Assembly (NCBI RefSeq): GCF_011605345.1
Contig: NZ_JAAOXM010000001.1
Coordinates: 744,001 to 808,000 of the forward strand
DNA: 64,000 bases
Reading direction: 5' to 3'
Origin: Burkholderia sp. D-99
GTDB taxonomy: Bacteria > Pseudomonadota > Gammaproteobacteria > Burkholderiales > Burkholderiaceae
Part shown: piece after piece, positions 1-64,000 of the stretch
Numbering within the stretch: the first letter of the stretch is position 1
How the letters are laid out: every line of letters begins with the position of its first letter
Position numbers and translations under genes: made by a program
The notes under the pieces: generated by a model
What the model saw: only the letters and a program-made list of their open reading frames with translations
Databases searched by the model: none
Told to the model about the DNA's origin: nothing

Positions 1-371
1 TCGTCGACGCGCTCAACGCGCGGCACCATGCACACAAGCGACTGACCGACGCGGCCGTCGCGGCACTGCGCGCGTATTCGTGGCCCGGCAACGTCCGCGA
101 GCTGCGCAACACGATCGAGCGCGCGTACATCCTGTCGGACGAGGATATCGACGTCACGCTGCCGAAGCCGGCGCTGCCGCCCGAGCATCTGTCGGAGAAC
201 ACGATGGCGCTGCCGCTCGGCGCGACGTTGCACCATGCGCAGCAGCGCTTCATCGCGGCGACGCTGCGCCACTTTGACGGCAACAAGCCGCGCGCCGCGA
301 AAGCGCTCGGGATCAGCCTGAAAACGCTCTACAACCGGCTCGCGCTGATGCGCGACAACGGCTGCGCGTGA
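1..371 (+). CDS. Sigma-54-dependent transcriptional activator, C-terminal end (partial)
   Basis: The reading frame is open from the window edge (codons in phase with base 3) to TGA at 369-371, giving about 122 residues. It holds the end of the AAA+ domain of an NtrC-type activator, seen in the YSWPGNVRELRN motif that follows the sensor region. A linker and a Fis-type helix-turn-helix follow (AAKALGISLKTLYNRL). Such proteins bind upstream enhancers and hydrolyse ATP to open sigma-54 promoters. The N-terminal signal domain lies outside the window, so the signal and targets cannot be told. It converges on the chemoreceptor gene with 30 bp between stops. Confidence 0.9.
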   Translation, partial: VDALNARHHAHKRLTDAAVAALRAYSWPGNVRELRNTIERAYILSDEDIDVTLPKPALPPEHLSENTMALPLGATLHHAQQRFIAATLRHFDGNKPRAAKALGISLKTLYNRLALMRDNGCA

Positions 372-401
372 GCGGCGCGGCCGTGTCTGCGGCGCACCGC
401 A

Positions 402-2201
402 TTACGCGACCTTGAACCGCCCGACCGTGGTCGCCAGCGCGTTCGCCTGCGACTGCAGCGCGGTCGCGGCGGCGGTCGACTGTTCGACGAGCGCCGCGTT
501 CTGCTGCACCATTTCGTCGAGCTGCGTGACCGCGCGATTCACTTCCTGGATACCGCGCGTCTGCTCGTTCGCCGCGTGCGTGATCTCGGAGATGATCGTC
601 GTCACGTTCGACACGTTGGAGACGATTTCGCGCATCGTATCGCCGGCCTGACGCACTTGCCCGGACCCGGCCGACACGCTCGCGACCGTCGATTCGACCA
701 GCACCTTCACTTCGCGCGCGGCCTGCGCGCTGCGTTGCGCGAGGCTGCGCACTTCCTGTGCGACGACCGCGAAGCCGCGCCCCTGCTCGCCGGCACGCGC
801 CGCTTCGACGGCCGCGTTCAGCGCGAGGATGTTGGTCTGGAACGCGATCCCGTCGATCACGCCGATGATGTCGCCGATCCGGCCCGATGCTTCCTCGATC
901 TTCTCCATCGTCGCGACCACGTCCGACACGACCACGCCACCGTGCGATGCGATCCGCGACGCGGCCGCCGCGCGTTCGTCGGCCTGGCCGGCGGCCGACG
1001 CCGACTGGCCGACGGTCGCGGTGATCTCTTCCATCGACGCGGCCGTTTCCTCGAGGCTCGCCGCCGCCGATTCGGTGCGCGACGACAGGTCCTGGTTGCC
1101 CGCCGCGATCTCGTTCGCGGCCGTGCGCACCGATTCGCTCGCATCGCGGATCTCGCGCATCACGTCGTTCAGCTTGTCGACGAAGCTGTTGAACGAGCGT
1201 GCGATGTCGGCCACTTCGTCACGGCCGTCGGCCGGCAGCCGCTGCGTCAGGTCGCCGGCGCCCGAGCCGATCGCGGCCATGGCCTGGCGCACTTGCGACA
1301 GGCGGCGGAACGAGGTCGCGGTGATCGCGCCGATGATCAGCGACGCGACGCCGACGATCACGAGCAGCGTGATCAGCGAAGCGGTCAGCAGCGAGCGCAT
1401 CCCGGCCGTCGCCTCGTTCTTGTCGAGCAGCACCAGTGCGTACCAGTCGGTGCCCGGCACGGGGCGCGCGCGCACCAGCTTCGCGTCGCCCCCCACGCTC
1501 ACCTCGACGGGCGCGGTCGCGGCCGCGATCGTCGCGCCGTTCGTTGCGCCGAGTTCGGGCGACACGTCGGCGACCTGCTTCAGCGTGAGCTTCGGGTCCG
1601 GGTGCGCGACTACATGGCCGTTGCTGTCGATCAACATCCCGAAGCTGGCGGGCGTCGGGTGGATCGACTTCACGTTCGCGATCACGGTGTCCATCGCGAC
1701 GTCCGCGGCGACGACCCCCTTCAGCGCGCCGTCGCGCAGGATCGGCACCGCGAACGTGACGACGAGGTTGCCCGTGCCGGCATCGACGTAAGGCGGCGTG
1801 ACGACCGGCTTGCCGGCCTGCGCGGCCTGCTTGTACCACGGGCGGCCGGTCGGATCGTAGTCGGGCGGAATGCCGGTCGGGTCGGAGAAGTGGAACGCCT
1901 TGTCGGCGTAGCCCGCGTAGACGTTCGTGAAACCGCCGGCCGTGGCCATCTGCTTGAACACCGGCAGCGGATCGGGCGTCAGCGCGGCATCCTGCAGCGA
2001 CGCGATCATCCGGCTCCGGGTGGCGACCCAGTCGGCGATCCCGACCACGTGTCCGCTTGCGACGGAGGTCAGGTTGCGGTCGATCGCGTCGTCGTTGTAC
2101 GAGCGCGCGATGAAGTAATTGATGAGCGTGGTGGCGACGAGCGCGAATACGACGATGGCGACGCACGCGGCGAGGATGCGGGCGCGGATGGACGAGAACA
2201 T
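402..2201 (-). CDS. Methyl-accepting chemotaxis protein with periplasmic Cache domain
   Basis: A 599-residue transmembrane chemoreceptor. Residues about 8-28 form the first membrane segment. A periplasmic dCache-type sensor follows to about residue 270 (GRPWYKQA and [11 protein letters not shown] motifs, typical of Cache_1). A second membrane segment ([21 protein letters not shown]) comes next, then a HAMP linker. The long cytoplasmic signalling coiled coil carries the conserved hairpin tip ([35 protein letters not shown]). It would signal to CheA/CheW. It ends in GRFKVA, so there is no C-terminal CheR-binding pentapeptide. Cache chemoreceptors commonly bind amino or organic acids; the ligand is unknown. 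A sigma-28-like promoter lies upstream. Confidence 0.95.
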
Positions 2202-2554
2202 GGCAACGACTCGGTAAGGGAGCGCGAACGCCCGGTGGACGAATTCACCGGGTAAACGGCAATCGCGCCAGTTACTTGAGGCCGCTGTGACAATTCAGTG
2301 AAACGTATGACGAAACGCAACGCCGGTTGTCAGTGGATTGTCAGGATGGCCGCGCCGTCCGGCGACACGCGCGCACGTCGCCCGGAGGCGACAACGGCGC
2401 GAAGCCGGTACCCGGGATCTGCGGCACGGGGATCAAAAAGGGAGAGAAACAAGCCGGTTCGCTGTCGACGCATGCATGGATGTCGATCAGGATCCGGCCG
2501 TGGCCCGGCGACGGATCGCGTCGCGTCCGAGGCGTCAGCCGCGGCGCGCGCCCG
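2202..2554. other. Gene-free stretch upstream of the chemoreceptor
   Basis: It holds the candidate FliA promoter at 2253-2279 and the tail end of the neighbouring 84-residue gene's transcript. I see no convincing coding frame on either strand. Confidence 0.6.
2253..2279 (-). promoter_or_regulatory. Candidate sigma-28 (FliA) promoter of the chemoreceptor gene
   Basis: On the minus strand TCAAGTAA (2279-2272) and GCCGTTTA (2260-2253) are separated by exactly 11 bases. The FliA consensus is TAAAGTTT-N11-GCCGATAA; I count 5/8 and 6/8 matches with the ideal spacer. The site would start transcription about 45 bases before the ATG at 2201, which suits a flagellar-regulon chemoreceptor. Confidence 0.45.
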
Positions 2555-2809
2555 TCACAGGCGATGGCTCGGACGCGGATCGGCTTCCGCGGGCGACACG
2601 TCGGCCCGCGTGTCGTGGTCGAGATCGTCCTGCTGGCGCATCCGTTCGCGCAGGTGCCGGATCGCGAACACGTGGATGTAGTCGTGCACCCGCGCGTCGG
2701 ACGACAAAGCGCGCACCTCGTCGTCGAGCATCGCACGCAACTGATCCGAACCGATCGCGCGCTGTTTGGCGGCTTCCTTGAGTGAATCGAGCAAATTGTC
2801 CTTGGACAT
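2555..2809 (-). CDS. Hypothetical 84-residue charged protein
   Basis: The start at 2809 (MSKDNLLDSL) is chosen because AGGAG lies 8 bases upstream; the frame is open much further upstream but without a ribosome site. The protein is soluble, helical and charged (KEAAKQRAIGSDQLRAMLDDEVRAL) with an acidic, arginine-rich tail. No signal peptide or membrane segment is seen. I do not recognise a named family; short proteins of this style are common in Burkholderia. It is transcribed toward the chemoreceptor gene. A partial FNR-like palindrome lies about 95 bases upstream (2904-2917), which hints at, but does not prove, oxygen-dependent expression. Confidence 0.6.
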   Translation of the reverse strand: MSKDNLLDSLKEAAKQRAIGSDQLRAMLDDEVRALSSDARVHDYIHVFAIRHLRERMRQQDDLDHDTRADVSPAEADPRPSHRL

Positions 2810-2903
2810 CGACGGACTCCTGACGGTCGAGGAACGAAAAGAAGAAGGTACCGGAAGCTTAAAGACGGAACGGTCGCGCGGCGTGCGATGCGCCGGCGCG
2901 TGT

Positions 2904-2917
2904 TTGCGCGCGATCAA
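2904..2917 (-). promoter_or_regulatory. Weak FNR-box-like half palindrome
   Basis: TTGCGCGCGATCAA matches TTGAT-N4-ATCAA at 8 of 10 defined bases. It is about 95 bases upstream of the 84-residue gene. It is listed because better matches occur near other stress genes in this window. Confidence 0.2.
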
Positions 2918-3265
2918 CGGCACGTTGCGTGCCGCCGTGCCGATCCGTCCCCGAACCGGCCGCGCATGATCCGCGGCGCAAACTGCCCGCGAACGAGACT
3001 GGAAGCCCTGCCACGCCACCCCGGGGCGCGGCACCGGCTGGCGGGCGAACGATGGAACGCTGCTCGACGCCGATGCAGTGGCGAACTTAGACCGGCCGAA
3101 AACATGCGTCAAGCGACGTCCGCCACGTGCTGCCCATTCGTCGGAACGAACGGGCCGGATCGTCGCCGGGACGGCCGATCGGTCGCCCTGCGTGTCAGCG
3201 GATTCCGATACGTGCCGCGCAATACCTGACAGCGACTTCAGCGCGCGCTGCTTGGCAGCGCACTG

Positions 3266-3281
3266 GCGCAACACGATACTG
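3266..3281 (+). promoter_or_regulatory. Shared promoter-like string GCGCAACACGATACTG
   Basis: This 16-base string occurs again at 33264-33279, in each case just before a plus-strand gene. GATACT could be a -10 element; TTGGCA at 3252-3257 would be a -35 element with a 16-base spacer in this copy. The match of the two copies is seen directly; the promoter function is inferred. Confidence 0.3.
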
Positions 3282-3364
3282 GTGACATGGACGAAAGGTT
3301 CATACGGGTCATCGCTCAGCCGGCCGTCGAGCCGGCATGCGGGGCCTGGCGCAGGAGACCAACC

Positions 3365-3799
3365 ATGGGACATCGCAACTTACCGGGCCGGGACGGCCAA
3401 CGGCGCGCGGCGGGCAACGCACGCGCCCTGCCCGCCCAGGCCGCGTCGGGCGGCAACCGTCCGTCCGACGATATCGACACCTTGCTTGCGCTCGCTCGCG
3501 AAGCCGGGTTGCTCGTCACGCTCGACGGGCAGATCGGCCGCGAAAAGTACCAGAGCGTCGCGGGCTCGGTTCTCGCGCTGCAACGGTTCGCCGCGGCACT
3601 GTGCGCGCGGGCCGCGCCCGACGCGCCGGCCGTTGCCGAGCCGCGCCGCAAGGCGCGCCCCGGCTGGCCGCATGCCAACCGCCTGCGCAACCGCACGTGC
3701 AGCGTGTGCGCGCCGCTGCATGTCGCGCGCCAGCGCCCGCGGGTGCGGCGCGGCGCGGGCCGGCGACACGACTTGCGGTCGATGCTTCGTATCGGCTGA
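3365..3799 (+). CDS. Hypothetical 144-residue protein
   Basis: The start at 3365 (MGHRNLPG) is chosen for the AGGAG at 3353-3357; an earlier in-frame ATG at 3287 has no ribosome site. The middle, about residues 36-80, is protein-like: DDIDTLLALAREAGLLVTLD, then an IGREKYQSVAG stretch predicted helical. The C-terminal third is arginine-rich with two cysteines (RNRTCSVCAP), a possible metal site. No signal peptide or membrane segment is seen. I do not recognise the family. The upstream shared 16-base motif links its control to the receiver/FNR gene pair at 33.3 kb, but only by inference. Confidence 0.55.
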   Translation: MGHRNLPGRDGQRRAAGNARALPAQAASGGNRPSDDIDTLLALAREAGLLVTLDGQIGREKYQSVAGSVLALQRFAAALCARAAPDAPAVAEPRRKARPGWPHANRLRNRTCSVCAPLHVARQRPRVRRGAGRRHDLRSMLRIG

Positions 3800-4339
3800 G
3801 CGGGCCGGCAGCCGGCACGGCACGGGGCCGTGCAACGGCTGCACATCGCGTAACGTCGGCAGCGCCTGCCACGCGCCGTGCCTGTACGACAACGGCGCGC
3901 CTGCCGCGACCATCACCGATCCGCATCGACGCAACCGTGCACCATCACGCATTGCGACGCGCCGTTCCACACGGCCGCCATGACAACGATTCCTGCGGGG
4001 AATGCCATCCAGACGGGGCCAACTACAACACGAACGCGGAAAGCGGACGGGGTGACTTGCACCCCGCCCGTCCTCCAAGGCAGCCGTCGGCTGCCTACCC
4101 TCGTGCCAGAGAGTTCTCGGTCGGATGACGCGCCGTGCATCGCACGTCGCGGCTCCGGAAAATGATGTGACGCCGGTGAACGTACCGTCGCTCGCTGCCT
4201 TCGACGCTCGCGCGGTTGCGCGGTACATGCACGACAGACCGGCTGCGTGGCCGGATGTTCCGTCAATGTCTCACGCGATATGCGCGCCGTTTCTGATGCA
4301 GATCAACCCAGGCAGGCTTCGATCTCGACAGCGCGCGAT
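3800..4339. other. Gene-free stretch with a small hairpin
   Basis: 540 bp between convergent genes. I see no convincing coding frame. GGCAGCC-GTC-GGCTGCC at 4079-4095 is a 7-bp stem with a 3-base loop and no T tract, so at most a weak transcription end. Confidence 0.5.
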
Positions 4340-5275
4340 TTACTCGGTACCGCGCACGAGCAGCACGGGCACCTGCGCGAGATGCGCAACGCGGCGCGCG
4401 ACGCTGCCGATCAGCCAGGCCGCAATGCCGCGCCGGCCGTGCGTGCCGACCACCAGCAGTTCGGCACGCCAGTGCACGGCATCGCGCATCAGCGCGTGGG
4501 CCACGTCGTCGCTGGTCGGGCGGGTTTCGACGACACTGCGCTTGGTCGGGTTCCCGGTCGCATGGAACAGCGGGCCGATCTTCGCGAGTGCATCCTCGCC
4601 TTCCGCGCGATAGGCATCCTCGAGCGCGCGCACCGGCACGATATCCGTCAGACGAACCGCGCGATCGATCACGTATGCCGCGTACAGCAGCGTCGTCGGC
4701 GTTGCGAAGCCGAGCCCGACGCGCACCGCGTGCAGCGACGGCTCGCTGCCGTCGACCGCGAACATCAGCCGCTGCAGGCCGCCGTCCGACGGCAGCGCAT
4801 AGGCGGCCGGCACGATCAGCAGCGCGCAGCGCGCGCGCGTCGTCAGCGTGTCCGACATCGCGCCTTCGACGAGGCGCAGCAGCCCGTGATGCGGATTCGC
4901 GCCGACCACCAGCACGTCCGCGCGCCATGCCGACGTATCGCTCACCAGCGCATCGGCCACCGAGCCGCCCGTCACCGACGTATCGACGATGGCCTGCTCG
5001 ACCTCGATGCCGCTATCGGCGAACAGCGCCGCGATCCGCTCATTGACGGCTTGCGCTTCGCGCATCATGTCCTCGCGCGCGGACGTCAGCAGCGCGTCGA
5101 TGCGCGGGATGTCGGGCAAGACTAGGCGCGGGTTGTCGATGGCGCAGACGATGCGCAATCGCATGCCGGGACGCAGCAGCGTGCGTGCATAGCGTGCGGC
5201 GGACAGCGATTCGGGCGTCGGATCGACGGCCAGCGCGATCCGCGCAAGTGTCGGGATGGGCTGGGCAGGCTGCAT
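4340..5275 (-). CDS. Tandem-domain universal stress protein (UspA family)
   Basis: 311 residues from the start at 5275 (MQPAQPIPTL), chosen for the GGAG 9 bases upstream. Two Usp domains occur in tandem: residues about 9-150 (IALAVDPTPESLSAARYA ... DVLVVGANPHHGLLRL) and about 160-311 (LMFAVDGSEPSLHAVR ... LLVVGTHGRRG...GSVAR). The second keeps the full G-x2-G-x9-G-S nucleotide loop; the first is degenerate, so probably only one half binds ATP. Such proteins help cells survive starvation, hypoxia and oxidative stress. An FNR-type palindrome lies about 170 bases upstream, suggesting induction when oxygen is low. Confidence 0.93.
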   Translation of the reverse strand: MQPAQPIPTLARIALAVDPTPESLSAARYARTLLRPGMRLRIVCAIDNPRLVLPDIPRIDALLTSAREDMMREAQAVNERIAALFADSGIEVEQAIVDTSVTGGSVADALVSDTSAWRADVLVVGANPHHGLLRLVEGAMSDTLTTRARCALLIVPAAYALPSDGGLQRLMFAVDGSEPSLHAVRVGLGFATPTTLLYAAYVIDRAVRLTDIVPVRALEDAYRAEGEDALAKIGPLFHATGNPTKRSVVETRPTSDDVAHALMRDAVHWRAELLVVGTHGRRGIAAWLIGSVARRVAHLAQVPVLLVRGTE

Positions 5276-5442
5276 GGCGAAGGTCTCCGTGCGTGCGGGT
5301 CGTCGTGGAACGACGACGGGGGCTTCGCGCGGAAGCGGCGCGCGGCGGTCGGACAGCCGCTGCGGCCGCGAGGATCGGCGGGGTGCCACGCGAAGCGCGG
5401 ACAATCGATGCGTTCAGCATAGGACGTCCGGCCCGCGCGCGC

Positions 5443-5456
5443 ATGATCGCGATCAA
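5443..5456 (-). promoter_or_regulatory. FNR/Anr-box-like palindrome upstream of the tandem Usp gene
   Basis: Minus-strand TTGATCGCGATCAT matches TTGAT-N4-ATCAA at 9 of 10 defined bases. It sits between the Usp gene (start 5275) and the end of the permease gene. An FNR-type regulator is encoded at 33706-34485. Confidence 0.45.
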
Positions 5457-5484
5457 GGGTCGCGCGGGCCCCTGCCCGTGCCGC

Positions 5485-6867
5485 TTACGATTTCGTCGGC
5501 ACCGATGCCGCCGGACGGTTCGCGTAGAACAGCGCATACGCGATGCCGAGCAGCACGATCCATACCGGCCCGATCACGAGCGCGACGCGCGTGTCGGGCG
5601 TGAACGCCATCAGCACGACGACCAGCACCAGAAAACCGAGTGCGACGAACGAACCGAGCGGATAGAACGGCACGCGGATCGGCAGGCGCGCGATCTTGTC
5701 GGCCGACAGCGTGCGGCGAAAGCGCATCTGTGCAATCAGGATCACGCACCACGTCCAGATCGCGCCGAACGTCGACACCGACGTGAGCCACGTGAACACG
5801 TGCTGCGGCGCGAGATAGTTGAGCAGCACGCCGATCAGCAGCAGCGCGACCGACAGGATCACGCCGTACACCGGCACGCCGTTGCGGTTGACCTTGCCGA
5901 GCTTGCTCGGCGCCTGGCCCTGCTGCGCGAGGTTGTAGAGCATCCGCGCGGTGCTGAACAGGCCGCTGTTGCACGACGACAGCGCCGCGGTGAGCACGAC
6001 GAAGTTGATGATGCCGGCGGCAGCCGGGATGCCGAGCCGCGAGAACGTCATGACGAACGGGCTGCCCTGCGTGCCGATCTGGTCCCACGGGTAGAGCGAC
6101 ATGATCACGAACAGCGCGCCGATGTAGAAAATCAGCACGCGCCAGAACACCGAGTTCACGGCCTTCGTCAGCGACTTCTCCGGGTTGCGCGCCTCGCCGG
6201 CCGTGAGGCCGAGCATCTCGACGCCGAGATACGCGAACATCACGATCGGCAGCGCGGCGATCACGCCGTTGATGCCGTTCGGCATGAAACCGCCGTGCGC
6301 CCACAGGTTCGAGAGGCCGATCGCGACACCGCCGTTGCCGATGCCGAACGCGATCATCAGCCCGCCGCCGATGATCATCAGCACGATCGTGACGATCTTG
6401 ATCAACGCGAACCAGAACTCGAATTCACCGTACAGCTTGACCGCGATGAAGTTCACCGAGCCCATTGCCATGAGCGCGGCGAGCGCCCAGATCCAGTTCG
6501 GCACGCCGGGGAACCACATGTGCATGTAGACGCCGACCGCCGTGATTTCAGCCATGCAGGTGACGATCCACACGAACCAGTAAGTCCAGCCGGTCAGGTA
6601 GCCTGCCAGGGGCCCGAGGTAGTCGCGTGCGTAGCGGCTGAACGCGCCGGCGACCGGATTGGCGATCGCCATTTCGCCCAGTGCGCGCATGATCAGGAAA
6701 ATGGCGATGCCGCCCAGCAGGTAGGTCAGCAGGATGGCCGGGCCGGCGACGCGGATCGCGGTGGCCGAGCCGAGGAACAGGCCGACGCCGATCGTCGCAC
6801 CGAGCGCCATCAGGTTGATGTGCCGCTCTTCCAGCCCGCGGTGCAACTGGTCTTCTGGTTGTTTCAA
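5485..6867 (-). CDS. Amino-acid permease of the APC superfamily (ProY/AAT-like)
   Basis: 460 residues with about 12 hydrophobic segments. The N-terminal signature LMALGATIGVGLFLGSATAI and the following IMRALGEMAIANPVAGAFS are those of the amino-acid transporter (AAT) branch of APC permeases. The sequence closely follows the pattern of enterobacterial ProY (LGPLAGYLTGWTYWF, GIGNGG, LTAGEARNPEKSL, IMSLYPWDQIGTQGSPFVMTF). It should import proline, histidine or a similar amino acid with protons across the inner membrane. The start MKQPEDQLHRGLEERHI aligns with the family start. It stands alone, with a 441-bp untranslated region upstream. Confidence 0.88.
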   Translation of the reverse strand: MKQPEDQLHRGLEERHINLMALGATIGVGLFLGSATAIRVAGPAILLTYLLGGIAIFLIMRALGEMAIANPVAGAFSRYARDYLGPLAGYLTGWTYWFVWIVTCMAEITAVGVYMHMWFPGVPNWIWALAALMAMGSVNFIAVKLYGEFEFWFALIKIVTIVLMIIGGGLMIAFGIGNGGVAIGLSNLWAHGGFMPNGINGVIAALPIVMFAYLGVEMLGLTAGEARNPEKSLTKAVNSVFWRVLIFYIGALFVIMSLYPWDQIGTQGSPFVMTFSRLGIPAAAGIINFVVLTAALSSCNSGLFSTARMLYNLAQQGQAPSKLGKVNRNGVPVYGVILSVALLLIGVLLNYLAPQHVFTWLTSVSTFGAIWTWCVILIAQMRFRRTLSADKIARLPIRVPFYPLGSFVALGFLVLVVVLMAFTPDTRVALVIGPVWIVLLGIAYALFYANRPAASVPTKS

Positions 6868-7308
6868 GTCCGTCTCCTGGCAGCCGCGAACGGGCCGCCG
6901 TCATTGTCGATATCAATGCGCGGCCGTTCATGCCGATCCCGGCATGCCGAAAACGAAATAATCTCCGCCGTCGTTTTCCGATTTGGAAACGACATGGATA
7001 CTGCGTCAATCCGATGGGAATCGCCGCGGATTAACCGTATTTTCCGGAACAATCCGGAATACGGATCGGGCCTTTCACGGAATACGCCCGTGTGGCCCGT
7101 GTGACGCGGCTGAGCGCGTGACGGACGACAACGGGATCAATCGCTTTCGGCGCGAACGAACGCGCGTCGAATGTGCGCGATCTTGCGCACGCAATATGCA
7201 GGCGGGATTATATGGAGGATCAGCGGTTTCACGCCAGTCGATTTTCGTGGAAATCGCGGTGGATGAAACTGGCGGCGGAATTCGAATGCGTGCGGATCTC
7301 GCACGGAT
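6868..7308. other. Gene-free region between permease start and the island's left edge
   Basis: 441 bp. No convincing coding frame is seen. It must contain the permease promoter. The part from about 7160 is AT-richer than the permease flank. The left boundary of the duplicated gene end is the stop codon at 7309. Confidence 0.5.
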
Positions 7309-7505
7309 TTATCTGGACAGCATCGCGCGCACCGTATATTCGCCTTCAATCGCACCATGTTCCGGCCGCACAAAATCCCGCGACGCATCGAGACCCGCCG
7401 GCAGCGGCTCGACCGGGAAGCCGTGCTTCTCCCATGCGTCGAGATCGCCCTTCAGGGCCCGGATGTTATGAATCATCTTCTTGCACTGCATCTTCGCGAC
7501 GATGC
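7309..7505 (-). repeat. Direct repeat, left copy (pairs with 15693-15889)
   Basis: The same-orientation copy lies at 15693-15889. Matching runs include GACCGGGAAGCCGTGCTTCT on the plus strand. Similarity stops at the stop codon on one side and just before the fragment's ATG on the other. Confidence 0.85.
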
Positions 7506-7512
7506 TGCTCAT
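7309..7512 (-). pseudogene. 3'-end fragment of a DedA-rhodanese gene
   Basis: The 67 codons from ATG 7512 to TAA 7309 match the last 67 residues of the intact fusion protein encoded at 15693-16739. KKMIHNIRALKG, DAWEKHGFPVEPLPA and EGEYTVRA are shared. The membrane domain and the catalytic cysteine loop of the rhodanese are missing, so it cannot be active as an enzyme. Its ATG overlaps the TGA of the upstream Ig-like gene (ATGA), so it could still be translated by coupling. It is most simply the displaced or duplicated end of the neighbouring gene. Confidence 0.8.
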
Positions 7513-8552
7513 GAGGAAGCAACCTTGCTGTCCGCTGGTGTTTCGAAATTCTGGTACACCTTGAGGTCGTACGTGTGCCTGATCAGCTTATCGACCCACA
7601 CCGACAAATAGCCGTCTTTGGTGGTCGTCGCCCGGAGGCCCGGCAATGGAACGGAACCGCTGCGAGTGGTCGGGTAAGGCCCGAGCGGTTGAGGGGTGAA
7701 ATTGGAACCGGCTGCCACCGCATAGACACTGATGTACGGCCATCCTGTTCCATGTGCATCGATTAACGAAACCCCGAGACAGGACGAAGGACCTGGTTCC
7801 AGATATATCCGTATCGGGTTCCCTTTCGAGCTATGAAAACGGAATTGACTTTCCTCCGGCGCGAGCGCCAGATCGAACGTCGCTTCCTTGCCATTTGCCG
7901 TGGCAACAATGGTGAAGAGGCCGGACTGCTCACCCACGACGACCTGCATCGCTGGCGTCAACCCGTTGACGTCCGTGATCACCGGCGACGGCGGCTGCAC
8001 CGTACACCCCGTTGTTCCGTTGACTTGGAAGCTGATTCGCGCATTCGAGACCGATTTCGAATTCACGTCGAGCGCCTTCACGACGAGCGGACTCGGAAAC
8101 GCCTTGCTATTCAGGAAGGCCGCTTGCTGATCGCCTTCGACCATGACGAGTTTATCGACATCGTGCGTATTGTCGGGCAACCGCGCCCCGACCTCGAGCG
8201 TAAAGACGGCTGGCGAGTTCTCGGCCTGAGCCTGGCGCGCCTCGATCTTGAAGCATCCATTTGCCGTCCCTGCCTTGACGAGCACCGACGCGAGGCCTGT
8301 CGTCGTCGTTATGACGGTCGTTGACGTCGACCAGGTTCCCGATTCCGTCGACCATACACCGGGAATACCTTGGTCTTGTGCGTTGTCGACGGCGAACACA
8401 ATCGGCTGATTGGCCACCGATGCCCCACTGCCCTCGGAATCGATGAGGACTGCGGTGAGCGGCAGTAATGCAACCTGGCTTGTCTCGACTCCCTGGCATG
8501 CTGAGTCGGACGTCGCAGAAATCGAATACGGAAGGCTATCCTTGTCGCGCAT
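7509..8552 (-). CDS. Ig-like repeat protein of unknown function (island)
   Basis: 347 residues from ATG 8552 (MRDKDSLPYSI), the first usable start after the upstream gene ends at 8629; GAGG lies 7 bases before it. The sequence reads as successive beta-sandwich domains of the bacterial Ig-like (invasin/Big) type. Units include LTAVLIDSEGSGASVANQPI...LASVLVKAGTANGCFKIEA, then VVKALDVNSKSVSNARISFQ...DVNGLTPAMQVVVGEQSGLF. No signal peptide, membrane segment or sortase/autotransporter anchor is seen. The gene is AT-richer than the flanks. Its style matches the Ig-like half of the next protein upstream, so the two may act together. Function unknown. Confidence 0.75.
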   Translation of the reverse strand: MRDKDSLPYSISATSDSACQGVETSQVALLPLTAVLIDSEGSGASVANQPIVFAVDNAQDQGIPGVWSTESGTWSTSTTVITTTTGLASVLVKAGTANGCFKIEARQAQAENSPAVFTLEVGARLPDNTHDVDKLVMVEGDQQAAFLNSKAFPSPLVVKALDVNSKSVSNARISFQVNGTTGCTVQPPSPVITDVNGLTPAMQVVVGEQSGLFTIVATANGKEATFDLALAPEESQFRFHSSKGNPIRIYLEPGPSSCLGVSLIDAHGTGWPYISVYAVAAGSNFTPQPLGPYPTTRSGSVPLPGLRATTTKDGYLSVWVDKLIRHTYDLKVYQNFETPADSKVASS

Positions 8553-8628
8553 GACATGCCTCGAATTGCAACAGGTCAGGCTGGCAGGGCACGCCGTGCC
8601 CTGTTCGCCGGTTTGATTCCGAGCATGC

Positions 8629-10761
8629 TCATGCGTCGAAGTCGGGGGTAACGTTATACATTTGCACCGCCGCACTAAGCGAAGTCTCCAACACAACGGC
8701 CTGCAAGTAGACTTTCCCAGTCGCAACAAAACACAACGCGTAGCCTCCCGCTGCGTGATAGTCCAAAATGACAGAGCCGTCGGCACCCGTATTGACGCCA
8801 GGGATGATCTGGTCCTCGGGCAAAGGATGTCCCGTGACGCTATGGACGAAATACGATGGAGGTTCGTCGGCCCCTTCAGGAGGGAGAATTGAGATCTGGA
8901 CTGCTTCGCCGGGACATGGGGCGTCTTCGGCGCCGAGCACCTTTACCCACAGGCCGTCGCCACTGAACGGCGGGTGCGGATCATATGTCGGTGCCCATTG
9001 GATATGGGTAGGAACAGGGGTGACCTGCCAATCGAATTCTGCCGGTCGGATTCCGGGCCACAGATTATTATCTGGATAAGCGTGCACGACAACGGGTCCA
9101 GCCGTGTCGAGCGCATATAGGGTGGCACTCGCTTTTCCGCTCGAATTCGTATGGACCGTCGTGCTTTTATCTCCCGGGGCATAACTAGCCTCCTTGAACG
9201 AGGCCGAGCCGCTTTGAATCTGAAAAATGACAGGAATCGGTGCCCCGTCGGCACCTGAAACGTGGGCATCGAGCGTCTTCGGAAACTGCTTGTTCACGCG
9301 GGCAAATACGTTTTCCGGATCCTCCGGCGTGATGCCGTCGACATTCGGTTTGCTGCCAATTTGCCCCCAAAAGAATGCCATAGGAAGATTCGGTTGCCCG
9401 CGCGTGTATCCTTTAATCTGAAAGCTGTCGCCTGTCTGCGCGGCCGTGGACGCATAGATCGTCGGAACGAGTGCGACGCCTGCCGGATTTCCGTTCCCCG
9501 GACCCGTGATGATCGTCGCGGTCTGCACGGAACTGCTGTCCGAGAAACTCACGTCCGTACCGGTAATCTGCACCTCGATCTGCCTGTCACTCAACAATGC
9601 AACGGTGTCTTGCCGTGTGACCTTCACGCTGATCTGATGATCAAAGGCGTGGCCTTTAGCCACATAGCCCGTCGTTGGCGAGCCACTGTAATCGACGTCC
9701 TTGCCCTCCAACGGATCGATCGAGTCCGGCGGCACGAAGTCGAAAACCCGAGCATTCGCCTGGTCCGACACCCAGAAATCATCGATCGGATGAGTGATGT
9801 TGCCACGGTATAGGATGCTGTTCGGTGCAAACGAATTTGGCCTGCCCGGATACTTTTCGCCAACGAACTCCCCTTCGTAGAACTCGCAGACCGATTGCCC
9901 CGTTAGATTCAACGGGTTCTGCTCGGACGATGTGATCGAGTTCGCGATTGCCACCCAAACGAAGCCGCTGTTGTCGACGGCAAGGCTTCTGGGATCCGAG
10001 CTCATACCAAGTAACTCAATCCGTTCCGTCGTCGCACCCGGCAGGGTAACGTCGTCAATCTTCCATAGCGCTTCATAACCGTAGGCCACGGTCGTGAACC
10101 ACAGTCGTTTGCCATCGGAAGCGAACTGCAATGCGAACGGATCCGCGCCGTCACTGTTCAAGGAGTATTTATTGATTCCTTGCCCCGATTGTCCAAGCTT
10201 TGCGAGATCGAACGAGAAGATCGCGCTTTCGGCATATCCGGTAGCCCAGATCTTGCCTCGCGCCATCGCCAGCATCGAAATCCCCGATCCGAACACCACC
10301 TGCTTTTGCGAAACCGGCGCGGGAGGCGCCAGCGTGACATCGATCGCGTACATGTTGCCGGTAGCCTCGTCGGCGACCCATATCAGTCGATTCGAGGCAT
10401 CCCATAGCAACCCACGCGGACTCGCGTGGCTACCGAGATCGATCGACGTCGCCGTCGACGCGCCCGGCTGAAAATATGCGACAGCATGGTCATCCATGCT
10501 CGTGACCCAAACCCTCTCCACAACACCGCCCTGCTGCTGCAACGCGACGTGGGACAGTCGCACGCCTTCGTCGGTGAACGCCGCATGCACCGCTGTCCTC
10601 TGCGGGTTGACCGACCCTGTTTTGCCCACCTGATAGACATACTGTGGCTGCCCGGGCCTGGAAACAGCAGCATCCGCGACCCAAACATTGCCATCGTCGG
10701 CAATGGCCATCGCCCCCGACGTCGCACCGGCGGGCAGTGAATAAGGCGTAAACTCAGACAT
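8629..10761 (-). CDS. Beta-propeller protein with C-terminal Ig-like domains (island)
   Basis: 710 residues; GAGG lies 6 bases before ATG 10761. Residues about 1-335 contain repeated blade motifs ending in W-V/A-x-D or similar (NVWVADAAV, RVWVTSMDD, RLIWVADEATG, KIWATGYAES, RLWFTTVAYG, FVWVAIANS, DFWVSDQAN). This is the pattern of NHL/SMP-30/virginiamycin-B-lyase propellers. The known Vgb catalytic residues cannot be confirmed, so a lyase activity is not claimed. Residues about 340-700 form three Ig-like units (QIEVQITGTDVSF, TLDAHVSGADGAPIPVIFQI, VKVLGAEDAPCPGEAVQI). There is no signal peptide. A surface-binding or scaffold role is inferred. Confidence 0.8.
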   Translation of the reverse strand: MSEFTPYSLPAGATSGAMAIADDGNVWVADAAVSRPGQPQYVYQVGKTGSVNPQRTAVHAAFTDEGVRLSHVALQQQGGVVERVWVTSMDDHAVAYFQPGASTATSIDLGSHASPRGLLWDASNRLIWVADEATGNMYAIDVTLAPPAPVSQKQVVFGSGISMLAMARGKIWATGYAESAIFSFDLAKLGQSGQGINKYSLNSDGADPFALQFASDGKRLWFTTVAYGYEALWKIDDVTLPGATTERIELLGMSSDPRSLAVDNSGFVWVAIANSITSSEQNPLNLTGQSVCEFYEGEFVGEKYPGRPNSFAPNSILYRGNITHPIDDFWVSDQANARVFDFVPPDSIDPLEGKDVDYSGSPTTGYVAKGHAFDHQISVKVTRQDTVALLSDRQIEVQITGTDVSFSDSSSVQTATIITGPGNGNPAGVALVPTIYASTAAQTGDSFQIKGYTRGQPNLPMAFFWGQIGSKPNVDGITPEDPENVFARVNKQFPKTLDAHVSGADGAPIPVIFQIQSGSASFKEASYAPGDKSTTVHTNSSGKASATLYALDTAGPVVVHAYPDNNLWPGIRPAEFDWQVTPVPTHIQWAPTYDPHPPFSGDGLWVKVLGAEDAPCPGEAVQISILPPEGADEPPSYFVHSVTGHPLPEDQIIPGVNTGADGSVILDYHAAGGYALCFVATGKVYLQAVVLETSLSAAVQMYNVTPDFDA

Positions 10762-10967
10762 ACGGAACCTCGATCAGTAAGGTAATAACGAATACCTGAA
10801 AGCCTGCGGCGTCAGGCAACGGTTTAACAACAACAGGCTGCCGGTCTTGCTTTTCACGCGGCCTGACTTTACGAAGACAGGCCTTGCCACTCTCCAGGCA
10901 CGCCGACGTCGACGCCGCTCGGCTTCCCGATATGCACTCCATTTGCAATACCCGCGATCGCATGCGC

Positions 10968-11457
10968 CTACATACAGCCGCCCGGACAAATATCGAATCC
11001 ACCTGTGTCGGTGGCGTAACGGGTTCCATTTAGGTTGCTATCGAATACGATGACATTAACGATCGTTGACTTGCCCGCGATCATCTCGCTGACCGCTTCA
11101 CGTAGAAGTTCACGTAAGCCCCTTATCTCTAGCGAGCATGTCGTACCGAGTTTCAAGCCGGGGTGCGCGTGGGCGAATTTGCCACGCCGCGGGCATCGGC
11201 ATCTCGCCTACGAGCACGAAGTCGCGCCAACTGCGCATGACGCTCGGCAAGCTGTCCGAACGGTTGAACATGAACGCTGACGTTCACGGAAACCTGCTTG
11301 CCGAGTTCAAGCGACATACTGCCGTTAATGCCGCCGCTCCGATCGTTTCACCGCTTTGCGTGACGAGCTTGCCTTCATTTTTGGCGTCATCCTCTTTGCT
11401 CACACCGGCAATTGACTCATTGGTCAATAACGACCTTGCTGTCGTGATATCGATCAT
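10968..11457 (-). pseudogene. Decayed small gene in three frames (island)
   Basis: From ATG 11457 one frame gives 57 residues (MIDITTARSLLTNESIAGVS...KLVTQSGETIG) ending at 11284. An overlapping second frame continues with GGINGSMSLELGKQVSVNVS. A third frame from 11156 reads MKLGTTCSLEIRGLRELLRE...IVNVIVFDSNLNGTRYATD and stops at 10968. All are on the minus strand, in order and in the island's codon style. This is what a gene with two or more frameshifts would look like. I do not recognise the family. Sequencing error or chance are alternatives. The rest of 10762-11528 holds no convincing frame. Confidence 0.35.
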
Positions 11458-11528
11458 GGCGACAGCAACAAGGGGACAATCTCGCGCAGCTCAGTTCGCT
11501 CATCCCCCATGCCGACCGGACAATGCGG

Positions 11529-13562
11529 CTATTTCGGACCGATCTTCAACGTCAGAGACGGGCTCTCGTCATACTGATCCATACTTGCGATGATCTTGAA
11601 CGTTCCCGGGGTCCCGCCTAGCCGGATCGCTGGAACCTGCGCGTATCCGTCGATAATGTCCGAGTCGCTACTGAGCTTAGGTGGATTCCCGGAGCAAAAA
11701 GTCGTCCCCGTGCTGCCGGTGTCGTCGATCGTCAAATTCAGTCGACCGGAAATCATCGGCACGTTGTTATCGAAATTGACCCACACGTAGACACCAATCT
11801 TTCCTTCTTTAAGGATCGTTCCCGCAGCATTCGTCAAATCGGGCGGTGCGTTGTCGAAGGCAATGGAACCGGGGTATTGCGGGTCAATCACCTCGACCGT
11901 GATGGTCGACGATGCAGTATTGCTTGCGTCGGAGATAACGACATCGAAGCTTCCGGATGCATCGGTCACGCTCAACGGCGGCACGGTGACGCCCCCGGTC
12001 TCCGGATTCGAGACGCTTGTTGTCTGGTGCGTCCCCGAGACAAGAAACGATGCGTCGACAGAATCCGGTTTTGTGTTGATAGTGAAATTGATGTGTTGCG
12101 CGGTAGCAGGATTGCCAGCCGAGTCGAGTGCCGTGACCGACCAGTGGCCGATCACGTCCGTGTTGCGGATTGCCTTGACGCTCTTCTCTAGCGGATCGAA
12201 ATGGTCAACGCCCTTGATGCCCACCTGCACAGACGCCTTACACTTCGGATAACCGTCCAGATACGCGACGATTTGATACGTCCCCGCCGTTGCGCCGGCC
12301 CTTAGCGGAGGTGTGGTGAGCGTCCCGCGCGTCTCGTCGTCATCGCTGGTCGTACCCTGCCATTCAATGACATGTTGGTCGTCAACCTCGAAGTACAGAT
12401 CGTTCTGGTTATCGACCAGCTCGTCGTTCTGACGAATTTCGACATGAATCAGCTTGTTCGAAACACCCTGGATACCATTGCCGTCATTTTGGATCTGGTC
12501 TTCGAAAATGATGGAATTTTCATACCGTGACAACGGGGCCATCGAAATTACGTTCGGCGGAGGCGGACTATTCACAACAAGCGTTTCACCATCGGGCGGG
12601 AAGTCCGCGTGCACGGCGCCGATCAACGTCGCAGCGACATCATCTGCGACGAGCACGTCCAGCGTCACGTTACCCGGCGTTTGCCCGGCAACCAACTCGC
12701 CGCCGGGAATAGTGGCGACGCCATTGTCATTGGCTGTCGCGGGGTAACGCGTTGCCCCACCCTTGAACAGCGTACCTGTGCCACCATCATCCTTGATCTG
12801 AAAGACGACCTGTGATTTTGGCAGGATTGTACCCGGGGCGCCTAGATTCTCGTTGCCCTCCAGTATCAGAACATCGATCTCCGGAAACGGATCGTTCGGC
12901 GCGGCGGTGATGTCGCTGAGTGAGGAAGGCGCCTTCAGCGTCGCATAAGCGGCGTACGTGTAGTTCATCTGCGGGTATGCGATGACACTACTGCAATCCT
13001 GGTGTACCGAGTCGACTTGACCTGATCCAGGCCCAAAACTCAGGTCGTAAGAACCGGGTTCCGAGAACTGCGAGTTAAATGTCCGCGGAGCCCAAGCAAC
13101 TCCATTACAGAAGTCTACGTACTTTTGCGATTGGTTCGGGCCGAAAGTCACGGAGAACTGATTTGTACCTGTTAAACAGTTATAAGTTTTATTTTTATAC
13201 GGGTTCCGAATACTGTAGAACGTAAGCGTGACCTCCCCTCCTCGCTCGAGCGAGATGCTCTGCTTGAGTACACCATTTCCGTTACCAGCATCATTATCGC
13301 CAGCAAGAACAACGACATTGTAAGAACCTGCGGGTATTTCGTTGCGATACGGTTGCATCAACGGGTCCAGGACGTTCTCGATTCGCAGGCCGCCTGCGAA
13401 ACGCTCCCAGTTATCCGGTGGCACATAGCCCTTCTGTTCGTTAGTGTCGTTTAGCACATAGTTGTCGTTTTTCTTATCATTGAGAAACTGATTCATATCC
13501 GAGTTGCTCACGGAGAACAGAGTGTTCACCACCAGCTGCTTCGATCCGATAGGAGCCGTCAT
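11529..13562 (-). CDS. Large Ig-like repeat protein (island)
   Basis: 677 residues; AAGGA lies about 9 bases before ATG 13562. Residues 1-220 form a unique N-terminal domain with four or more cysteines (YNCLTGTNQF, FCNGVAWAP, HQDCSSV). Residues about 225-675 are four to five Ig-like beta-sandwich units with recurring phrases such as VVFQIKDDGGTGTLF, IHVEIRQNDELVDN, WSVTALDSAGNPATAQ and LTIDDTGSTGTTFC. These resemble the Ig-like regions of the other two island proteins. There is no signal peptide and no membrane anchor. The gene follows the halovibrin-like gene by 61 bp and is probably co-transcribed with it. Function unknown; binding to a surface or carrying an effector is inferred. Confidence 0.8.
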   Translation of the reverse strand: MTAPIGSKQLVVNTLFSVSNSDMNQFLNDKKNDNYVLNDTNEQKGYVPPDNWERFAGGLRIENVLDPLMQPYRNEIPAGSYNVVVLAGDNDAGNGNGVLKQSISLERGGEVTLTFYSIRNPYKNKTYNCLTGTNQFSVTFGPNQSQKYVDFCNGVAWAPRTFNSQFSEPGSYDLSFGPGSGQVDSVHQDCSSVIAYPQMNYTYAAYATLKAPSSLSDITAAPNDPFPEIDVLILEGNENLGAPGTILPKSQVVFQIKDDGGTGTLFKGGATRYPATANDNGVATIPGGELVAGQTPGNVTLDVLVADDVAATLIGAVHADFPPDGETLVVNSPPPPNVISMAPLSRYENSIIFEDQIQNDGNGIQGVSNKLIHVEIRQNDELVDNQNDLYFEVDDQHVIEWQGTTSDDDETRGTLTTPPLRAGATAGTYQIVAYLDGYPKCKASVQVGIKGVDHFDPLEKSVKAIRNTDVIGHWSVTALDSAGNPATAQHINFTINTKPDSVDASFLVSGTHQTTSVSNPETGGVTVPPLSVTDASGSFDVVISDASNTASSTITVEVIDPQYPGSIAFDNAPPDLTNAAGTILKEGKIGVYVWVNFDNNVPMISGRLNLTIDDTGSTGTTFCSGNPPKLSSDSDIIDGYAQVPAIRLGGTPGTFKIIASMDQYDESPSLTLKIGPK

Positions 13563-13623
13563 GACATAGATCCTTTTAATGTAATCCTTGCTATTGCATG
13601 CTCATTTTGAGTAGGCAACCCTC

Positions 13624-14622
13624 TCACTGACTGCACGTTGTCGCCTGGTCCTGATCGCTATATGAAAAAATATTCATATGGATGGCCGTGAAATCGAGTT
13701 TTACGATTGGCACAAACCTTCCCGTAGTCTTGCAAAAATCCTTCTGGACTGCCTTCGCGTTCTCCAACGCCGATTGGAGGGTAGTGTTATGATCATCTCC
13801 ATTTTGCGTAGTGTAGAAGAACGCCTCGATTGGCAATTGGTCGGGAATTCCGTCCGGCCAGGTTTCGATCAAAAGCTCGGTCCACAAACTTTTTCCATCA
13901 GCTTTATATTGATACGCGGCCTGTAGTGCCTGATAGAACGCCACCGGGTCTTCAGTGCTAAACGAGCAGTTATAACTCAAAGCATCATTATTTTTCTTCA
14001 TCGAGATCCACTCGCCTGAGGTCTTGATGCCGAGTGGCTCACATGAACTCACATCGCCGGTGTATGGTGGCTTAGAGTCTCCAGGCGGCTTTTTCATGCA
14101 TCCATAACTCAAATATGTACCATCGTCGGTCGCTGCATCATTTGGATAGATGCAGCGATACGACAGATCAGGATACGTTCCGACGTCGAAATTGGCATTA
14201 TTCTTGAAAATGAATCCGTGATCATGATAAACCTTGAGCGTCCCCGTATCTCCCCGAACATAGGAAAACGAGACGGATCCCATTAATAGTGCCGTCGGAC
14301 TTGGATCCCATTCGTGGTAATTGCCGTTTGCCGCAGCAGTGGCCCGAATAGTGATTCCGGAACAGTAGTAGGCTGGCTTTCCGTCCGGACACTGATTGAC
14401 CATGTACTGATATCTGGAATTCAGACCATTGGCGATATCCTGTCCACTCTGAAGTGCAGCATTTTGGCCGGCATCCTTTGCGACCGCCGCGGATATCCCG
14501 ACCAGCGCGAAAACAGTCCAAATTGCCAACCGCAGCGTATTTCCGGGACGAGACTCGTGCAACGTCAGCCCGCACACGACCGAAAGGGCTTTACGGATGT
14601 AAATCAGTGAGGAAAAGTTCAT
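13624..14622 (-). CDS. Secreted halovibrin-like protein (island)
   Basis: 332 residues from ATG 14622 (MNFSSLIYIRKAL). A signal peptide ends near residue 50 (IWTVFALVGISAAVA/KDAG). The mature part carries the pattern NSRYQYMVNQCPDGKPAYYC, SGITIRAT, YHEWDPSPT and VSFSYVRGDTG. A series of cysteines follows (YRCIYPND, YGCMKKPP, SSCEPLG, YNCSFSTED), then LWTELLIETWPDGIP and LPIEAFFYT. I recognise this layout from HvnA/HvnC halovibrins of Vibrio and Pseudomonas; HvnA-type proteins have been described as secreted NAD-active enzymes. Activity here is not shown. Disulfides are likely in the periplasm or outside the cell. It is the first gene of the island's minus-strand run. Confidence 0.6.
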   Translation of the reverse strand: MNFSSLIYIRKALSVVCGLTLHESRPGNTLRLAIWTVFALVGISAAVAKDAGQNAALQSGQDIANGLNSRYQYMVNQCPDGKPAYYCSGITIRATAAANGNYHEWDPSPTALLMGSVSFSYVRGDTGTLKVYHDHGFIFKNNANFDVGTYPDLSYRCIYPNDAATDDGTYLSYGCMKKPPGDSKPPYTGDVSSCEPLGIKTSGEWISMKKNNDALSYNCSFSTEDPVAFYQALQAAYQYKADGKSLWTELLIETWPDGIPDQLPIEAFFYTTQNGDDHNTTLQSALENAKAVQKDFCKTTGRFVPIVKLDFTAIHMNIFSYSDQDQATTCSQ

Positions 14623-15692
14623 ACAAGGTCCGCCCGGTGATGAGCGCGACAAAAAAATATCGCACGCATCAAAAATACGATCCCTCACACGAACAGTCCA
14701 TTACACTCGATTACGCGAAATAAATACATCCCGCGCTGCCATGGGCAGGAGCAGAGCAAATTTCGCAATAAACTCCCGTATAGTTCAATAATCGTGAATT
14801 TCCCACGCAACATGCGGGGCGCGATCGGGAAGCTGTTCTCACGTGTCGGCCGCCCTGTTTTTCCAATTGCTCGCCACACTCAGGGCGCCTTGCCGATGGA
14901 TCACCAGGAAATCGTCTTCGAATCATTTGGACGTCCGTCACGGCCATGTCCGATGACATTGCAAAGGCATGATCCATTCCCCCGCCTGGTCCGCGCACGG
15001 CAATGGCTTCTTGAGGTGATGTCTCGTAAGAAATTGCGGTTTCTATTGAACAAATTCCTGTTTTTTTGAGGGGAATTCAATGCATGGCCATAATGGAAGC
15101 AATAGAGGCCCACAAGAAGCTTGCTGGTTATAAGTGATTCAATCTGTGGTTAGGGAGAGAATCCTTTCTGGCGCGACCTGCCTCATCAAAAGAATGAATT
15201 CAATCGTCGAATGGCGATAATTACTCGTGATCCGTGGTTATTGACTTCTTTTTCTTAAATTTCTGATTTTGTGCGTGGCAGTGAGGTTTGCGCACATATT
15301 TTCTTCGATCGAGTTAATCTTGAGGTTTCCATGTCAGGTGGTCGAGGTGACAAGACCGTGCCGCGCGCTGTGCCCTGAACACTGAAATCGAAACTCGAAA
15401 ACTGTCAGAAAACAATAACCCCGGCCCACTTTCGCGAGACGGGGTTATATAATCGTTAAGATCAAAGGATGAATTTATATTAAATCGACATATCGCAATC
15501 TACCCTGCCGAGAATCTCCGTTGTCGACCACGACGTCTGTCAAACGGGATCAGCTGTGCTTCAGAGGCTCCGAGTGCCTGTCGAGCACATCCGATGACGC
15601 TCAGGCCATCCGGGCGACTTTGAAGGCGTCTATCCCGTTCGAAACCATCGCTGGAGTTCGGCGGTACTGACTGCTTCGTGGCTCGCCGCCGT
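14623..15692. other. AT-rich gene-free kilobase at the right end of the island
   Basis: No frame here has convincing protein character; frames of 60-100 codons on both strands overlap each other and lack ribosome sites. The AT-richest DNA of the window is around 15180-15340. The stretch must hold the promoter for the halovibrin-like gene. It includes the inverted repeat at 15415-15448 and ends at the stop codon of the intact DedA-rhodanese gene. Confidence 0.5.
15415..15448. repeat. 9-bp perfect inverted repeat in the island end
   Basis: ATAACCCCG (15415-15423) and CGGGGTTAT (15440-15448) are separated by 16 bases. It could be a protein-binding palindrome, a recombination site or a weak transcription end for the DedA-rhodanese gene. 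The sequence alone does not decide. Confidence 0.4.
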
Positions 15693-15889
15693 TTACTTCG
15701 ACAACGTCGCGCGCACCGTATATTCACCTTCGAGCGCACCGTGTTCCGGCCGCACGAAATAACGCGACGCGTCGAGATCCGCCGGCAGCGGCTCGACCGG
15801 GAAGCCGTGCTTCTCCCACGCATCGAGGCCGCCCTTCAGCGCCCGGATGTTGTGGATCATCTTCTTGCGCTGCATCTTCGCGATCAGGC
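15693..15889 (-). repeat. Direct repeat, right copy (pairs with 7309-7505)
   Basis: This is the 3' end of the intact DedA-rhodanese gene; see the left copy for the match. Confidence 0.85.
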
Positions 15890-16739
15890 GCTTCGCGGTC
15901 GCTTCGTTCGGGCACACGCAATAAACGACGATCGGCCGTTTCAGCAATTCAGGGTCGAGCAGGTCCGGTGAATCGAGATCGACCGGCACAGCGCCGGCGA
16001 TCCGGTACGGTTCGCGCTCGCGAATCGCTTTCGGCCGCGCGTCGAAGATCAGCGGCGGCTCGTCCGACGTCATCATCTCGACGAGTTGCGGCGGCGAGAT
16101 GCGCACCTGCGCGAGATAGCGGCGGAACTGCACGCGACGCACCCAGCGGTACAGCAGGAACGTGATGAAGATGGCGAGGAACGCGTCGAGGATGGTGCCG
16201 CCGCTCGCGCGCACCCACAGCACGAACTGGACGATCTGGTCGTGAATGGCCGCGCCGCCGACCAGCCAGAACGCCGCCCACAGCGACGCGCCGGCCAGAT
16301 CCCAGAACAGGAACACGCCGACACCGATCGCGGTCGTGCCGAGCAGCGGCGCCGACACGAGGCCGAGGCCCGGCAGGAACTTGGACAGCACGAGCAGCGG
16401 CGCGCCGTATCTTTCGAATACGTTACGCGCGAAACGCAACGTGGTGTCGAGCGACAGCGAGAAGCGCACGAGGCCGTTCAGCAGGCGCCGGCCGCGCGTG
16501 CGGCCCATGAAGAACCACAGCGAATCCGCCAGCATCGTCGCGCCGATCGCCGCCGCGAACATGCTGACCCAGGACGCCTGCCCCATTGCCGCCATCGTGC
16601 CGCCGAGAATCAGCATCGGCACGGCCGGCACCGGCACGCCGAGCTGCGTGATCAACACGCTCGCGAACACGGCCCACGGGCCGAGCGACGATGGAATAGC
16701 GATGGGAAAGTGCCACACGGCGGCGCTCCTGGAAGACAT
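15693..16739 (-). CDS. DedA-family membrane protein fused to a rhodanese domain
   Basis: 348 residues. Residues about 20-215 form a DedA/SNARE-associated membrane domain (VPVPAVPMLILGG, LADSLWFFMGRTRGRR, LVLSKFLPGLGLVSAPLLG), a family linked to lipid carrier flipping and envelope stability. Residues about 225-320 form a rhodanese domain on the cytoplasmic side, with the loop VVYCVCPNEATAKRL supplying the candidate active cysteine. A 30-residue tail follows (FVRPEHGALEGEYTVRA). Fusion of these two domains is known in proteobacteria. The last ~200 bp of the gene are duplicated at 7309-7505. It probably once lay directly beside the permease gene at 5485-6867, before the island arrived. Confidence 0.9.
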   Translation of the reverse strand: MSSRSAAVWHFPIAIPSSLGPWAVFASVLITQLGVPVPAVPMLILGGTMAAMGQASWVSMFAAAIGATMLADSLWFFMGRTRGRRLLNGLVRFSLSLDTTLRFARNVFERYGAPLLVLSKFLPGLGLVSAPLLGTTAIGVGVFLFWDLAGASLWAAFWLVGGAAIHDQIVQFVLWVRASGGTILDAFLAIFITFLLYRWVRRVQFRRYLAQVRISPPQLVEMMTSDEPPLIFDARPKAIREREPYRIAGAVPVDLDSPDLLDPELLKRPIVVYCVCPNEATAKRLIAKMQRKKMIHNIRALKGGLDAWEKHGFPVEPLPADLDASRYFVRPEHGALEGEYTVRATLSK

Positions 16740-16903
16740 GCGGCCGCGCGACGAGGGCCGTCGGTACGGCTGGGCAACGGCCGCCGCGGCACGTCCGCAG
16801 CTGACCTGTGCATGACGGGCATTCTAAACGGGTTTGGCCGCGATCGCGCGGAACACGCACCGTCGGCACGGGCTTCCGGCAGTGGTCCGCACCGCCATCG
16901 CGC

Positions 16904-17410
16904 TCACGCGTCCGGGCGCGGCGCAAGCCGGGCGACGTGTTCCGCGTAGTCGGGAAACGCAGCGGCCAGCGCGGCCGCGTCGGCCAGTTCGAATTCCGCG
17001 AACTCGAAGCCCGGCGCCACCGTACAGCCGACGAGCGCGACGTGCTCCGGCGCCGCGCAGCGCGCGCCGAACCAGCTCCCGCCCCGCACGACCGCCTGGA
17101 ACACGGTGCCCGGATGCGTGAGCGGGTTGCCGAGCCGGTGGATCGTCAACCCGTCGCGCTCGTCGAGTACCCACACCTCGATCGGATCGCCCGCATAGAA
17201 ATGCCAGACTTCGTCGGAACGGATCCGGTGCCATGACGAGTACGCGCCATCGCACAACAGGTAGTAGATCGCCGTCGACGCCGCGCGTGGCGCGCCGTCG
17301 GCCGGACGCACGACCGAATCGGTCGCACGGTAGGTTTCGCGGAAAAAGCCGCCTTCGGGATGCGGCTGCAGGTCGAACTGGCGAATCAGGTCGGTAGCGG
17401 AAATCGGCAT
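16904..17410 (-). CDS. Cupin protein of the DUF985 (Cupin_5) family
   Basis: 168 residues, cytoplasmic. The protein follows the DUF985 pattern: LIRQFDLQPHPEGGFFRETYR at the start, TAIYYLL, the cupin strand SSWHRIRSDEVWHFYAGDPI with metal-ligand type His and Glu, then VVRGGSWFGAR and LVGCTVAPGFEFAEFEL near the end. Family members are small beta-barrels of unclear function, often suggested to act on sugars or to bind a metal. It reads away from the DedA-rhodanese gene's promoter in the same direction with 164 bp between. No operon partner is evident. Confidence 0.88.
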   Translation of the reverse strand: MPISATDLIRQFDLQPHPEGGFFRETYRATDSVVRPADGAPRAASTAIYYLLCDGAYSSWHRIRSDEVWHFYAGDPIEVWVLDERDGLTIHRLGNPLTHPGTVFQAVVRGGSWFGARCAAPEHVALVGCTVAPGFEFAEFELADAAALAAAFPDYAEHVARLAPRPDA

Positions 17411-17793
17411 GGCGGATGACGTCGGTAAGGTGAGGAACCGGGCACCCGGCGCGGCGGCTCGCTTCGCTTATCGCGAACGCGACCGCATGCCGCCGGATGC
17501 CGCTGCGTCGAACGCCGCGGCCATGCGCGCGGCGAACAAGCGGATACCGGCCGATGCTGCCAGAACTGCGTGTCGGGATGCAACTGTGGCCACGCGATTG
17601 CGCCGTGACGGTGCGTCGGGTGTGCAGCCCTCGCCCGGCCCCGATGGGACAGACGCGATAGCCGCGCTCACACGCCGAGCGTCGACCGGCATGTCGTGCG
17701 TTTCCGTTTTCTCAGGCCATCATCCGACGAATGCGCGAGACGGTCGCCGCCCGCGACCGCCCGTGCATCAGCGTCAGCGCCTTGCAGCGTGCG
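17411..17793. other. Gene-free stretch between cupin and Usp genes
   Basis: 383 bp. No coding frame convinces on either strand and no strong hairpin is seen. It would contain the cupin promoter. Confidence 0.5.
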
Positions 17794-18264
17794 TCACGCA
17801 GCCGACGGCGCGCCGGGCTCGCTGTGCCGCACCAGCAGCACGGGCCGGTCGGCCGCGCGCAGCAGCGATTCGGCGACGCTGCCGAGCAGCAGCCGGCGCA
17901 GGCCGTGCCGCCCGCTCGTGCCCATCACGATCAGGTCGGCATCGGCTTCGGCCGCCGTGCGCATCAGCACCGTGGCGACATCCTCGCCGTAGGCGTCGAG
18001 CGCGCGCACGGTGCCTGGCACATGCTCCTGGGCGAGCACCGCTTTCGCATCGTCGAGCACCGGTGTCGCGGCAGCGGTCGCAGCCGCATCGCCATCGCGC
18101 TCGGCCGCGAAGCCCGCATCGACGTCGACGAGCTGCGGCCGGTGCTCGACGACATACGCGCAGGTGACTTCGCCGCCGGACGCCGCCGCGATCCGGATCG
18201 CCTCGTTCAGCGCGAGACGCGCGCTCGGGCTGCCGTCCAGCCCGACGAAAATCCGCTTGTACAT
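17794..18264 (-). CDS. Universal stress protein, single domain
   Basis: 156 residues from ATG 18264 (MYKRIFVGLDGSPSARLAL); GGAGG lies 8-9 bases upstream, so the longer frame to 18291 is not used. One complete Usp fold ends with DLIVMGTSGRHGLRRL, GSVAES, giving the G-x2-G-x9-G-S ATP-binding motif, and VLLVR. It should be an ATP-binding dimer in the cytoplasm. A strong FNR-type palindrome lies about 120 bases upstream. The arrangement parallels that of the tandem Usp gene at 4340-5275, so both are probably induced under low oxygen. Confidence 0.95.
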   Translation of the reverse strand: MYKRIFVGLDGSPSARLALNEAIRIAAASGGEVTCAYVVEHRPQLVDVDAGFAAERDGDAAATAAATPVLDDAKAVLAQEHVPGTVRALDAYGEDVATVLMRTAAEADADLIVMGTSGRHGLRRLLLGSVAESLLRAADRPVLLVRHSEPGAPSAA

Positions 18265-18586
18265 GGTCCGTCCCTCCGACCGGGCACGCATCGCGCGTTG
18301 CGCGACGACGGCCCGCTATCGCCACCCGGCCCGGTGCCGGCTGGCCTGCCGAACAGTCTGCCCCACGTGCCGACGCGCCCGTTGATGCGCGTCAAGTGCG
18401 GCCGATGCGCCCGTTGCTGCGCGCCGGTTGCCGCAATTTCTAGTGACCCCATTACAAAAAACGTGTAAATCGCGCACAATTTCATCTTGAAAATAGACGT
18501 TGCGTGCAGCCGGTGCGAGTTTTGCCTGGTTTTGCTGCGCTGCCCCCGTGCCACGGGGCGGCCCCCGACAACAGAATGGCCATCGA
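18265..18586. other. Divergent promoter region, Usp and histidine kinase
   Basis: 322 bp between divergent starts. It holds the FNR-like site at 18382-18395. An AT-rich patch near 18440-18500 may serve the kinase promoter. Confidence 0.5.
18382..18395 (-). promoter_or_regulatory. FNR/Anr-box-like palindrome upstream of the Usp gene
   Basis: TTGATGCGCGTCAA matches TTGAT-N4-ATCAA at 9 of 10 defined bases. It is about 120 bases upstream of ATG 18264. Confidence 0.5.
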
Positions 18587-20695
18587 ATGACCGCAAGTGG
18601 AACCCCGACGCGTGACGCCCGAGGGCCCACGCGCCTCCAGATCATGTTACGCCAGCCGCTCGCGGCCGGCGTTGTTGTGCTGTGCGCCGGCGCGGCGCTG
18701 TCGCTCGGCGTCGCGCTGCTCGTGCGCGAGCAATGGCAAGGCGCTGTCCATACGCGTTTCGAACGCCGCACGACGCACGTGACCGCGATGCTCCGCCACG
18801 AGCTGCAGTCCGGCGTTGCCGTGCTCGAAGGCGCGCGCGGCGCGTTCAGCCTCGTCCCGGGCATGACGCCCGAGCAATGGCGCCGGTATGCGGACCAGCT
18901 CGATCTCGACAGCGGCCGCTCGCCGGTTCGCCAGATCGGCTATGCGCCGCTGCCGCCCGCGACGCGCACCGCGCTCGCCGCCGCCAAACCGATGCCGGCC
19001 GGCACGCTCGCGGCCGCCGCGCTCAGCGCGCCGGCGTCGAATTCACCCGTCGTGCGCTTCGGCGCATCCGACGCGGCGCCGCTCTCGCGCGCGCTGCAGA
19101 CCGGCGACATCGCGCTCGGCGTCCACCCGGCCGACGACGACACGTCCCGCGACGCCCGCACCCTCACGCTGTTCCTGCCGGTCGCGGGGTCGCCGCATGC
19201 AGCCGCCCCGCCGTCCGGCACACGCGAAGGCGCCGCCGACGGCGTGCTGTTCGCGGCGTTGAGCCCGCGGCGCCTGATCGAGCGCGCGCTCGACGCGGAA
19301 CGCGGAATCGACGTATGGATGACCGCCGGCGGCGACCGGCGTGCGATCGTCAGCGTCGAAACGACGACCGACGAGGCGTCGGCATCGCCCGACCTGATGC
19401 GGCGCACCGACGAGCTGAATTTCGGCGGCACCGTGCTGACGCTCGCCTATTCCGCGGACGGCCGCCCGAGCGCGACCGGCGCGCAGCGTGCGGCCGGCAC
19501 CGTGCTCGCGGCGGGGCTGATCGCGTCGATCGCGTTCGCGGTGCTCGTCCATGCGCTGCTGCGCGGCCGCACCGGCGCCGCCGATTCCGGCGCGAGCAGC
19601 CGCGGCATCCTCAACGAGGCGCGGATGATGGGCATCATCCGTTCGTCGATGGAAGCGATCATCACGATCGACGAAAAACAGACGGTCGTGATTTTCAATC
19701 CGATGGCCGAGCAGGTGTTCGGCGTGTCCGCGATGGAGGCGATCGGTGCGCCGCTGTCGCGCTTCATCCCCGAACGGTTCCGCGCCGCGCACGCGAAGCA
19801 CGTCGACCAGTTCGGCGTGACCGGCGTGTCCGAGCGGCAGATGGGCCGCCAGCGGGTGCTGTTCGGGCTGCGCGCGAATGGCGAGGAGTTCCCGATCGAG
19901 GCATCGATCTCGCAGATCCGCGACGCGTCGGGCAAGCTCTATACGGTGATGCTGCGCGACATCACCGAGCGGCTGCGCGCGGAGAACGCGCTGAAGCTGT
20001 CGCGCGAGGAGTTGCGCGAACTGTCGGCGAACCTGCAGAACGTGCGCGAAGAGGAAAAGACCCGCATCGCGCGCGAACTGCACGACGACCTCGGCCAGCA
20101 GCTCACCGCGCTGAAGATGGATCTGTCGGTGGTCGAGCAGCAGCTGCGCGTGCCCGGCCGCGCGCCCGACGAGGGCGTGCAGTCGCACCTGCAGGGCATG
20201 CGGCGGCTGATCGACACGACAGTTGCATCGGTGCGGCGCATCGCGGCCGACCTGCGGCCCGTGATGCTCGACGATCTCGGCCTCGTGCCCGCGATCGAAT
20301 GGCTCGCGAACGATTTCACGAACCGCTACGGGATCGACGTCGAGCGGCACATCGAAACGGGCGGCCTCACCTTCACCAGCGCGGGCGCGACCACGTTGTT
20401 CCGGATCGTCCAGGAAGCGCTGACGAACGTCGCGCGCCATGCGGATGCGACGCGCGTTGCGCTGAGGCTCGACGTGGAGGAAGGCTTCTGCGTGTTGCGC
20501 GTCGCGGACAACGGCCGCGGCTCGGCGCCAGGCGGCCCGGCCCACGAAGACAAATCGTTCGGCCTGATCGGCATTCGCGAACGCGCCCACATGCTGGGCG
20601 GCACCGTGACGATCGACACAGCGCTCGCACGCGGTTTCTCGATTACCGTCGCATTACCGCTCGGCACAGTACAACAGGAAACGCTCATCACATGA
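18587..20695 (+). CDS. Membrane sensor histidine kinase with CHASE, PAS and HisKA_3 domains
   Basis: 702 residues from ATG 18587. Membrane segment 1 is at about residues 22-45 (LAAGVVVLCAGAALSLGVAL). A periplasmic CHASE-type sensor follows to about 290 (LEGARGAFSLVPGMTPEQWRR, RQIGYAPLPP), then membrane segment 2 (AGLIASIAFAVLVHALL). A PAS domain lies at about 345-465 (EAIITIDEKQTVVIFNPMAE). The dimerisation domain is of HisKA_3 type with H499 in ARELHDDLGQQ, and the ATPase end has RIVQEALTNVARHA and LRVADNGRG. It phosphorylates the NarL-type regulator encoded next, whose ATG overlaps its stop (ATGA). CHASE domains sense small external ligands; the ligand is unknown. Confidence 0.92.
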   Translation: MTASGTPTRDARGPTRLQIMLRQPLAAGVVVLCAGAALSLGVALLVREQWQGAVHTRFERRTTHVTAMLRHELQSGVAVLEGARGAFSLVPGMTPEQWRRYADQLDLDSGRSPVRQIGYAPLPPATRTALAAAKPMPAGTLAAAALSAPASNSPVVRFGASDAAPLSRALQTGDIALGVHPADDDTSRDARTLTLFLPVAGSPHAAAPPSGTREGAADGVLFAALSPRRLIERALDAERGIDVWMTAGGDRRAIVSVETTTDEASASPDLMRRTDELNFGGTVLTLAYSADGRPSATGAQRAAGTVLAAGLIASIAFAVLVHALLRGRTGAADSGASSRGILNEARMMGIIRSSMEAIITIDEKQTVVIFNPMAEQVFGVSAMEAIGAPLSRFIPERFRAAHAKHVDQFGVTGVSERQMGRQRVLFGLRANGEEFPIEASISQIRDASGKLYTVMLRDITERLRAENALKLSREELRELSANLQNVREEEKTRIARELHDDLGQQLTALKMDLSVVEQQLRVPGRAPDEGVQSHLQGMRRLIDTTVASVRRIAADLRPVMLDDLGLVPAIEWLANDFTNRYGIDVERHIETGGLTFTSAGATTLFRIVQEALTNVARHADATRVALRLDVEEGFCVLRVADNGRGSAPGGPAHEDKSFGLIGIRERAHMLGGTVTIDTALARGFSITVALPLGTVQQETLIT

Positions 20696-21339
20696 TCAAG
20701 GTGCTCATTGCCGACGACCATACGCTCGTACGCGACGGTCTGCGGCACATCCTCCAGAACGCCACCGGATTCGAGGTGGCCGGCGAAGCCTGCGACGGCC
20801 CGTCGACGATCGCGCTCGTGCGCGCCACGCCCGCCCAGGTGCTCGTGCTCGACCTGTCGATGCCGGGCCGCAACGGCGTCGAACTGATCAAGCAGATCAA
20901 GGACGAGAAGCCCGCGCTGCGCGTGCTCGTGCTGACCATGCACGCCGAGCAGCAATACGCGGTGCGCGCGTTCCGCGCCGGCGCGTCGGGGTATCTGACG
21001 AAGGAAAGCGCGAGCGCCGAGCTGGTCGGCGCGGTCACGAAGGTGGCGTCGGGCGGCGTCTACGTGAGCCTGGCGATGGCCGAGCAGTTCGCGCAAAGCC
21101 TGAACGAGCCGGCCGAGACGCTGCCGCACCAGCGGCTGTCCGACCGAGAATTCGACGTATTCCGGCGGATCGCCGCCGGCCAGACGCTGACGGAGATCGC
21201 CAATGCGCTATGCGTGAGCGCGAAGACGGTCAGCACGTACAAGACGCGGATCCTGGAAAAGATGCAGATGCCGCACGAAGCGGCGCTGGTGCGTTACGCG
21301 ATGCGGCACAAGCTGCTCGACGAAACGGACGACGTGTAA
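20692..21339 (+). CDS. NarL/FixJ-type response regulator
   Basis: 215 residues. Receiver domain residues 1-120 have D8, D9 and the phosphate acceptor D54 (VLVLDLSMPGRNG), with T in LVLTMHAEQ and K in GYLTKESASAE. A LuxR-type helix-turn-helix lies at about 148-205 (LSDREFDVFRRIAAGQTLTE, IANALCVSAKTVSTYKTRIL). It starts four bases inside the kinase gene, which ensures coupled translation and marks the pair as a two-component system. Target genes cannot be told from position, since the next gene is on the opposite strand. Confidence 0.95.
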   Translation: MIKVLIADDHTLVRDGLRHILQNATGFEVAGEACDGPSTIALVRATPAQVLVLDLSMPGRNGVELIKQIKDEKPALRVLVLTMHAEQQYAVRAFRAGASGYLTKESASAELVGAVTKVASGGVYVSLAMAEQFAQSLNEPAETLPHQRLSDREFDVFRRIAAGQTLTEIANALCVSAKTVSTYKTRILEKMQMPHEAALVRYAMRHKLLDETDDV

Positions 21340-21414
21340 CGGACGACGTCTGCCAGCGAATGGCCTACGCCGCCCGCCCGCGCGGCATGCGCCCGACCGG
21401 GCGGCGCACCCCGC

Positions 21415-21819
21415 TTACCGGGCGGGCACCGGGCACGCGAGATCGCCTTCCTCGCAGGACAGGTAGCCCTTCAGCGTTTCGGTGCGCGCTTTCGTCAGAT
21501 CGTCGAGGCAGGTCGACACGACCATCGGATACGCGCTGCCGCCCTCGGCGTTCGCGCTGGAGAAGTTGCATTCGGCATCGCGGTACGCAATCCATGCACG
21601 CTGCGCATTCACGAGTTTGTCGGCGAGCGGCCGCGCATCGCGCAGGCGCGCGGTGACGGCCTGGTAGGTCCGGTTCAGTTCCCCGTCGGATTTCTTGTAC
21701 GCGCGGTCGGCGCATGCCGTCATCGCCGCCTGATCCGTCGCGTCGGCACAATTCGCCTGCGCATGGGCGACGTTCGCCGTCAGCGCCAGCGCGCACAGCA
21801 GACCGGTCAAGACACGCAT
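21415..21819 (-). CDS. LprI-like (DUF1311) periplasmic protein
   Basis: 134 residues with a clear signal peptide (MRVLTGLLCALALTANVAHA/QANC). The mature part matches the DUF1311/LprI pattern: four-helix style with paired cysteines (NCADATDQAAMTACADRAYK, CNFSS, VSTCLDDL) and the signature LNRTYQAV...LVNAQRAWIAYRDAEC. Family members include a mycobacterial lysozyme-inhibiting lipoprotein; here there is no lipobox, so it is probably soluble in the periplasm. An extra acidic cysteine pair ends the protein (SCEEGDLAC). It converges with the response regulator gene. Confidence 0.88.
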   Translation of the reverse strand: MRVLTGLLCALALTANVAHAQANCADATDQAAMTACADRAYKKSDGELNRTYQAVTARLRDARPLADKLVNAQRAWIAYRDAECNFSSANAEGGSAYPMVVSTCLDDLTKARTETLKGYLSCEEGDLACPVPAR

Positions 21820-22170
21820 GGATGCTCCTTGTTGTTCGTTGAAATCGTGGAACCCGGTGCCGGGCTTGCCGCGCTGTCGCGCATCGGCCGCCGTGCCCAG
21901 GCGGCGACACCGATCGCGATGCTAGCGCACGCGCGCCGGCTTGTCAGCCGGCATCGCAACCCATGCGACGCCTTGCATATCGGCCTTCCGAACCTACACT
22001 TGAAAATCGATACGCCGCTTCAGGCCCGCGCTATCGCATCCATCCCGTCTCCGCTTCCGCGCATTCCTCAGCGCATTTCGCGTTCGCATCGCCGAGCGGG
22101 GTGACGATTCGTCGGTCAGATTCCTCCACCCGGCCCAACGTGCAATCACCGTCGCTCCCTGGAGGGAATC
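21820..22170. other. Divergent promoter region, LprI-like and DUF1326 genes
   Basis: 351 bp. No coding frame convinces. A ribosome site CTGGAGGG precedes ATG 22171. No strong palindrome is seen. Confidence 0.5.
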
Positions 22171-22773
22171 ATGAGCTATCACCTGGAAGGCCGTCTGCTC
22201 GAGGTCTGCAACTGCCGCGTACTCTGCCCGTGCTGGATCGGCGAGGATCCGGATTTCGGCGTCTGCGACACGATCGTCGCCTGGCATGTCGACAAGGGCA
22301 CCATCGACGGCGTCGACGTCAGCGGCAACACGATCGCCGCCGTGTGCCGCGTGCCGGGCAACATCCTGCAAGGCAATTGGACGGCTGCGATCTATGTGAG
22401 CGACAAGGCGTCCGACGCGCAGGAGCAGGCGCTGCTCAAGGTCTACACGGGCCAGGCCGGCGGCCCGATCGCCGAACTCGCGAAGCTGATCGGCACGGTC
22501 GTGTCGATCGAACGCGCGCCCATCACCTTCAATGTCGAAGGGGCGCGCGGCACCCTGTCGATCGGCACCGACTACCACGCGGAACTCGAACCGTACCTCG
22601 GCCCGAGCGGCGCGCAGACGACGCTGACCGACACCGTGTTCTCGACGGTGCCCGGCGCACCGGTGTTCGTCGGCAAGGCGCCCGTCTACCGGTCGAAGAA
22701 TGCGGCGATCGGCATCGACGTCGATCTGAAGAATCACAACGCGCTGCAGAGCACGTTCCTGTTCGACGCGTGA
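22171..22773 (+). CDS. DUF1326 protein
   Basis: 200 residues, cytoplasmic. GGAGG lies 7 bases before the start. The N-terminus has the family's hallmark cysteine cluster ACN-type motif (LLEVCNCRVLCPCWIGEDPD), which suggests metal or haem-like cofactor binding, followed by VCDTIVAWHVDKG. The C-terminal half has YHAELEPYLGPSGAQTTLTD. DUF1326 genes are regularly found next to DUF2182 membrane genes, as here, so the two products probably work together. The function is not established. Confidence 0.85.
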   Translation: MSYHLEGRLLEVCNCRVLCPCWIGEDPDFGVCDTIVAWHVDKGTIDGVDVSGNTIAAVCRVPGNILQGNWTAAIYVSDKASDAQEQALLKVYTGQAGGPIAELAKLIGTVVSIERAPITFNVEGARGTLSIGTDYHAELEPYLGPSGAQTTLTDTVFSTVPGAPVFVGKAPVYRSKNAAIGIDVDLKNHNALQSTFLFDA

Positions 22774-22796
22774 AACGCGATCGCACGCCAACGGTC

Positions 22797-23585
22797 ATGG
22801 CTGCGTCACTGCATCGGCGCCTGTTTCCGCTCGTGCTCGCGAGCCTCGCCGCATTCGCGTGGCTCACCCTGTGGGCGTGGACACGCAGTCCGTACGGGCG
22901 ATATCTCGACCACGGCGACAGCACATTGTCCGCACCGTTCAGCACGCTTTGCCGCGCGCTGCCGGGCGGCACGCTGTGGCTGCCGGCCGCATTCGACGCG
23001 GCCGGCTGGACGCTGATGATCCTCGCGATGATGCTGCCGACGACGCTGTCGCTGTTCGATGCGTTCGCCCGCGTCGTCGCGAGCCGACCCGACCAGACGC
23101 GCCTGCTCGTGCTCGTCGGCATCGGCTACGTTGCCACGTGGAGCGGCTTCGGCCTCATCGCGCACGGTCTGCACGGGCTGCTGCTGACAGGCGTCGCGCG
23201 GATGCCGGCGCTCGCGTGGCGCGGCTGGCTGATCGGCGCGGCCGTATTCGCGCTCGCCGGCGCGTTCCAGTTCAGCGGACTGAAGACGCACTGTCTCGAC
23301 CGTTGCCGCACGCCCTTCAGTTTCGTGATCAGCCGCTGGCGCGGGCGCACGCCGATGCGTCACGCGTTCGCGCTCGGCGTCAGCCACGGGCTCTTCTGCG
23401 TCGGCTGCTGCTGGGCGCTGATGCTGCTGATGTTCGTCGTCGGTGCCGGCAGTCTCGGCTGGATGCTGTCGCTCGCCGCGGTGATGGCCCTCGAGAAGAA
23501 TGCGTCGTGGGGGCAGGCGCTCACCGCGCCGCTCGGCGTCGCGTTGTTCGGCGCGGCCGTGCTGATCGTCGCCAGCCACGCGTGA
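22797..23585 (+). CDS. DUF2182 integral membrane protein
   Basis: About 262 residues with six to seven hydrophobic segments. The signature WTLMILAMMLPTTLSLFDAF (the A-M-M-x-P type metal-like motif of DUF2182), KTHCLDRCRTPFSF and GLFCVGCCWALMLLMFVVG identify the family, often described as a predicted metal-binding membrane protein. An alternative GTG start at 22770 would overlap the DUF1326 stop (GTGA) and add nine residues; neither start has a good ribosome site. The tight link to the DUF1326 gene supports one operon and a joint role. Confidence 0.82.
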   Translation: MAASLHRRLFPLVLASLAAFAWLTLWAWTRSPYGRYLDHGDSTLSAPFSTLCRALPGGTLWLPAAFDAAGWTLMILAMMLPTTLSLFDAFARVVASRPDQTRLLVLVGIGYVATWSGFGLIAHGLHGLLLTGVARMPALAWRGWLIGAAVFALAGAFQFSGLKTHCLDRCRTPFSFVISRWRGRTPMRHAFALGVSHGLFCVGCCWALMLLMFVVGAGSLGWMLSLAAVMALEKNASWGQALTAPLGVALFGAAVLIVASHA

Positions 23586-23593
23586 GGCCCGCG

Positions 23594-24487
23594 ATGCGAC
23601 CGCCTGCCTCCACTTTCGCGCTGCATGTCCGGCCAGGCGCGCGCGTCGCCGCGCTGACATCGATCGCGATGCTCGCGTTCGCGTCGAATTCGCTGCTGTG
23701 TCGGCTCGCGCTGCAGGCCGGGCGGATCGACGCGGCCAGCTTCGGCAGCCTGCGCCTCGTATCCGGTGCGCTGATGCTCGCGATCGTCGCGCGCGCGGGG
23801 GCGCGACGGCCCACCCCGCCTGCGGACTGGCCCGCCGCGGCGATGCTGTTCGTGTACGTCACGTGCTTTTCGTTTGCGTACCTGACCGTCAGCGCGGCCA
23901 CCGGCGCGCTGATCCTGTTCGGCGCGGTGCAACTGACGATGTTTGCGGCCGGATGGCACGCCGGCGAACGGTTCGCGGCGGCCGGCTGGGCCGGGTTCGG
24001 TGCGGCGCTCGGCGGGCTGGTGTATCTCGTGTCGCCCGGGCTCGCCGCGCCGACGCCGCGCGGCGCCGCGCTGATGACGGCCGCGGGCATTGCATGGGGA
24101 ATCTATTCGATACGCGGCCGTCGGCCGGTCGATCCGGTTGCGGCGACCACCGGCAATTTCCTGCGTGCCGCGCCGCTGGCACTCGCGCTGAGCGTCGCGC
24201 TCGCCGCCCGCTTTCACGTCACGCCGGCCGGCGTCGTGCTCGCCGTGCTTTCCGGCGCGCTGACCTCGGGCCTCGGCTACGTGCTCTGGTACGCCGCGCT
24301 GCGGCACCTCACGGCGATGCGCGCCGCGGCGGTTCAGCTCTCCGTCCCGCCCATCGCCGCGTGCGGCGCCGTGCTGTTCCTGTCGGAACAACCGACCTGG
24401 CGGCTCGCGCTCGCATCGGCCGCGATCCTCGGCGGTGTCGCGGCCGTGCTGGCGACGCGGGCCCGCCAGACGGATAGCAGCCGGTGA
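23594..24487 (+). CDS. DMT-family transporter (EamA domains)
   Basis: 297 residues with about ten hydrophobic segments arranged as two EamA halves. Typical phrases are LTSIAMLAFASNSLLCRLAL at the start, SFGSLRLVSGALM, GIAWGIYSIRGRR at the start of the second half, and ALTSGLGYVLWYAALRHLTA with VQLSVPPIAACGAVLFLSEQ near the end. Such proteins export or exchange amino acids and metabolites across the inner membrane. It starts 8 bp after the DUF2182 gene, so it is in the same transcript; whether its substrate relates to those proteins is unknown. Confidence 0.88.
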   Translation: MRPPASTFALHVRPGARVAALTSIAMLAFASNSLLCRLALQAGRIDAASFGSLRLVSGALMLAIVARAGARRPTPPADWPAAAMLFVYVTCFSFAYLTVSAATGALILFGAVQLTMFAAGWHAGERFAAAGWAGFGAALGGLVYLVSPGLAAPTPRGAALMTAAGIAWGIYSIRGRRPVDPVAATTGNFLRAAPLALALSVALAARFHVTPAGVVLAVLSGALTSGLGYVLWYAALRHLTAMRAAAVQLSVPPIAACGAVLFLSEQPTWRLALASAAILGGVAAVLATRARQTDSSR

Positions 24488-24527
24488 TGCGCGCTCGCGC
24501 GGCCCCCGTCCGGGCAGCCAAAATGCA

Positions 24528-24558
24528 AAACCCGTACACGGATACCGTGCACGGGTTT
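24528..24558. terminator. Bidirectional Rho-independent terminator
   Basis: AAACCCGTACACGG and CCGTGCACGGGTTT form a 14-bp stem with one G-T type mismatch and the loop ATA. A runs before and T runs after serve both strands. It lies between the convergent EamA and DUF4148 genes. Confidence 0.75.
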
Positions 24559-24602
24559 CAGAAAAGACGCCAAGCCGGGCGCCCTTGCGGGCGCTGCCAC
24601 GC

Positions 24603-24932
24603 TTAGTGGCCGAAGAACACCGACGAACGGTCGGTTGCGGCCGGCACGAGCACGCGCTGGCCCGACTGCGACGTCCCGACAGGGTTCGAACCGTAGCCCG
24701 TTGCATCGGCTTGCGCGCCGGTGTTCTGAGCGGCGGCGATCTTTGCCTGCGCGGCCTGGATGTTTTCCGGGTAGTTGATCCAGTCGTTCGGGTTGTAGCC
24801 GGCCTTTTCGAGCTGGACCAGCTCGGCGCGCACTTGCGCGCGCGTCAGCGGCTGCTGGTTCGATTGGGCGAACGAAACGACCGGTGCGGCCACCAGAGCG
24901 GCCAGTGCAACTGCCTTGATCAGTGATTTCAT
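24603..24932 (-). CDS. DUF4148 secreted protein
   Basis: 109 residues with a signal peptide (MKSLIKAVALAALVAAPVVS, cleaved after FAQ or SFA). The mature protein has the DUF4148 signature LTRAQVRAELVQLEKAGYNP followed by YPENIQAAQAKI. These small periplasmic proteins are numerous in Burkholderia and have no assigned function. Another copy of the family is encoded at 50424-50726. The start has GGAGG about 8 bases upstream (CCTCC on the plus strand at 24943-24947). Confidence 0.92.
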   Translation of the reverse strand: MKSLIKAVALAALVAAPVVSFAQSNQQPLTRAQVRAELVQLEKAGYNPNDWINYPENIQAAQAKIAAAQNTGAQADATGYGSNPVGTSQSGQRVLVPAATDRSSVFFGH

Positions 24933-25154
24933 GATGCGTTACCTCCAGGATTGTTTTGTCAGGCGCTTCGGACTCGGGGTCGTTGCGCATGAGTAGAAGT
25001 CTAGGAGGCTGCGATATCAGGGTAAATACTTAAATCGCGAATTCACTGTTGACGGAAAACATACAATCGTCGCGGAATCCACTGAATCATCAGATGATTA
25101 TCGGCGTTCACGCACCGAATGCCGCGATACGGCACCCGGCGTGCCCGCCGCGCA

Positions 25155-26018
25155 TCAGCGCCCCGGCGACGGCATCAGCCGGTCGAACAGCAGCGCCTTG
25201 AGGCGAATCAGGTCGTCGGCGCCGGTTTCGCCGAACGCGGCGTGATGAAGCGTCAGCGCGGGCGCAGCCGGATCGGCATGAACGGCCCGCACCGTGCTGT
25301 CGAGGGCCAGCAGTTCGACCCGGTCGCCCGCCGCGAACGGCAGCAGCACACGCAGGGGCTCGCCGGTTGCGGCGATCGGCCGGTCGACGGCGATCGACAG
25401 CCCGCTCACGCTGATGTCGTGCACCATCCCGATGCCTTCCGCGCCCTCCGCTCCGCCTGCGCAGCAGGCGGCGATCCGCACCGGCACGCGCGGCTCCGCG
25501 CGCGTGCGCAGCCGGTCGACGAAGCCGGGCGGCGACAGGATCAGGAACCGCGTGCCGCCCGATGCCTGCACCGACTCGACCGTCGCGCCGAAACGCGACA
25601 CCGCGGCACGGCCGATCGCCACGGCCTCGATGTCGTCGCCATGCGCGAAGTCGAACGCGGCCGCGGGCTGCGGCTCGACGAACAGTGCACCCGATGCGGC
25701 GATGCCGATCAGCCGGTAGCGCTGCAGCCCGCGGGTCGTGCCGACCCGGCGGCGGATGCCGATCGCGGCGCCTGCCGACAATCCCATCTGTGTCGCGTGC
25801 GGCGCCGCGTCAGGCACGCGCGGCTCGGCTTCGGCGTCGTCGCGCCGGCGTACCGGCCGGAAATGGTCGAACAGGAATGCATGCTGCGCGGCATCGCGCA
25901 GCGCCGTGCCGGCCGGCAGCAATGCGGCGCCGTCGGCATCGTAAAGATCGAAGCCGAGCGGGACGCCGGCGGCGAGATCGTCGCGCGCGAGCGGGACGTA
26001 GTCGGAAGATAGCCTCAT
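25155..26018 (-). CDS. PilZ-domain protein, likely c-di-GMP binding (YcgR-like layout)
   Basis: 287 residues, cytoplasmic. Residues about 75-180 resemble the N-terminal YcgR-type domain of flagellar-brake proteins. The PilZ domain follows, with the RxxxR motif in TRAEPRVPVRIAA (near residue 187) and the D-x-S-x-x-G motif in VHDISVSGLSIAV. Both c-di-GMP contact motifs are therefore intact. It may control motility or surface polysaccharide. It stands alone next to the PBP1A gene and is far from flagellar genes, so its target is not known. Confidence 0.85.
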   Translation of the reverse strand: MRLSSDYVPLARDDLAAGVPLGFDLYDADGAALLPAGTALRDAAQHAFLFDHFRPVRRRDDAEAEPRVPDAAPHATQMGLSAGAAIGIRRRVGTTRGLQRYRLIGIAASGALFVEPQPAAAFDFAHGDDIEAVAIGRAAVSRFGATVESVQASGGTRFLILSPPGFVDRLRTRAEPRVPVRIAACCAGGAEGAEGIGMVHDISVSGLSIAVDRPIAATGEPLRVLLPFAAGDRVELLALDSTVRAVHADPAAPALTLHHAAFGETGADDLIRLKALLFDRLMPSPGR

Positions 26019-26097
26019 CGGAGAGGCGCGGAGCGACCGCGCGAGCTGTCATGACAACATGATTACGGCAGCGTCGCGCGAAATCTGAACGGCTCCG

Positions 26098-28686
26098 TTA
26101 CTGCGAAGCCCCGGTCGCGTCGGGGGCGACCGGCACGGGCGGCTGGGCCGGTGCCGCCGAAGGGGCGGCGGCCGGTGCGGCACCGAGGCCCGCGCTGCCG
26201 CCGCTCGCCGGACTCGCCCCCGTTGGCGGCTGCGCGGGCTGCGGCTGCGATACGCCGGCCGACAGCGCGGCGGCCGACGCGGCCACTTCGGACGCCGGCA
26301 CCCATTCCTCGACGATCCCGCCGGACGCCGCTTCGGGCGCCGATGCCGCGAGGGCATCCGACGCCGCGCCTGCGTCAGCCTCGGGCGCCCGCTCCACCCG
26401 CTGCGTCCTGACCGGCGCGGGCGCCTTCTCCGGCTTGGGCGGGAACCACGTGTCGAACAGGTCCGTCACGCGCTCGCGCAGCGAAGCGAACCAGCCCGGC
26501 GACGGCTCGGTGTCGAATTTCGCCTTCGTGTCGACGATCCGGGCGCGCTGCGCACGCTGGAAGAAATCGCCGACGATCGGCAGCGCACTGTGCGCGCCCT
26601 GCCCCCAGTAATCGCTGCGCAACGTCACGCGGCCGTCGTCGAAACCGACCCACGCACCGGCCACGAGACCGGGCTGCATCAGGATGAACCAGCCGTCCGC
26701 GTTGTCCTGCGTGGTGCCCGTCTTGCCGGCCACGTCGCCGCGAATGCCGAAGCGCGTGCGGATGCTGCCGCCCGTGCCTCGCGTCACGACATCGCGCATC
26801 ACGCTGAGCAGCGTCTTGTCGGTTTCGGCGTCGAGCGCGCGCTCGGGCGGCGCCGACGCGTATTCGGCGAGCACGTCGCCCTGGCGGTTCTCGATGCGCG
26901 TCACCATCTGCGGCTCGACATACAGCCCGCCGTTCGCGATCGTCGCGTACGACGCGACCATCTCCTTCAGCGTGACCGGGCTCGTGCCGAGCGCGAGCGA
27001 CGGCACGCGTTCGAGCGGGCTGTCGCGCACGCCCATGTCGCGCGCGAGCCGTGCGACGGCGGCCGGCCCGACCTTCTCCATCACCTGCGCGGTAATCCGG
27101 TTGCGCGACAGCGCGACCGCGTCGCGCAGCGTCATAGGCTTGCCCGTGGGCGGCACGTCGTCGTTCGGCCGCCAGATCTCGCCGCCCTTCAGCGGGATCT
27201 CGACCGGCTGGTCGATGAACGTGTCGTCCGGCTTCATCCCGTTCGCGAACGCGACGCCATAGACGAATGGCTTGAACGTCGAGCCCGGCTGGCGTCGCGC
27301 CTGCGCAACGTGGTCGAACGGCTCGTTGGTGAAGTCGCGGCTGCCGACCCACGCGCGGATCTGCCCGTTGCGCGGATCGACGGCGAGGAAACCGGCCTGC
27401 ACGTCGGTCTTCGTCTTGCACAGCGCGCGCATGAAGCCGCGGTCAGCCGCGAGCAGCTTCATCGCGGCCGCATCGTCCTTGCCGGCGTCCTGCGCGGCCT
27501 TGTACTCCGGCGACTCGCGCATGAAGGTGCGGAATACCTCGTTGTCGGTACCGCAGCCGTCGCGGCCGCTCCACGCGTTGTTCGCGATGCCCTGCAACTG
27601 GTTGCCCTGCAGCATGAGCGCCTGCGTCGCCATCTGCTGCAGCCGCGAGTCGATCGTCGTGCGCACGATCAGCCCGTCCGAGTAGATGTTGTAGTCGTTG
27701 CGGTCGGCCCACGCGATCAGCCATTTGCGCAACTGCTGCGCGAAATGCGGCGCCGGGCCCGGCGGCTCCTTCTGGCGCTCGAAGTCGATCCGCAGCGGCC
27801 GGCGCTGCAACTGCGCGAACTGCGCTTGCGACAGCTTGCCGTACTTCACCATCTGGCCGAGCACCGTATTGCGTCGCTGCAGCGCGCGCTCGGGGTTCAG
27901 CACCGGGTTGTAGTAGCTGTTGCCCTTCAGCATTCCGACCAGCGTCGCGCTGTCGAGCACGTCGAGCTCGTCGGCCGACTTGTCGAAATAGGTGCGCGCG
28001 GCCATCTCGACGCCGTACGCGTTGTACAGGAACGGCACCGTATTCAGGTAGGTCTCGAGGATCTGGTCCTTGCTGTAGACGGCCTCGATCTTCAGCGCGG
28101 TGATCGCCTCCTTCACCTTGCGCGTGAGCGTCGGCGCACGGCCGATCTCGTCCGGATACAGGTTGCGGGCGAGCTGCTGCGTGATCGTCGAGCCGCCCTG
28201 GCGGCTGCCCGAGAAGGTATGGAGCGCGGCCGACGCCGTGCGCTTCCAGTCGAGGCCGTGATGCTCGTAGAAGCGGTGATCCTCGGTCGCGATCAGCGCG
28301 TCGACCATGTGCGGCGAGATCTGCTTGAGCGGCACCCACTCGCGGTTCGACGGCTTGAATTCGGCCAGCAGCTTGCCGTCGGCGGAGAGCACTTGCGCGG
28401 GCTGGTCGACGCGCGCCTTGCGGATGTCGCCGATGCCCGGCGTGAACGGAATCAGCACGACCACGTACACCACGAACAGCGCCGGCACGGCGGCAGCCGT
28501 GAGCAGCACGCCGCGGCGCGTCGGGTGGCGGACATGGTGCCACGCAACGGCGGTGAGAGGCTTGACCCTCGCGACGGCGGCAGCCGCGACGGGTTGGGCG
28601 CGCGCGACCCATCTGGCACAGAAGTCACGCACTGACGACACGTTTCGGCGATTCACGCGGGTGGAGCTCGGCTGAAAAGGGTGCAT
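26098..28686 (-). CDS. Penicillin-binding protein 1A (bifunctional peptidoglycan synthase)
   Basis: 862 residues from ATG 28686 (MHPFQPSS). One membrane anchor lies at about residues 61-80. The glycosyltransferase domain (GT51) has the catalytic E135 in ATEDHRFYEHHGLDW and GGSTITQQLARNLYPDE at 165-181. The transpeptidase domain has S469-T-F-K472, S527-R-N and K655-T-G. All catalytic motifs of both activities are present. An unusual Pro/Ala-rich, acidic tail of about 130 residues (PQPAQPPTGASP...) ends the protein and is likely disordered in the periplasm. It polymerises and cross-links peptidoglycan. Confidence 0.96.
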   Translation of the reverse strand: MHPFQPSSTRVNRRNVSSVRDFCARWVARAQPVAAAAVARVKPLTAVAWHHVRHPTRRGVLLTAAAVPALFVVYVVVLIPFTPGIGDIRKARVDQPAQVLSADGKLLAEFKPSNREWVPLKQISPHMVDALIATEDHRFYEHHGLDWKRTASAALHTFSGSRQGGSTITQQLARNLYPDEIGRAPTLTRKVKEAITALKIEAVYSKDQILETYLNTVPFLYNAYGVEMAARTYFDKSADELDVLDSATLVGMLKGNSYYNPVLNPERALQRRNTVLGQMVKYGKLSQAQFAQLQRRPLRIDFERQKEPPGPAPHFAQQLRKWLIAWADRNDYNIYSDGLIVRTTIDSRLQQMATQALMLQGNQLQGIANNAWSGRDGCGTDNEVFRTFMRESPEYKAAQDAGKDDAAAMKLLAADRGFMRALCKTKTDVQAGFLAVDPRNGQIRAWVGSRDFTNEPFDHVAQARRQPGSTFKPFVYGVAFANGMKPDDTFIDQPVEIPLKGGEIWRPNDDVPPTGKPMTLRDAVALSRNRITAQVMEKVGPAAVARLARDMGVRDSPLERVPSLALGTSPVTLKEMVASYATIANGGLYVEPQMVTRIENRQGDVLAEYASAPPERALDAETDKTLLSVMRDVVTRGTGGSIRTRFGIRGDVAGKTGTTQDNADGWFILMQPGLVAGAWVGFDDGRVTLRSDYWGQGAHSALPIVGDFFQRAQRARIVDTKAKFDTEPSPGWFASLRERVTDLFDTWFPPKPEKAPAPVRTQRVERAPEADAGAASDALAASAPEAASGGIVEEWVPASEVAASAAALSAGVSQPQPAQPPTGASPASGGSAGLGAAPAAAPSAAPAQPPVPVAPDATGASQ

Positions 28687-28774
28687 CGTACCAAACTCGC
28701 GCGGCCCGCCGACCCGTGGCGGCGTTGCGCGAGCATGCACCGCGTGGCCTTGCCGGCGTTTCGCACGCAAAAAA

Positions 28775-28805
28775 GGCGCGTGCCCCGTAACGGGAACGAC
28801 GCGCC
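28775..28805 (-). terminator. Rho-independent terminator of the hydroxyproline genes
   Basis: Arms GGCGCGT (28775-28781) and ACGCGCC (28799-28805) enclose a second short stem around CCCGTAACGGG. On the minus strand the stem is followed by TTTTTT. It lies 56 bases after the stop of the dehydratase gene. Confidence 0.75.
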
Positions 28806-28860
28806 AAACCTGGTACTACAACCGGGAAACCGCGCGAGGGCGGCCAATCGGCGCCGCTGC

Positions 28861-29868
28861 TCAGCGCACGAGGAAACCGTAGGTCAGCGGATCGCGTTCG
28901 TCGACGATCCAGTTCGCGAATCCGCAGATATGCGCGCTGCCCTCCACTTCCGGAATCACGGCCGGGATCTCGCCGACCGTCGTTTCGCGCAGCACGCGCC
29001 CCTTGAAGACCGTGCCGACGATCGATTCGTTGACGAGCGTGTCGCCGGCCGCGAGCAGCCCGCGCTGGTAGAGCTGCGCGACGCGCCCGCCGGTGCCCGA
29101 GCCCGTGGGCGAGCGATCGACTTCACGATCGGCGAACACGCAGCAGTTCGCCTGAGTCGAACCCGGATGGCGCGGCGCGTTCGCGATGATCGTGCCGTAG
29201 ATATGGTTGATCTCCGGAATCTCCGGATGCACGACCGGATACTTCGCGTTCGCGGCGGCCTTCACTTCCGCGCCGAAGCGGATCAGCTTTTCCACCGCCG
29301 CTTCGCGCACCGGCAGGTTGAACGGCGCGCCGTCGACGTAGAAGTAGAACGCGCCGCCGTACGCGATGTCACCGGTCACGGTGCCGAACGACGGTGTCTC
29401 GACCGAAACGTCGCGTTGCCAGATGAACGACGGCACGTTGACGAAGCGCACCGGCCCCGCATGCTCGCCATCCCACTTGACGAAAGCCTCGATGAAGCCG
29501 CACGGCGCGTCGATGCCGACCCGCGTTTCCGGCACCGTGCGCTGCACCCAGCCGAGTTCGACCGCAGCGGTCGACAGGGCGATCACGCCATGCCCGCAAT
29601 GGTCGCTGTAACCTTCGTTGTGCACGAAGATCACGCCGAAATCGGCATTCGGCGAGACCGGCTCGGTCAGGTAGCCGCCATACATGTCGGCGTGGCCGCG
29701 CGGTTCGAACATCAGCGCGCGGCGAATCTCGTCGGCGTTCTCCTTGAGCCACGCGCGGCGCTGGACGATCGTGTCGCCCGGCAGCCTCGGCAGCCCGCTC
29801 GTGACGATGCGGAACGCTTCGCCGCCTGTATGCACTTCGACGGTGGAAAGGGATCGGGAAATTTTCAT
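28861..29868 (-). CDS. Trans-3-hydroxy-L-proline dehydratase (proline racemase superfamily)
   Basis: 335 residues, cytoplasmic. The protein follows the proline racemase fold: MKISRSLSTVEVHTGGEAFR, GGYLTEPVSPNADFGVIF and SDHCGHGVIALSTA with the first catalytic cysteine C91. The second catalytic position reads DRSPTGSGTGGR, with Thr255 where racemases and 4-hydroxyproline epimerases have Cys. Cys/Thr pairs mark trans-3-hydroxy-L-proline dehydratases, which form delta-1-pyrroline-2-carboxylate. The reductase for that product is the likely role of the gene at 32182-33117. It lies 69 bp after the binding-protein gene in the same direction and ends at a strong terminator. Confidence 0.85.
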   Translation of the reverse strand: MKISRSLSTVEVHTGGEAFRIVTSGLPRLPGDTIVQRRAWLKENADEIRRALMFEPRGHADMYGGYLTEPVSPNADFGVIFVHNEGYSDHCGHGVIALSTAAVELGWVQRTVPETRVGIDAPCGFIEAFVKWDGEHAGPVRFVNVPSFIWQRDVSVETPSFGTVTGDIAYGGAFYFYVDGAPFNLPVREAAVEKLIRFGAEVKAAANAKYPVVHPEIPEINHIYGTIIANAPRHPGSTQANCCVFADREVDRSPTGSGTGGRVAQLYQRGLLAAGDTLVNESIVGTVFKGRVLRETTVGEIPAVIPEVEGSAHICGFANWIVDERDPLTYGFLVR

Positions 29869-29937
29869 GGTCGATCGGATGCGTGGAAACGAAGGACGGC
29901 GGTCGCGCCGCCGTCCGGTGACAGGCTGGTGCGGCGA

Positions 29938-31059
29938 TTACTTCGCGTACGGTTCCGGCAGGCCGTTGCGGATCACGTAGACGGTGGTCGGTGCGCCCTT
30001 CAGGTCGCCGTTCGCGTCGAACGAATAGGTGCCCGCGACGCCCGCATAGTTCGACTTCGCGAGCTGCGCGATCAGCTTCGCCTTGTCGGTGGTCGTCCCG
30101 GCCTTGACCATCGCATCGGCGAGCAGCTTCATCCCGTCGTAGTAGTTCACGCCGTAGACCTGCGTATCGGTGTGATACGTGTCGTGGTACTTCTTCAGGA
30201 ATTCGCGGCCGGCCGCCGTCTTCTCGAGCGCGACACCGCCCTGCGCGCAGTAGACGATCGATGCCGCGTCGCCCGCGACCTTGCCCATGTCCGCCGAGCA
30301 GATGCCGTCGCCGCCGAGCAGCTTCGCGCGCAGGCCGCGCTGCTTCATCTGCTTGGCCATCGGCGCGCCCTGTGCCGCATAGCCGCCGAGGAAGATCACG
30401 TCGGGGTTGCTGGCCTTGATCTTGGTGAGAATGCCGAGGAAATCGGTGGCCGACGAACTCGTGTATTCCTGGTCGACGATCTTGATCCCGTTCGCCTTCG
30501 CGACGTTCATGAACTGTTCGGCAACGCCCTGCCCGTACGCGGTGCGGTCGTCGATCACGGCGGCGGTTTTCGCGTTCAGCGTCTTCGCGGCGAACGTGGC
30601 CATCGTGCCGCCGAGCTGCTCGTCGCTCGCGCCGATCCGGAAGATGTTCTTGAAGCCCTGCTTGGTCAGCGCCGGGTTCGACGCGACCGGCAGCATCGGC
30701 ACGCCGGCAGTCGAGTACACGCGCGATGCGGGAATCGCGACGCCCGAGTTGTACGGCCCGAGCACCGCGACGACGCCCTTGTCGACGAGGTTCTGTGCCA
30801 CCTGCACGCCTGCCTTCGGGTCGGCCTGGTCGTCGTCGGAAACCAGTTTGAACGTGACGGTCTTGCCGGCGACCTTGACGCCGGCCTTGTTGAGTTCGTC
30901 GACGGCGAGGCGCGCGCCGTTTTCATTGTCCTTGCCGTTCGCGGCCTGCGGGCCGGTCAGCGGCGCCGAATGGCCGATCATCACGACTTCCTGCGCGTGC
31001 GCGGAAGTCAGCGCGCCGGCGGCGAGGGCCACCGAGAGCGCGGTAACGAGGTGTCGCAT
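29938..31059 (-). CDS. Periplasmic amino-acid-binding protein (LivJ/LivK type, Peripla_BP_6)
   Basis: 373 residues from ATG 31059 (MRHLVTALSVALAAGALTSA, signal peptide cleaved after AHA); AGGAG lies 6 bases upstream. The mature part matches branched-chain amino-acid type binding proteins: VVMIGHSAPLTGPQAANGKD, VVAVLGPYNSGVAIPASRVY, MLPVASNPALTKQGFKNIFR and DPKAGVQVAQNLVD. No permease or ATPase genes of the ABC system are adjacent, so it must use components encoded elsewhere. Its place between the dehydratase and the GntR gene suggests that it delivers hydroxyproline or a related amino acid. A perfect palindrome lies just before its ribosome site. Confidence 0.88.
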   Translation of the reverse strand: MRHLVTALSVALAAGALTSAHAQEVVMIGHSAPLTGPQAANGKDNENGARLAVDELNKAGVKVAGKTVTFKLVSDDDQADPKAGVQVAQNLVDKGVVAVLGPYNSGVAIPASRVYSTAGVPMLPVASNPALTKQGFKNIFRIGASDEQLGGTMATFAAKTLNAKTAAVIDDRTAYGQGVAEQFMNVAKANGIKIVDQEYTSSSATDFLGILTKIKASNPDVIFLGGYAAQGAPMAKQMKQRGLRAKLLGGDGICSADMGKVAGDAASIVYCAQGGVALEKTAAGREFLKKYHDTYHTDTQVYGVNYYDGMKLLADAMVKAGTTTDKAKLIAQLAKSNYAGVAGTYSFDANGDLKGAPTTVYVIRNGLPEPYAK

Positions 31060-31070
31060 GATGTCTCCTG

Positions 31071-31092
31071 ATTGGTTTTGTGTGAAACCAAT
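31071..31092. promoter_or_regulatory. Palindrome ATTGGTTT-N6-AAACCAAT before the binding-protein gene
   Basis: A perfect 8-bp inverted repeat lies 12 bases upstream of ATG 31059. TTGGT...ACCAA is the style of operators bound by FadR-branch GntR regulators, and such a regulator is encoded next door. A hairpin that limits translation is an alternative. Confidence 0.4.
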
Positions 31093-31142
31093 GTAGGACA
31101 CGCGTGGTCACCATGCAAGCAATTTCAAAATAAAATCTTCGA

Positions 31143-31166
31143 TTCTGGTCATTTTTCAGACCAGAA
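31143..31166. promoter_or_regulatory. Palindrome TTCTGGTC-N8-GACCAGAA (operator or terminator)
   Basis: A perfect 8-bp inverted repeat lies between the gntR stop and the binding-protein gene. A similar sequence sits at 32006-32029 in the divergent promoter, sharing 16 of 24 bases by my count. Recurrence favours an operator. On the minus strand it could instead end gntR transcription, but the following T-rich run is interrupted. Confidence 0.4.
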
Positions 31167-31180
31167 CGACGCCGGCGCGG

Positions 31181-31918
31181 TCACTTCGGCGCAATGTCGC
31201 GCCGCACGCGGCGGATGTGCTGCTCGACATAGAACGCCGCCGCGTCGGCGTCGCCCGATACGATCGCCTCGTAGATCAGCCGGTGTTCGGACACGTAGAG
31301 CCGGATCCGGCCCGCATCGTAGATGCCGTCGTCCTTCAACCGCTTCCACAGCGGCTGGTCCATCGTCTTCGCGACTTCGTCCGCGATCTTCACGATCAGC
31401 GCATCGCCGGTCATCAGCGCGAGCTGCCGGTGAAACAGCCGGTCGCTCTCGTTCCACAGCGCGCGCTGATGCGGATCGTCGACGTCGGTGATGGTTTCCA
31501 TCTGCGCCAGATAGCGTTCGGCGCCGGGGTCGGCCCGGCCGTGTTCGGCCGCGAGGCGCGCGATCGCAGGCTCGAGGATCAACCGCACGTCCAGCGTCGA
31601 CGTCGGGCTGAAATCGGCTTCGGACGCCCTGTGCATGTCGCCGCGCTGCGCGAGCACGTCGAGCGGCGACGCGACGACGTAGGTTCCCGAATTGCGCTTG
31701 GTGAACACGAGCCCCTCGTTCTGCAGCGCGCCGAGCGCTTCGCGCACGGCCGGCCGGCCGACCTGGAACAGCCCCGCAAGTTCGCGCTCGGACGGCAGCC
31801 GCGACTCGGCGGCGTAGCGCCCCGCGCGGATCTCGTCGCGGATCTTCTCGGCCACCTGCTCGTAGATCTGCAGCGGCTTGAAACCGCCTTCGAGTAAGTC
31901 GGGACGCGCGGACATCAT
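31181..31918 (-). CDS. GntR-family regulator, FadR/FCD branch
   Basis: 245 residues; GGAG lies 7 bases before ATG 31918. The winged helix-turn-helix is at residues about 15-80 (EKIRDEIRAGRYAAESRLPS, ERELAGLFQVGRPAVREALG). An all-helical FCD ligand domain follows (LDVRLILEPAIARLAAEHG, LFHRQLALMTGD, EHRLIYEAIVSGDADAA), with metal-ligand type His and Asp residues. Such proteins usually repress and are released by the pathway's substrate. It lies between the binding-protein/dehydratase genes and the divergent reductase gene, so it most likely controls hydroxyproline use and its own transcription. Confidence 0.9.
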   Translation of the reverse strand: MMSARPDLLEGGFKPLQIYEQVAEKIRDEIRAGRYAAESRLPSERELAGLFQVGRPAVREALGALQNEGLVFTKRNSGTYVVASPLDVLAQRGDMHRASEADFSPTSTLDVRLILEPAIARLAAEHGRADPGAERYLAQMETITDVDDPHQRALWNESDRLFHRQLALMTGDALIVKIADEVAKTMDQPLWKRLKDDGIYDAGRIRLYVSEHRLIYEAIVSGDADAAAFYVEQHIRRVRRDIAPK

Positions 31919-32005
31919 CGTGTGGCTCCTGCCCGGTCGCGGGCGTGAATCTGGAATGGGTTCGCACTATACCGGAGCGCGCCGGCATCGAGGCCATGAA
32001 GGCCC

Positions 32006-32029
32006 TTCTGGACAGATATTAGAACCAAA
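32006..32029. promoter_or_regulatory. Candidate GntR operator in the divergent promoter
   Basis: TTCTGGACAGATATTAGAAC followed by CAAA resembles the palindrome at 31143-31166. It lies between the divergent gntR (31918) and reductase (32182) genes, where an operator could control both. Confidence 0.3.
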
Positions 32030-32181
32030 ACCGGCGAGGCGCTTTATTTTCTGGGTTGCGGGTGGGCCAGCAAGTGGTATAGATTTGATCCACACTGCCC
32101 TGTGTCACGGTATCCGGCAGCCCTGTGGCGGGCGCGGCATGCGCCCGTCGTCCACGCTCACCGACGCATACGACGTACACG

Positions 32182-33117
32182 ATGACCGCTCTTTCCCCGA
32201 TTCCTGTTTTCGACGCGGCCGACACGGCCGCGCTGCTCGACTACCCGGCGCTGCTCGCCACGCTCAGGCAGGCCGTCGCCGACTATGCGGCGGGCGAGAT
32301 CGTCAGCCCCGAACGCCTGGTCGTGCCGCTGCAGGCCGGCGGCGTGATGCTGTCGATGCCGTCGAGCGCGCGTGACCTCGCGACCCACAAGCTCGTGAAC
32401 GTGTGTCCGGGCAACGGCGCGCGCGGGCTGCCGACGATCCTCGGCCAGGTGACCGCCTATGACGCGACCAGCGGCGAGATGCGCTTCGCGCTCGACGGCC
32501 CGACGGTCACCGGGCGCCGCACGGCGGCCATCACCGCGCTCGGCATCCAGGCACTGCACGGCGCCGCGCCGCGCGACATCCTGCTGATCGGCACCGGCAA
32601 GCAAGCGGCCAATCATGCGGAAGCGCTCGCGGCGATCTTTCCCGAAACGCGCCTGCACGTGCGCGGCAATCGTGCCGACAGCGCGGCCGCATTCTGCGCC
32701 GCGCACCGTGCGCACGCGCCGCGTCTCGTGCCGCTCGACGGCGACGCGATTCCCGATGCGATCGATGTCGTCGTGACGCTGACGACGAGCCGCACGCCTG
32801 TCTATCGCGAAGCCGCGCGCGAAGGCCGGCTCGTGGTCGGGGTCGGCGCGTTCACCGCGGACGCAGCGGAAATCGATGCGAACACGGTGCGCGCCAGCCG
32901 GCTGGTGGTCGACGATCCGGTCGGCGCCCGCCACGAAGCCGGCGACCTGATCGTCGCGCAGGTCGACTGGCAGCACGTCGCGTCGCTCGCCGACGTGCTG
33001 GGCGGCGCATTCGACCGCACCGGGCCGCTGCTGTTCAAGAGCGTCGGCTGCGCCGCGTGGGATCTGGCCGCGTGCCGCACCGCGCGCGATGCGCTGGACG
33101 CACGCCGGGCCGGCTGA
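32182..33117 (+). CDS. Ornithine cyclodeaminase/mu-crystallin family protein, likely delta-1-pyrroline-2-carboxylate reductase
   Basis: 311 residues from ATG 32182 (MTALSPIPVFDAADTAALLD). The OCD/mu-crystallin fold is clear: LQAGGVMLSMPSSARDLATH with a substrate-contact type lysine (HKLVNVCPGN), GEMRFALDGPTVTGRRTAA, and the Rossmann loop ILLIGTGKQAANHAEAL for NAD(P)H. Members of this family reduce cyclic imines to L-proline. With a trans-3-hydroxy-L-proline dehydratase encoded nearby, reduction of delta-1-pyrroline-2-carboxylate to L-proline is the natural role. Divergent from gntR. True ornithine cyclodeaminase activity is an alternative but has no supporting neighbours. Confidence 0.82.
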   Translation: MTALSPIPVFDAADTAALLDYPALLATLRQAVADYAAGEIVSPERLVVPLQAGGVMLSMPSSARDLATHKLVNVCPGNGARGLPTILGQVTAYDATSGEMRFALDGPTVTGRRTAAITALGIQALHGAAPRDILLIGTGKQAANHAEALAAIFPETRLHVRGNRADSAAAFCAAHRAHAPRLVPLDGDAIPDAIDVVVTLTTSRTPVYREAAREGRLVVGVGAFTADAAEIDANTVRASRLVVDDPVGARHEAGDLIVAQVDWQHVASLADVLGGAFDRTGPLLFKSVGCAAWDLAACRTARDALDARRAG

Positions 33118-33186
33118 TCCGGCAGCACGGCCCGCCTGCCGCACACGCGGCACGTCACACCGAGGCCGCTCCGGCGGTTTCCCGTA

Positions 33187-33214
33187 CGCGTTGTAGGAAT
33201 CGCCCTACAACGCG
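33187..33214. promoter_or_regulatory. 11-bp perfect palindrome upstream of the receiver-only gene
   Basis: CGCGTTGTAGG-AATCGC-CCTACAACGCG lies 71 bases before ATG 33285 and 69 bases after the reductase stop. There is no T tract on either side, which argues for protein binding rather than termination. The binding protein is unknown. Confidence 0.45.
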
Positions 33215-33263
33215 TCGCAGCGGCCTACATCAACTTCCAATTCGGCCGATTTCATTTTCGGCG

Positions 33264-33279
33264 GCGCAACACGATACTG
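33264..33279 (+). promoter_or_regulatory. Shared promoter-like string GCGCAACACGATACTG, second copy
   Basis: Identical to 3266-3281. Here it ends 5 bases before the ATG at 33285, so if GATACT is a -10 element the transcript would be leaderless or nearly so; a different start or role is possible. Confidence 0.3.
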
Positions 33280-33284
33280 CCGGC

Positions 33285-33689
33285 ATGAATGCCAGCCAGT
33301 TGCCCGCCACGCTCCGGGTGTTTCTCGTCGATCACGCCGTCGCCGTCCGGCAGCGGATCGCGCTGCTCGTCGGCGCGATCCGCGGCGTCGCCGTCGTGGG
33401 CGAGGCGGAAGACGGCCAGGACGCGTGGACGCATATCCGCAGCAGCCAGGCGGATGTGGTGATCGTCGACCTGCGGCTGGCGGACGGCAGCGGCCTCGAC
33501 CTGATCGGGACGCTGTCGAAGGCGGCGCCGCGCATCGTCACGATCGTGCTGACGAATCACTCGGCGCCGGCATTCAGAGAGGCATGCGCGTCGGCCGGAG
33601 CCGACTACTTCTTCGACAAGACCGTCGAATTCGACGCCGCATGCCGTGTCATCGAATCCCTGGTGCACGCTCACGCGCACCGCCCCTGA
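33285..33689 (+). CDS. Receiver-only response regulator
   Basis: 134 residues, all in one CheY-like receiver domain: D16 in FLVDHAVAVR, phosphate acceptor D62 in VVIVDLRLADGSGLDLIGTL, T90 in IVLTNHSAPA and K112 in DYFFDKTVEF. The usual second acidic residue next to D16 is replaced by His, which may weaken magnesium binding. There is no output domain, so it must act by contact with another protein. It is followed after 16 bp by the FNR-type regulator gene. No kinase is adjacent. The start was chosen because it matches the beginning of the receiver fold. Confidence 0.88.
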   Translation: MNASQLPATLRVFLVDHAVAVRQRIALLVGAIRGVAVVGEAEDGQDAWTHIRSSQADVVIVDLRLADGSGLDLIGTLSKAAPRIVTIVLTNHSAPAFREACASAGADYFFDKTVEFDAACRVIESLVHAHAHRP

Positions 33690-33705
33690 CGAGCCGGAGT
33701 GACTC

Positions 33706-34485
33706 ATGTCCACAGCCACCGCCTGCGCCGCCGACGTAGCCATCACGCCCCGGCCGACGATTCCGCTTCGCGCGGTCACGCGCGCCGACGCCGCCAAACA
33801 TCCCGCCGCACGCTGCTCGGCGTGTGCGATGCGCTCGATGTGCCTGCCGCCGCAACTGACCGCCGCCGAATACGGCCGCCTCGACGCGATCATCTGCACG
33901 ACCCGGCAGGTGCGCCAGGGCGACGCGCTGTTCCGCACCGAAGATCCGTTCCAGAGCATCTATGCGGTGCGCGCGGGTTCTTTCAAGACGGTGTTGATGC
34001 ATCGCGACGGCCGCGAGCACGTGACGGGCTTCCAGATTGCCGGTGAAACGCTCGGGATGGACGGCATCGGCGGCGGCCAGCACTGCTGCGACGCGATCGC
34101 GCTCGAAGACAGCGTCGTGTGCATCATCCCGTTCGGCGCGCTCGAAGCGGCGTGCCGCGAGATCAAGCCGATGCAGCACTTCCTGTACCAGATGCTGAGC
34201 AGCGAGATCGTCCGCGAATCGAGCCAGATGCTGCTGCTCGGGACGATGTCGGCCGAGCAACGCGTCGCGCATTTCCTGCTGAACCTGTCGTCGCGCTTCG
34301 AGGCACGCGGCTATTCGGCGACGGAATTCAACCTGCGGATGACGCGCGAGGAAATCGGCTGCTATCTCGGGATGAAGCTCGAAACCGTCAGCCGGATGTT
34401 CTCGCGGTTCCATCGTGAAGCGCTGGTCGAAACGCGCGGCAAGCGCGTGCGCATCATCGACTCGCAAGCGCTCGCACGGGTCTGA
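33706..34485 (+). CDS. FNR/Anr-type oxygen-sensing transcriptional regulator
   Basis: 259 residues; GGAG lies 6-7 bases upstream of the start. Cluster ligands are C37-x2-C40-x5-C46 (RCSACAMRSMCLP) and C139 (SVVCIIPF). The spacing is the same as in E. coli FNR (C20, C23, C29, C122), so a [4Fe-4S] oxygen-sensing cluster is expected. The cyclic-nucleotide-type sensor fold follows (FQSIYAVRAGSFKTV, ETLGMDGIGG), then the dimer helix and a Crp-type helix-turn-helix near residues 213-235 (REEIGCYLGMKLETVSRMF). E-x2-S-R is the FNR box reading motif TTGAT. It is the probable regulator of the palindromes at 5443, 18382 and 35638. Confidence 0.93.
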   Translation: MSTATACAADVAITPRPTIPLRAVTRADAAKHPAARCSACAMRSMCLPPQLTAAEYGRLDAIICTTRQVRQGDALFRTEDPFQSIYAVRAGSFKTVLMHRDGREHVTGFQIAGETLGMDGIGGGQHCCDAIALEDSVVCIIPFGALEAACREIKPMQHFLYQMLSSEIVRESSQMLLLGTMSAEQRVAHFLLNLSSRFEARGYSATEFNLRMTREEIGCYLGMKLETVSRMFSRFHREALVETRGKRVRIIDSQALARV

Positions 34486-34533
34486 CGGGCCGGGGCGACG
34501 CCCGGCCGCCTGCGCGGCATCGCGTGCGATGCC

Positions 34534-34884
34534 TCATTGCACCGCGCCACCGGCCGCCGCGTCGCGCAACCCCACCCTTGCACCGCCCGCCTGGCTTGCG
34601 ATCAGCGCCTGTTCGGCCTGCATGAACGCGCGGCGCAGCGCGTCGTTCACGTCGTCCCCGACGCACGGCGGCAGCGGCCAGAGCGCCGTGTCGCGCATCA
34701 CGAGGTCGAGCCGCACGTCGTAGCGGCGTGCGCCATCGACGGCGCCATGCGCTTCGATGGCGAGGTGGCAGCCGCCGATCCGCGCGCGAAACCGTTCGAG
34801 CCGCACCAGCTGCGCGCCGGCCTCGGCTTCGATCGCGGCGGAACCCGCGAATCCGTGGCAGGCGATCTGCATGCCCACGCCCAT
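34534..34884 (-). CDS. HPF/RaiA-like ribosome-associated protein
   Basis: 116 residues from ATG 34884 (MGVGMQIACHGFAGS); AGGAG lies 7-8 bases upstream, so the longer frame to 34974 is not used. The layout follows the short ribosome-hibernation factor fold: a first strand MQIACHGF, a helix with VRLERFRARIGGCHLAIEAH, a strand YDVRLDLVM, and a closing helix DDVNDALRRAFMQAEQALIA. Similarity is moderate and the basic residues that touch rRNA are fewer than in E. coli HPF. Such proteins silence ribosomes in stress. It converges on the FNR gene and sits among genes that look oxygen-controlled. Confidence 0.65.
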   Translation of the reverse strand: MGVGMQIACHGFAGSAAIEAEAGAQLVRLERFRARIGGCHLAIEAHGAVDGARRYDVRLDLVMRDTALWPLPPCVGDDVNDALRRAFMQAEQALIASQAGGARVGLRDAAAGGAVQ

Positions 34885-35013
34885 GTCGTGTCTCCTGACG
34901 GGGCCGCCCGCTCGTCGACCGCCTTGCGTGCACCGCCCGCACTGAAAGGCGGTGGCGCGTGTTGCCCGCGGCACGGCGCGATTTCTTCGATCGCTGCCCG
35001 GCCGATAAGTCTG

Positions 35014-35035
35014 CCCGCGCCTTTGCTGGCGCGGG
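35014..35035 (-). terminator. Hairpin after the 79-residue gene
   Basis: CCCGCGCC-TTTGCT-GGCGCGGG is an 8-bp perfect stem 5 bases past the stop at 35041. There is no clean T tract, so termination may be partial. Confidence 0.45.
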
Positions 35036-35040
35036 ACCGT

Positions 35041-35280
35041 TCATACGTTGAAGGTCTGCGACGTCTTCATCTCGATCCACGTCATGCCGGCCCGCAGCCC
35101 TTCGATCATCGCCTCGCGTTCGGTCGGATACGCATGGCTGTGCTCGAACGTGTGGTGAAAACGCGCGGCACCGGTGCCATGCTCGACCGACACGCGGCAG
35201 CGGTATTCGCCCGATTCGCACGGGCGCGTCTCGACTTCGACGGACCAGTCGCGTTCGTGAATGTTGCCCTGCAGTGTCAT
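35041..35280 (-). CDS. Hypothetical 79-residue protein
   Basis: MTLQGNIHERDWSVEVETRP, then CESGEYRCRVSVEHGT, HHTFEHSHAYPTEREAMIEG and LRAGMTWIEMKTSQ. The sequence reads as a small alpha-beta protein of three strands and a helix with a histidine-rich centre. No signal peptide or membrane segment is seen. I do not recognise a named family with certainty. It is co-directional with the DUF1488 and DUF488 genes, 22 bp after DUF1488, so they form one likely transcript. GGAGGG precedes the start. Confidence 0.72.
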   Translation of the reverse strand: MTLQGNIHERDWSVEVETRPCESGEYRCRVSVEHGTGAARFHHTFEHSHAYPTEREAMIEGLRAGMTWIEMKTSQTFNV

Positions 35281-35302
35281 GCGCCCTCCTGCGGTATCCG
35301 TC

Positions 35303-35587
35303 TCAGAGCCGGAAGTGGCCGCTGTGCAGCAGCACCGGCCGGCCGCCGATTTCCTCGAGCATGCGTCGCGCCATCGCCTCGATCGCCGACCGGTGCGCTT
35401 CGAATGCAGCCAGCAGGTCGCGTTCGAGCAGCGACGGCGCGCCGAAGTGATCTTCCAGCGCCTCGGCCGTGACCGCGCACTGTACGCAACGCCCGTCGAC
35501 CAGCGCCGAAAACGCTACGACCAGGTCGCGTGCGCAATATTCGGGCGGTTCCGGCGGGAAGACAATCTGCATCTGTCCGTCTGTCAT
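35303..35587 (-). CDS. DUF1488-family protein
   Basis: 94 residues from the start at 35587 (MTDGQMQIVFPPEPPEYCAR), chosen to match the family's usual beginning. The DUF1488 pattern is visible: DLVVAFSALVDGRCVQCAVT, AEALEDHFGAPSLLERDLLA and ALEHIRS-like AFEAHRSAIEAMARRML. The protein is small and cytoplasmic, with no known function. An FNR-like palindrome lies about 50 bases upstream, and the next gene downstream is 22 bp away. I infer low-oxygen expression together with its neighbours. Confidence 0.78.
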   Translation of the reverse strand: MTDGQMQIVFPPEPPEYCARDLVVAFSALVDGRCVQCAVTAEALEDHFGAPSLLERDLLAAFEAHRSAIEAMARRMLEEIGGRPVLLHSGHFRL

Positions 35588-35637
35588 CGTCGTGATGGCT
35601 CCATGACAAGAGCATAGTGGCGCGCGCGCCTGCACGC

Positions 35638-35651
35638 TTGACCCACGTCAA
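35638..35651 (-). promoter_or_regulatory. FNR-box-like palindrome before the DUF1488 gene
   Basis: TTGACCCACGTCAA is a perfect TTGAC-N4-GTCAA palindrome, 8 of 10 defined bases of the FNR consensus. It lies about 50 bases upstream of the start at 35587. Confidence 0.4.
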
Positions 35652-35736
35652 CCGGTTCGCTGCGCCGCACGATGACGGCGCAACAGCGTGCCGGCGCGGC
35701 TGCGAGACGCCGCTCGAGTCCGCTTTCAGCGCGCTT

Positions 35737-36135
35737 TCAACCCGCGTCGGGCTCGATCGCCGCGCCGCGCTCCGCGAGCAGCTCGCGCAGCACGCTGCGG
35801 TGGCAGTGGCGTTCGTCGTCGCAATAGCAGCCGATCGAGAACGCGGTGGTCGCCGACAGCGCCGCCAGCAGGTCGAGCACCTTCGGCGCATCGCCATGCG
35901 CCATCTCCGCGCGGAAGTGACGCCGGAACGCGTTCCATTCGGCGTCCGTTTCGGCGGCCTGCGCCTGCGCGACGAGTTCGGGGCTCGGCGACAGCGTCGG
36001 CAGCCATACATCATAGTAGTTGCGCGACGCGAATTCCGCCTTCGGCACACCGCGCGGCGGCCGCCGCACCGTGCCGATCCGCAGGCCCTCGCCGGCCGCG
36101 CGCGGCGTGCCGAGCTGGATGATCCGGATGCCCAT
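35737..36135 (-). CDS. DUF488 family protein
   Basis: 132 residues from ATG 36135 (MGIRIIQLGTPRAAGEGLRI); GGAG lies 6 bases upstream. The family signature is intact: GTVRRPPRGVPKAEFASRNYYD, VWLPTLSPSPELVAQA, WNAFRRHFRAEM and the metal-style end motif IGCYCDDERHCHRSVLRELL. DUF488 proteins of this short YeaO-like class have no firm function; a nucleic-acid or metal-linked role has been proposed from structure. It is the first gene of the run DUF488, DUF1488, 79-residue gene, although 149 bp separate it from DUF1488, and the FNR-like site lies in that gap. Confidence 0.87.
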   Translation of the reverse strand: MGIRIIQLGTPRAAGEGLRIGTVRRPPRGVPKAEFASRNYYDVWLPTLSPSPELVAQAQAAETDAEWNAFRRHFRAEMAHGDAPKVLDLLAALSATTAFSIGCYCDDERHCHRSVLRELLAERGAAIEPDAG

Positions 36136-36230
36136 GTCGCTCCTTCCATGTTGCGTTCGATTCCGTGATCGTACCGCCGCGCCTGCGCCCGCGTCAGCCG
36201 GGTGGCGCACATTACGGCCGTACAAGAAAA

Positions 36231-36263
36231 AACCGGCTGCCCCCTCGCGGGAGACAGCCGGTT
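36231..36263 (-). terminator. Rho-independent terminator of tyrB
   Basis: AACCGGCTG (36231-36239) and CAGCCGGTT (36255-36263) form a 9-bp stem. On the minus strand TTTTTTC follows. It lies 36 bases after the tyrB stop codon. Confidence 0.85.
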
Positions 36264-36298
36264 CGGCCAACCGCGTTGCGCGCCGGGGCGCGCCGCGA

Positions 36299-37501
36299 TC
36301 AGACGCCGCTCTTCAACACCTTGCCGATTGCATCGGCGACGATGGCGACGTTCGAGTCGTTCAGGCCCGCGACGCACATCCGGCCCGAACGCAGGACGTA
36401 CACGCCGTGCACTTCGCGCAGCGCGTCGACCTGCGATTCCGTCAGGCCCGTGTACGTGAACATTCCGCGCTGCTTCACGTAGCGCGTCAGTGCCTCGCCG
36501 CTGACGTGATCGCGCAGGCCGTCATGGATCGACTGGCGCATCCGCGCGATGCGGCGGCACATCGCCGCCAGTTCCTCTTCCCACTGCTTGCGCAGCGCCG
36601 GCGTGCCGAGCACGGCGGCGACGACCTTCGCGCCGTAGGTTTGCGGGTTGCTGTAGTTCGAGCGCACCGCGCCGGCCAGCTGGCCGAGCACGCGGTCGGC
36701 CGCGGCGGCATCCTCGCAGACGACGCTCAGGCCGCCCACGCGCTCGCCGTACAGCGAGAAGTTCTTCGAGAACGAGTTCGCGACCAGCGCCGGCACGCCG
36801 CGGCGGGCCAGTTCGCGCACCGCGAATGCATCCGCGTCGAGGCCCGCGCCGAAGCCCTGGTAGGCCATGTCGACGAACGGCAGCAGCCCGCGCGCCTCGA
36901 TCACGTCGATCAGCTTCTCCCACTGACCTTCGTCGAGGTCGACACCGGTCGGGTTATGGCAGCACGCATGCAGCAGCACGATGCTGCGCGCCGGCAGCGC
37001 GTCGATCGCCGCGAGCATCGCGTCGAACTTCAGGCCGCCCGTCGCCTCGTCGTAGTACGGGTACGTGTTCACCGTGAAGCCGGCGCGCTCGAAGATGAAG
37101 CGGTGGTTTTCCCAGCTCGGATCGCTGAGCCATACCTGCGCATCCGGGAAATAGCGCTTCAGGAAATCGGCGCCGACCTTCAGTGCGCCGGAGCCGCCGA
37201 GCGTCTGCAGCGTCGCGATGCGGCCGGCCGCGCGGGCCGGATGATCGGCGCCGAACACGAGCGCCTGCACGGCGTCGCGATATGCGGGCAGGCCGACCAT
37301 CGGCAGGTACGGCTTCGCGCCGCTGTCGCGCTGCAGCGCGGTTTCGGCTTCGCGCACGGCGCCCATCACCGGAATCCGGCCTTCGGCATCGAAGTAGATG
37401 CCGATGCTCAGGTTGACCTTCTGGTCGCGCGGATCTTTCTGGAAGTTCTCGTTGAGCGTCAGGATCGGGTCGCCCGGGTACGCGTCGATGTGTTCGAACA
37501 T
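36299..37501 (-). CDS. tyrB: Aromatic amino-acid aminotransferase
   Basis: 400 residues from ATG 37501 (MFEHIDAYPGDPILTLNENF), the usual family start. It is a class I PLP aminotransferase of the AspC/TyrB type: Schiff-base lysine K246 in ANSFSKNFSLYGERVGG, D211 and Y214 in FVDMAYQGFGAGLD, N183-PTG in CCHNPTGVDL, and the C-terminal arginine in VLRSGRMCVAGLN. It converts tyrosine, phenylalanine and probably aspartate or their keto acids. Its neighbours, an AroP-type permease and a divergent Lrp regulator, support the aromatic assignment over plain aspartate aminotransferase. Confidence 0.92.
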   Translation of the reverse strand: MFEHIDAYPGDPILTLNENFQKDPRDQKVNLSIGIYFDAEGRIPVMGAVREAETALQRDSGAKPYLPMVGLPAYRDAVQALVFGADHPARAAGRIATLQTLGGSGALKVGADFLKRYFPDAQVWLSDPSWENHRFIFERAGFTVNTYPYYDEATGGLKFDAMLAAIDALPARSIVLLHACCHNPTGVDLDEGQWEKLIDVIEARGLLPFVDMAYQGFGAGLDADAFAVRELARRGVPALVANSFSKNFSLYGERVGGLSVVCEDAAAADRVLGQLAGAVRSNYSNPQTYGAKVVAAVLGTPALRKQWEEELAAMCRRIARMRQSIHDGLRDHVSGEALTRYVKQRGMFTYTGLTESQVDALREVHGVYVLRSGRMCVAGLNDSNVAIVADAIGKVLKSGV

Positions 37502-37547
37502 GGCTTGAGTCTGTCTCGTTTGGAAGAATGATCGGGGCCGGCCTGCG

Positions 37548-38933
37548 TCAGCGTGCGGATGCGCTGTCGTGCACCGCATAGCCTGCATTCTTCTGACGGA
37601 AGCGATACCCGACCGCGAGCACCGCGAGCCATACCGGGATCAGGTACACCGACAGGCGGAGATCCGGCGTCAGGTACATCACGACGAGAATGCCGGCCAT
37701 GAATGCCAGGCACAGGTAATTCGTGAAAGGATAGCCCAGACTGCGGAAGGAAGTCTCCTCCCCGGCCGCGCGCTTCGCCTGGCGGAACTTCAGGTGGATC
37801 AGGGTGATCATCGCCCAGTTGATGATCAGCGCCGACACGACGAGGCCCATCAGCACCTCGAACGCCTTGCCCGGCATGAAGTAGTTGACCAGCACGCACA
37901 CACCGGTCGCGAGCGCCGACGCGCCGAGCGCGGCGAGCGGAATGCCGCGCTTGTTCACCGAGCACAGCACCTTCGGCGCATTGCCCTGCCGCGCGAGGCC
38001 GAACAGCATCCGGCTGTTGCTGTACACGCCGCTGTTGTAGACCGACAGCGCGGCCGTCAGCACGACCACGTTGAGCACGTTGGCCACCATGTTGCTGCTC
38101 AGCGCGTGGAAGATCAGCACGAACGGGCTGCCGCCGGTGACGACCTTTTCCCACGGGTACAGCGACAGCAGGACCGCGAGCGCGCCGATGTAGAAAATCA
38201 GGATCCGGTAGATCACCTGGTTGGTTGCGCGCGGAATGCTGCGCTTCGGATCGTCGGCCTCGGCCGCGGTGATGCCGATCAGCTCCAGCCCGCCGAACGA
38301 GAACATGATGGCGGCCATCGACATCACGAGCCCCGACACGCCGTTCGGGAAGAAGCCGCCGTGCTGCCACAGGTTCCGGACACTCGCCTCCGGCCCCGCA
38401 TGGCCGCTCGCGAGCAGCCAGCCGCCGAAGCCGATCATCCCGACGATCGCGGCGACCTTGATGATCGAGAACCAGAATTCCGTCTCGCCGTACGACTTCA
38501 CGCTCGCCAGGTTGAGCAGGTTGATCGCGACGAAGAACACCAGCGCCGACACCCAGGTCGGCACGCCCGGCCACCAGTACTGCACGTAGATCCCGACGGC
38601 CGACAGCTCGGCCATGCTGACGAGGATGTACAGCACCCAGTAGTTCCAGCCCGACAGGAAGCCGGTGAAGTGGCCGACGTACTTGTTGGCGAAGTAGCTG
38701 AACGAGCCGGCGACAGGCTCGTCGACGACCATCTCGCCGAGCTGGCGCATGATGAAGAACGCGATGATGCCGGCCACCCCGTAGCCGAGCAGCACGGACG
38801 GGCCCGCCATCTTGATCGTCTGCGCGATGCCGAGGAACAGCCCCGTGCCGAGCGCGCCGCCGAGCGCAATCAGCTGGATGTGCCGGTTCTTCAGCCCGCG
38901 CTTCAGGCCGTCGCTCTCGTTTCCAGAAACCAT
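37548..38933 (-). CDS. aroP: Aromatic amino-acid permease (AroP/PheP type)
   Basis: 461 residues from ATG 38933 (MVSGNESDGLKRGLKNRHIQ); GGAGAA lies 6 bases upstream. About 12 membrane segments follow the APC/AAT pattern: LIALGGALGTGLFLGIAQTI, IMRQLGEMVVDEPVAGSFS, FLSGWNYWVLYILVSMAELS, FGGLELIGITAAEADDPKRS and LSVYNSGVYSNSRMLFGLAR. This matches AroP and PheP closely. It should import phenylalanine, tyrosine and tryptophan with protons. It is 46 bp upstream of tyrB in the same direction, so both form an operon for aromatic amino-acid uptake and transamination. Confidence 0.9.
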   Translation of the reverse strand: MVSGNESDGLKRGLKNRHIQLIALGGALGTGLFLGIAQTIKMAGPSVLLGYGVAGIIAFFIMRQLGEMVVDEPVAGSFSYFANKYVGHFTGFLSGWNYWVLYILVSMAELSAVGIYVQYWWPGVPTWVSALVFFVAINLLNLASVKSYGETEFWFSIIKVAAIVGMIGFGGWLLASGHAGPEASVRNLWQHGGFFPNGVSGLVMSMAAIMFSFGGLELIGITAAEADDPKRSIPRATNQVIYRILIFYIGALAVLLSLYPWEKVVTGGSPFVLIFHALSSNMVANVLNVVVLTAALSVYNSGVYSNSRMLFGLARQGNAPKVLCSVNKRGIPLAALGASALATGVCVLVNYFMPGKAFEVLMGLVVSALIINWAMITLIHLKFRQAKRAAGEETSFRSLGYPFTNYLCLAFMAGILVVMYLTPDLRLSVYLIPVWLAVLAVGYRFRQKNAGYAVHDSASAR

Positions 38934-39250
38934 GTCTTCTCCACTCTGTCCGCCTCCGCCTGAAGCGGTGCGGCGCGCCTCGGTGTGCCGGGCGCTGTTT
39001 TGCTGTGCCGGGGCCGTTCGTGGAGCCGCCGGGTTGGGGACTGCAATCTTCGCGTGGCGGCGCCCGATTCGCGTCGGCGTGCCCGCCAGACCGGCCGCCG
39101 ACTGCCGCCGCGCCCGCATTGCTGCGTTCGCACACGAAAATCCGGCGTCAGTTTAGCGTCGCGACGGCGAAATCGGGTTTCGTAACCCGTTCATGCAAAC
39201 CCTACATTATGAGATAAGATTGCATCCGGGAGACAGATGAGGAAATAAAA
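38934..39250. other. Divergent promoter region aroP / Lrp gene
   Basis: 317 bp between divergent starts. No convincing coding frame is seen. An AT-rich patch with CTACATTATGAGATAAGATT near 39201-39222 is the likely promoter and Lrp-binding part. Confidence 0.5.
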
Positions 39251-39724
39251 ATGCATGAACCGGTTCTGGATCGCCTCGATCGCCACTTGCTCGCGATCCT
39301 GCAGGAGAACGGCCGCGCGTCGAATCTCGATCTGGCGAAGGCCGTCGGCCTGTCGCCCGCGCAGACACTGCGCCGCCACCGGCGGCTGGAGGAGATCGGC
39401 GCGATCCGCCGCTACGAAACCCGGCTGTGCCCCGACACGCTCGGTTTTGGCGTCACCGCTTTCGTGCACGTGACGATGGAGCGCGGGCATATCCGCGACC
39501 TGTCGAAGTTCCAGAAACTCGTGTCGGATCTCGCGCAGATCCAGGAGTGTTTCTCGGTGACGGGCGATATCGACTACGTGTTGAAGGTCGTCGCGCGCGA
39601 CTTGAAGGGACTGTCCACGTTCCTGCTCGAAACGCTGATGCGAATTCCCGGCGTGAGCGGCGTGCATTCGAGCGTCTGCCTCGACGAGATCAAGTGCACG
39701 AGCGCGATGCCGGTGGAAAGCTGA
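39251..39724 (+). CDS. Lrp/AsnC-family transcriptional regulator
   Basis: 157 residues; GAGG lies about 9 bases upstream of the start. N-terminal helix-turn-helix at about residues 20-45 (LQENGRASNLDLAKAVGLSP, then QTLRRHRRLEEIGAI). A C-terminal AsnC/RAM ligand domain follows (TAFVHVTMERGHIRDLSKFQ, ECFSVTGDIDYVLKVVARDL, GVSGVHSSVCLDEIK). The G-D-x-D-Y motif of the effector site is present. Such proteins sense amino acids. Its position opposite aroP-tyrB suggests that it controls those genes in response to aromatic amino acids, as well as itself. Confidence 0.93.
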   Translation: MHEPVLDRLDRHLLAILQENGRASNLDLAKAVGLSPAQTLRRHRRLEEIGAIRRYETRLCPDTLGFGVTAFVHVTMERGHIRDLSKFQKLVSDLAQIQECFSVTGDIDYVLKVVARDLKGLSTFLLETLMRIPGVSGVHSSVCLDEIKCTSAMPVES

Positions 39725-39754
39725 AGCCGCGGGCCGCACGCCCGGCCGGCCCGT

Positions 39755-40666
39755 TCACCGCACCGCTTCAAACGCACTGATCAGCAACGCCCCCGACGCG
39801 ATCACCACGCACCCGGCCGCCCGTCGCGGCGTCAGCCGCTCGCCGAGATACACGCGTGCGATCAGCGCCGCGAACACCACGCTCGTTTCACGCAGCGCCG
39901 ACACCGGCCCCATCGGCGCGCGATCCATCGCCCAGATCACGATGCCGTACGCGAGCGCCGCGAACACGCCGCCGCACGCGGCCTTCGCCGTTTCGCCGAC
40001 ATCCTGAGTGAGCCGCAACGGCCCCGCACGCAGCCGGTAGTACGCGGCCATCATCGCGCCCGTCAGCACGAACATCCACGCGGTATAGCCGACCGTGTTG
40101 CCGCTTTCCCGCACGCCGATTCCATCGACCACGCTGTAGGCCGCGATCGACACGCCGGTCGCGAACGCCGTCGGCAGGACCTGCATCATCCGGTGCTTCG
40201 CGTCGCGTCCGCGCTCCAGGCCGATCGCCATGATGCCCGCGCAGATCAGCACGAGCCCGCCTTGCGCGCCGACATTCAGGTGCTCGCCCGCAAACGCCGC
40301 TGCGCCGAGCGTGACGAGCAGCGGCGCGGTGCCGCGCGCGACCGGATACGCGACGGTCAGGTCGCCGTGCTCGTACGCGCGCACCAGCAGCAGCGTATAG
40401 ACGACGTGGAGCACGGCCGATGCGATGACATAGAGCCAGCTCGCCGGCGTGATCGGCGCCGCGGCCGGCAGGAACAGCAACGCGAACAGCCCGATCGCGA
40501 TCTGCAGCACCGTGGCCGACCGCAGCCGGTCGCCGCTGCTGCGGACGAGCGCGTTCCATGACGCATGCAGGAACGCCGCGCACAGAACGGCAAACAGAAC
40601 GGGGATCGGCACGCTGAATACTCCCTGACGCGCGGCCACGCGAAATCGTCGCCGCAGGGCGTTCAT
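39755..40666 (-). CDS. DMT-family transporter (EamA domains)
   Basis: 303 residues with about ten membrane segments in two EamA halves. The first half has VLFAVLCAAFLHASWNALVR and LTVAYPVARGTAPLLVTLGA. The second has AYSVVDGIGVRESGNTVGYT, IVIWAMDRAPMGPVSALRET and ALIARVYLGERLTPRRAAG. It most resembles inner-membrane exporters of small metabolites. The exact start is uncertain; the first ATG (40666) gives an N-terminal basic tail and an in-frame start nearer LFAVLCAAF is possible. It converges with the Lrp gene, 30 bp apart, with no operon partner. Confidence 0.87.
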   Translation of the reverse strand: MNALRRRFRVAARQGVFSVPIPVLFAVLCAAFLHASWNALVRSSGDRLRSATVLQIAIGLFALLFLPAAAPITPASWLYVIASAVLHVVYTLLLVRAYEHGDLTVAYPVARGTAPLLVTLGAAAFAGEHLNVGAQGGLVLICAGIMAIGLERGRDAKHRMMQVLPTAFATGVSIAAYSVVDGIGVRESGNTVGYTAWMFVLTGAMMAAYYRLRAGPLRLTQDVGETAKAACGGVFAALAYGIVIWAMDRAPMGPVSALRETSVVFAALIARVYLGERLTPRRAAGCVVIASGALLISAFEAVR

Positions 40667-41021
40667 CGTATGAATACGTCATCCGATTGTCAAAAATGCA
40701 CTGCGCAGCACCCTGCGCAAACCGCGCAGCGGCGCCCGTTCGCCGGCCTCGCCCGCCCCGCGCGGCATCCGCGGCCGTGGCCCCGCGCGTCGCGGGATGT
40801 GACGCAAAGGTGGCAGGCGGTCCGCCCCTTTCCGTTCTCTTTCGACTCGCGTTCCGCCGTAATGAAATCGATACCGCAGCGCAATCGCCACGAAATGACT
40901 CCGTCCCCATATCTTCATACGGGACTGTTTCAATGCGCGTGCTCTCTCACGAGCCCCGCGCCGAACCGACACGGCGACGGGGCCGCTCTCCACCATCGAA
41001 GACCTTACCTGGAGTTTCCCG
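40667..41021. other. Gene-free divergent region before the AcpA gene
   Basis: 355 bp. No convincing frame is seen. It must hold promoters for the EamA transporter and the phosphatase. CCTGGAG at 41010-41016 is the ribosome site for ATG 41022. Confidence 0.5.
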
Positions 41022-42695
41022 ATGTTCCGTCAAGCCTTGCTCGTCACCGCCTGCGCAGCCGCGGCGCTGGCGCTGTTCGCCTGCGGCGGCAGCGACGATC
41101 CCACGTCGACGCCTGCCGTGTCGTCGCAGGATGCGCTGCAGACCACCACGCCGATCAAGCACGTCGTCGTGATCTATGGCGAAAACATCTCGTTCGACCA
41201 CTACTTCGGCACCTACCCGAACGCGACGAACCCGTCGGGCGAACCGGCGTTTACCGCGAAGGCCGGCACGTCGACGCCCAACGGCCTGACGGGCACGCTG
41301 CTCACCGCGAACCCGAACTTCACGAACACGGCCAACGGCACCGACGCGGCGAACCCGTTCCGCCTCGACCGCACGCAGGCCGCGACCGCCGACCAGAACC
41401 ACGCGTACACGGCCGAGCAGCAGGCCGAGGACAACGGCCTCGCCGACCTGTTCCCGAAATACACCGGCAAGGGCTCGTCCGGCGGCGCCGGCGCGTTCGG
41501 CACGAAGGGCCAGGTGATGGGCTACTTCGACGGCAACACCGTGACGGCACTGTGGAACTACGCGCAGCGCTTCGCGATGAGCGACAACATGTACACGACG
41601 TCGTACGGCCCGTCGACGCCGGGCGCGCTGAACGTCGTGTCGGGCCAGACCAACGGGATGCAGATCGTCAAGACGTCGGCACAGCCGTCGACGCTCGCGA
41701 AGAGCTCGTACTACATCAATGACGGCGCGGGCGGCCTCACGATGATCAACGACGTCGACCCGGGCAACGACGTGTGCTCGAGCACGACCGACCAGGCGTT
41801 GATGAGCGGCAAGAACATCGGCGACCTGCTGAACGGCGCGAAGATCACGTGGGGCGGCTTCATGGGCGGCTTCAACCTGTCGACGACCAACAGCAACGGC
41901 ACGACGGGCTGCGCGCGCAGCACGGTCGCCACCGCCGTGAACGCCGCGACGTCCGACTACATCCCGCACCACAACTGGTTCCAGTACTACGCGTCGACGT
42001 CGAACCCGCAGCACACGCGCCCGAGCTCGGTCGCGGCGATCGGTTCGAGCCTCCAGACCGACGGCAAGACCGCCGAACCCGCGAACCACCAGTACGACAC
42101 GGACGACTTCTTCGCCGCCGTGAAGGCCGGCAACTTCCCGTCGGTCAGCTACCTGAAGGCCCCGGCCGCGCAGGATGCTCACGCGGGCTATTCGGATCCG
42201 CTCGACGAACAGGCGTTCGTGACGAAGGTCGTCAACTTCCTGCAGCAGCAGCCGGACTGGCAGAACACGGCCGTGATCGTCACCTATGACGATTCGGACG
42301 GCTGGTACGACCACGTGTACACGGCACCGACGCGTTCGTCGTCCGACCCGGTCGACCAGGTCAACGGCAACGGCAAGTGCGGCACGGGCGGCACCACCGG
42401 CGTGAACGGCTCGACCGTCAACGGCCGCTGCGGCCCGGGCGTGCGGATTCCGCTGATCGTGATCTCGCCGTATGCGAAGCAGAACTACGTCGACCACACG
42501 ATGATCGACCAGTCGTCCGTCGTGCGCTTCATCGAGGACAACTGGCTCGGCGGCCAGCGCATCGGCGGCGGTTCGTTCGATGCGACGGCAGGCGACCTGC
42601 GCAACCTGTTCGACTTCACGTCGAAGCCGAACACGGCGCCGCTGTACCTCGACCCGACGCTCGGCACTGCATTGAGCGCGGCACCGGCAATCTGA
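41022..42695 (+). CDS. acpA: AcpA-type acid phosphatase / phosphoesterase lipoprotein
   Basis: 557 residues. The signal sequence ends in a lipobox (ALALFA-C21-GGSDD), so it is predicted to be anchored to a membrane. It has the AcpA/phospholipase-C superfamily layout: metal ligands E54-N55 in IYGENISFDHYFGTYP, the nucleophile region TSYGPSTPGALNVVSGQTN, LKAPAAQDAHAGYSDPLDEQ, and the second metal motif VTYDDSDGWYDHV. RIPLIVISPYAK and the ending AGDLRNLFDF are also typical. Francisella and Burkholderia AcpA proteins release phosphate from many esters. The next gene, a di-haem peroxidase, is 94 bp downstream beyond a hairpin. Confidence 0.9.
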   Translation: MFRQALLVTACAAAALALFACGGSDDPTSTPAVSSQDALQTTTPIKHVVVIYGENISFDHYFGTYPNATNPSGEPAFTAKAGTSTPNGLTGTLLTANPNFTNTANGTDAANPFRLDRTQAATADQNHAYTAEQQAEDNGLADLFPKYTGKGSSGGAGAFGTKGQVMGYFDGNTVTALWNYAQRFAMSDNMYTTSYGPSTPGALNVVSGQTNGMQIVKTSAQPSTLAKSSYYINDGAGGLTMINDVDPGNDVCSSTTDQALMSGKNIGDLLNGAKITWGGFMGGFNLSTTNSNGTTGCARSTVATAVNAATSDYIPHHNWFQYYASTSNPQHTRPSSVAAIGSSLQTDGKTAEPANHQYDTDDFFAAVKAGNFPSVSYLKAPAAQDAHAGYSDPLDEQAFVTKVVNFLQQQPDWQNTAVIVTYDDSDGWYDHVYTAPTRSSSDPVDQVNGNGKCGTGGTTGVNGSTVNGRCGPGVRIPLIVISPYAKQNYVDHTMIDQSSVVRFIEDNWLGGQRIGGGSFDATAGDLRNLFDFTSKPNTAPLYLDPTLGTALSAAPAI

Positions 42696-42715
42696 CCGGT
42701 ATTGCATGACCGCAT

Positions 42716-42738
42716 GGCCGGCGCCTCACGCGCCGGCC
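42716..42738 (+). terminator. Hairpin terminator after acpA
   Basis: GGCCGGCGC-CTCAC-GCGCCGGCC is a 9-bp perfect stem followed by GTTTCCGTTT, 20 bases past the acpA stop. It may reduce but not abolish read-through into the peroxidase gene. Confidence 0.6.
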
Positions 42739-42789
42739 GTTTCCGTTTAACGCGCCGCTTCGTGCGGCGCCCGATTTCCGACCGACAGC

Positions 42790-44208
42790 ATGACAGCTCG
42801 CCCTGCGTTCCCGTCTCCCGACGCCTCCGGCACCTCCGCGCCGCGCTCTCCTTCCCGCCTTCTGCGCCGCGCGGCCTTCGTGATCGGCGCCGCCGTGCTC
42901 GGCTATGGCGCGTTCGCGATCGCGTTCCCCGCGCAGGTACCGGCGGCGATCGGCACCGTCGTCGCCGACTGGACGGGCGCGAACCCGCATCCGGTCGTGT
43001 TGCAGCGGCCCGCCGCGCAGCCGCTGTCGGCGGTCGCGCAGCTCGGCCGTGCGCTGTTCGCCGATCCGTCGCTGTCCGCGTCGGGCAAGCAGTCGTGTGC
43101 GTCGTGCCACAGCCCCGATCATGCGTACGGCCCGCCGAACGCGCTCGACGTGCAGCCGGGCGGCCTCGCGATGACGCAGCAGGGCTATCGTCCGCCGCCG
43201 TCGCTGATGTACCTGTACCGCCAGCCGAACTTCAGCATCGGCCCCGACGCCGGTGAAAACGACGCCGCGCCGACCGTCGCGCAGCAGGCCGCGTCGGCCG
43301 CTGGCGTAGTGAAGGCGCAGAAGGTGGCCGGCACGTCGGCCGCGCCGCAGCTCGTGCCGCAGGGCGGGATGTTCTGGGACGGTCGCGCCGATACGCTGCA
43401 GCAGCAGGCGTTCGGCCCGCTGCTGAATCCGGTCGAGATGGCGAACGCGAGCATCGACGACGTCGCGCGCAAGCTCGCGCAGTCGTCGCACCGCGCGCAG
43501 CTCGAGCAACTGTTCGGCGCGCGCGTGTTCGACAGCCCGCAGCTCGCGGTATCGGAAGCGATGTTCGCGATCGCGCGCTACCAGGTGGAGGATCCGTCGT
43601 TCCACCCGTACAACAGCAAGTACGACCGCTGGCTCGAAGGCCGTGCGCGCCTCACGCAGGCCGAGTTGCGCGGGCTGCGCCTGTTCAACGATCCGGACAA
43701 GGCGAATTGCGCGGGCTGCCATCTGTCGAAGGCCGGCAAGGACGGGTTGCCGCCGATGTTTACCGACTACCAGTACGAGGCGCTCGGCGCGCCGCGCAAC
43801 AAGGAACTGGCGCAGAACCGCAACCCGGCGTTCTACGATCTCGGCGTGTGCGGGCCGTTCCGCGACGACCTGAAGGACCAGACGCAGTATTGCGCGATGT
43901 TCCTCACGCCGACGCTGCGCAACTCGGCGACGCGCCACGTGTTCTTCCACAACGGCGTGTTCCATACGCTCGACCAGGTGATGGCGTTCTACAACGAGCG
44001 CAGCATCTCGCCGCAGAAATTCTATTCACGCGGCGCGGACGGCAAGATCGACGAGTACGACGACATTCCGCCGAAATACCGCGCGAACGTCGACGTGACC
44101 GACGCGCCGTTCGATCGCAAGGCGGGCGACAAGCCGGCGATGACCGCGCAGGACATCAAGGATATCGAAGCGTTTCTGGGGACGTTGAACGACGAGCCGG
44201 TGCGCTGA
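42790..44208 (+). CDS. Di-haem cytochrome c peroxidase / MauG family protein
   Basis: 472 residues. One N-terminal membrane segment (residues 28-50, AAFVIGAAVLGYGAFAIAF) places the enzyme in the periplasm. Two c-haem sites are present: C103-ASC-H107 (KQSCASCHSPDHAYG) and C307-AGC-H311 (KANCAGCHLSKAG), as in bacterial cytochrome c peroxidases and MauG. MFWDGRADTLQQQAFGPLLN and TPTLRNSATRHVFFHNG are family motifs around the haem pockets. The substrate could be hydrogen peroxide or a protein. It is paired with the AcpA phosphatase gene, an arrangement whose meaning is unclear. Confidence 0.88.
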   Translation: MTARPAFPSPDASGTSAPRSPSRLLRRAAFVIGAAVLGYGAFAIAFPAQVPAAIGTVVADWTGANPHPVVLQRPAAQPLSAVAQLGRALFADPSLSASGKQSCASCHSPDHAYGPPNALDVQPGGLAMTQQGYRPPPSLMYLYRQPNFSIGPDAGENDAAPTVAQQAASAAGVVKAQKVAGTSAAPQLVPQGGMFWDGRADTLQQQAFGPLLNPVEMANASIDDVARKLAQSSHRAQLEQLFGARVFDSPQLAVSEAMFAIARYQVEDPSFHPYNSKYDRWLEGRARLTQAELRGLRLFNDPDKANCAGCHLSKAGKDGLPPMFTDYQYEALGAPRNKELAQNRNPAFYDLGVCGPFRDDLKDQTQYCAMFLTPTLRNSATRHVFFHNGVFHTLDQVMAFYNERSISPQKFYSRGADGKIDEYDDIPPKYRANVDVTDAPFDRKAGDKPAMTAQDIKDIEAFLGTLNDEPVR

Positions 44209-44232
44209 GCGCCGCTCGCCCGCCGCGCGGCG

Positions 44233-44964
44233 TCAGCTGCGCGCGCGGATGCAGAGAAACGCCGGCGCCTGCGACAATTCCGCGTGAAGCCGCTCCGACT
44301 CGGCCTTCATCTCCGCCAGCGGCAGCGGCTCGACGAAGCGCTCGAGCCGCCAACCGGCGTCGGCCACCGCGTTCAGGATGTCGCCGAGCGGCCGCCGGTA
44401 GGCTTCGACAAAGGGTTTCGGCTCACCGAAACCCGACCAGTGGAAGCCGAAGCGCGACGTATCGAAGTACGTACCCTCCCCGCGCGTCCGCTCGTCCATC
44501 CAGTCGCGCATCGGATGCGCCATCGAAAACACCAGCGTCGCACCCGGCCTCGCGACGCGTTTGAATTCGCGCAGCGTCGGCGTTAGATCGCGTACGTAGT
44601 CGAACGCCAGCGAACACACGATCTTGTCGAAAGCGTGGTCGGGCAGCCATGCGAGCGGCGCCGCGAGATCGCCTTCGACGACGTCGACCGCAAGGCCCGC
44701 GCAGCGGGTTCTCGCCAGCGCGACCATTTCCGGTACCACGTCGAACGCGTGCACGGTCGCGCCGTGTCGTGCAAGGTGCGCGCTGCAAATGCCCGGGCCG
44801 CAGCCCGCGTCGAGCACGGCCAGGCCGTCGACGTCGCCGAGCAGCACCATCGTCGCGGGCCGCTCGTACAGTGCGTTGTGCGCCTTCGTCGGCGCGATGT
44901 CCGCGTAGCGTTGCGCAAGCGCCGCGTACGCGCGGCGACCGGGAGGTTCGTGTGGATCGTGCAT
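44233..44964 (-). CDS. SAM-dependent class I methyltransferase
   Basis: 243 residues from ATG 44964 (MHDPHEPPGRRAYAALAQRY); GGAGG lies 4-5 bases upstream. The SAM-binding motif I is LAVLDAGCGPGICSAHLARH, followed by VHAFDVVPEMVALAR (motif II acidic residue), DVVEGDLAAPLAWLPDHAFD and VCSLAFDYVRDLTPTLREFK. It is a small-molecule type methyltransferase of the UbiE/Methyltransf_11 group. The substrate cannot be told, and no biosynthetic neighbours are seen. It converges with the peroxidase gene. Confidence 0.88.
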   Translation of the reverse strand: MHDPHEPPGRRAYAALAQRYADIAPTKAHNALYERPATMVLLGDVDGLAVLDAGCGPGICSAHLARHGATVHAFDVVPEMVALARTRCAGLAVDVVEGDLAAPLAWLPDHAFDKIVCSLAFDYVRDLTPTLREFKRVARPGATLVFSMAHPMRDWMDERTRGEGTYFDTSRFGFHWSGFGEPKPFVEAYRRPLGDILNAVADAGWRLERFVEPLPLAEMKAESERLHAELSQAPAFLCIRARS

Positions 44965-45321
44965 GCGGCCTCCATCGAGGTGAACAGGGGATGATTCTGC
45001 GCGATCGGACAACGGATGGCGAGCGGCCCGCGCCCCTGCATGACGAAAGGCTGTCGAGCAACCGGTATCACGCGCCCCCGGCCGCGATACGGAAACGCTG
45101 CAAGCGGTGAAACGGAATCGGCCGGATCGGAGACGGTGCGATCGAACGGGCTACCGGCAACGCGAAAACGGGCTGAGGCTGCTCGTGGCCGCGTTCGTCG
45201 TCCGGCGTTCGCGAGCCTCGCATTGCGTCGCGGACACGAGCAGCCCGATACGCGGTCGCACGCTAGACAGTCGGCATGATGCAAACCGCGCGATGCGGAC
45301 TCCCGCATCGCGCCCGCTCCG
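44965..45321. other. Gene-free stretch between methyltransferase and atoE
   Basis: 357 bp. No convincing frame is seen. It contains the atoE terminator at 45288-45313 and the methyltransferase promoter. Confidence 0.5.
45288..45313 (-). terminator. Hairpin terminator of atoE
   Basis: GCGCGATGCGG-ACTC-CCGCATCGCGC is an 11-bp perfect stem 8 bases past the atoE stop. On the minus strand GGTTTGC follows. Confidence 0.7.
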
Positions 45322-46644
45322 TCAGAACAGATACATCCCCGCGACGAACACGACGCCCGAGAACAGCAGCGTCGTCACGCAATAACCCATGATGTCGCGC
45401 ACGCCGAGCCCGGCGATCGCCAGCGCGGGCAGCGCCCAGAACGGCTGTGCCATGTTGGTCCAGGCCTCGCCGTACGCGATCGCCATCGCGGCCTTGCCGA
45501 GATCGGCGCCGAGCGCTTGAGCCGCCGGCATCACGAACGGGCCCTGCACGACCCAGTGGCCACCGCCCGACGGCACCGCGAAATTGATCACGGCCGAGCT
45601 CAGGAATGCCAGCAGCGGGAACGTGTGCACGTTCGCGATATCGACGAACCACTTCGTGATCACGCCCGCGAGCCCCGAGTGGTCCATCAGCGCCTGGATG
45701 CCCGCGTAGAACGGGAACTGGATCATGATCCCGGACGCGCCGCGCGCAGCGCCTGCCACCGCGCGCGCATAGGCCATCGGCGTACGGTGCAGCAGGATGC
45801 CGGCCGCGAGGAATGCGAGGTTCACGGTGTCGATGTCGAGCGCGAAGCCCTTCTGCACGAACTTCAGCACGAGGAACGCCGCACACAGCGCCGCGACAAG
45901 GACCGACAGCGCTCGGCTCTCCTCCATCCGCTCCGCGAACGTCGCGTCGGGCCCGAGCTGGCGCTCGACGCTCGGCGGTTCGGCGAGCAGTGCCGGATCG
46001 ACGCTGACCACGTCGCCGGGCTTCGGCATCATCATGCGCGCGAGGAACGGCAGCATCACGATCAGGCCGATCGTGATGAACGCGTTGTAACCGGTGAAGA
46101 TCGTCTGCGACACGGGAATCAGCCCGATGGTCTTCTCCATCGGATTGCCCTTCGTGGCCGCGACAAGCGGGACCGAACCCGACAATCCGCCGTGCCAGCT
46201 CAGGAAGCCCATGTACGCGGACGCGACGAGCAGCCGGTAATCACTGCCGGCGACACGACGCGCCACTTCGCGCGCGAGCATCGCGCCGAGCACAAGACCG
46301 AAGCCCCAGTTGATCGCGCACGCGAGCGCGCCGACGAACGCGACGAGCATCACGCCCTGCCCCGGCGTGCGTGCGGTGCTCGCGAGTGCGACGAGCATGC
46401 GCTTCACGGGCGGTGAGCTCGCGAGTGCGTGACCGGTGACGAGAATCATCACCATCTGCATCGAGAAGGCAAGCAGGTTCCAGAAACCCGAACCCCACAT
46501 CGTCGTGAGCTGCGCGGGCGAATTCGGCGTGAGGCCGAACGCGAGCGCGAACGTGACGACCGTCAGCAGGATGGCGAAAATCAACGGGTCGGGCAACACG
46601 CGGTGGACCACCTGCGTGAAAAAGCGGGAAATGCGCTGAATCAA
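45322..46644 (-). CDS. atoE: Short-chain fatty-acid transporter AtoE
   Basis: 440 residues. The start is TTG at 46644 (reads MIQRISRFFTQVVHRVLPDP). GAGGAG lies 6 bases upstream, and this is exactly where E. coli AtoE begins; the frame is open 57 codons further without a ribosome site. The match to AtoE runs end to end: VTGHALASSPPVKRML, INWGFGLVLGAMLAREVARR, PLVAATKGNPMEKTIGLIPV, LLHRTPMAYARAVAGAARG, INFAVPSGGGHWVVQGPFVM and GLGVRDIMGYC. It imports acetoacetate or butyrate. No atoDAB genes are adjacent, so the acids must be activated by enzymes encoded elsewhere. Confidence 0.95.
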   Translation of the reverse strand: MIQRISRFFTQVVHRVLPDPLIFAILLTVVTFALAFGLTPNSPAQLTTMWGSGFWNLLAFSMQMVMILVTGHALASSPPVKRMLVALASTARTPGQGVMLVAFVGALACAINWGFGLVLGAMLAREVARRVAGSDYRLLVASAYMGFLSWHGGLSGSVPLVAATKGNPMEKTIGLIPVSQTIFTGYNAFITIGLIVMLPFLARMMMPKPGDVVSVDPALLAEPPSVERQLGPDATFAERMEESRALSVLVAALCAAFLVLKFVQKGFALDIDTVNLAFLAAGILLHRTPMAYARAVAGAARGASGIMIQFPFYAGIQALMDHSGLAGVITKWFVDIANVHTFPLLAFLSSAVINFAVPSGGGHWVVQGPFVMPAAQALGADLGKAAMAIAYGEAWTNMAQPFWALPALAIAGLGVRDIMGYCVTTLLFSGVVFVAGMYLF

Positions 46645-46851
46645 CTTGAGCTCCTCGTTTCCTGATAGGGACGTCCGCGCGTGTCGTTGTTGGTTGGTGC
46701 GCGGGTCGCGCGGATTCTTGCACAGAACCGAAGAACGCGCTCTGGATTGCGCGGCTGCGATTGCGTGCTGACGCGATCGTGGAAACGGGGAGGGAAACGG
46801 CGGCCGGCGGTGCAATCGGCGCCGCCGGTGAAAAGGACGGCTGCGCGTGCG

Positions 46852-48186
46852 TTAACGAACGGCAGTCGCAGGCGTGCTCACGGCTGCAACCGGATTCACC
46901 TTCCGCTCGGCCAGCCGCTGCGCAAACCGGTACGCGACAAGCGAGCCGGCCACGGCAAGCAGCATTGGCACGAGGCTGTCGTGATCCACGCGGGTGAACT
47001 CGAGCAACAGCACGACCGCCGTGATCGGCATCTGCATCGACGCCGCGAGAAACGCGGTCGCGCCGACGAGCGCGCAAGCGCCGATCGACGCGCCCGGCCA
47101 CACGAGGCTCCACAGCCCGCCGAGCACGACGCCGAGCAGCGCGCCGTTCGCGAGGCCGGGCGTCAGCAGGCCGCCTTCCGCGCCGGCCCGCAGGCTGCCG
47201 GCCTCGATCAGCACCTTCAGCACGAGCAGCGCGGCGGCGAGGCCGATCGTCAGCGTGCCGTCGAAACCCAGCGACGCCGGGCCCTTGCCGTTGCCGAGCA
47301 ATTGCGGCAACCGCATCGCGAGCACGCCGATCACCGCGAAGTTGATCAGCGCGAGCACGGGCAGCCGCCCGTCTTTCGGCGCATTCGCCCGGGCGCGCGT
47401 CGTGAGCCGCACGAAGCCATACGCGGCGAAGCCGAACAGCGGCCCGCAGACGATCGACCACGCCACCAGCGGCGTGCTCAGCACGAATGGCGGCACCGTG
47501 TACTGGTGCTCGTTGCCGAGGCCGATCCATGCAACGGCCGCCGCGATCGCCGATGTCGCGACCGCCACGACCAGCGCTCGCAGTTCGAACGTGCCGAGCA
47601 GCACTTCGAGTACGAAGATCGCGCCGCCGAGCGGCACGTTATAGACGGCCGCGAGGCCTGCGCCGGCACCGCACGCGACCATCAACCGGCAATCGTCCGG
47701 AGTGAGCCCCGCACGGTGAGCAAGCTGCCCGGCGAGCAGCGAACCGATCTCGCGCGGCGCGACTTCACGGCCGAGCGGCGAGCCGAGCGCGACGGTGACG
47801 ATCTGCAGCAGCGCGTGAATCGTCGTGCTGACGACCGGCATCCGCGGATCGGCCGCGCGCACCGCGCGGCGGATGCTGACGAGCGGCCGGCCATACCGGT
47901 ACAGCGCCCACCAGCCGCCGCCGGCGACGAAACCGCAGACGATCAGCACCACGAGCCGGCGCAGCGGATCGGCGTCGGTCACGCCGGTGAGGAAGCTCTC
48001 GGTGCCGATCACGTGCGCGACGCTGTAGCCGAACGCGACGTGCTGGATCGCATGCAGCAGCAGCGCGAGCAGCATGCCGCCGAGGCCCGCGCCGACACCG
48101 GTCAGGATCGTGACAACGGCCACGCGCGCGAACGGGCTGGCGGCCGGCGAAGAGGATGCGGGGGCGGACGGGAGATCGGGGCGCAT
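46852..48186 (-). CDS. ClC-family chloride channel or proton/chloride antiporter
   Basis: 444 residues with about ten to twelve membrane helices. The ClC filter motifs are seen: GSPLGREVAPREIGS with the gating glutamate (the classical GREGP here reads GREVA), AVYNVPLGGAIFVLEVLLGT, and EGGLLTPGLANGALLG. No CBS domains follow. The change of Gly to Val after the gating Glu places it in the divergent ClC branch (B-type), some of which carry fluoride or act in acid resistance; the transported ion cannot be told from sequence. It stands alone downstream of the codA remnant. Confidence 0.87.
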   Translation of the reverse strand: MRPDLPSAPASSSPAASPFARVAVVTILTGVGAGLGGMLLALLLHAIQHVAFGYSVAHVIGTESFLTGVTDADPLRRLVVLIVCGFVAGGGWWALYRYGRPLVSIRRAVRAADPRMPVVSTTIHALLQIVTVALGSPLGREVAPREIGSLLAGQLAHRAGLTPDDCRLMVACGAGAGLAAVYNVPLGGAIFVLEVLLGTFELRALVVAVATSAIAAAVAWIGLGNEHQYTVPPFVLSTPLVAWSIVCGPLFGFAAYGFVRLTTRARANAPKDGRLPVLALINFAVIGVLAMRLPQLLGNGKGPASLGFDGTLTIGLAAALLVLKVLIEAGSLRAGAEGGLLTPGLANGALLGVVLGGLWSLVWPGASIGACALVGATAFLAASMQMPITAVVLLLEFTRVDHDSLVPMLLAVAGSLVAYRFAQRLAERKVNPVAAVSTPATAVR

Positions 48187-48370
48187 GGGGTCGGCGAATG
48201 GGGTCGGCGAATGGGATCGAAAGGACGGCGCGCGACATGCGCGCCGTCGTCAGGACCGCATCGTAGGCCGCCGCCCATCATGAGACAAACGTATTTTTCG
48301 AATCGACTCATGCATTTTGTGAATGCATGGGTGCTGACAAGCCGTGGCCGCCTGCGACTCGCCGCCCATC

Positions 48371-48765
48371 TCAATCCGGATACGTGATGCGCTCCGGTTC
48401 GCGCCGCGGGATCACCTTCCCGTGACGGATCGACAGCGTGGCCTTTGCCCGCCGACGTACCGCTTCGTAATCGCTCCACGTCGAGCATGACGAGATTCGC
48501 CGGACGCCCGGCCGCGACGCCGTAGCCGTCGCCGTCGCCGTCGCCGTCGCCGACATGCATCGTCGTCGCGCTGCGGTCGGCCACGAAGTCGACGGATTGC
48601 TGCAGGACCTGGGAGCCGATCATGTGGCAGACATGGAGGCCCGCATCGAGCACGCGCAGGATGTTGCCGTTGCCGAGCGGATACCACGGCTCCTTGATCG
48701 AATCCTGCCGAGCACACGTTGATGCCCGCGCGATCGAGTTCCGCGACACGCGCAACGCTCGTCGT
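48371..48765 (-). pseudogene. codA: Remnant of cytosine deaminase (codA), C-terminal part
   Basis: On the minus strand three frames give consecutive pieces of CodA: VARVAELDRAGINVCS; then DSIKEPWYPLGNGNILRVLD, AGLHVCHMIG and YGVAAGRPANLVMLDVE; then YEAVRRRAKATLSIRHGKVI to the stop at 48371. E. coli CodA has the equivalents [46 protein letters not shown], and [20 protein letters not shown]. At least two frameshifts and a GD-repeat insertion break the frame, and the N-terminal metal-binding half is absent. The gene cannot make an active enzyme. No codB is adjacent. Confidence 0.75.
48525..48554. repeat. Hexanucleotide microsatellite in the codA remnant
   Basis: Four perfect copies of GCCGTC and one variant (GCCGAC). 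On the minus strand it encodes a GDGDGDG stretch that is absent from the equivalent place in E. coli CodA. Confidence 0.8.
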
Positions 48766-49064
48766 GGGCGTGGGCGCGAACGATCCATTCTCTGCGCGCC
48801 GGTCGCGCCGCTCCACCGCCGTGCCGCGCTCCGCGCATGTTGCAACGACGCGACAGCACGCGCGCGACGGCGGGATACCACCCGCGTGCGACCACGCAAA
48901 AACCACCAGCGTCCCGCGCGTGCGGCGCGTCGTGTCAGTTTTGTGAAGGACTCTTGCCGGATCCGGAAAGGTGCGCTCGCCGCCCCCGGCGGGCTTGCGC
49001 ACGCGTTGCGTTCCTATACTTGCGCCGCACTTTTGTTCCCCCTCCCACACGCAGGAGCCTTCAC
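48766..49064. other. Upstream region of the porin gene
   Basis: About 300 bp. It may contain unrecognisable parts of the codA remnant. AGGAG at 49053-49057 is the porin ribosome site. No further gene is seen. Confidence 0.45.
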
Positions 49065-50207
49065 TTGAAAAAGACCCTCATCGCCGGCGCATGCGCCGCC
49101 GCACTGTTCGCCCCGCTCGCTCACGCACAGAGTTCGGTCACGCTGTACGGCCTGATCGATGCCGGCATCGTCTACACCAACAACGCCAACGGTGCGTCGC
49201 TGTGGCGCCTGAACAGCGGCACCGTCAACGGCAGCCGCGTCGGGTTTCGCGGCACCGAGGATCTCGGCGGCGGCCTGAAGGCCCTGTTCGTGCTCGAGAA
49301 CGGCTTCAACGTGAACAACGGCGGCCTCGGGCAGGACGGCAAGCTGTTCGGCCGCCACGCATACGTCGGCCTGAGCCAGAACGGCTACGGCACGCTGACG
49401 CTCGGCCGCCAGTACGACACGATGGTCGATTTCGTCGCGCCGCTGTCCGCCACGTCCGGCGACTTCGGCGACACGAGCTTCGCGCATCCGTTCGACAACG
49501 ACAACCTGAACCACTCGCTGCGCATCAACAACGCGGTCAAGTACACGAGCGAGACCTTTGCAGGCTTCAAGGTCGGTGCGATGTACGCCTTCTCGAACGC
49601 GACCAGCTTCGGCGCGAACCGCGCGTACAGCGTCGCGGCGAGCTACACGAACGGCCCGCTGAAGCTGGCCGGCGCGTACCTGCAGATGAACGGCACGAAG
49701 GGCTCGACGAGCGCGAGCCCGGGCGCGACCGATGCGGCCGAAGCGAAGAGCCTGAACCAGGGCGGCTGGTCGATCGGCTCGGACCGCATGCGTTCGTACG
49801 GCGGCGGCATCAGCTACGGGTTCGGCCCGGCCACCGTCGGCTTCGTCTATACGCGCTCGCAGTACGACAACACGGGCTCGTTCGGCTCGACCGGCCAGGT
49901 CGCGTTCAACAACTACGACGTGAACGTGCGCTATGCGGTGACGCCGGCCGTCAGCCTCGGCGCGGCCTACGTGTACACGGACGCCAGCGTGTCGAACCCC
50001 GACAGCAAGCACGGCACCGATCCGAAGTGGCACCAGGTCGACCTGCAGGCCGTCTACAAGCTGTCGCGCCGCACGGACGTCTACGCGGAAGCGATGTATC
50101 AGCACGCCTCGGGCCGAGGCTACCAGGCGTTCATCAACGGCTCGGGCGGCGCATCGAGCACGGCGAACCAGATCGTCGGCACGATCGGCATGCGCACGCG
50201 CTTCTGA
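49065..50207 (+). CDS. Gram-negative porin (Burkholderia OpcP/OmpC-like family)
   Basis: 380 residues. The start is TTG at 49065, the only start that gives a proper signal peptide (MKKTLIAGACAAALFAPLAH, cleaved before QSSVTLYG); AGGAG lies 7 bases upstream. SSVTLYGLIDAGIVYTNN is the classical first strand. VGFRGTEDLGGGLKALFVLE, GRQYDTMVDFVAPLS and the final IVGTIGMRTRF with C-terminal Phe are family hallmarks. It forms 16-stranded trimeric channels in the outer membrane for small hydrophilic molecules. It is a single-gene unit. Confidence 0.94.
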   Translation: MKKTLIAGACAAALFAPLAHAQSSVTLYGLIDAGIVYTNNANGASLWRLNSGTVNGSRVGFRGTEDLGGGLKALFVLENGFNVNNGGLGQDGKLFGRHAYVGLSQNGYGTLTLGRQYDTMVDFVAPLSATSGDFGDTSFAHPFDNDNLNHSLRINNAVKYTSETFAGFKVGAMYAFSNATSFGANRAYSVAASYTNGPLKLAGAYLQMNGTKGSTSASPGATDAAEAKSLNQGGWSIGSDRMRSYGGGISYGFGPATVGFVYTRSQYDNTGSFGSTGQVAFNNYDVNVRYAVTPAVSLGAAYVYTDASVSNPDSKHGTDPKWHQVDLQAVYKLSRRTDVYAEAMYQHASGRGYQAFINGSGGASSTANQIVGTIGMRTRF

Positions 50208-50423
50208 CCGGCGCGATGCCTCGTCGCCCGACGGCCACGCACCTGCGTTCGCACGCGGGTTCGTTCGCCGCGGGCGGCTTGCAGCAATGTTGTTCCATCT
50301 GGAAGGCAGCCTGCCTGGAATCGGGGTTTTTACGCGCGCGGGCGCTGCGTAGACTGCCAGCGAAGGTCAGGGTCACGCATCGCGCGTCGACCCGGCCACC
50401 TACCCCGTACCCAGGAGAACCTC

Positions 50424-50726
50424 GTGAAATCGCTCGTCGCTACCGCCGCCGCTGCCGTCCTGCTCGCTGCACCGGCCCTGTCGTTCGCCCAGTCGGCACA
50501 GTCGCCCGTCACGCGCGCGCAAGTGCTGCAGGAGCTGATCGATCTCGAATCGGTCGGCTTCAACCCGGCGCGCGGCGAATCCGTCAACTATCCGGACGAC
50601 ATCCTGGCGGCGCAGGAGCGGCTCCACGAAAAGCGTCTCGCACAACAGAAGGCTGCGCGAGACGCATACGGCCCGGCCGGCGAGCCGGCAACGGAATCGG
50701 GCGCGGCGGCCAAGCCCGCGCAGTAA
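50424..50726 (+). CDS. DUF4148 secreted protein
   Basis: 100 residues with a GTG start at 50424; AGGAG lies 8 bases upstream. The signal peptide (MKSLVATAAAAVLLAAPALS, cut at FAQ) is followed by the DUF4148 core VTRAQVLQELIDLESVGFNP and VNYPDDILAAQERL. It is a paralogue of the protein encoded at 24603-24932, which shares the same opening MKSL and the same helix-turn pattern. The alanine-rich tail has a basic stretch (EKRLAQQKAARDAYG). Function unknown; periplasmic. Confidence 0.9.
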   Translation: MKSLVATAAAAVLLAAPALSFAQSAQSPVTRAQVLQELIDLESVGFNPARGESVNYPDDILAAQERLHEKRLAQQKAARDAYGPAGEPATESGAAAKPAQ

Positions 50727-50841
50727 CGGCATGACGATGCGCCCCGCCCGCGTGAACGATGTACCGTGGGCGCGGCGGGTCGCGTTGGCGTAGCTCGCGT
50801 GAAGAGAAGAAGCCGGCGGTGTGCCGACGCGCGTTGGTCGC

Positions 50842-51789
50842 TCAGGCGGCCTGCGGTTCGCGGTCGATCGCGTTCAGCATCTCGACGTCGCGCGCGATCA
50901 TCCCCGGCACCTGGGCACGCAGCATCTCGACCCACGTCCGCACCTTCGCATCGACGAAGCGGCGTGACGGATACAGCGCATAGACGTTCATCTTCTGCAG
51001 GATGTGCGCGGGCAGCACGCGTACGAGCGTGCCGTCGCGCAGCGCGTCGATCGCCGAGTACAACGGCAGCATGCCGATCCCGATACCGTCGCGAATCGCG
51101 AGGGCGAGCGATTCGGCGGTATTGGTCTGCACCGGCCCCGCGACGTGGATCTGTTCGACGCCTTCGGGCCCTTCGAGCACCCATTCGTGCGTCGGGAACG
51201 CCGGCGTGCACAGCGTCAGGCACGCGTGCGCGGCGAGATCCTGCGGACGGGCCGGCGCGCCGTGGCGTTTCACATAGTCGGGCGACGCGCACAGGATGCT
51301 GAAGGTCGAGCCGAGCAGGTGCGACACGAGTTCCGAATCGGGCAGCGACGACGCGGTCACGACGGCCATGTCGCTCGTCCCGTCGAACAGGTCGGGCATG
51401 CGCTGCGACAGCGACAGCTCGATCGACACGTCCGGGAATTGCGCGTGATAACGCGTCAGTGCAGGCAACACATAGTGATGACCGACGCTCGCGAAGCTGT
51501 GCATGCGCAGCACGCCGGCCGGCCGTTCATGCGCGCAGCTCGCCTCTTCTTCCGCGCGGTCGACGTCGGCGAGGATCTGGCGGCAGCGCCGCAGATAGCT
51601 TTCGCCGGCCGACGTGAGCGCGAGACGGCGCGTCGAACGATTCATCAGACGGGTGCGCAGGCGCGCCTCGAGCTCCGACACCGCGCGCGACATCGCGCCC
51701 GTCGTCGAATTCAGCGATTGCGCGGCGGCGGTGAAACTGCCCGTCTCGACGACGCGCGAAAACACCCGCATGTTTTGTAGGGTATCCAT
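50842..51789 (-). CDS. LysR-family transcriptional regulator
   Basis: 315 residues from ATG 51789 (MDTLQNMRVFSRVVETGSFT). The winged helix-turn-helix is typical (AAAQSLNSTTGAMSRAVSEL, RLRTRLMNRSTRRLALTSAG). The effector domain follows (AHERPAGVLRMHSFASVGHH, DLFDGTSDMAVVTASSLPDS, ESLALAIRDGIGIGMLPLYS). It belongs to the CrgA/AaeR-like subgroup. It is transcribed divergently from a FUSC-family exporter gene with about 200 bp between, the same layout as aaeR and aaeXAB in enteric bacteria, so it probably controls that exporter in response to an aromatic acid or similar compound. Confidence 0.92.
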   Translation of the reverse strand: MDTLQNMRVFSRVVETGSFTAAAQSLNSTTGAMSRAVSELEARLRTRLMNRSTRRLALTSAGESYLRRCRQILADVDRAEEEASCAHERPAGVLRMHSFASVGHHYVLPALTRYHAQFPDVSIELSLSQRMPDLFDGTSDMAVVTASSLPDSELVSHLLGSTFSILCASPDYVKRHGAPARPQDLAAHACLTLCTPAFPTHEWVLEGPEGVEQIHVAGPVQTNTAESLALAIRDGIGIGMLPLYSAIDALRDGTLVRVLPAHILQKMNVYALYPSRRFVDAKVRTWVEMLRAQVPGMIARDVEMLNAIDREPQAA

Positions 51790-51990
51790 TCCTGTGAGCA
51801 ACCTGTAGCGGAGCCGCTATTTTCCTCCACTGGATGCGACAGATTGTTACTCCGGCTGCAACTATCGTTTCCCCGTAGCTGCGTTAATGCGCGGGCGCCG
51901 CGCTCCTACAATCGGCGCCTCACCAGTCGAACAGACCCGTTCGGACGCGCCGCGGCACCGTGCCCGGCCCCGCTCGGGCCCCCTCTTTTC

Positions 51991-54174
51991 ATGAAGCCAC
52001 AACCTGCGATCGAGCGACCTTCCATCGAACCGGCACGATGGAGGACATGGCTCGATCCACTCGGCGACGCGGCGCGCGACTGGGCCGCGAGCGACGGGCT
52101 GATCTGGCTGCACCTCGCGAAAACCGTGTTCGCGGCGCTCCTCGCGATGGGCATCGCGATGCGCCTGGAGATGTCGCAGCCGCGCACGGCGATGACGACC
52201 GTGTTCGTGCTGATGCAGCCGCTGTCGGGGATGGTGTTCGCGAAGAGTTTCTACCGCGTGCTCGGCACGGCGGCCGGCCTCGTCGCCGCGCTCGCGCTCG
52301 GCGGGCTGTTCGCGCAGCAGCCCGAGCTGTACATGGCCGGCATCACGCTGTGGATCGGCACCTGCATCGCGCTCGCCGTGCGCAACCGCCACTTCCGCTG
52401 GTACGGCTTCGTGCTCGCCGGCTATACGGCCGCGCTGATCGGCCTGCCGGCCGTGATGACCCCGCAGACGCTGTTCCAGTCCGCGCTCACGCGAGCCGCG
52501 GAAGTCGCGCTCGGCATCGCCTGCTCGGGCGCGGTCAGCGCGCTGATCCTGCCGCTCAGTTCCGCGAAGGCGCTGATGCGCTCGCTGGGCACCCGCCATG
52601 CGACCTTCGCGGCGTTCACGGCCGGCGCGCTCGCGGGCGACGTCGCACGCGGCGATTTCGAGCGGCGCTTCGCCGATTTCGTCGACGACATCGTCGGCTT
52701 CGAGGCCAACCGCGCGTTCGCGTCGTTCGAGGATCCGCACATTCGCGCGCGCAGCCGCCGCCTCGCGCGGCTGAACAGCGAGTTCATGAACGCGTGCACG
52801 CGGCTGCATGCGCTGCACCAGCTCGTCAAACGGCTGCGCGCAAATGGCTCGGACGCGGTGCTCGATGCGCTGGCGCCGCATGTCGATGCGCTCGCGCAGC
52901 GCTTCGCCGCGCTACGCGACGAGCGACAGCGCGGCATCGCGCCGGCCACCGGTGCGCTGCTCGAACTGCGGCGCTTCCACAGCGCGTTGCCGAAAGCCGC
53001 GCGCGCATCGCGACGAAACATCGAGGAGCATGCAGCCGGCGGCCTGCTCGACTTCGATACCGCGATCGAATTGCTCTACCGCTTCATCGGCGAATATCTC
53101 GGCTACGCCGACACCTATGCATCGCTCGACCAGGACGATCATGCGTTCGAGCGCTCGGTCACGCATTACGCGGTGAAGACCAACTCGTTCTTCGTCGGTT
53201 TCGCGTTCCTGCGCACGATCGTCGCCGTCGGCGCGATGAGCGCGTTCTGGCTTGCCTCCGAATGGCCGAGCGGCCCGCTCGCCGTGATCGCCACCGCGAT
53301 CGCGTGCGCGCTCAGCTCGACGTCGCCGCGCGCGCCGAAGTTCGTGGCGCAGATGAGCGTCGGCGCGGCATTCGCGACCGCCGTCGGCTACGTGTTCCTG
53401 TGCTACGTGTATCCGAACATCGACGGCTTCCCGCTGCTGTGCGCCGCGCTCGCGCCGGTGCTCGGCCTCGGCGCGTTTCTCGCGATGCGGCCGGGATTGT
53501 CCGGCTACGGGATCGGCTTCGCGGTGTTCTTCTGCCTGCTCGCGGGGCCCGACAACGTGATCGCTTATACGCCCGAGGTGCTGATCAACAACGGCCTGGC
53601 CATCGTCATCGCGATGCTCGCGTGCTCGCTCGTGTTCGCGGTCGTATTCCCGACGCAGATGCCGTGGCTCACGGGCCGCATCGCGCACGACCTGCGCCGC
53701 CAGGTCACGCTGGCGTGCACAGGCACAACGGACGGCCTCGCGCAGCGCTTCCAGTCGAGCACGCACGACCTGATGGCGCAGCTGCGCACGCTGCTCGTGC
53801 GACGCACGCGACAGCATCGCGACGCGCTGCGCTGGATGTTGTCGACGCTCGAAGTCGGCCACGCAGTGATCGACCTGCGCGACGAACTGAACGCGTTCTG
53901 CGCATCGAAACCGCCGCAAACGCTGCGCTGGACCGGCTCGATCGACGCGGTGCTGCACGAGCTGCCGCGCTTCTTCGACGATCCGACACCCGGCCATCAC
54001 GCACGCACGCTGAAATCGGTGAATCTCGCGATCCGCGCGGCGCAGCACACGCTGCAGGCGTGGTATGCGGTGCCCAACGAGCGGCACCGCATGCAGCGCA
54101 TCGTCGGCTGCCTGCACTTCATGCGCAGCGCACTGCTGGACAAGGACGCGCCGTTCAACCGGCATCGTCATTGA
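51991..54174 (+). CDS. FUSC-family inner-membrane exporter subunit (AaeB-like)
   Basis: 727 residues from ATG 51991 (MKPQPAIERPSIEPARWRTW). Two blocks of five to six membrane helices occur at about residues 40-185 (LIWLHLAKTVFAALLAMGIA, MRLEMSQPRTAMTTVFVLMQ) and about 400-545 (FLRTIVAVGAMSAFWLASEW, IATAIACALSSTSPRAPKFV). Each is followed by a long cytoplasmic helical domain. This is the fusaric-acid-resistance (FUSC) pattern of p-hydroxybenzoate efflux proteins. The usual membrane-fusion partner (HlyD/AaeA) is not next door. The start could lie further upstream as no strong ribosome site is seen. Confidence 0.9.
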   Translation: MKPQPAIERPSIEPARWRTWLDPLGDAARDWAASDGLIWLHLAKTVFAALLAMGIAMRLEMSQPRTAMTTVFVLMQPLSGMVFAKSFYRVLGTAAGLVAALALGGLFAQQPELYMAGITLWIGTCIALAVRNRHFRWYGFVLAGYTAALIGLPAVMTPQTLFQSALTRAAEVALGIACSGAVSALILPLSSAKALMRSLGTRHATFAAFTAGALAGDVARGDFERRFADFVDDIVGFEANRAFASFEDPHIRARSRRLARLNSEFMNACTRLHALHQLVKRLRANGSDAVLDALAPHVDALAQRFAALRDERQRGIAPATGALLELRRFHSALPKAARASRRNIEEHAAGGLLDFDTAIELLYRFIGEYLGYADTYASLDQDDHAFERSVTHYAVKTNSFFVGFAFLRTIVAVGAMSAFWLASEWPSGPLAVIATAIACALSSTSPRAPKFVAQMSVGAAFATAVGYVFLCYVYPNIDGFPLLCAALAPVLGLGAFLAMRPGLSGYGIGFAVFFCLLAGPDNVIAYTPEVLINNGLAIVIAMLACSLVFAVVFPTQMPWLTGRIAHDLRRQVTLACTGTTDGLAQRFQSSTHDLMAQLRTLLVRRTRQHRDALRWMLSTLEVGHAVIDLRDELNAFCASKPPQTLRWTGSIDAVLHELPRFFDDPTPGHHARTLKSVNLAIRAAQHTLQAWYAVPNERHRMQRIVGCLHFMRSALLDKDAPFNRHRH

Positions 54175-54329
54175 CGCCATCGACGCCATCGACGATCGGT
54201 GCGCGCGCAACGGGATCCTTGTGCCGGATGGAAATAAGCTCTACAGCCACGGTGATTAATCTTTAAGCAGTGCGAGCCTATAGTTTCCTCACTGCCAGCG
54301 AGACTGGCACTCACCCAGGAGAAACCCAA

Positions 54330-54542
54330 ATGAAGCCGCTGCACCTCGCCCTCGTTGCCCTGTCGCTCACCGCTGCTGTTGCTCACGCACAGCCGGCACC
54401 GGCAGACGTCGCACCGCAACAGGCGAACCGCGCCGAAGCCGTGAAGGCCGCCGGCCGCGTCGATCGTTCGCAATCGAAGCAGGAAGACCCGAACGCCTGT
54501 GTCGGCCCCGTCAGCTTCTGCAACATCTACTTCGGCAGCTGA
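54330..54542 (+). CDS. Small secreted protein with a C-terminal cysteine pair
   Basis: 70 residues from ATG 54330; AGGAGA lies 8 bases upstream. The signal peptide (MKPLHLALVALSLTAAVAHA) is cleaved before QPAPADV. The mature ~50 residues are charged (NRAEAVKAAGRVDRSQSKQE) and end in NACVGPVSFCNIYFGS, where the two cysteines could form a small disulfide loop. I do not recognise a family. An AT-rich promoter-like patch (TTAATCTTTAAG, 54256-54267) precedes it. Single gene; a hairpin follows at 54577. Confidence 0.75.
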   Translation: MKPLHLALVALSLTAAVAHAQPAPADVAPQQANRAEAVKAAGRVDRSQSKQEDPNACVGPVSFCNIYFGS

Positions 54543-54576
54543 GCATGACGCCGCGTCGTCACGGCCAGGCCCGCAC

Positions 54577-54599
54577 CGCCCGCGTTGAATGCGCGGGCG
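54577..54599. terminator. Hairpin between convergent genes
   Basis: CGCCCGCG-TTGAATG-CGCGGGCG forms an 8-bp perfect stem between the small secreted protein and the P1 peptidase gene. There is no T tract on either side, so it is at best a weak terminator. Confidence 0.35.
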
Positions 54600-54686
54600 A
54601 GCGGCGGCCCGGCCGATCGCGGCCCGGCCGATCGCCGCATCGCCGCTCCACCCCACGCCGCTTCGATTGAAGCGGCGCATGCCGTT

Positions 54687-55796
54687 TCAGGCGCCGCGCC
54701 CCGGCCGCCAGCCCACCTCGCGCAACGCATCGAGCAAGCGCGCCTGCCCCAGCCCCTCGACCCGCGCACCGCGCGACTCGACGTCACCGCCCGCGACGAG
54801 CGCGTTCACGATCGCTTCCTCCACTGCTTCCGCCGCCGCGACGAACAGCGCGGAAATATGGTCGTTGTTGACCATCTTCACGCCGGTGGTCGGCGCACCC
54901 TTGCTGCCGTAGTTCGCCGCCGGCAGGCCGTCGTTGCCCGTTGCGAACGCAAGGAAGATGTCGCCGCTCGAATCCTCCGTGCCGCCGCCGACCCGCGCGA
55001 GCCCGACACTGGCACGCTGCGCGAGGCGCGTGCATTGATGCGGCAGCAACGGCGCGTCGGTCGCGATCGTCACGACGATCGAGCCCATCCCGGCCTCGCC
55101 CTGCGCGTCCGGCGCGCGGAACGGAGAAGGCACGTGCCGCAGTACCTCGCCGACCGGATAGCCGGCCACGCGCAGCATCTCGCGCACGCCGTAGTTCGCC
55201 TGGACGAGCGCGCCGACGGTCCAGCCGCCCGCATCGGCCGCGAGCACGCGCGACGCGGAGCCGATGCCGCCCTTGAACTCGTGGCAGATCATGCCCGTGC
55301 CGCCGCCCACGCCGCCTTCGGCAACCGGCCCCGATTGCGCAGCGGCCAGCGCGCGCAGCACGTGCGCGGCGCTCACGTGCTGCCCCCAGATGTCGTTCAG
55401 CAGGCCGTCGTAGGTTTCCATCACGACCGGCATGCACCAGTACACGCGGCCCGCCGCGGCTTCGCGCTCGTTCGCGACGAGCGCATCGCGCACCGCACCG
55501 ACGCTGTGCGTGTTCGTATAGGCGATCGGCGTGGTGAGCAGGCCGGCTTCGCGGATCCATTCGAGCCCCGTCGCGTCACCGTTGCCGTTCAGCACGTGCA
55601 CGCCCGCGAAACACGGCGAATCGTGCGCGGCGCCCGCGCGCGGCTCGATGACGGTGACGCCGGTGCGGATCGACGCGTCGCCGTTCTCGACGCTCAGCGT
55701 GCAATGTCCGACCCGCACACCCGGAACGTCCGTGATCGCGTTGAAGCGGCCCGGCGTGCCGAGTCCGATGCGGATGCCGAGATCCCTCGTGCGCAT
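54687..55796 (-). CDS. P1-family aminopeptidase (DmpA/BapA type)
   Basis: 369 residues from ATG 55796 (MRTRDLGIRIGLGTPGRFNA); GGAGG lies 9 bases upstream. The N-terminal nucleophile fold of the DmpA family is clear: ITDVPGVRVGHCTLSVENGD, RTGVTVIEPRAGAAHDSPCF, GGVGGGTGMICHEFKGGIGS, IVVTIATDAPLLPHQCTRLA. SSGDIFLAFATGN is probably the self-cleavage site that exposes the catalytic serine. Members cut N-terminal D- or beta-amino acids or act as L-aminopeptidases. It is 64 bp after an amino-acid permease gene in the same operon, so released amino acids are probably taken up together with peptide hydrolysis. Confidence 0.87.
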   Translation of the reverse strand: MRTRDLGIRIGLGTPGRFNAITDVPGVRVGHCTLSVENGDASIRTGVTVIEPRAGAAHDSPCFAGVHVLNGNGDATGLEWIREAGLLTTPIAYTNTHSVGAVRDALVANEREAAAGRVYWCMPVVMETYDGLLNDIWGQHVSAAHVLRALAAAQSGPVAEGGVGGGTGMICHEFKGGIGSASRVLAADAGGWTVGALVQANYGVREMLRVAGYPVGEVLRHVPSPFRAPDAQGEAGMGSIVVTIATDAPLLPHQCTRLAQRASVGLARVGGGTEDSSGDIFLAFATGNDGLPAANYGSKGAPTTGVKMVNNDHISALFVAAAEAVEEAIVNALVAGGDVESRGARVEGLGQARLLDALREVGWRPGRGA

Positions 55797-55860
55797 GATG
55801 CAATTCCTCCAGTGTTTCAATGGTTCGGTGTTTCGTTACGGCAAGGCCTCGATCCGGCGC

Positions 55861-57267
55861 TCAGAGCGCGCGGAATGCTTCGCTGTGGCGCGCCCAGACA
55901 ACGTACATCACGAGTGCGGCAATCAGCAGCCCGGCGATGATGATCAGGTCGGTCGGCTTCGTCGCTGTGGCCAGCGTCGTGTAGAGCGTGTACGCGGCGC
56001 CCGCCACCGCGACGAGCGGCGTCACGGGCCACAACGGCATCCGGTAATGATGCTCGACGTCACGGCGCACGAACCGGCTCGCGAGCGCGGCCAGCCCGAC
56101 GACCAGATAGATCAGCAGCAGCAGGTCGACCGTGAACGCGGTCAGTTCGTCGAGGCTCGACACGAACACGAGCCCTGCCGACGGCACCGCGAGCGCGATC
56201 GTCGCGAGCCACGGCGATTCGAGGCGCGGATGAATTGTCGAGAACGCGCGGTTACAGGTACGCGACCAGAGCGCGTGCCGGCCGCTGCTGTACAGCAGGC
56301 GACCCATCGTGATCACGATCGCGATGATCGCGTTGAACACCGACAGGAAGATCCCGGCGCTGACCACGCGCGACACGGCCGGATTGCTCAGCGAACGCAC
56401 GACATAACCGATCGGGTCGGCACTCTTGGTCAGCTCCGTCAGCGACGGCGCGCCGAGCACGATTGCCGTGAGCGGTACCAGTTCGACGACGAGGATCACG
56501 AGCAGCGAATAGATCACGGCCTTCGCGACGTTGCGGTTGCCGCCGCGCAGGTCTTCGGCGAGATATGCCGCGGAGCCGAAGCCGTTGTAGCAGAAGATCG
56601 CGGTGCCGATCGCGGGCACGATGGCGGCGAGCGTCGCCGGCACGAGCGCGTTGCCGCTCGCGACGACCGGCGCGACCAGTACGTCGGCGCCGCGATGCAG
56701 CGAGCCGAAACCGAGCCCCGCGATCAGCATCAGCACGCCGATCTCGACCACCAGGAACGCGCCCGTGATCCACGCGTTCGTCTTGATGTTCAGCATGCCG
56801 AGCAGGTAGCTGAGCAGCACGATCGTCAACGCGACCGACTGGTTGCTGAAGTGCGTGCCGAGCGCATTGTTCAGGTAAGGCGCGGCGCCGCTCGCGAGCA
56901 CGGCGGGGATGAATACGCTGACGGACAGCACCGTGATGAAGGTCAGGTAGCCGGGCAGCGTGCCGAACACGCGCTTGGCCATCACGTATTCTCCGCCCGC
57001 GCTGCGGTGCGCGGCGCTGAGTTCCGCATAGCAGAGCGCGAACGCGAGCGCGAGCACGCCGCCGAGCAGAAACGACAGCACCGCTCCGCTGCCGGCCTGC
57101 TGGATCGCGAACGGCGCGATCACGAAGATCGAGCTCGCGGGCGTCACGCCCGATACGGTGATCATCACCGCATCGCGCACGCTGAGCGTCTGCGACAGCG
57201 CGCGCGGCGCGTCTTCCGTGGCAGGCACCGCTTGCACGGTGCCAGTCGATTCCGACATCATCGCCAT
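55861..57267 (-). CDS. APC-superfamily amino-acid permease
   Basis: 468 residues from ATG 57267 (MAMMSESTGTVQAVPATEDA); AGGAGG lies 6-7 bases upstream. Twelve membrane segments begin with LSVRDAVMITVSGVTPASSI, a pattern of the APA branch rather than the AAT branch of the other two permeases here. GGEYVMAKRVFGTLPGYLTF, FCYNGFGSAAYLAEDLRGGN and MGRLLYSSGRHALWSRTCNR are typical. Substrate unknown. It is the first gene of a two-gene operon with the P1 peptidase and is divergent from a LuxR regulator. Confidence 0.88.
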   Translation of the reverse strand: MAMMSESTGTVQAVPATEDAPRALSQTLSVRDAVMITVSGVTPASSIFVIAPFAIQQAGSGAVLSFLLGGVLALAFALCYAELSAAHRSAGGEYVMAKRVFGTLPGYLTFITVLSVSVFIPAVLASGAAPYLNNALGTHFSNQSVALTIVLLSYLLGMLNIKTNAWITGAFLVVEIGVLMLIAGLGFGSLHRGADVLVAPVVASGNALVPATLAAIVPAIGTAIFCYNGFGSAAYLAEDLRGGNRNVAKAVIYSLLVILVVELVPLTAIVLGAPSLTELTKSADPIGYVVRSLSNPAVSRVVSAGIFLSVFNAIIAIVITMGRLLYSSGRHALWSRTCNRAFSTIHPRLESPWLATIALAVPSAGLVFVSSLDELTAFTVDLLLLIYLVVGLAALASRFVRRDVEHHYRMPLWPVTPLVAVAGAAYTLYTTLATATKPTDLIIIAGLLIAALVMYVVWARHSEAFRAL

Positions 57268-57392
57268 TTCGTTCCTCCTATCACGCTGTTTTTTGAACGC
57301 CCATACTCGGGCCCGACTGATTGCGTGGCAGTCTAGGAAGCCAATTTCAGGACCGCTATTCCCCCTTCGTGTTACGCCCTTCCGGTGGTGGT

Positions 57393-58193
57393 ATGGATCG
57401 TCTCTTTTCCGAAATCGCAATGCACCAGGCGCTCGGCCGCGCAATCGATCATCTCGGCCAACCGCGCTTCTGGCGGTTCCTGGTGCTGCTGCTCAATGAA
57501 ATGGTGCCGTTCGACAACGCGCTCGCGACCGCGGTCGGCCGCGACGGGGTGCCGCTCGTGCTCGAAGAGTACGACACGGGCGGCACCGATGCAGCGTCGC
57601 CCGTGCCGCTCTACCTGAACGGCGTGTATCTGCTCGACCCGTTCCTGCAGGCCGCGCACGACGGGCTCGCCGACGGCTGTTACCGGCTCGAGGAAGTCGC
57701 GCCCGACCTGTTCCGGCAGAGTGAATATTTCCTGAGCTACTTCCGCGACGCAGTGGGCGACGACGAGATCCAGATCCTCGTGCGGCCGAACGCCGACATG
57801 CTGCTGTCGTTGTCGCTCGGCACGGGCACGCGTTTCGAAGTCGAGCCGCTCGGCAAGCTGACGGCCGCGATGCCGTGGGTGCTCGCGGCGATCCGGCAGC
57901 ACTGGCGGCTGGTGGGCGACGCGGCACGCGTGACGCCCGACGCCGATCTCGGCGCGCGGGTCGAGCAGGCGCTCGCCCGCTTCGGCGCGGGCGTGCTGAC
58001 CGATCGCGAAATGTCGATCGCGCGAATGGTGCTGCGCGGCAATTCGTCGAAGGCGATTGCCGAGCGGCTCGCGATTTCACCGGAAACGGTGAAGGTGCAC
58101 CGGCGGCACCTGTACGCGAAACTCGGGATTTCTTCGCAGCCCGAGCTGTTCTCGCGCTTCATCCAGGCGCTGGGGGAAGACGCGGCCGGATGA
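57393..58193 (+). CDS. LuxR-type helix-turn-helix regulator
   Basis: 266 residues from ATG 57393 (MDRLFSEIAMHQALGRAIDH); an earlier in-frame TTG at 57321 is less likely. Residues 1-190 form a helical N-terminal domain without receiver or autoinducer motifs (FWRFLVLLLNEMVPFDNALA, YLLDPFLQAAHDGLADGCYR). Residues 200-260 form the LuxR/GerE helix-turn-helix (LTDREMSIARMVLRGNSSKA, IAERLAISPETVKVHRRHLY). It is divergent from the permease-peptidase operon, 125 bp between starts, and is the obvious candidate to control it. Confidence 0.88.
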   Translation: MDRLFSEIAMHQALGRAIDHLGQPRFWRFLVLLLNEMVPFDNALATAVGRDGVPLVLEEYDTGGTDAASPVPLYLNGVYLLDPFLQAAHDGLADGCYRLEEVAPDLFRQSEYFLSYFRDAVGDDEIQILVRPNADMLLSLSLGTGTRFEVEPLGKLTAAMPWVLAAIRQHWRLVGDAARVTPDADLGARVEQALARFGAGVLTDREMSIARMVLRGNSSKAIAERLAISPETVKVHRRHLYAKLGISSQPELFSRFIQALGEDAAG

Positions 58194-58331
58194 ATGCGTC
58201 GATCCGGACGGATGGCAACCGGCGCGGAATCGGGCACTATCCGTGAAGTGCCGCATGCCGTAGTCATCGGGTGACGCCGATGCGGATGCTCCGTCGACAA
58301 CAAGACTGCCCGAAAACAGGAATCCCGACTC

Positions 58332-58715
58332 ATGTCACTCATTCCGATCCTGGGAATTGGCTGGCTGTTTCTGTGCGCGCTCAGCGCCGCGTCGCTCGTG
58401 CTCGTGCCGCCTGTGGTGCTGGTCGCCTGCCTGATGGGGAAGAACGTCTGGTCGATCCTGACCCGCGGCCGGCTGCAGTTCGCGTTCCTGGCCTATCTGG
58501 GTTCCGCGCCGGTGCTGGCGGTCTTCACGTTCCTGCTGGAAGCCGGCGCCGCGGCCGGGAATGCCGGCGGCGCGGCGTCCGACGCCGAGGTTCAGTGGAA
58601 CGAACGGTTCTTTTTCGTGTTCGTTGCCGCGGCGGCAGTGAGCGGCCTGCTGTTGATATTGCGACCGAAAGAGAGGCAAACCGCGAACGTCGAGCCGCCG
58701 CAGGCTGCGCGATAG
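58332..58715 (+). CDS. Hypothetical small membrane protein
   Basis: 127 residues with three predicted membrane segments: residues 5-35 (IPILGIGWLFLCALSAASLV, LVPPVVLVACLMG), 47-70 (LQFAFLAYLGSAPVLAVFTF) and 92-110 (RFFFVFVAAAAVSGLLLIL). A short polar loop (GGAASDAEVQWNE) lies between the second and third. I do not recognise the family. Single gene between the LuxR gene and an opposite-strand hypothetical gene. Confidence 0.65.
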   Translation: MSLIPILGIGWLFLCALSAASLVLVPPVVLVACLMGKNVWSILTRGRLQFAFLAYLGSAPVLAVFTFLLEAGAAAGNAGGAASDAEVQWNERFFFVFVAAAAVSGLLLILRPKERQTANVEPPQAAR

Positions 58716-58797
58716 CCGGCGCGCGAACGCCGCGCGATGCCGCGCGCCCGGTTTTCGGGCACGGGCACGGTCATGCGCTGCTTCCCGCTGCTTCCCG

Positions 58798-59103
58798 CTA
58801 CTTCCACTTCGCGCCGATCTGCGCGAGCCCGGCGTTGCGGAGATCGTCCGGCAGCATCACCACGCGGAACTCGCAGTCTGCATTCAACATGAGGAACCAC
58901 GGCTCCGCGAGCGCCGGGATCTGTGACGGGTCATCCAGATTGACGATCACGACCGCCCCGCGCCCGCCGTTCTGCTCCGTGAAATACACGGCCTCCGGCT
59001 TGACCGCATCGAGTATTCGCGAGATCACGTCGCCGACGCTGCCGTCGCGCACCAGCGTGTTGAACGGTTCGTGAGGGATTCGTATGTTGAGAAGCATGCG
59101 CAT
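58798..59103 (-). CDS. Hypothetical 101-residue protein
   Basis: Start at 59103 (MRMLLNIRIPHEPFNTLVRD), chosen because AGGAGG is 6 bases upstream; another in-frame ATG at 59109 touches the ribosome site. The protein looks like a small alpha-beta (ferredoxin-like) fold: strand LLNIRIP, helix SVGDVISRILDAV, strands AVYFTEQNGGRGAVVIVNLD, helix DPSQIPALAEPWFLML, strand CEFRVVMLPDDL. No signal peptide. Family not recognised; proteins of this layout are often annotated as conserved hypothetical in soil bacteria. Confidence 0.72.
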   Translation of the reverse strand: MRMLLNIRIPHEPFNTLVRDGSVGDVISRILDAVKPEAVYFTEQNGGRGAVVIVNLDDPSQIPALAEPWFLMLNADCEFRVVMLPDDLRNAGLAQIGAKWK

Positions 59104-59291
59104 GACCATCCTCCTTGGGCTCCGCCCGGCGTGGGCCCTTCAAGCATAGGTGCTGCGCGATGGCGCGCGAGTGACACGACAAGCCGTTGCCGGCACGCAT
59201 TCACATTCCGACGATTCGATGACGCCGCATCGCGCGAACGGCAATCGCTCGCGCGATGCAGGCCGGGTCGAATCGACCGTTCATGCCTCCA

Positions 59292-60731
59292 TCATTCGGA
59301 GACCGTATCGGCCGCCAACCCCGTCGGTGCGATCGCCAGATGCAACGCCTGCTGCGGCCGCAGCGTCACGTTCAGCACCGCGCGCGGCGGCGTCATGCCG
59401 GGCGGCACCGACAACACGTAGCGCTGCAGGACCATGGCGGCCACGACGGTCATCTCCGTCATCGCCAGATGCTGCCCGAGGCACACGCGCGGGCCGGTGC
59501 CGAACGGCATGAAGGCGCCGCGCGGCAGCGCCGGCGCATCGTCGGCGAAGCGCTCCGGGCGGAACGTATCGGGCTCCGGGAACCATCGCGGATCGCGCTG
59601 CATCAGTTGCAGCGGCAGCATGAACAGTGTGCGCGCGGGAAACTGCCACGCGCCCAGCGCGATCGGCCGCGATGCGCGACGGCTGATCAGGATCGGCGCG
59701 GCCGGATACATGCGCAGCGTTTCGTCAAGTGTCTGCGACAGGTAACGCAACGACGAGCGCGTCTCGGCCGACGGCGCGTGACCGCCCAGCACGCGGGACA
59801 CCTCGTCGCGCGCGGCCGCCTGCACGGCCGGATTCGCGGCCATGCACCAGGCCCACCAGGTCAGCGTCCCGGCGGTGGTCTCGTGGCCGGCCATGAACGC
59901 CGTCACGCATTCGTCGTGCACGGCCTGCAGCGGCCATTTCCGCGCATCGGCCCGATGCAGCCGCAACAGGCGCGACAGCAGATCGTCGGGCCAGGTACGC
60001 TCGGGCCGGTCGAGGCGCGCATGCAGCTGCCGGTCGATCAGCCCCTTCAGCACCGCCATCGCGCGTGCCGTGCGGCGCTTCCACGGTACCCAGTTCGGCA
60101 TGTTCACCGGCTGGTAGAACGCCGCGTTGGCCGCGGCGCTCACCACGCGCACCGCCTCCTCGGCTGCGCGTGAATCGTCGCCGATCGTATCGGAGAACAT
60201 CGTGCGCATGATCACGTCCATCGCCAGCGACGTCAGCGCGCTTTCGATCGGCCAGCCCGGATCGCGCGCGGGCCATTGCGCGAGGGCGTGACCGGCCGTC
60301 GCCGCGATCGCCGGCACGAACGCCTGAACCGGCTTCGGCATGAAATTCGGCTGCATCGCCTGCCGTTTGTCGCGCCACGCGTCACCTTCCGCGACCAGCA
60401 CGCTGTGGCCGTGGACCTCCCCGAATACGCGGATAGCGCGCTCCCAGCGCCCGAGCGCATCGTGATGCGTGACCAGCAGCTCGCGCACGAGCGCCGGATC
60501 GGTCACGGTGACGGCGTGCTCGGGCCGCACGCGCAAGTGCACGACGTCGCCGTAGGTGCGCTGCCAGCCCGCGAGCGTGCCGATCAGGTCGCGCGACATC
60601 GTGCGCAGCAACCCCCAACCCGTCAGGCCGGCGGGCGGCCCCGGCGGCCATACGCCGGGCGGGTGAAGTACGGGCGCCGGCGCAGCGGTGTCCGCGTGGA
60701 ATGGGCATTGGGAAGAGGATCGTGTGTTCAT
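59292..60731 (-). CDS. Cytochrome P450
   Basis: 479 residues from ATG 60731 (MNTRSSSQCPFHADTAAPAP). All core motifs are present: I-helix oxygen-binding motif AFMAGHETTAGTLTWW with T285-T286, E337-x-x-R340 in LDETLRMYPAAP, the PERF motif (RPERFADDAP), and the haem loop FMPFGTGPRVCLGQH with ligand C417. It is a soluble protein of the long-chain/CYP102-CYP110-like class rather than a camphor-type P450, judged from WRDKRQAMQPNF and the meander. No ferredoxin or reductase gene is adjacent. A divergent AraC regulator is encoded 87 bp away. Substrate unknown; a fatty acid or terpenoid is plausible. Confidence 0.93.
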   Translation of the reverse strand: MNTRSSSQCPFHADTAAPAPVLHPPGVWPPGPPAGLTGWGLLRTMSRDLIGTLAGWQRTYGDVVHLRVRPEHAVTVTDPALVRELLVTHHDALGRWERAIRVFGEVHGHSVLVAEGDAWRDKRQAMQPNFMPKPVQAFVPAIAATAGHALAQWPARDPGWPIESALTSLAMDVIMRTMFSDTIGDDSRAAEEAVRVVSAAANAAFYQPVNMPNWVPWKRRTARAMAVLKGLIDRQLHARLDRPERTWPDDLLSRLLRLHRADARKWPLQAVHDECVTAFMAGHETTAGTLTWWAWCMAANPAVQAAARDEVSRVLGGHAPSAETRSSLRYLSQTLDETLRMYPAAPILISRRASRPIALGAWQFPARTLFMLPLQLMQRDPRWFPEPDTFRPERFADDAPALPRGAFMPFGTGPRVCLGQHLAMTEMTVVAAMVLQRYVLSVPPGMTPPRAVLNVTLRPQQALHLAIAPTGLAADTVSE

Positions 60732-60818
60732 GTGCCGGATTGTCCGCATCGGCACCCCTGCGGTCTTGAACGCAAACGACATCGACATGCGTCGGGCCGG
60801 TCCCTATACTGCGGCGTC

Positions 60819-61754
60819 ATGTTCTCCGGCCCGCCATCGATTCCGCTGTCATGTCCCGATCCGCTTGCACGCGCGCCCCGCGTGGCGGGCGGCGGGCGGT
60901 CGCCGCATGCGCGGCTGCATCCCGCACCGGCCGCGCTGCAGGGCGCGGTGGTCGCGATCGTCCTGTGCGACACGCGCGGCGTCGCGTTGAGCGACGCGCA
61001 ACGGCTTTCGCACTTTCCGGCCACGCCGCTCGTCTGTGTATCGTGGTACCGGGATCTCGACGTGGGCTTCATCGAACCCACCCCCGACGGCCCGCAATGG
61101 CGCCCCTTCGGCGCGACGGCGACGCTTTCGGGCAGCCATTCGGCCCCCACGGTCGCGTGGGCGCCGACGGGCGGGCTGATCGGCATGATCTGTTTCACCG
61201 CCGATGCCGCGCGGACATTGTTCGGCATCGCGCTGCCGGACATCCACGACCGCGTGCTCGACGCGCACGCGTGCCTCGGCCACGACTGGCACCCTCTGCT
61301 CGATGCACTGATCGGTGCGGATCGCGACGCCGACGTGCTGGCGGCAATCGATCGCCATCTGGCGCCTCGCTGGCAGGCACTGCGGCCCGCGACCGCGCTG
61401 TCGTCGCTCCGCAACGCGGGACGCAGCTGGGTCGGGCGCCTCGCGCTGCAGGCGCGCGAATGGCGCGGCACGCACAGCCCGCGTCAGGTCGAACGGCGCA
61501 TCAAGACCTACAGCGGCCGATCGCTGCGCGAATGGCAGGCGCTCGTCAGGACGGAAAGCGCGTTCTTCGCGGCGCGCGACCGGTTCGAAGCCGGCGCCGC
61601 GTTCAACTGGGCCACGCTGGCGCTGGACGAAGGATTCGCCGACCAGGCGCACCTGAGCCGCGAGGTCAAGCGCATCACGGGATTCTCGCCGAGCGAATTC
61701 ACGCAGCGCTTCATCGACGACGAATCGTTCTGGATGTACCGGCTGTGGGTGTAG
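60819..61754 (+). CDS. AraC-family transcriptional regulator
   Basis: 311 residues from ATG 60819 (MFSGPPSIPLSCPDPLARAP). Residues 1-200 form an unknown sensor domain (LVCVSWYRDLDVGFIEPTPD, GGLIGMICFTADAARTLFGI). Residues about 205-311 form the AraC/XylS double helix-turn-helix (RRIKTYSGRSLREWQALVRT, FNWATLALDEGFADQAHLSR, EVKRITGFSPSEFTQRFIDD). It is divergent from the P450 gene, so it probably regulates it. The downstream SnoaL-like gene is on the opposite strand, 7 bp away. Confidence 0.9.
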   Translation: MFSGPPSIPLSCPDPLARAPRVAGGGRSPHARLHPAPAALQGAVVAIVLCDTRGVALSDAQRLSHFPATPLVCVSWYRDLDVGFIEPTPDGPQWRPFGATATLSGSHSAPTVAWAPTGGLIGMICFTADAARTLFGIALPDIHDRVLDAHACLGHDWHPLLDALIGADRDADVLAAIDRHLAPRWQALRPATALSSLRNAGRSWVGRLALQAREWRGTHSPRQVERRIKTYSGRSLREWQALVRTESAFFAARDRFEAGAAFNWATLALDEGFADQAHLSREVKRITGFSPSEFTQRFIDDESFWMYRLWV

Positions 61755-61761
61755 CCCGCGC

Positions 61762-62139
61762 TCAACCGCGTGGTTCGACGAACTCGCCGTCACGCGCATC
61801 GTGCGGCACATTCCAGCCGAAATACACCTCGGCCTCGACGATCCGGCCATCGCGGACACGCAACCGCTCCGCATTCCGGAACCGCTTGCCGCCACGCGTT
61901 TCCGCCTCGTACACGACGAATACGTGTTCTCCGTGCGCGACGACGTCGATGAAGTCGAAGCCCGTGAGCATCGCGCTGTTCGGCCAGCAGCGCGCGAAAT
62001 AAGTGTCGCGGTCGAGCCGGTTGTCGAGCGGGCTCGTGAAATGAAAGTCCGGCGCAATCAGCGCTTCAATCGCGTCGCGGTCCTTGTCGGCGTATGCGCG
62101 GTAGCACGCACGCGCCACATCGCCGGGATTCGGCAGCAT
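61762..62139 (-). CDS. SnoaL-like / NTF2-fold protein
   Basis: 125 residues from ATG 62139 (MLPNPGDVARACYRAYADKD); GGAGG lies 8 bases upstream. The NTF2-like fold is visible: ARACYRAYADKDRDAIEALI, APDFHFTSPLDNRLDRDTYF, FDFIDVVAHGEHVFVVYEAE, and FRNAERLRVRDGRIVEAEVY. Such cone-shaped proteins are ketosteroid-isomerase-like enzymes or small-molecule binders. It converges with the AraC gene and lies on the same strand as the P450 gene, but the AraC gene separates them. A role with the P450 is possible but unproven. Confidence 0.85.
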   Translation of the reverse strand: MLPNPGDVARACYRAYADKDRDAIEALIAPDFHFTSPLDNRLDRDTYFARCWPNSAMLTGFDFIDVVAHGEHVFVVYEAETRGGKRFRNAERLRVRDGRIVEAEVYFGWNVPHDARDGEFVEPRG

Positions 62140-62429
62140 CGTCGGGTCCTCCTTCAACGATCGACGCAAGCGTCGCTCGCGTCGCTTCGGATAGTGCGGC
62201 GGAACACGCCTGGCTGCAACCACTCCGACAAGCGTCGCCGCGGGCAGCCCGCGCGTGCCGTCACACGCCGGCGATGCCACGGTTGCCCGATTCGGCGGCC
62301 ACGGGCATGATGTCCGCGAACTTGCCGGTTGCATTGTCCGCTTGCGTATCCCGCCGGGTTCACCGCCTCCATGCGACCCGTCACGCGAGCAATCCGCATG
62401 CCGCCCCCGCCTCTCACGTCACTTCGCCC

Positions 62430-63314
62430 ATGTCCCTCCGCGCATTCAGAACGCTGGTCGCCATCGCCCGATACCGGACTTTCGCACGCGCCGGCGAAGC
62501 CATCGGCCTCACGCAATCGGCGGTGAGCCTGCAGATCAAGACGCTGGAAAGCGAATACAACGTGCAGTTGTTCGATCGATCGCGCCGGCAGCCGGTGCTC
62601 ACCGAGGCCGGCAACATCCTGCTTGCGCAGGCCGAGCAGGTGCTCGCGATGGTCGACCGGATTCCCGATGCGCTCAGCGACGAGAAGAAGCTCGTCGGCC
62701 GCCTGCGGATCGGCGCGATCCAGACCGCGCTGTCCGGCCCGCTGCCCGACGCGCTGCTCGCGCTGCGCGCTGCGCACCCGGGGCTGCGCGTGCACGTGTC
62801 GGCCGGCATGTCGGCCGAACTGGCGAACCGCGTCGCGGCCGGCGAACTCGACGCGGCGATCACGACCCGCCCAGTGCGCCCGCATCCGGCGGAACTGACG
62901 TGGACCACGCTGTACGAGGATCGCTTCTGGCTGCTCGCGCCTCCTGACCAGGCGGAACGCGACGCGGGCACGCTGCTCGACGCGCTGCCGTTCATCCGCT
63001 TCGATGCGCAGGCATGGGCCGGCCGCATGATCGCCGCCGAGCTGCGCCGCATCGGCGTGCGCGTGCGCGAGGAGATGGTGCTGGACAGCGCGGAGACGAT
63101 CGCGCGCATGGTGGCCAGAGGGCTCGGCGCGGCGATCGTCGCGCTCCCCGATTCGACGCTCGCGCGGCTGCCGCCCGTCACGCGTTTGCCGTTCGGCCAG
63201 CCGCAGATGGGGCGCGCGGTCGTCCTGCTCGAACACCAGTCGCGTCCGGCCGAACGTTTCGCGCGTGCGCTGGCTGCCGAAGTCACCGCGTCATCAATGA
63301 GAATTTCTCATTGA
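62430..63314 (+). CDS. LysR-family transcriptional regulator
   Basis: 294 residues from ATG 62430 (MSLRAFRTLVAIARYRTFAR). The N-terminal helix-turn-helix is AGEAIGLTQSAVSLQIKTLE, SEYNVQLFDRSRRQPVLTEA. The ligand domain follows (KKLVGRLRIGAIQTALSGPL, AGMSAELANRVAAGELDAAI, ETIARMVARGLGAAIVALPD). It is co-directional with the broken AEC-family transporter gene 173 bp downstream, an arrangement in which the regulator and exporter may share a pathway. Its ligand is unknown. Confidence 0.9.
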   Translation: MSLRAFRTLVAIARYRTFARAGEAIGLTQSAVSLQIKTLESEYNVQLFDRSRRQPVLTEAGNILLAQAEQVLAMVDRIPDALSDEKKLVGRLRIGAIQTALSGPLPDALLALRAAHPGLRVHVSAGMSAELANRVAAGELDAAITTRPVRPHPAELTWTTLYEDRFWLLAPPDQAERDAGTLLDALPFIRFDAQAWAGRMIAAELRRIGVRVREEMVLDSAETIARMVARGLGAAIVALPDSTLARLPPVTRLPFGQPQMGRAVVLLEHQSRPAERFARALAAEVTASSMRISH

Positions 63315-63487
63315 ACACCCGATAATTAACAATTATTCCTGTTGCTTGCGCGTGTTAACTTGGCGGCATCGTCACTCTTTCGATTGCGTGTCGCCATGTT
63401 GCCCGCCGGATGGATGCCTGCCTCGTTCCGCCGCTTTGCGTGCCAGCCGCTCGCGGCGGCCGGCATGGCTCGTGTAGAGGTGCGCCG

Positions 63488-64000
63488 ATGATCGGCCCGA
63501 TCCTGCTTGCGCTGGCGCCGGTCGCGCTGCTGGTCGCGTTCGGCCACGGCCTGCGGCGCACGGGCTTCATCGCCGACGCGTTCTGGCCGCAGGCCGAGCG
63601 CCTGTGCTACTACGTGCTACTACGTGCTACTACGTGCTGCTGCCCGCGCTGTTCGCGGACGGCCTCGCGAACGCGCGGCTGCAATCGCTGCCCGTTTTAC
63701 CGCTCGCGGCAGCGCTGATCGGTTCGACCGCACTCGCCGCGGCGCTTCTTCTGCTGGTCCGCCGGTTCGTGCGGGTCGACGGCGCCGGCTTCACGTCGGT
63801 GTTCCAGAGCGCCGTGCGCTTCAACAACTATGTCGGCACCGCGCTGGCGGCCGGGTTGTTCGGCGCCAAAGGCATCGCGCTCGCGGCGGTGTGCGTCGCG
63901 GCGATCGTCCCGACCGTCAACCTGATGTGCGTACTCGTGTTCGCGCGCTACGGCGACACGCGGCTCGGCTCGGCGGCGCTCGCGCGCCAGATCCTGTCGA
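63488..64000 (+). pseudogene. AEC-family (auxin efflux carrier type) transporter, frameshifted and cut by the window end
   Basis: The frame opens at ATG 63488 (MIGPILLALAPVALLVAFGH, GLRRTGFIADAFWPQAERLC), typical of AEC permeases. After residue 40 it runs into a triplicated 10-bp repeat that adds 20 bases, and it then stops at 63718. The correct continuation is in another frame from about 63634 (VLLPALFADGLANARLQSLP, then FTSVFQSAVRFNNYVGTALA, GLFGAKGIALAAVCVAAIVP) and stays open to the window end. With one repeat copy the frame would be whole. It is therefore an inactivated or switched gene, or a sequencing artefact. The intact protein would be an inner-membrane carrier of organic acids or similar. 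Confidence 0.8.
63604..63633 (+). repeat. Triplicated 10-bp tandem repeat (GTGCTACTAC)
   Basis: Three perfect copies of GTGCTACTAC in a row, followed by GTGCTGCTG. One copy would encode LCYYVLLP in frame; three shift the frame by 20 bases. Confidence 0.95.

Follow-up and report, generated by a model that had tools for sequence, protein, structure and literature searches.

The window analysed here, a stretch of 64,000 nucleotides, carries on its minus strand an intact gene coding for a 348-residue protein with DedA (VTT) and rhodanese domains (positions 15693–16739; PF09335 and PF00581) and, 8,829 bp away, an amino-acid permease gene on the same strand (5485–6867; PF00324, E 3.7e-127), which forms the core flank on the far side of the site. 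Read from the permease gene, the intervening DNA comprises (i) a spacer (6868–7308); (ii) a left copy of the 3' end of the DedA–rhodanese gene (7309–7505, minus strand); (iii) an island (7506–15692); and (iv) the right copy of that 3' end (15693–15889, minus strand), which is part of the intact gene. Alignment within the window yields a gapless match between the two copies at an offset of 8,384 bases, with 172 of 197 bases identical. The corresponding blastn match has an E-value of about 3e-64 over its best 184 bp, as against 3e-5 for the next-best match between the compared flanks; the repeat was recovered again in a second search of the window, and the 197-bp stretch occurs at only two places in the genome it comes from (E ≤ 0.001). 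The GC content of the DedA-to-permease interval is 54.9%, compared to about 63–72% per kb in the surroundings. A first, sequence-only reading of this DNA had described a fixed offset without indels, AT-richer DNA between the copies and a divergence of about one base in eight, all of which these figures bear out (25 of the 197 positions differ). No tRNA or tmRNA gene was found in the window.

Four island genes were distinguished, all on the minus strand. Gene 1 (13624–14688, 354 aa), a putative halovibrin-like gene, has relatives at 30–38% identity in seven others of the 65 Burkholderia genomes compared. Gene 2 (11529–13562, 677 aa) is an orphan, with no relative in the other genomes of either the 65-member genus set or a set of 398 family genomes. 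Gene 3 (8629–10761, 710 aa) codes for a protein with a beta-propeller-like part, as indicated by an NHL match above the cut-off and a Vgb_lyase match below it, and only weak fragments of it were detected, in two others of the 398 family genomes. Gene 4 (7509–8552, 347 aa from its likely start, the longest open reading frame extending to 8786) gives sub-threshold Pfam matches only, and its stop codon abuts the left joint. Genes 1, 2 and 4 have no Pfam or NCBIfam match above the cut-off and no match in PHROGs or PADLOC; genes 1, 2 and 3 have no match in the PDB, genes 2 and 3 no relative among plasmid records, and gene 3 none among viral contigs.

We then compared the site across the genus set (65 genomes including the one studied here, labelled by G numbers), which was searched with the DedA protein; all 65 gave a match. 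The site was read in 54 sequences, the window itself plus 53 from among the 64 other genomes (G014, G015, G017, G021, G025, G028, G036, G039, G043, G050 and G054 were left out). In 25 of the 54 the site is empty, the DedA–rhodanese and permease genes lying 434–456 bp apart; gaps longer than 1 kb occur in 15 and small differences in three, and the permease gene is out of reach in the remaining 11. Among named records, B. cenocepacia has an empty site (449 bp), B. multivorans a gap of 2,233 bp, and two B. arboris strains an equal gap of 7,169 bp. The left copy and the spacer of the window align as a single block with the empty site of G011 (90.8% identity over 688 columns, from −187 to +500, positions being counted around the DedA–rhodanese stop), homology to empty sites starting at −190. 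Hence, the spacer is the native one, and the island, which is missing from the empty sites, is flanked by the working gene on one side and by a former end of that gene on the other. Thus, the existence of empty sites upholds the proposal that an island was inserted at the 3' end of the DedA–rhodanese gene with duplication of that end. The sequence-only reading had predicted strains with the two genes side by side, which the 25 empty sites provide; a lack of empty sites, or a left copy belonging to a larger duplication, were tested as findings that would speak against an island, and the island reading came through both.

Which copy is native and which one works? The left copy is 85–88.5% identical to the gene ends of the closest relatives, and the right copy 90–96%. 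We compared the left copy with 41 functional ends, a set from which rows with indels and diverged ends were excluded and in which three extra named records were included. It carries nine private bases that are absent from all 41, six of them protein-changing, versus at most five private bases in any functional end; the excess of protein-changing substitutions is not significant on its own (p 0.14, or 0.32 against the majority sequence). It is thus the left copy, with its nine private bases, that deviates, and much of the divergence looks like the decay of a non-functional fragment. This bears on the suggestion that the two ends had separate histories before joining: the divergence itself is real, and decay of the left copy leaves the inference drawn from it only partly supported.

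The last codon points in the same direction. The left copy ends in AGATAA, a single substitution away from the sequence with which most empty sites end (AAATAA), whereas the working copy ends in AAGTAA. A last codon AAG is found at 11 of the 15 sites with gaps longer than 1 kb versus two of the 25 empty ones (p 3.5e-5, uncorrected for relatedness), at six of the 11 sites where the permease gene is out of reach and at one of the three with small differences; in a hand-chosen table that includes the two B. arboris strains, the counts are 13 of 14 occupied versus two of 26 empty sites. The empty-type end persists in the two long displaced ends, as AAATAA in G055 (described below) and as AGATAA in the window. 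The pairing of an AAG-type working end with an AAA-type displaced end is what restoration of the gene end by incoming DNA entails. Altogether, we interpret the left copy as the gene's native end, now displaced and in decay, and the right one as an end that presumably came in, or was altered, with DNA from the island side. Note that a restored gene end would fit a homologous crossover and an integrase-type insertion equally well.

Displaced gene ends are present in two other genomes. In G055, a further DedA end, 231 bp long, adjoins the native spacer, and G027 has one of 23 bp, compared to 190 bp in the window. At −4, the window and G027 have the same base in their displaced ends, one that is absent from the 41 functional ends; either common ancestry or chance would account for it. 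The two DedA ends of G055 differ at 11 positions, two of which are private to the displaced end. At the nine informative sites, the sister genome G056 agrees with the working copy at −210, −204 and −201, and with the displaced copy at −195, −183, −150, −6, −3 and −1, so that a single breakpoint between −201 and −195 splits them. Such a split is the prediction of one reciprocal crossover near −200 between the chromosome and incoming DNA; since the first three sites are clustered, the support that it may lend to a crossover is moderate. The reciprocal mosaic is seen in this one genome, the displaced copy of the window being too decayed to place a crossover.

Inserts at the same gene end, a search for which in related species had also been suggested, carry varied cargo: orphan VgrG/effector/immunity sets, FhaB/CdiA-like systems and a catabolic cluster, besides one small scar. 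G008 and G010 contain closely related sets of a VgrG, a VRR-NUC protein and a TsiV-type immunity protein; G005 and G019 contain a VgrG, a Tli4 immunity protein and a protein whose alpha/beta-hydrolase match is weak and below threshold; G027 contains Tli4 together with TPR/glycosyltransferase genes. An FhaB/CdiA-like protein of 3,025 aa and a ShlB-type transporter are encoded in G040, with close relatives of both in G051; an FhaB/CdiA-like gene with a transporter match in two pieces is found in G002, and an FhaB/CdiA-like gene in G013. G055 harbours a regulator, a porin, an aldehyde dehydrogenase, an amidohydrolase, a GMC oxidoreductase and VgrG fragments, and G042 retains a scar of 257 bp that combines two pieces known from such islands. 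At their far ends, the inserts in G005, G051 and G042 have in common the terminal part of a small gene, PAAR-like by eye. As judged by gene content, the cargo of the window differs from that found at the same junction in other species, and the DedA–rhodanese/permease interval is, on this genomic comparison, a gene-exchange hotspot in Burkholderia.

The flanking genes may themselves take part in this exchange. In the first two windows of the spacer, the identity of G010 to both the window and G008 is 60–69%, and beyond the permease gene it is about 76–87%, versus 94–99% in the permease windows and 92–100% in DedA; other distant species, like G012, are about 90–96% identical in the DedA and permease genes. 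This pattern suggests exchange through the DedA and permease genes. G010 carries a VgrG island, yet it has kept an AAA last codon.

Hotspots poor in integrases are known. Oliveira et al. (2017; PMC5635113) report, in the accessible part of the article, that 45% of hotspots encode an integrase while 27% are without any of the mobility proteins searched for, and that core genes flanking hotspots recombine more. The present site resembles the hotspots described there in having variable accessory genes between two core genes without a recognisable mobility gene, here as far as the tyrosine recombinases looked for are concerned, and in hints that the flanking genes have been exchanged, here suggestive (G010); it differs from them, as far as that description goes, in that a displaced end of a flanking gene marks the insertion. 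With the same core gene pair bounding empty and variously filled intervals, the site would, on the genomes compared, fall into the integrase-poor class, itself a known kind. The FhaB/CdiA-like cargo of G040, G051, G002 and G013 appears, from its sequence and from the available text of PMC3415462, to resemble the bcpAIOB CDI islands of Burkholderia, to which the cargo of the window is unrelated. A literature search, beyond whose reach most subscription journals lay, did not retrieve a published description of this DedA hotspot, and the terms DedA and rhodanese are absent from PMC3415462 and PMC10449530.

How did the island enter? We consider it somewhat probable that insertion of the island, regeneration of the gene and displacement of the old end all resulted from one homologous crossover in the DedA end. 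Incoming DNA made of a DedA 3' end and cargo, most simply a circularised fragment, would undergo a single recombination with the DedA end on the chromosome. The incoming end would pass to the working gene and the cargo would land behind it; the original end, severed from its gene, would stay next to the native spacer and decay there. Cassettes would thus move by homologous recombination in flanking core genes, and a site-specific recombinase would not be required. Integration of circularised linear DNA by a single crossover has been described, as has homology-facilitated illegitimate recombination (PMC3240628, in the portion available). The direct repeat around the insert is like the single-crossover product reported in that portion, which is a laboratory demonstration, unlike the reconstruction from old sequences attempted here. 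As to the source of the DNA, we found no donor molecule for the island. A phage or plasmid origin was considered and rejected: no phage record contains the DedA gene end, a search of viral contigs with the last 98 residues of the gene product found no relative, and plasmid records gave only 14 matches, eight in Paraburkholderia, four in Burkholderia, one in Cupriavidus and one in Sphingomonas, the last being a 38-bp match within an integrase gene that was taken as chance.

A rather unlikely alternative is that a linear fragment was joined on one side by homology and on the other illegitimately, either bringing the island in or carrying a piece of an empty site back into an occupied one. Such joining is a route known from the accessible part of PMC3240628, and it would account for displaced ends that begin at unrelated places (−231, −190 and −23). 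It is at odds with the three sites at which G055 departs from its sister G056 in the leftward portion of its displaced end: a wholly native or conspecific fragment would need extra polymorphism to give them.

Less probable still, in our view, is an integrase-less, CIME-like element that entered the 3' end of the gene by site-specific integration, its recombinase having acted in trans or having been lost afterwards. Protein-gene 3' ends, among them those of guaA and prfC, are established integration targets. Parallels are SGI1 at trmE and the dusA islands (PMC8409611), in which, from what the available text describes, the gene end is likewise rebuilt on one side and the old end displaced on the other; the Burkholderia site differs from these islands, as they are described there, by the lack of a visible recombinase and of a constant core repeat and by displaced ends ranging from 23 to 231 bp. 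Besides the restored and displaced gene end, this explanation is favoured by several islands that begin right at the stop codon and by a tandem motif of about 12 bp behind the stop, common to G010, G013 and G055 and weaker in G033. We had presumed such a motif to be a candidate for integrase arm-type sites; with up to three mismatches, it occurs in three of 20 genomes and always beside the DedA–rhodanese gene, and the arm-type reading was rejected. Being confined to this gene, the motif is a local sequence type and not an element found elsewhere, which counts against site-specific integration, as does the failure to find the gene end in phage records or viral contigs.

The search for a recombinase points the same way. 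No recombinase gene was detected on the island of the window among its open reading frames or in family searches, and the earlier remark that there is no integrase inside holds for tyrosine integrases; serine recombinases and transposases were looked for only in the family scans of selected cargo. None of the 17 tyrosine-recombinase loci of the genome under study matched the 54 DedA stretches (tblastn), and profile and single-sequence searches of 59 stretches, run without a positive control, gave no tyrosine-recombinase match. The nearest tyrosine recombinase lies about 250 kb from the site in this genome, and, among the matches listed from 12 occupied or related genomes, the nearest PF00589 match lies about 130 kb away (G040). 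Neither is there a constant core repeat at both ends, the other occupied sites resuming at about 0 to +180. The analogy with att sites drawn in the sequence-only reading is therefore disfavoured: the displaced ends have three different lengths, the crossover inferred for G055 (−201 to −195) falls outside the 190-bp repeat of the window, and a tyrosine recombinase is at least about 130 kb away among the matches listed from those 12 genomes.

Finally, an assembly artefact or a chance resemblance can practically be dismissed: the assembly is a draft of 31 contigs, but the copies differ at 25 of 197 positions inside a 1.6-Mb contig, and the same architecture is found in G055, assembled in three contigs.

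To return to the single crossover in the DedA end, it is conceivable, and we propose it tentatively, that plain homologous recombination mimics att-site integration at recombinase-free hotspots, and that the scars it leaves could both date and track the exchange of cargo there. Displaced gene ends would be visible scars that reveal how an insertion took place even where there is no recombinase. As a single locus, the site is of moderate interest, being one exchange point in the genus at which different kinds of cargo, among them T6SS VgrG sets and FhaB/CdiA-like systems, take one another's place. If the proposal is true, decaying displaced ends would track the exchange of cargo that often consists of antibacterial weapons and, should population data confirm it, they would provide a direct test of gene gain at recombinase-free hotspots.

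The displaced end of the DedA-rhodanese gene in the window (7309–7505) and that of another Burkholderia genome, G027 (stretch L048), where it is located about 5.5 kb behind the DedA gene, have the terminal sequence CCAGATAA in common, and the base that both carry at position −4, relative to the stop, is present in none of the 41 functional gene ends compared. The left joint of the window island (7490–7507) also displays a short inverted match with a segment lying inside the intact DedA gene (16530–16547; 18 nt, 89% complementary), which is possibly due to chance. The island itself contains four genes (7509–14688), all on the same strand: gene 3 includes a beta-propeller-like part, and gene 2 is an orphan for which no relative was found in any other of 398 genomes of the family.

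Behind the DedA stop of three of the 20 genomes, namely G055 (L033), G010 (L058) and G013 (L075), lies a common tandem motif made of units of about 12 bp, at a distance of about 20–50 bp and, in each case, adjoining the DedA gene only. In G042 (L056), the DedA stop is followed by a 257-bp scar in two pieces. One resembles a stretch of the UbiA region in the G040 and G051 islands, the other the far end of the G005 and G051 islands; all three of these genomes carry islands with cargo other than the window's at this site.
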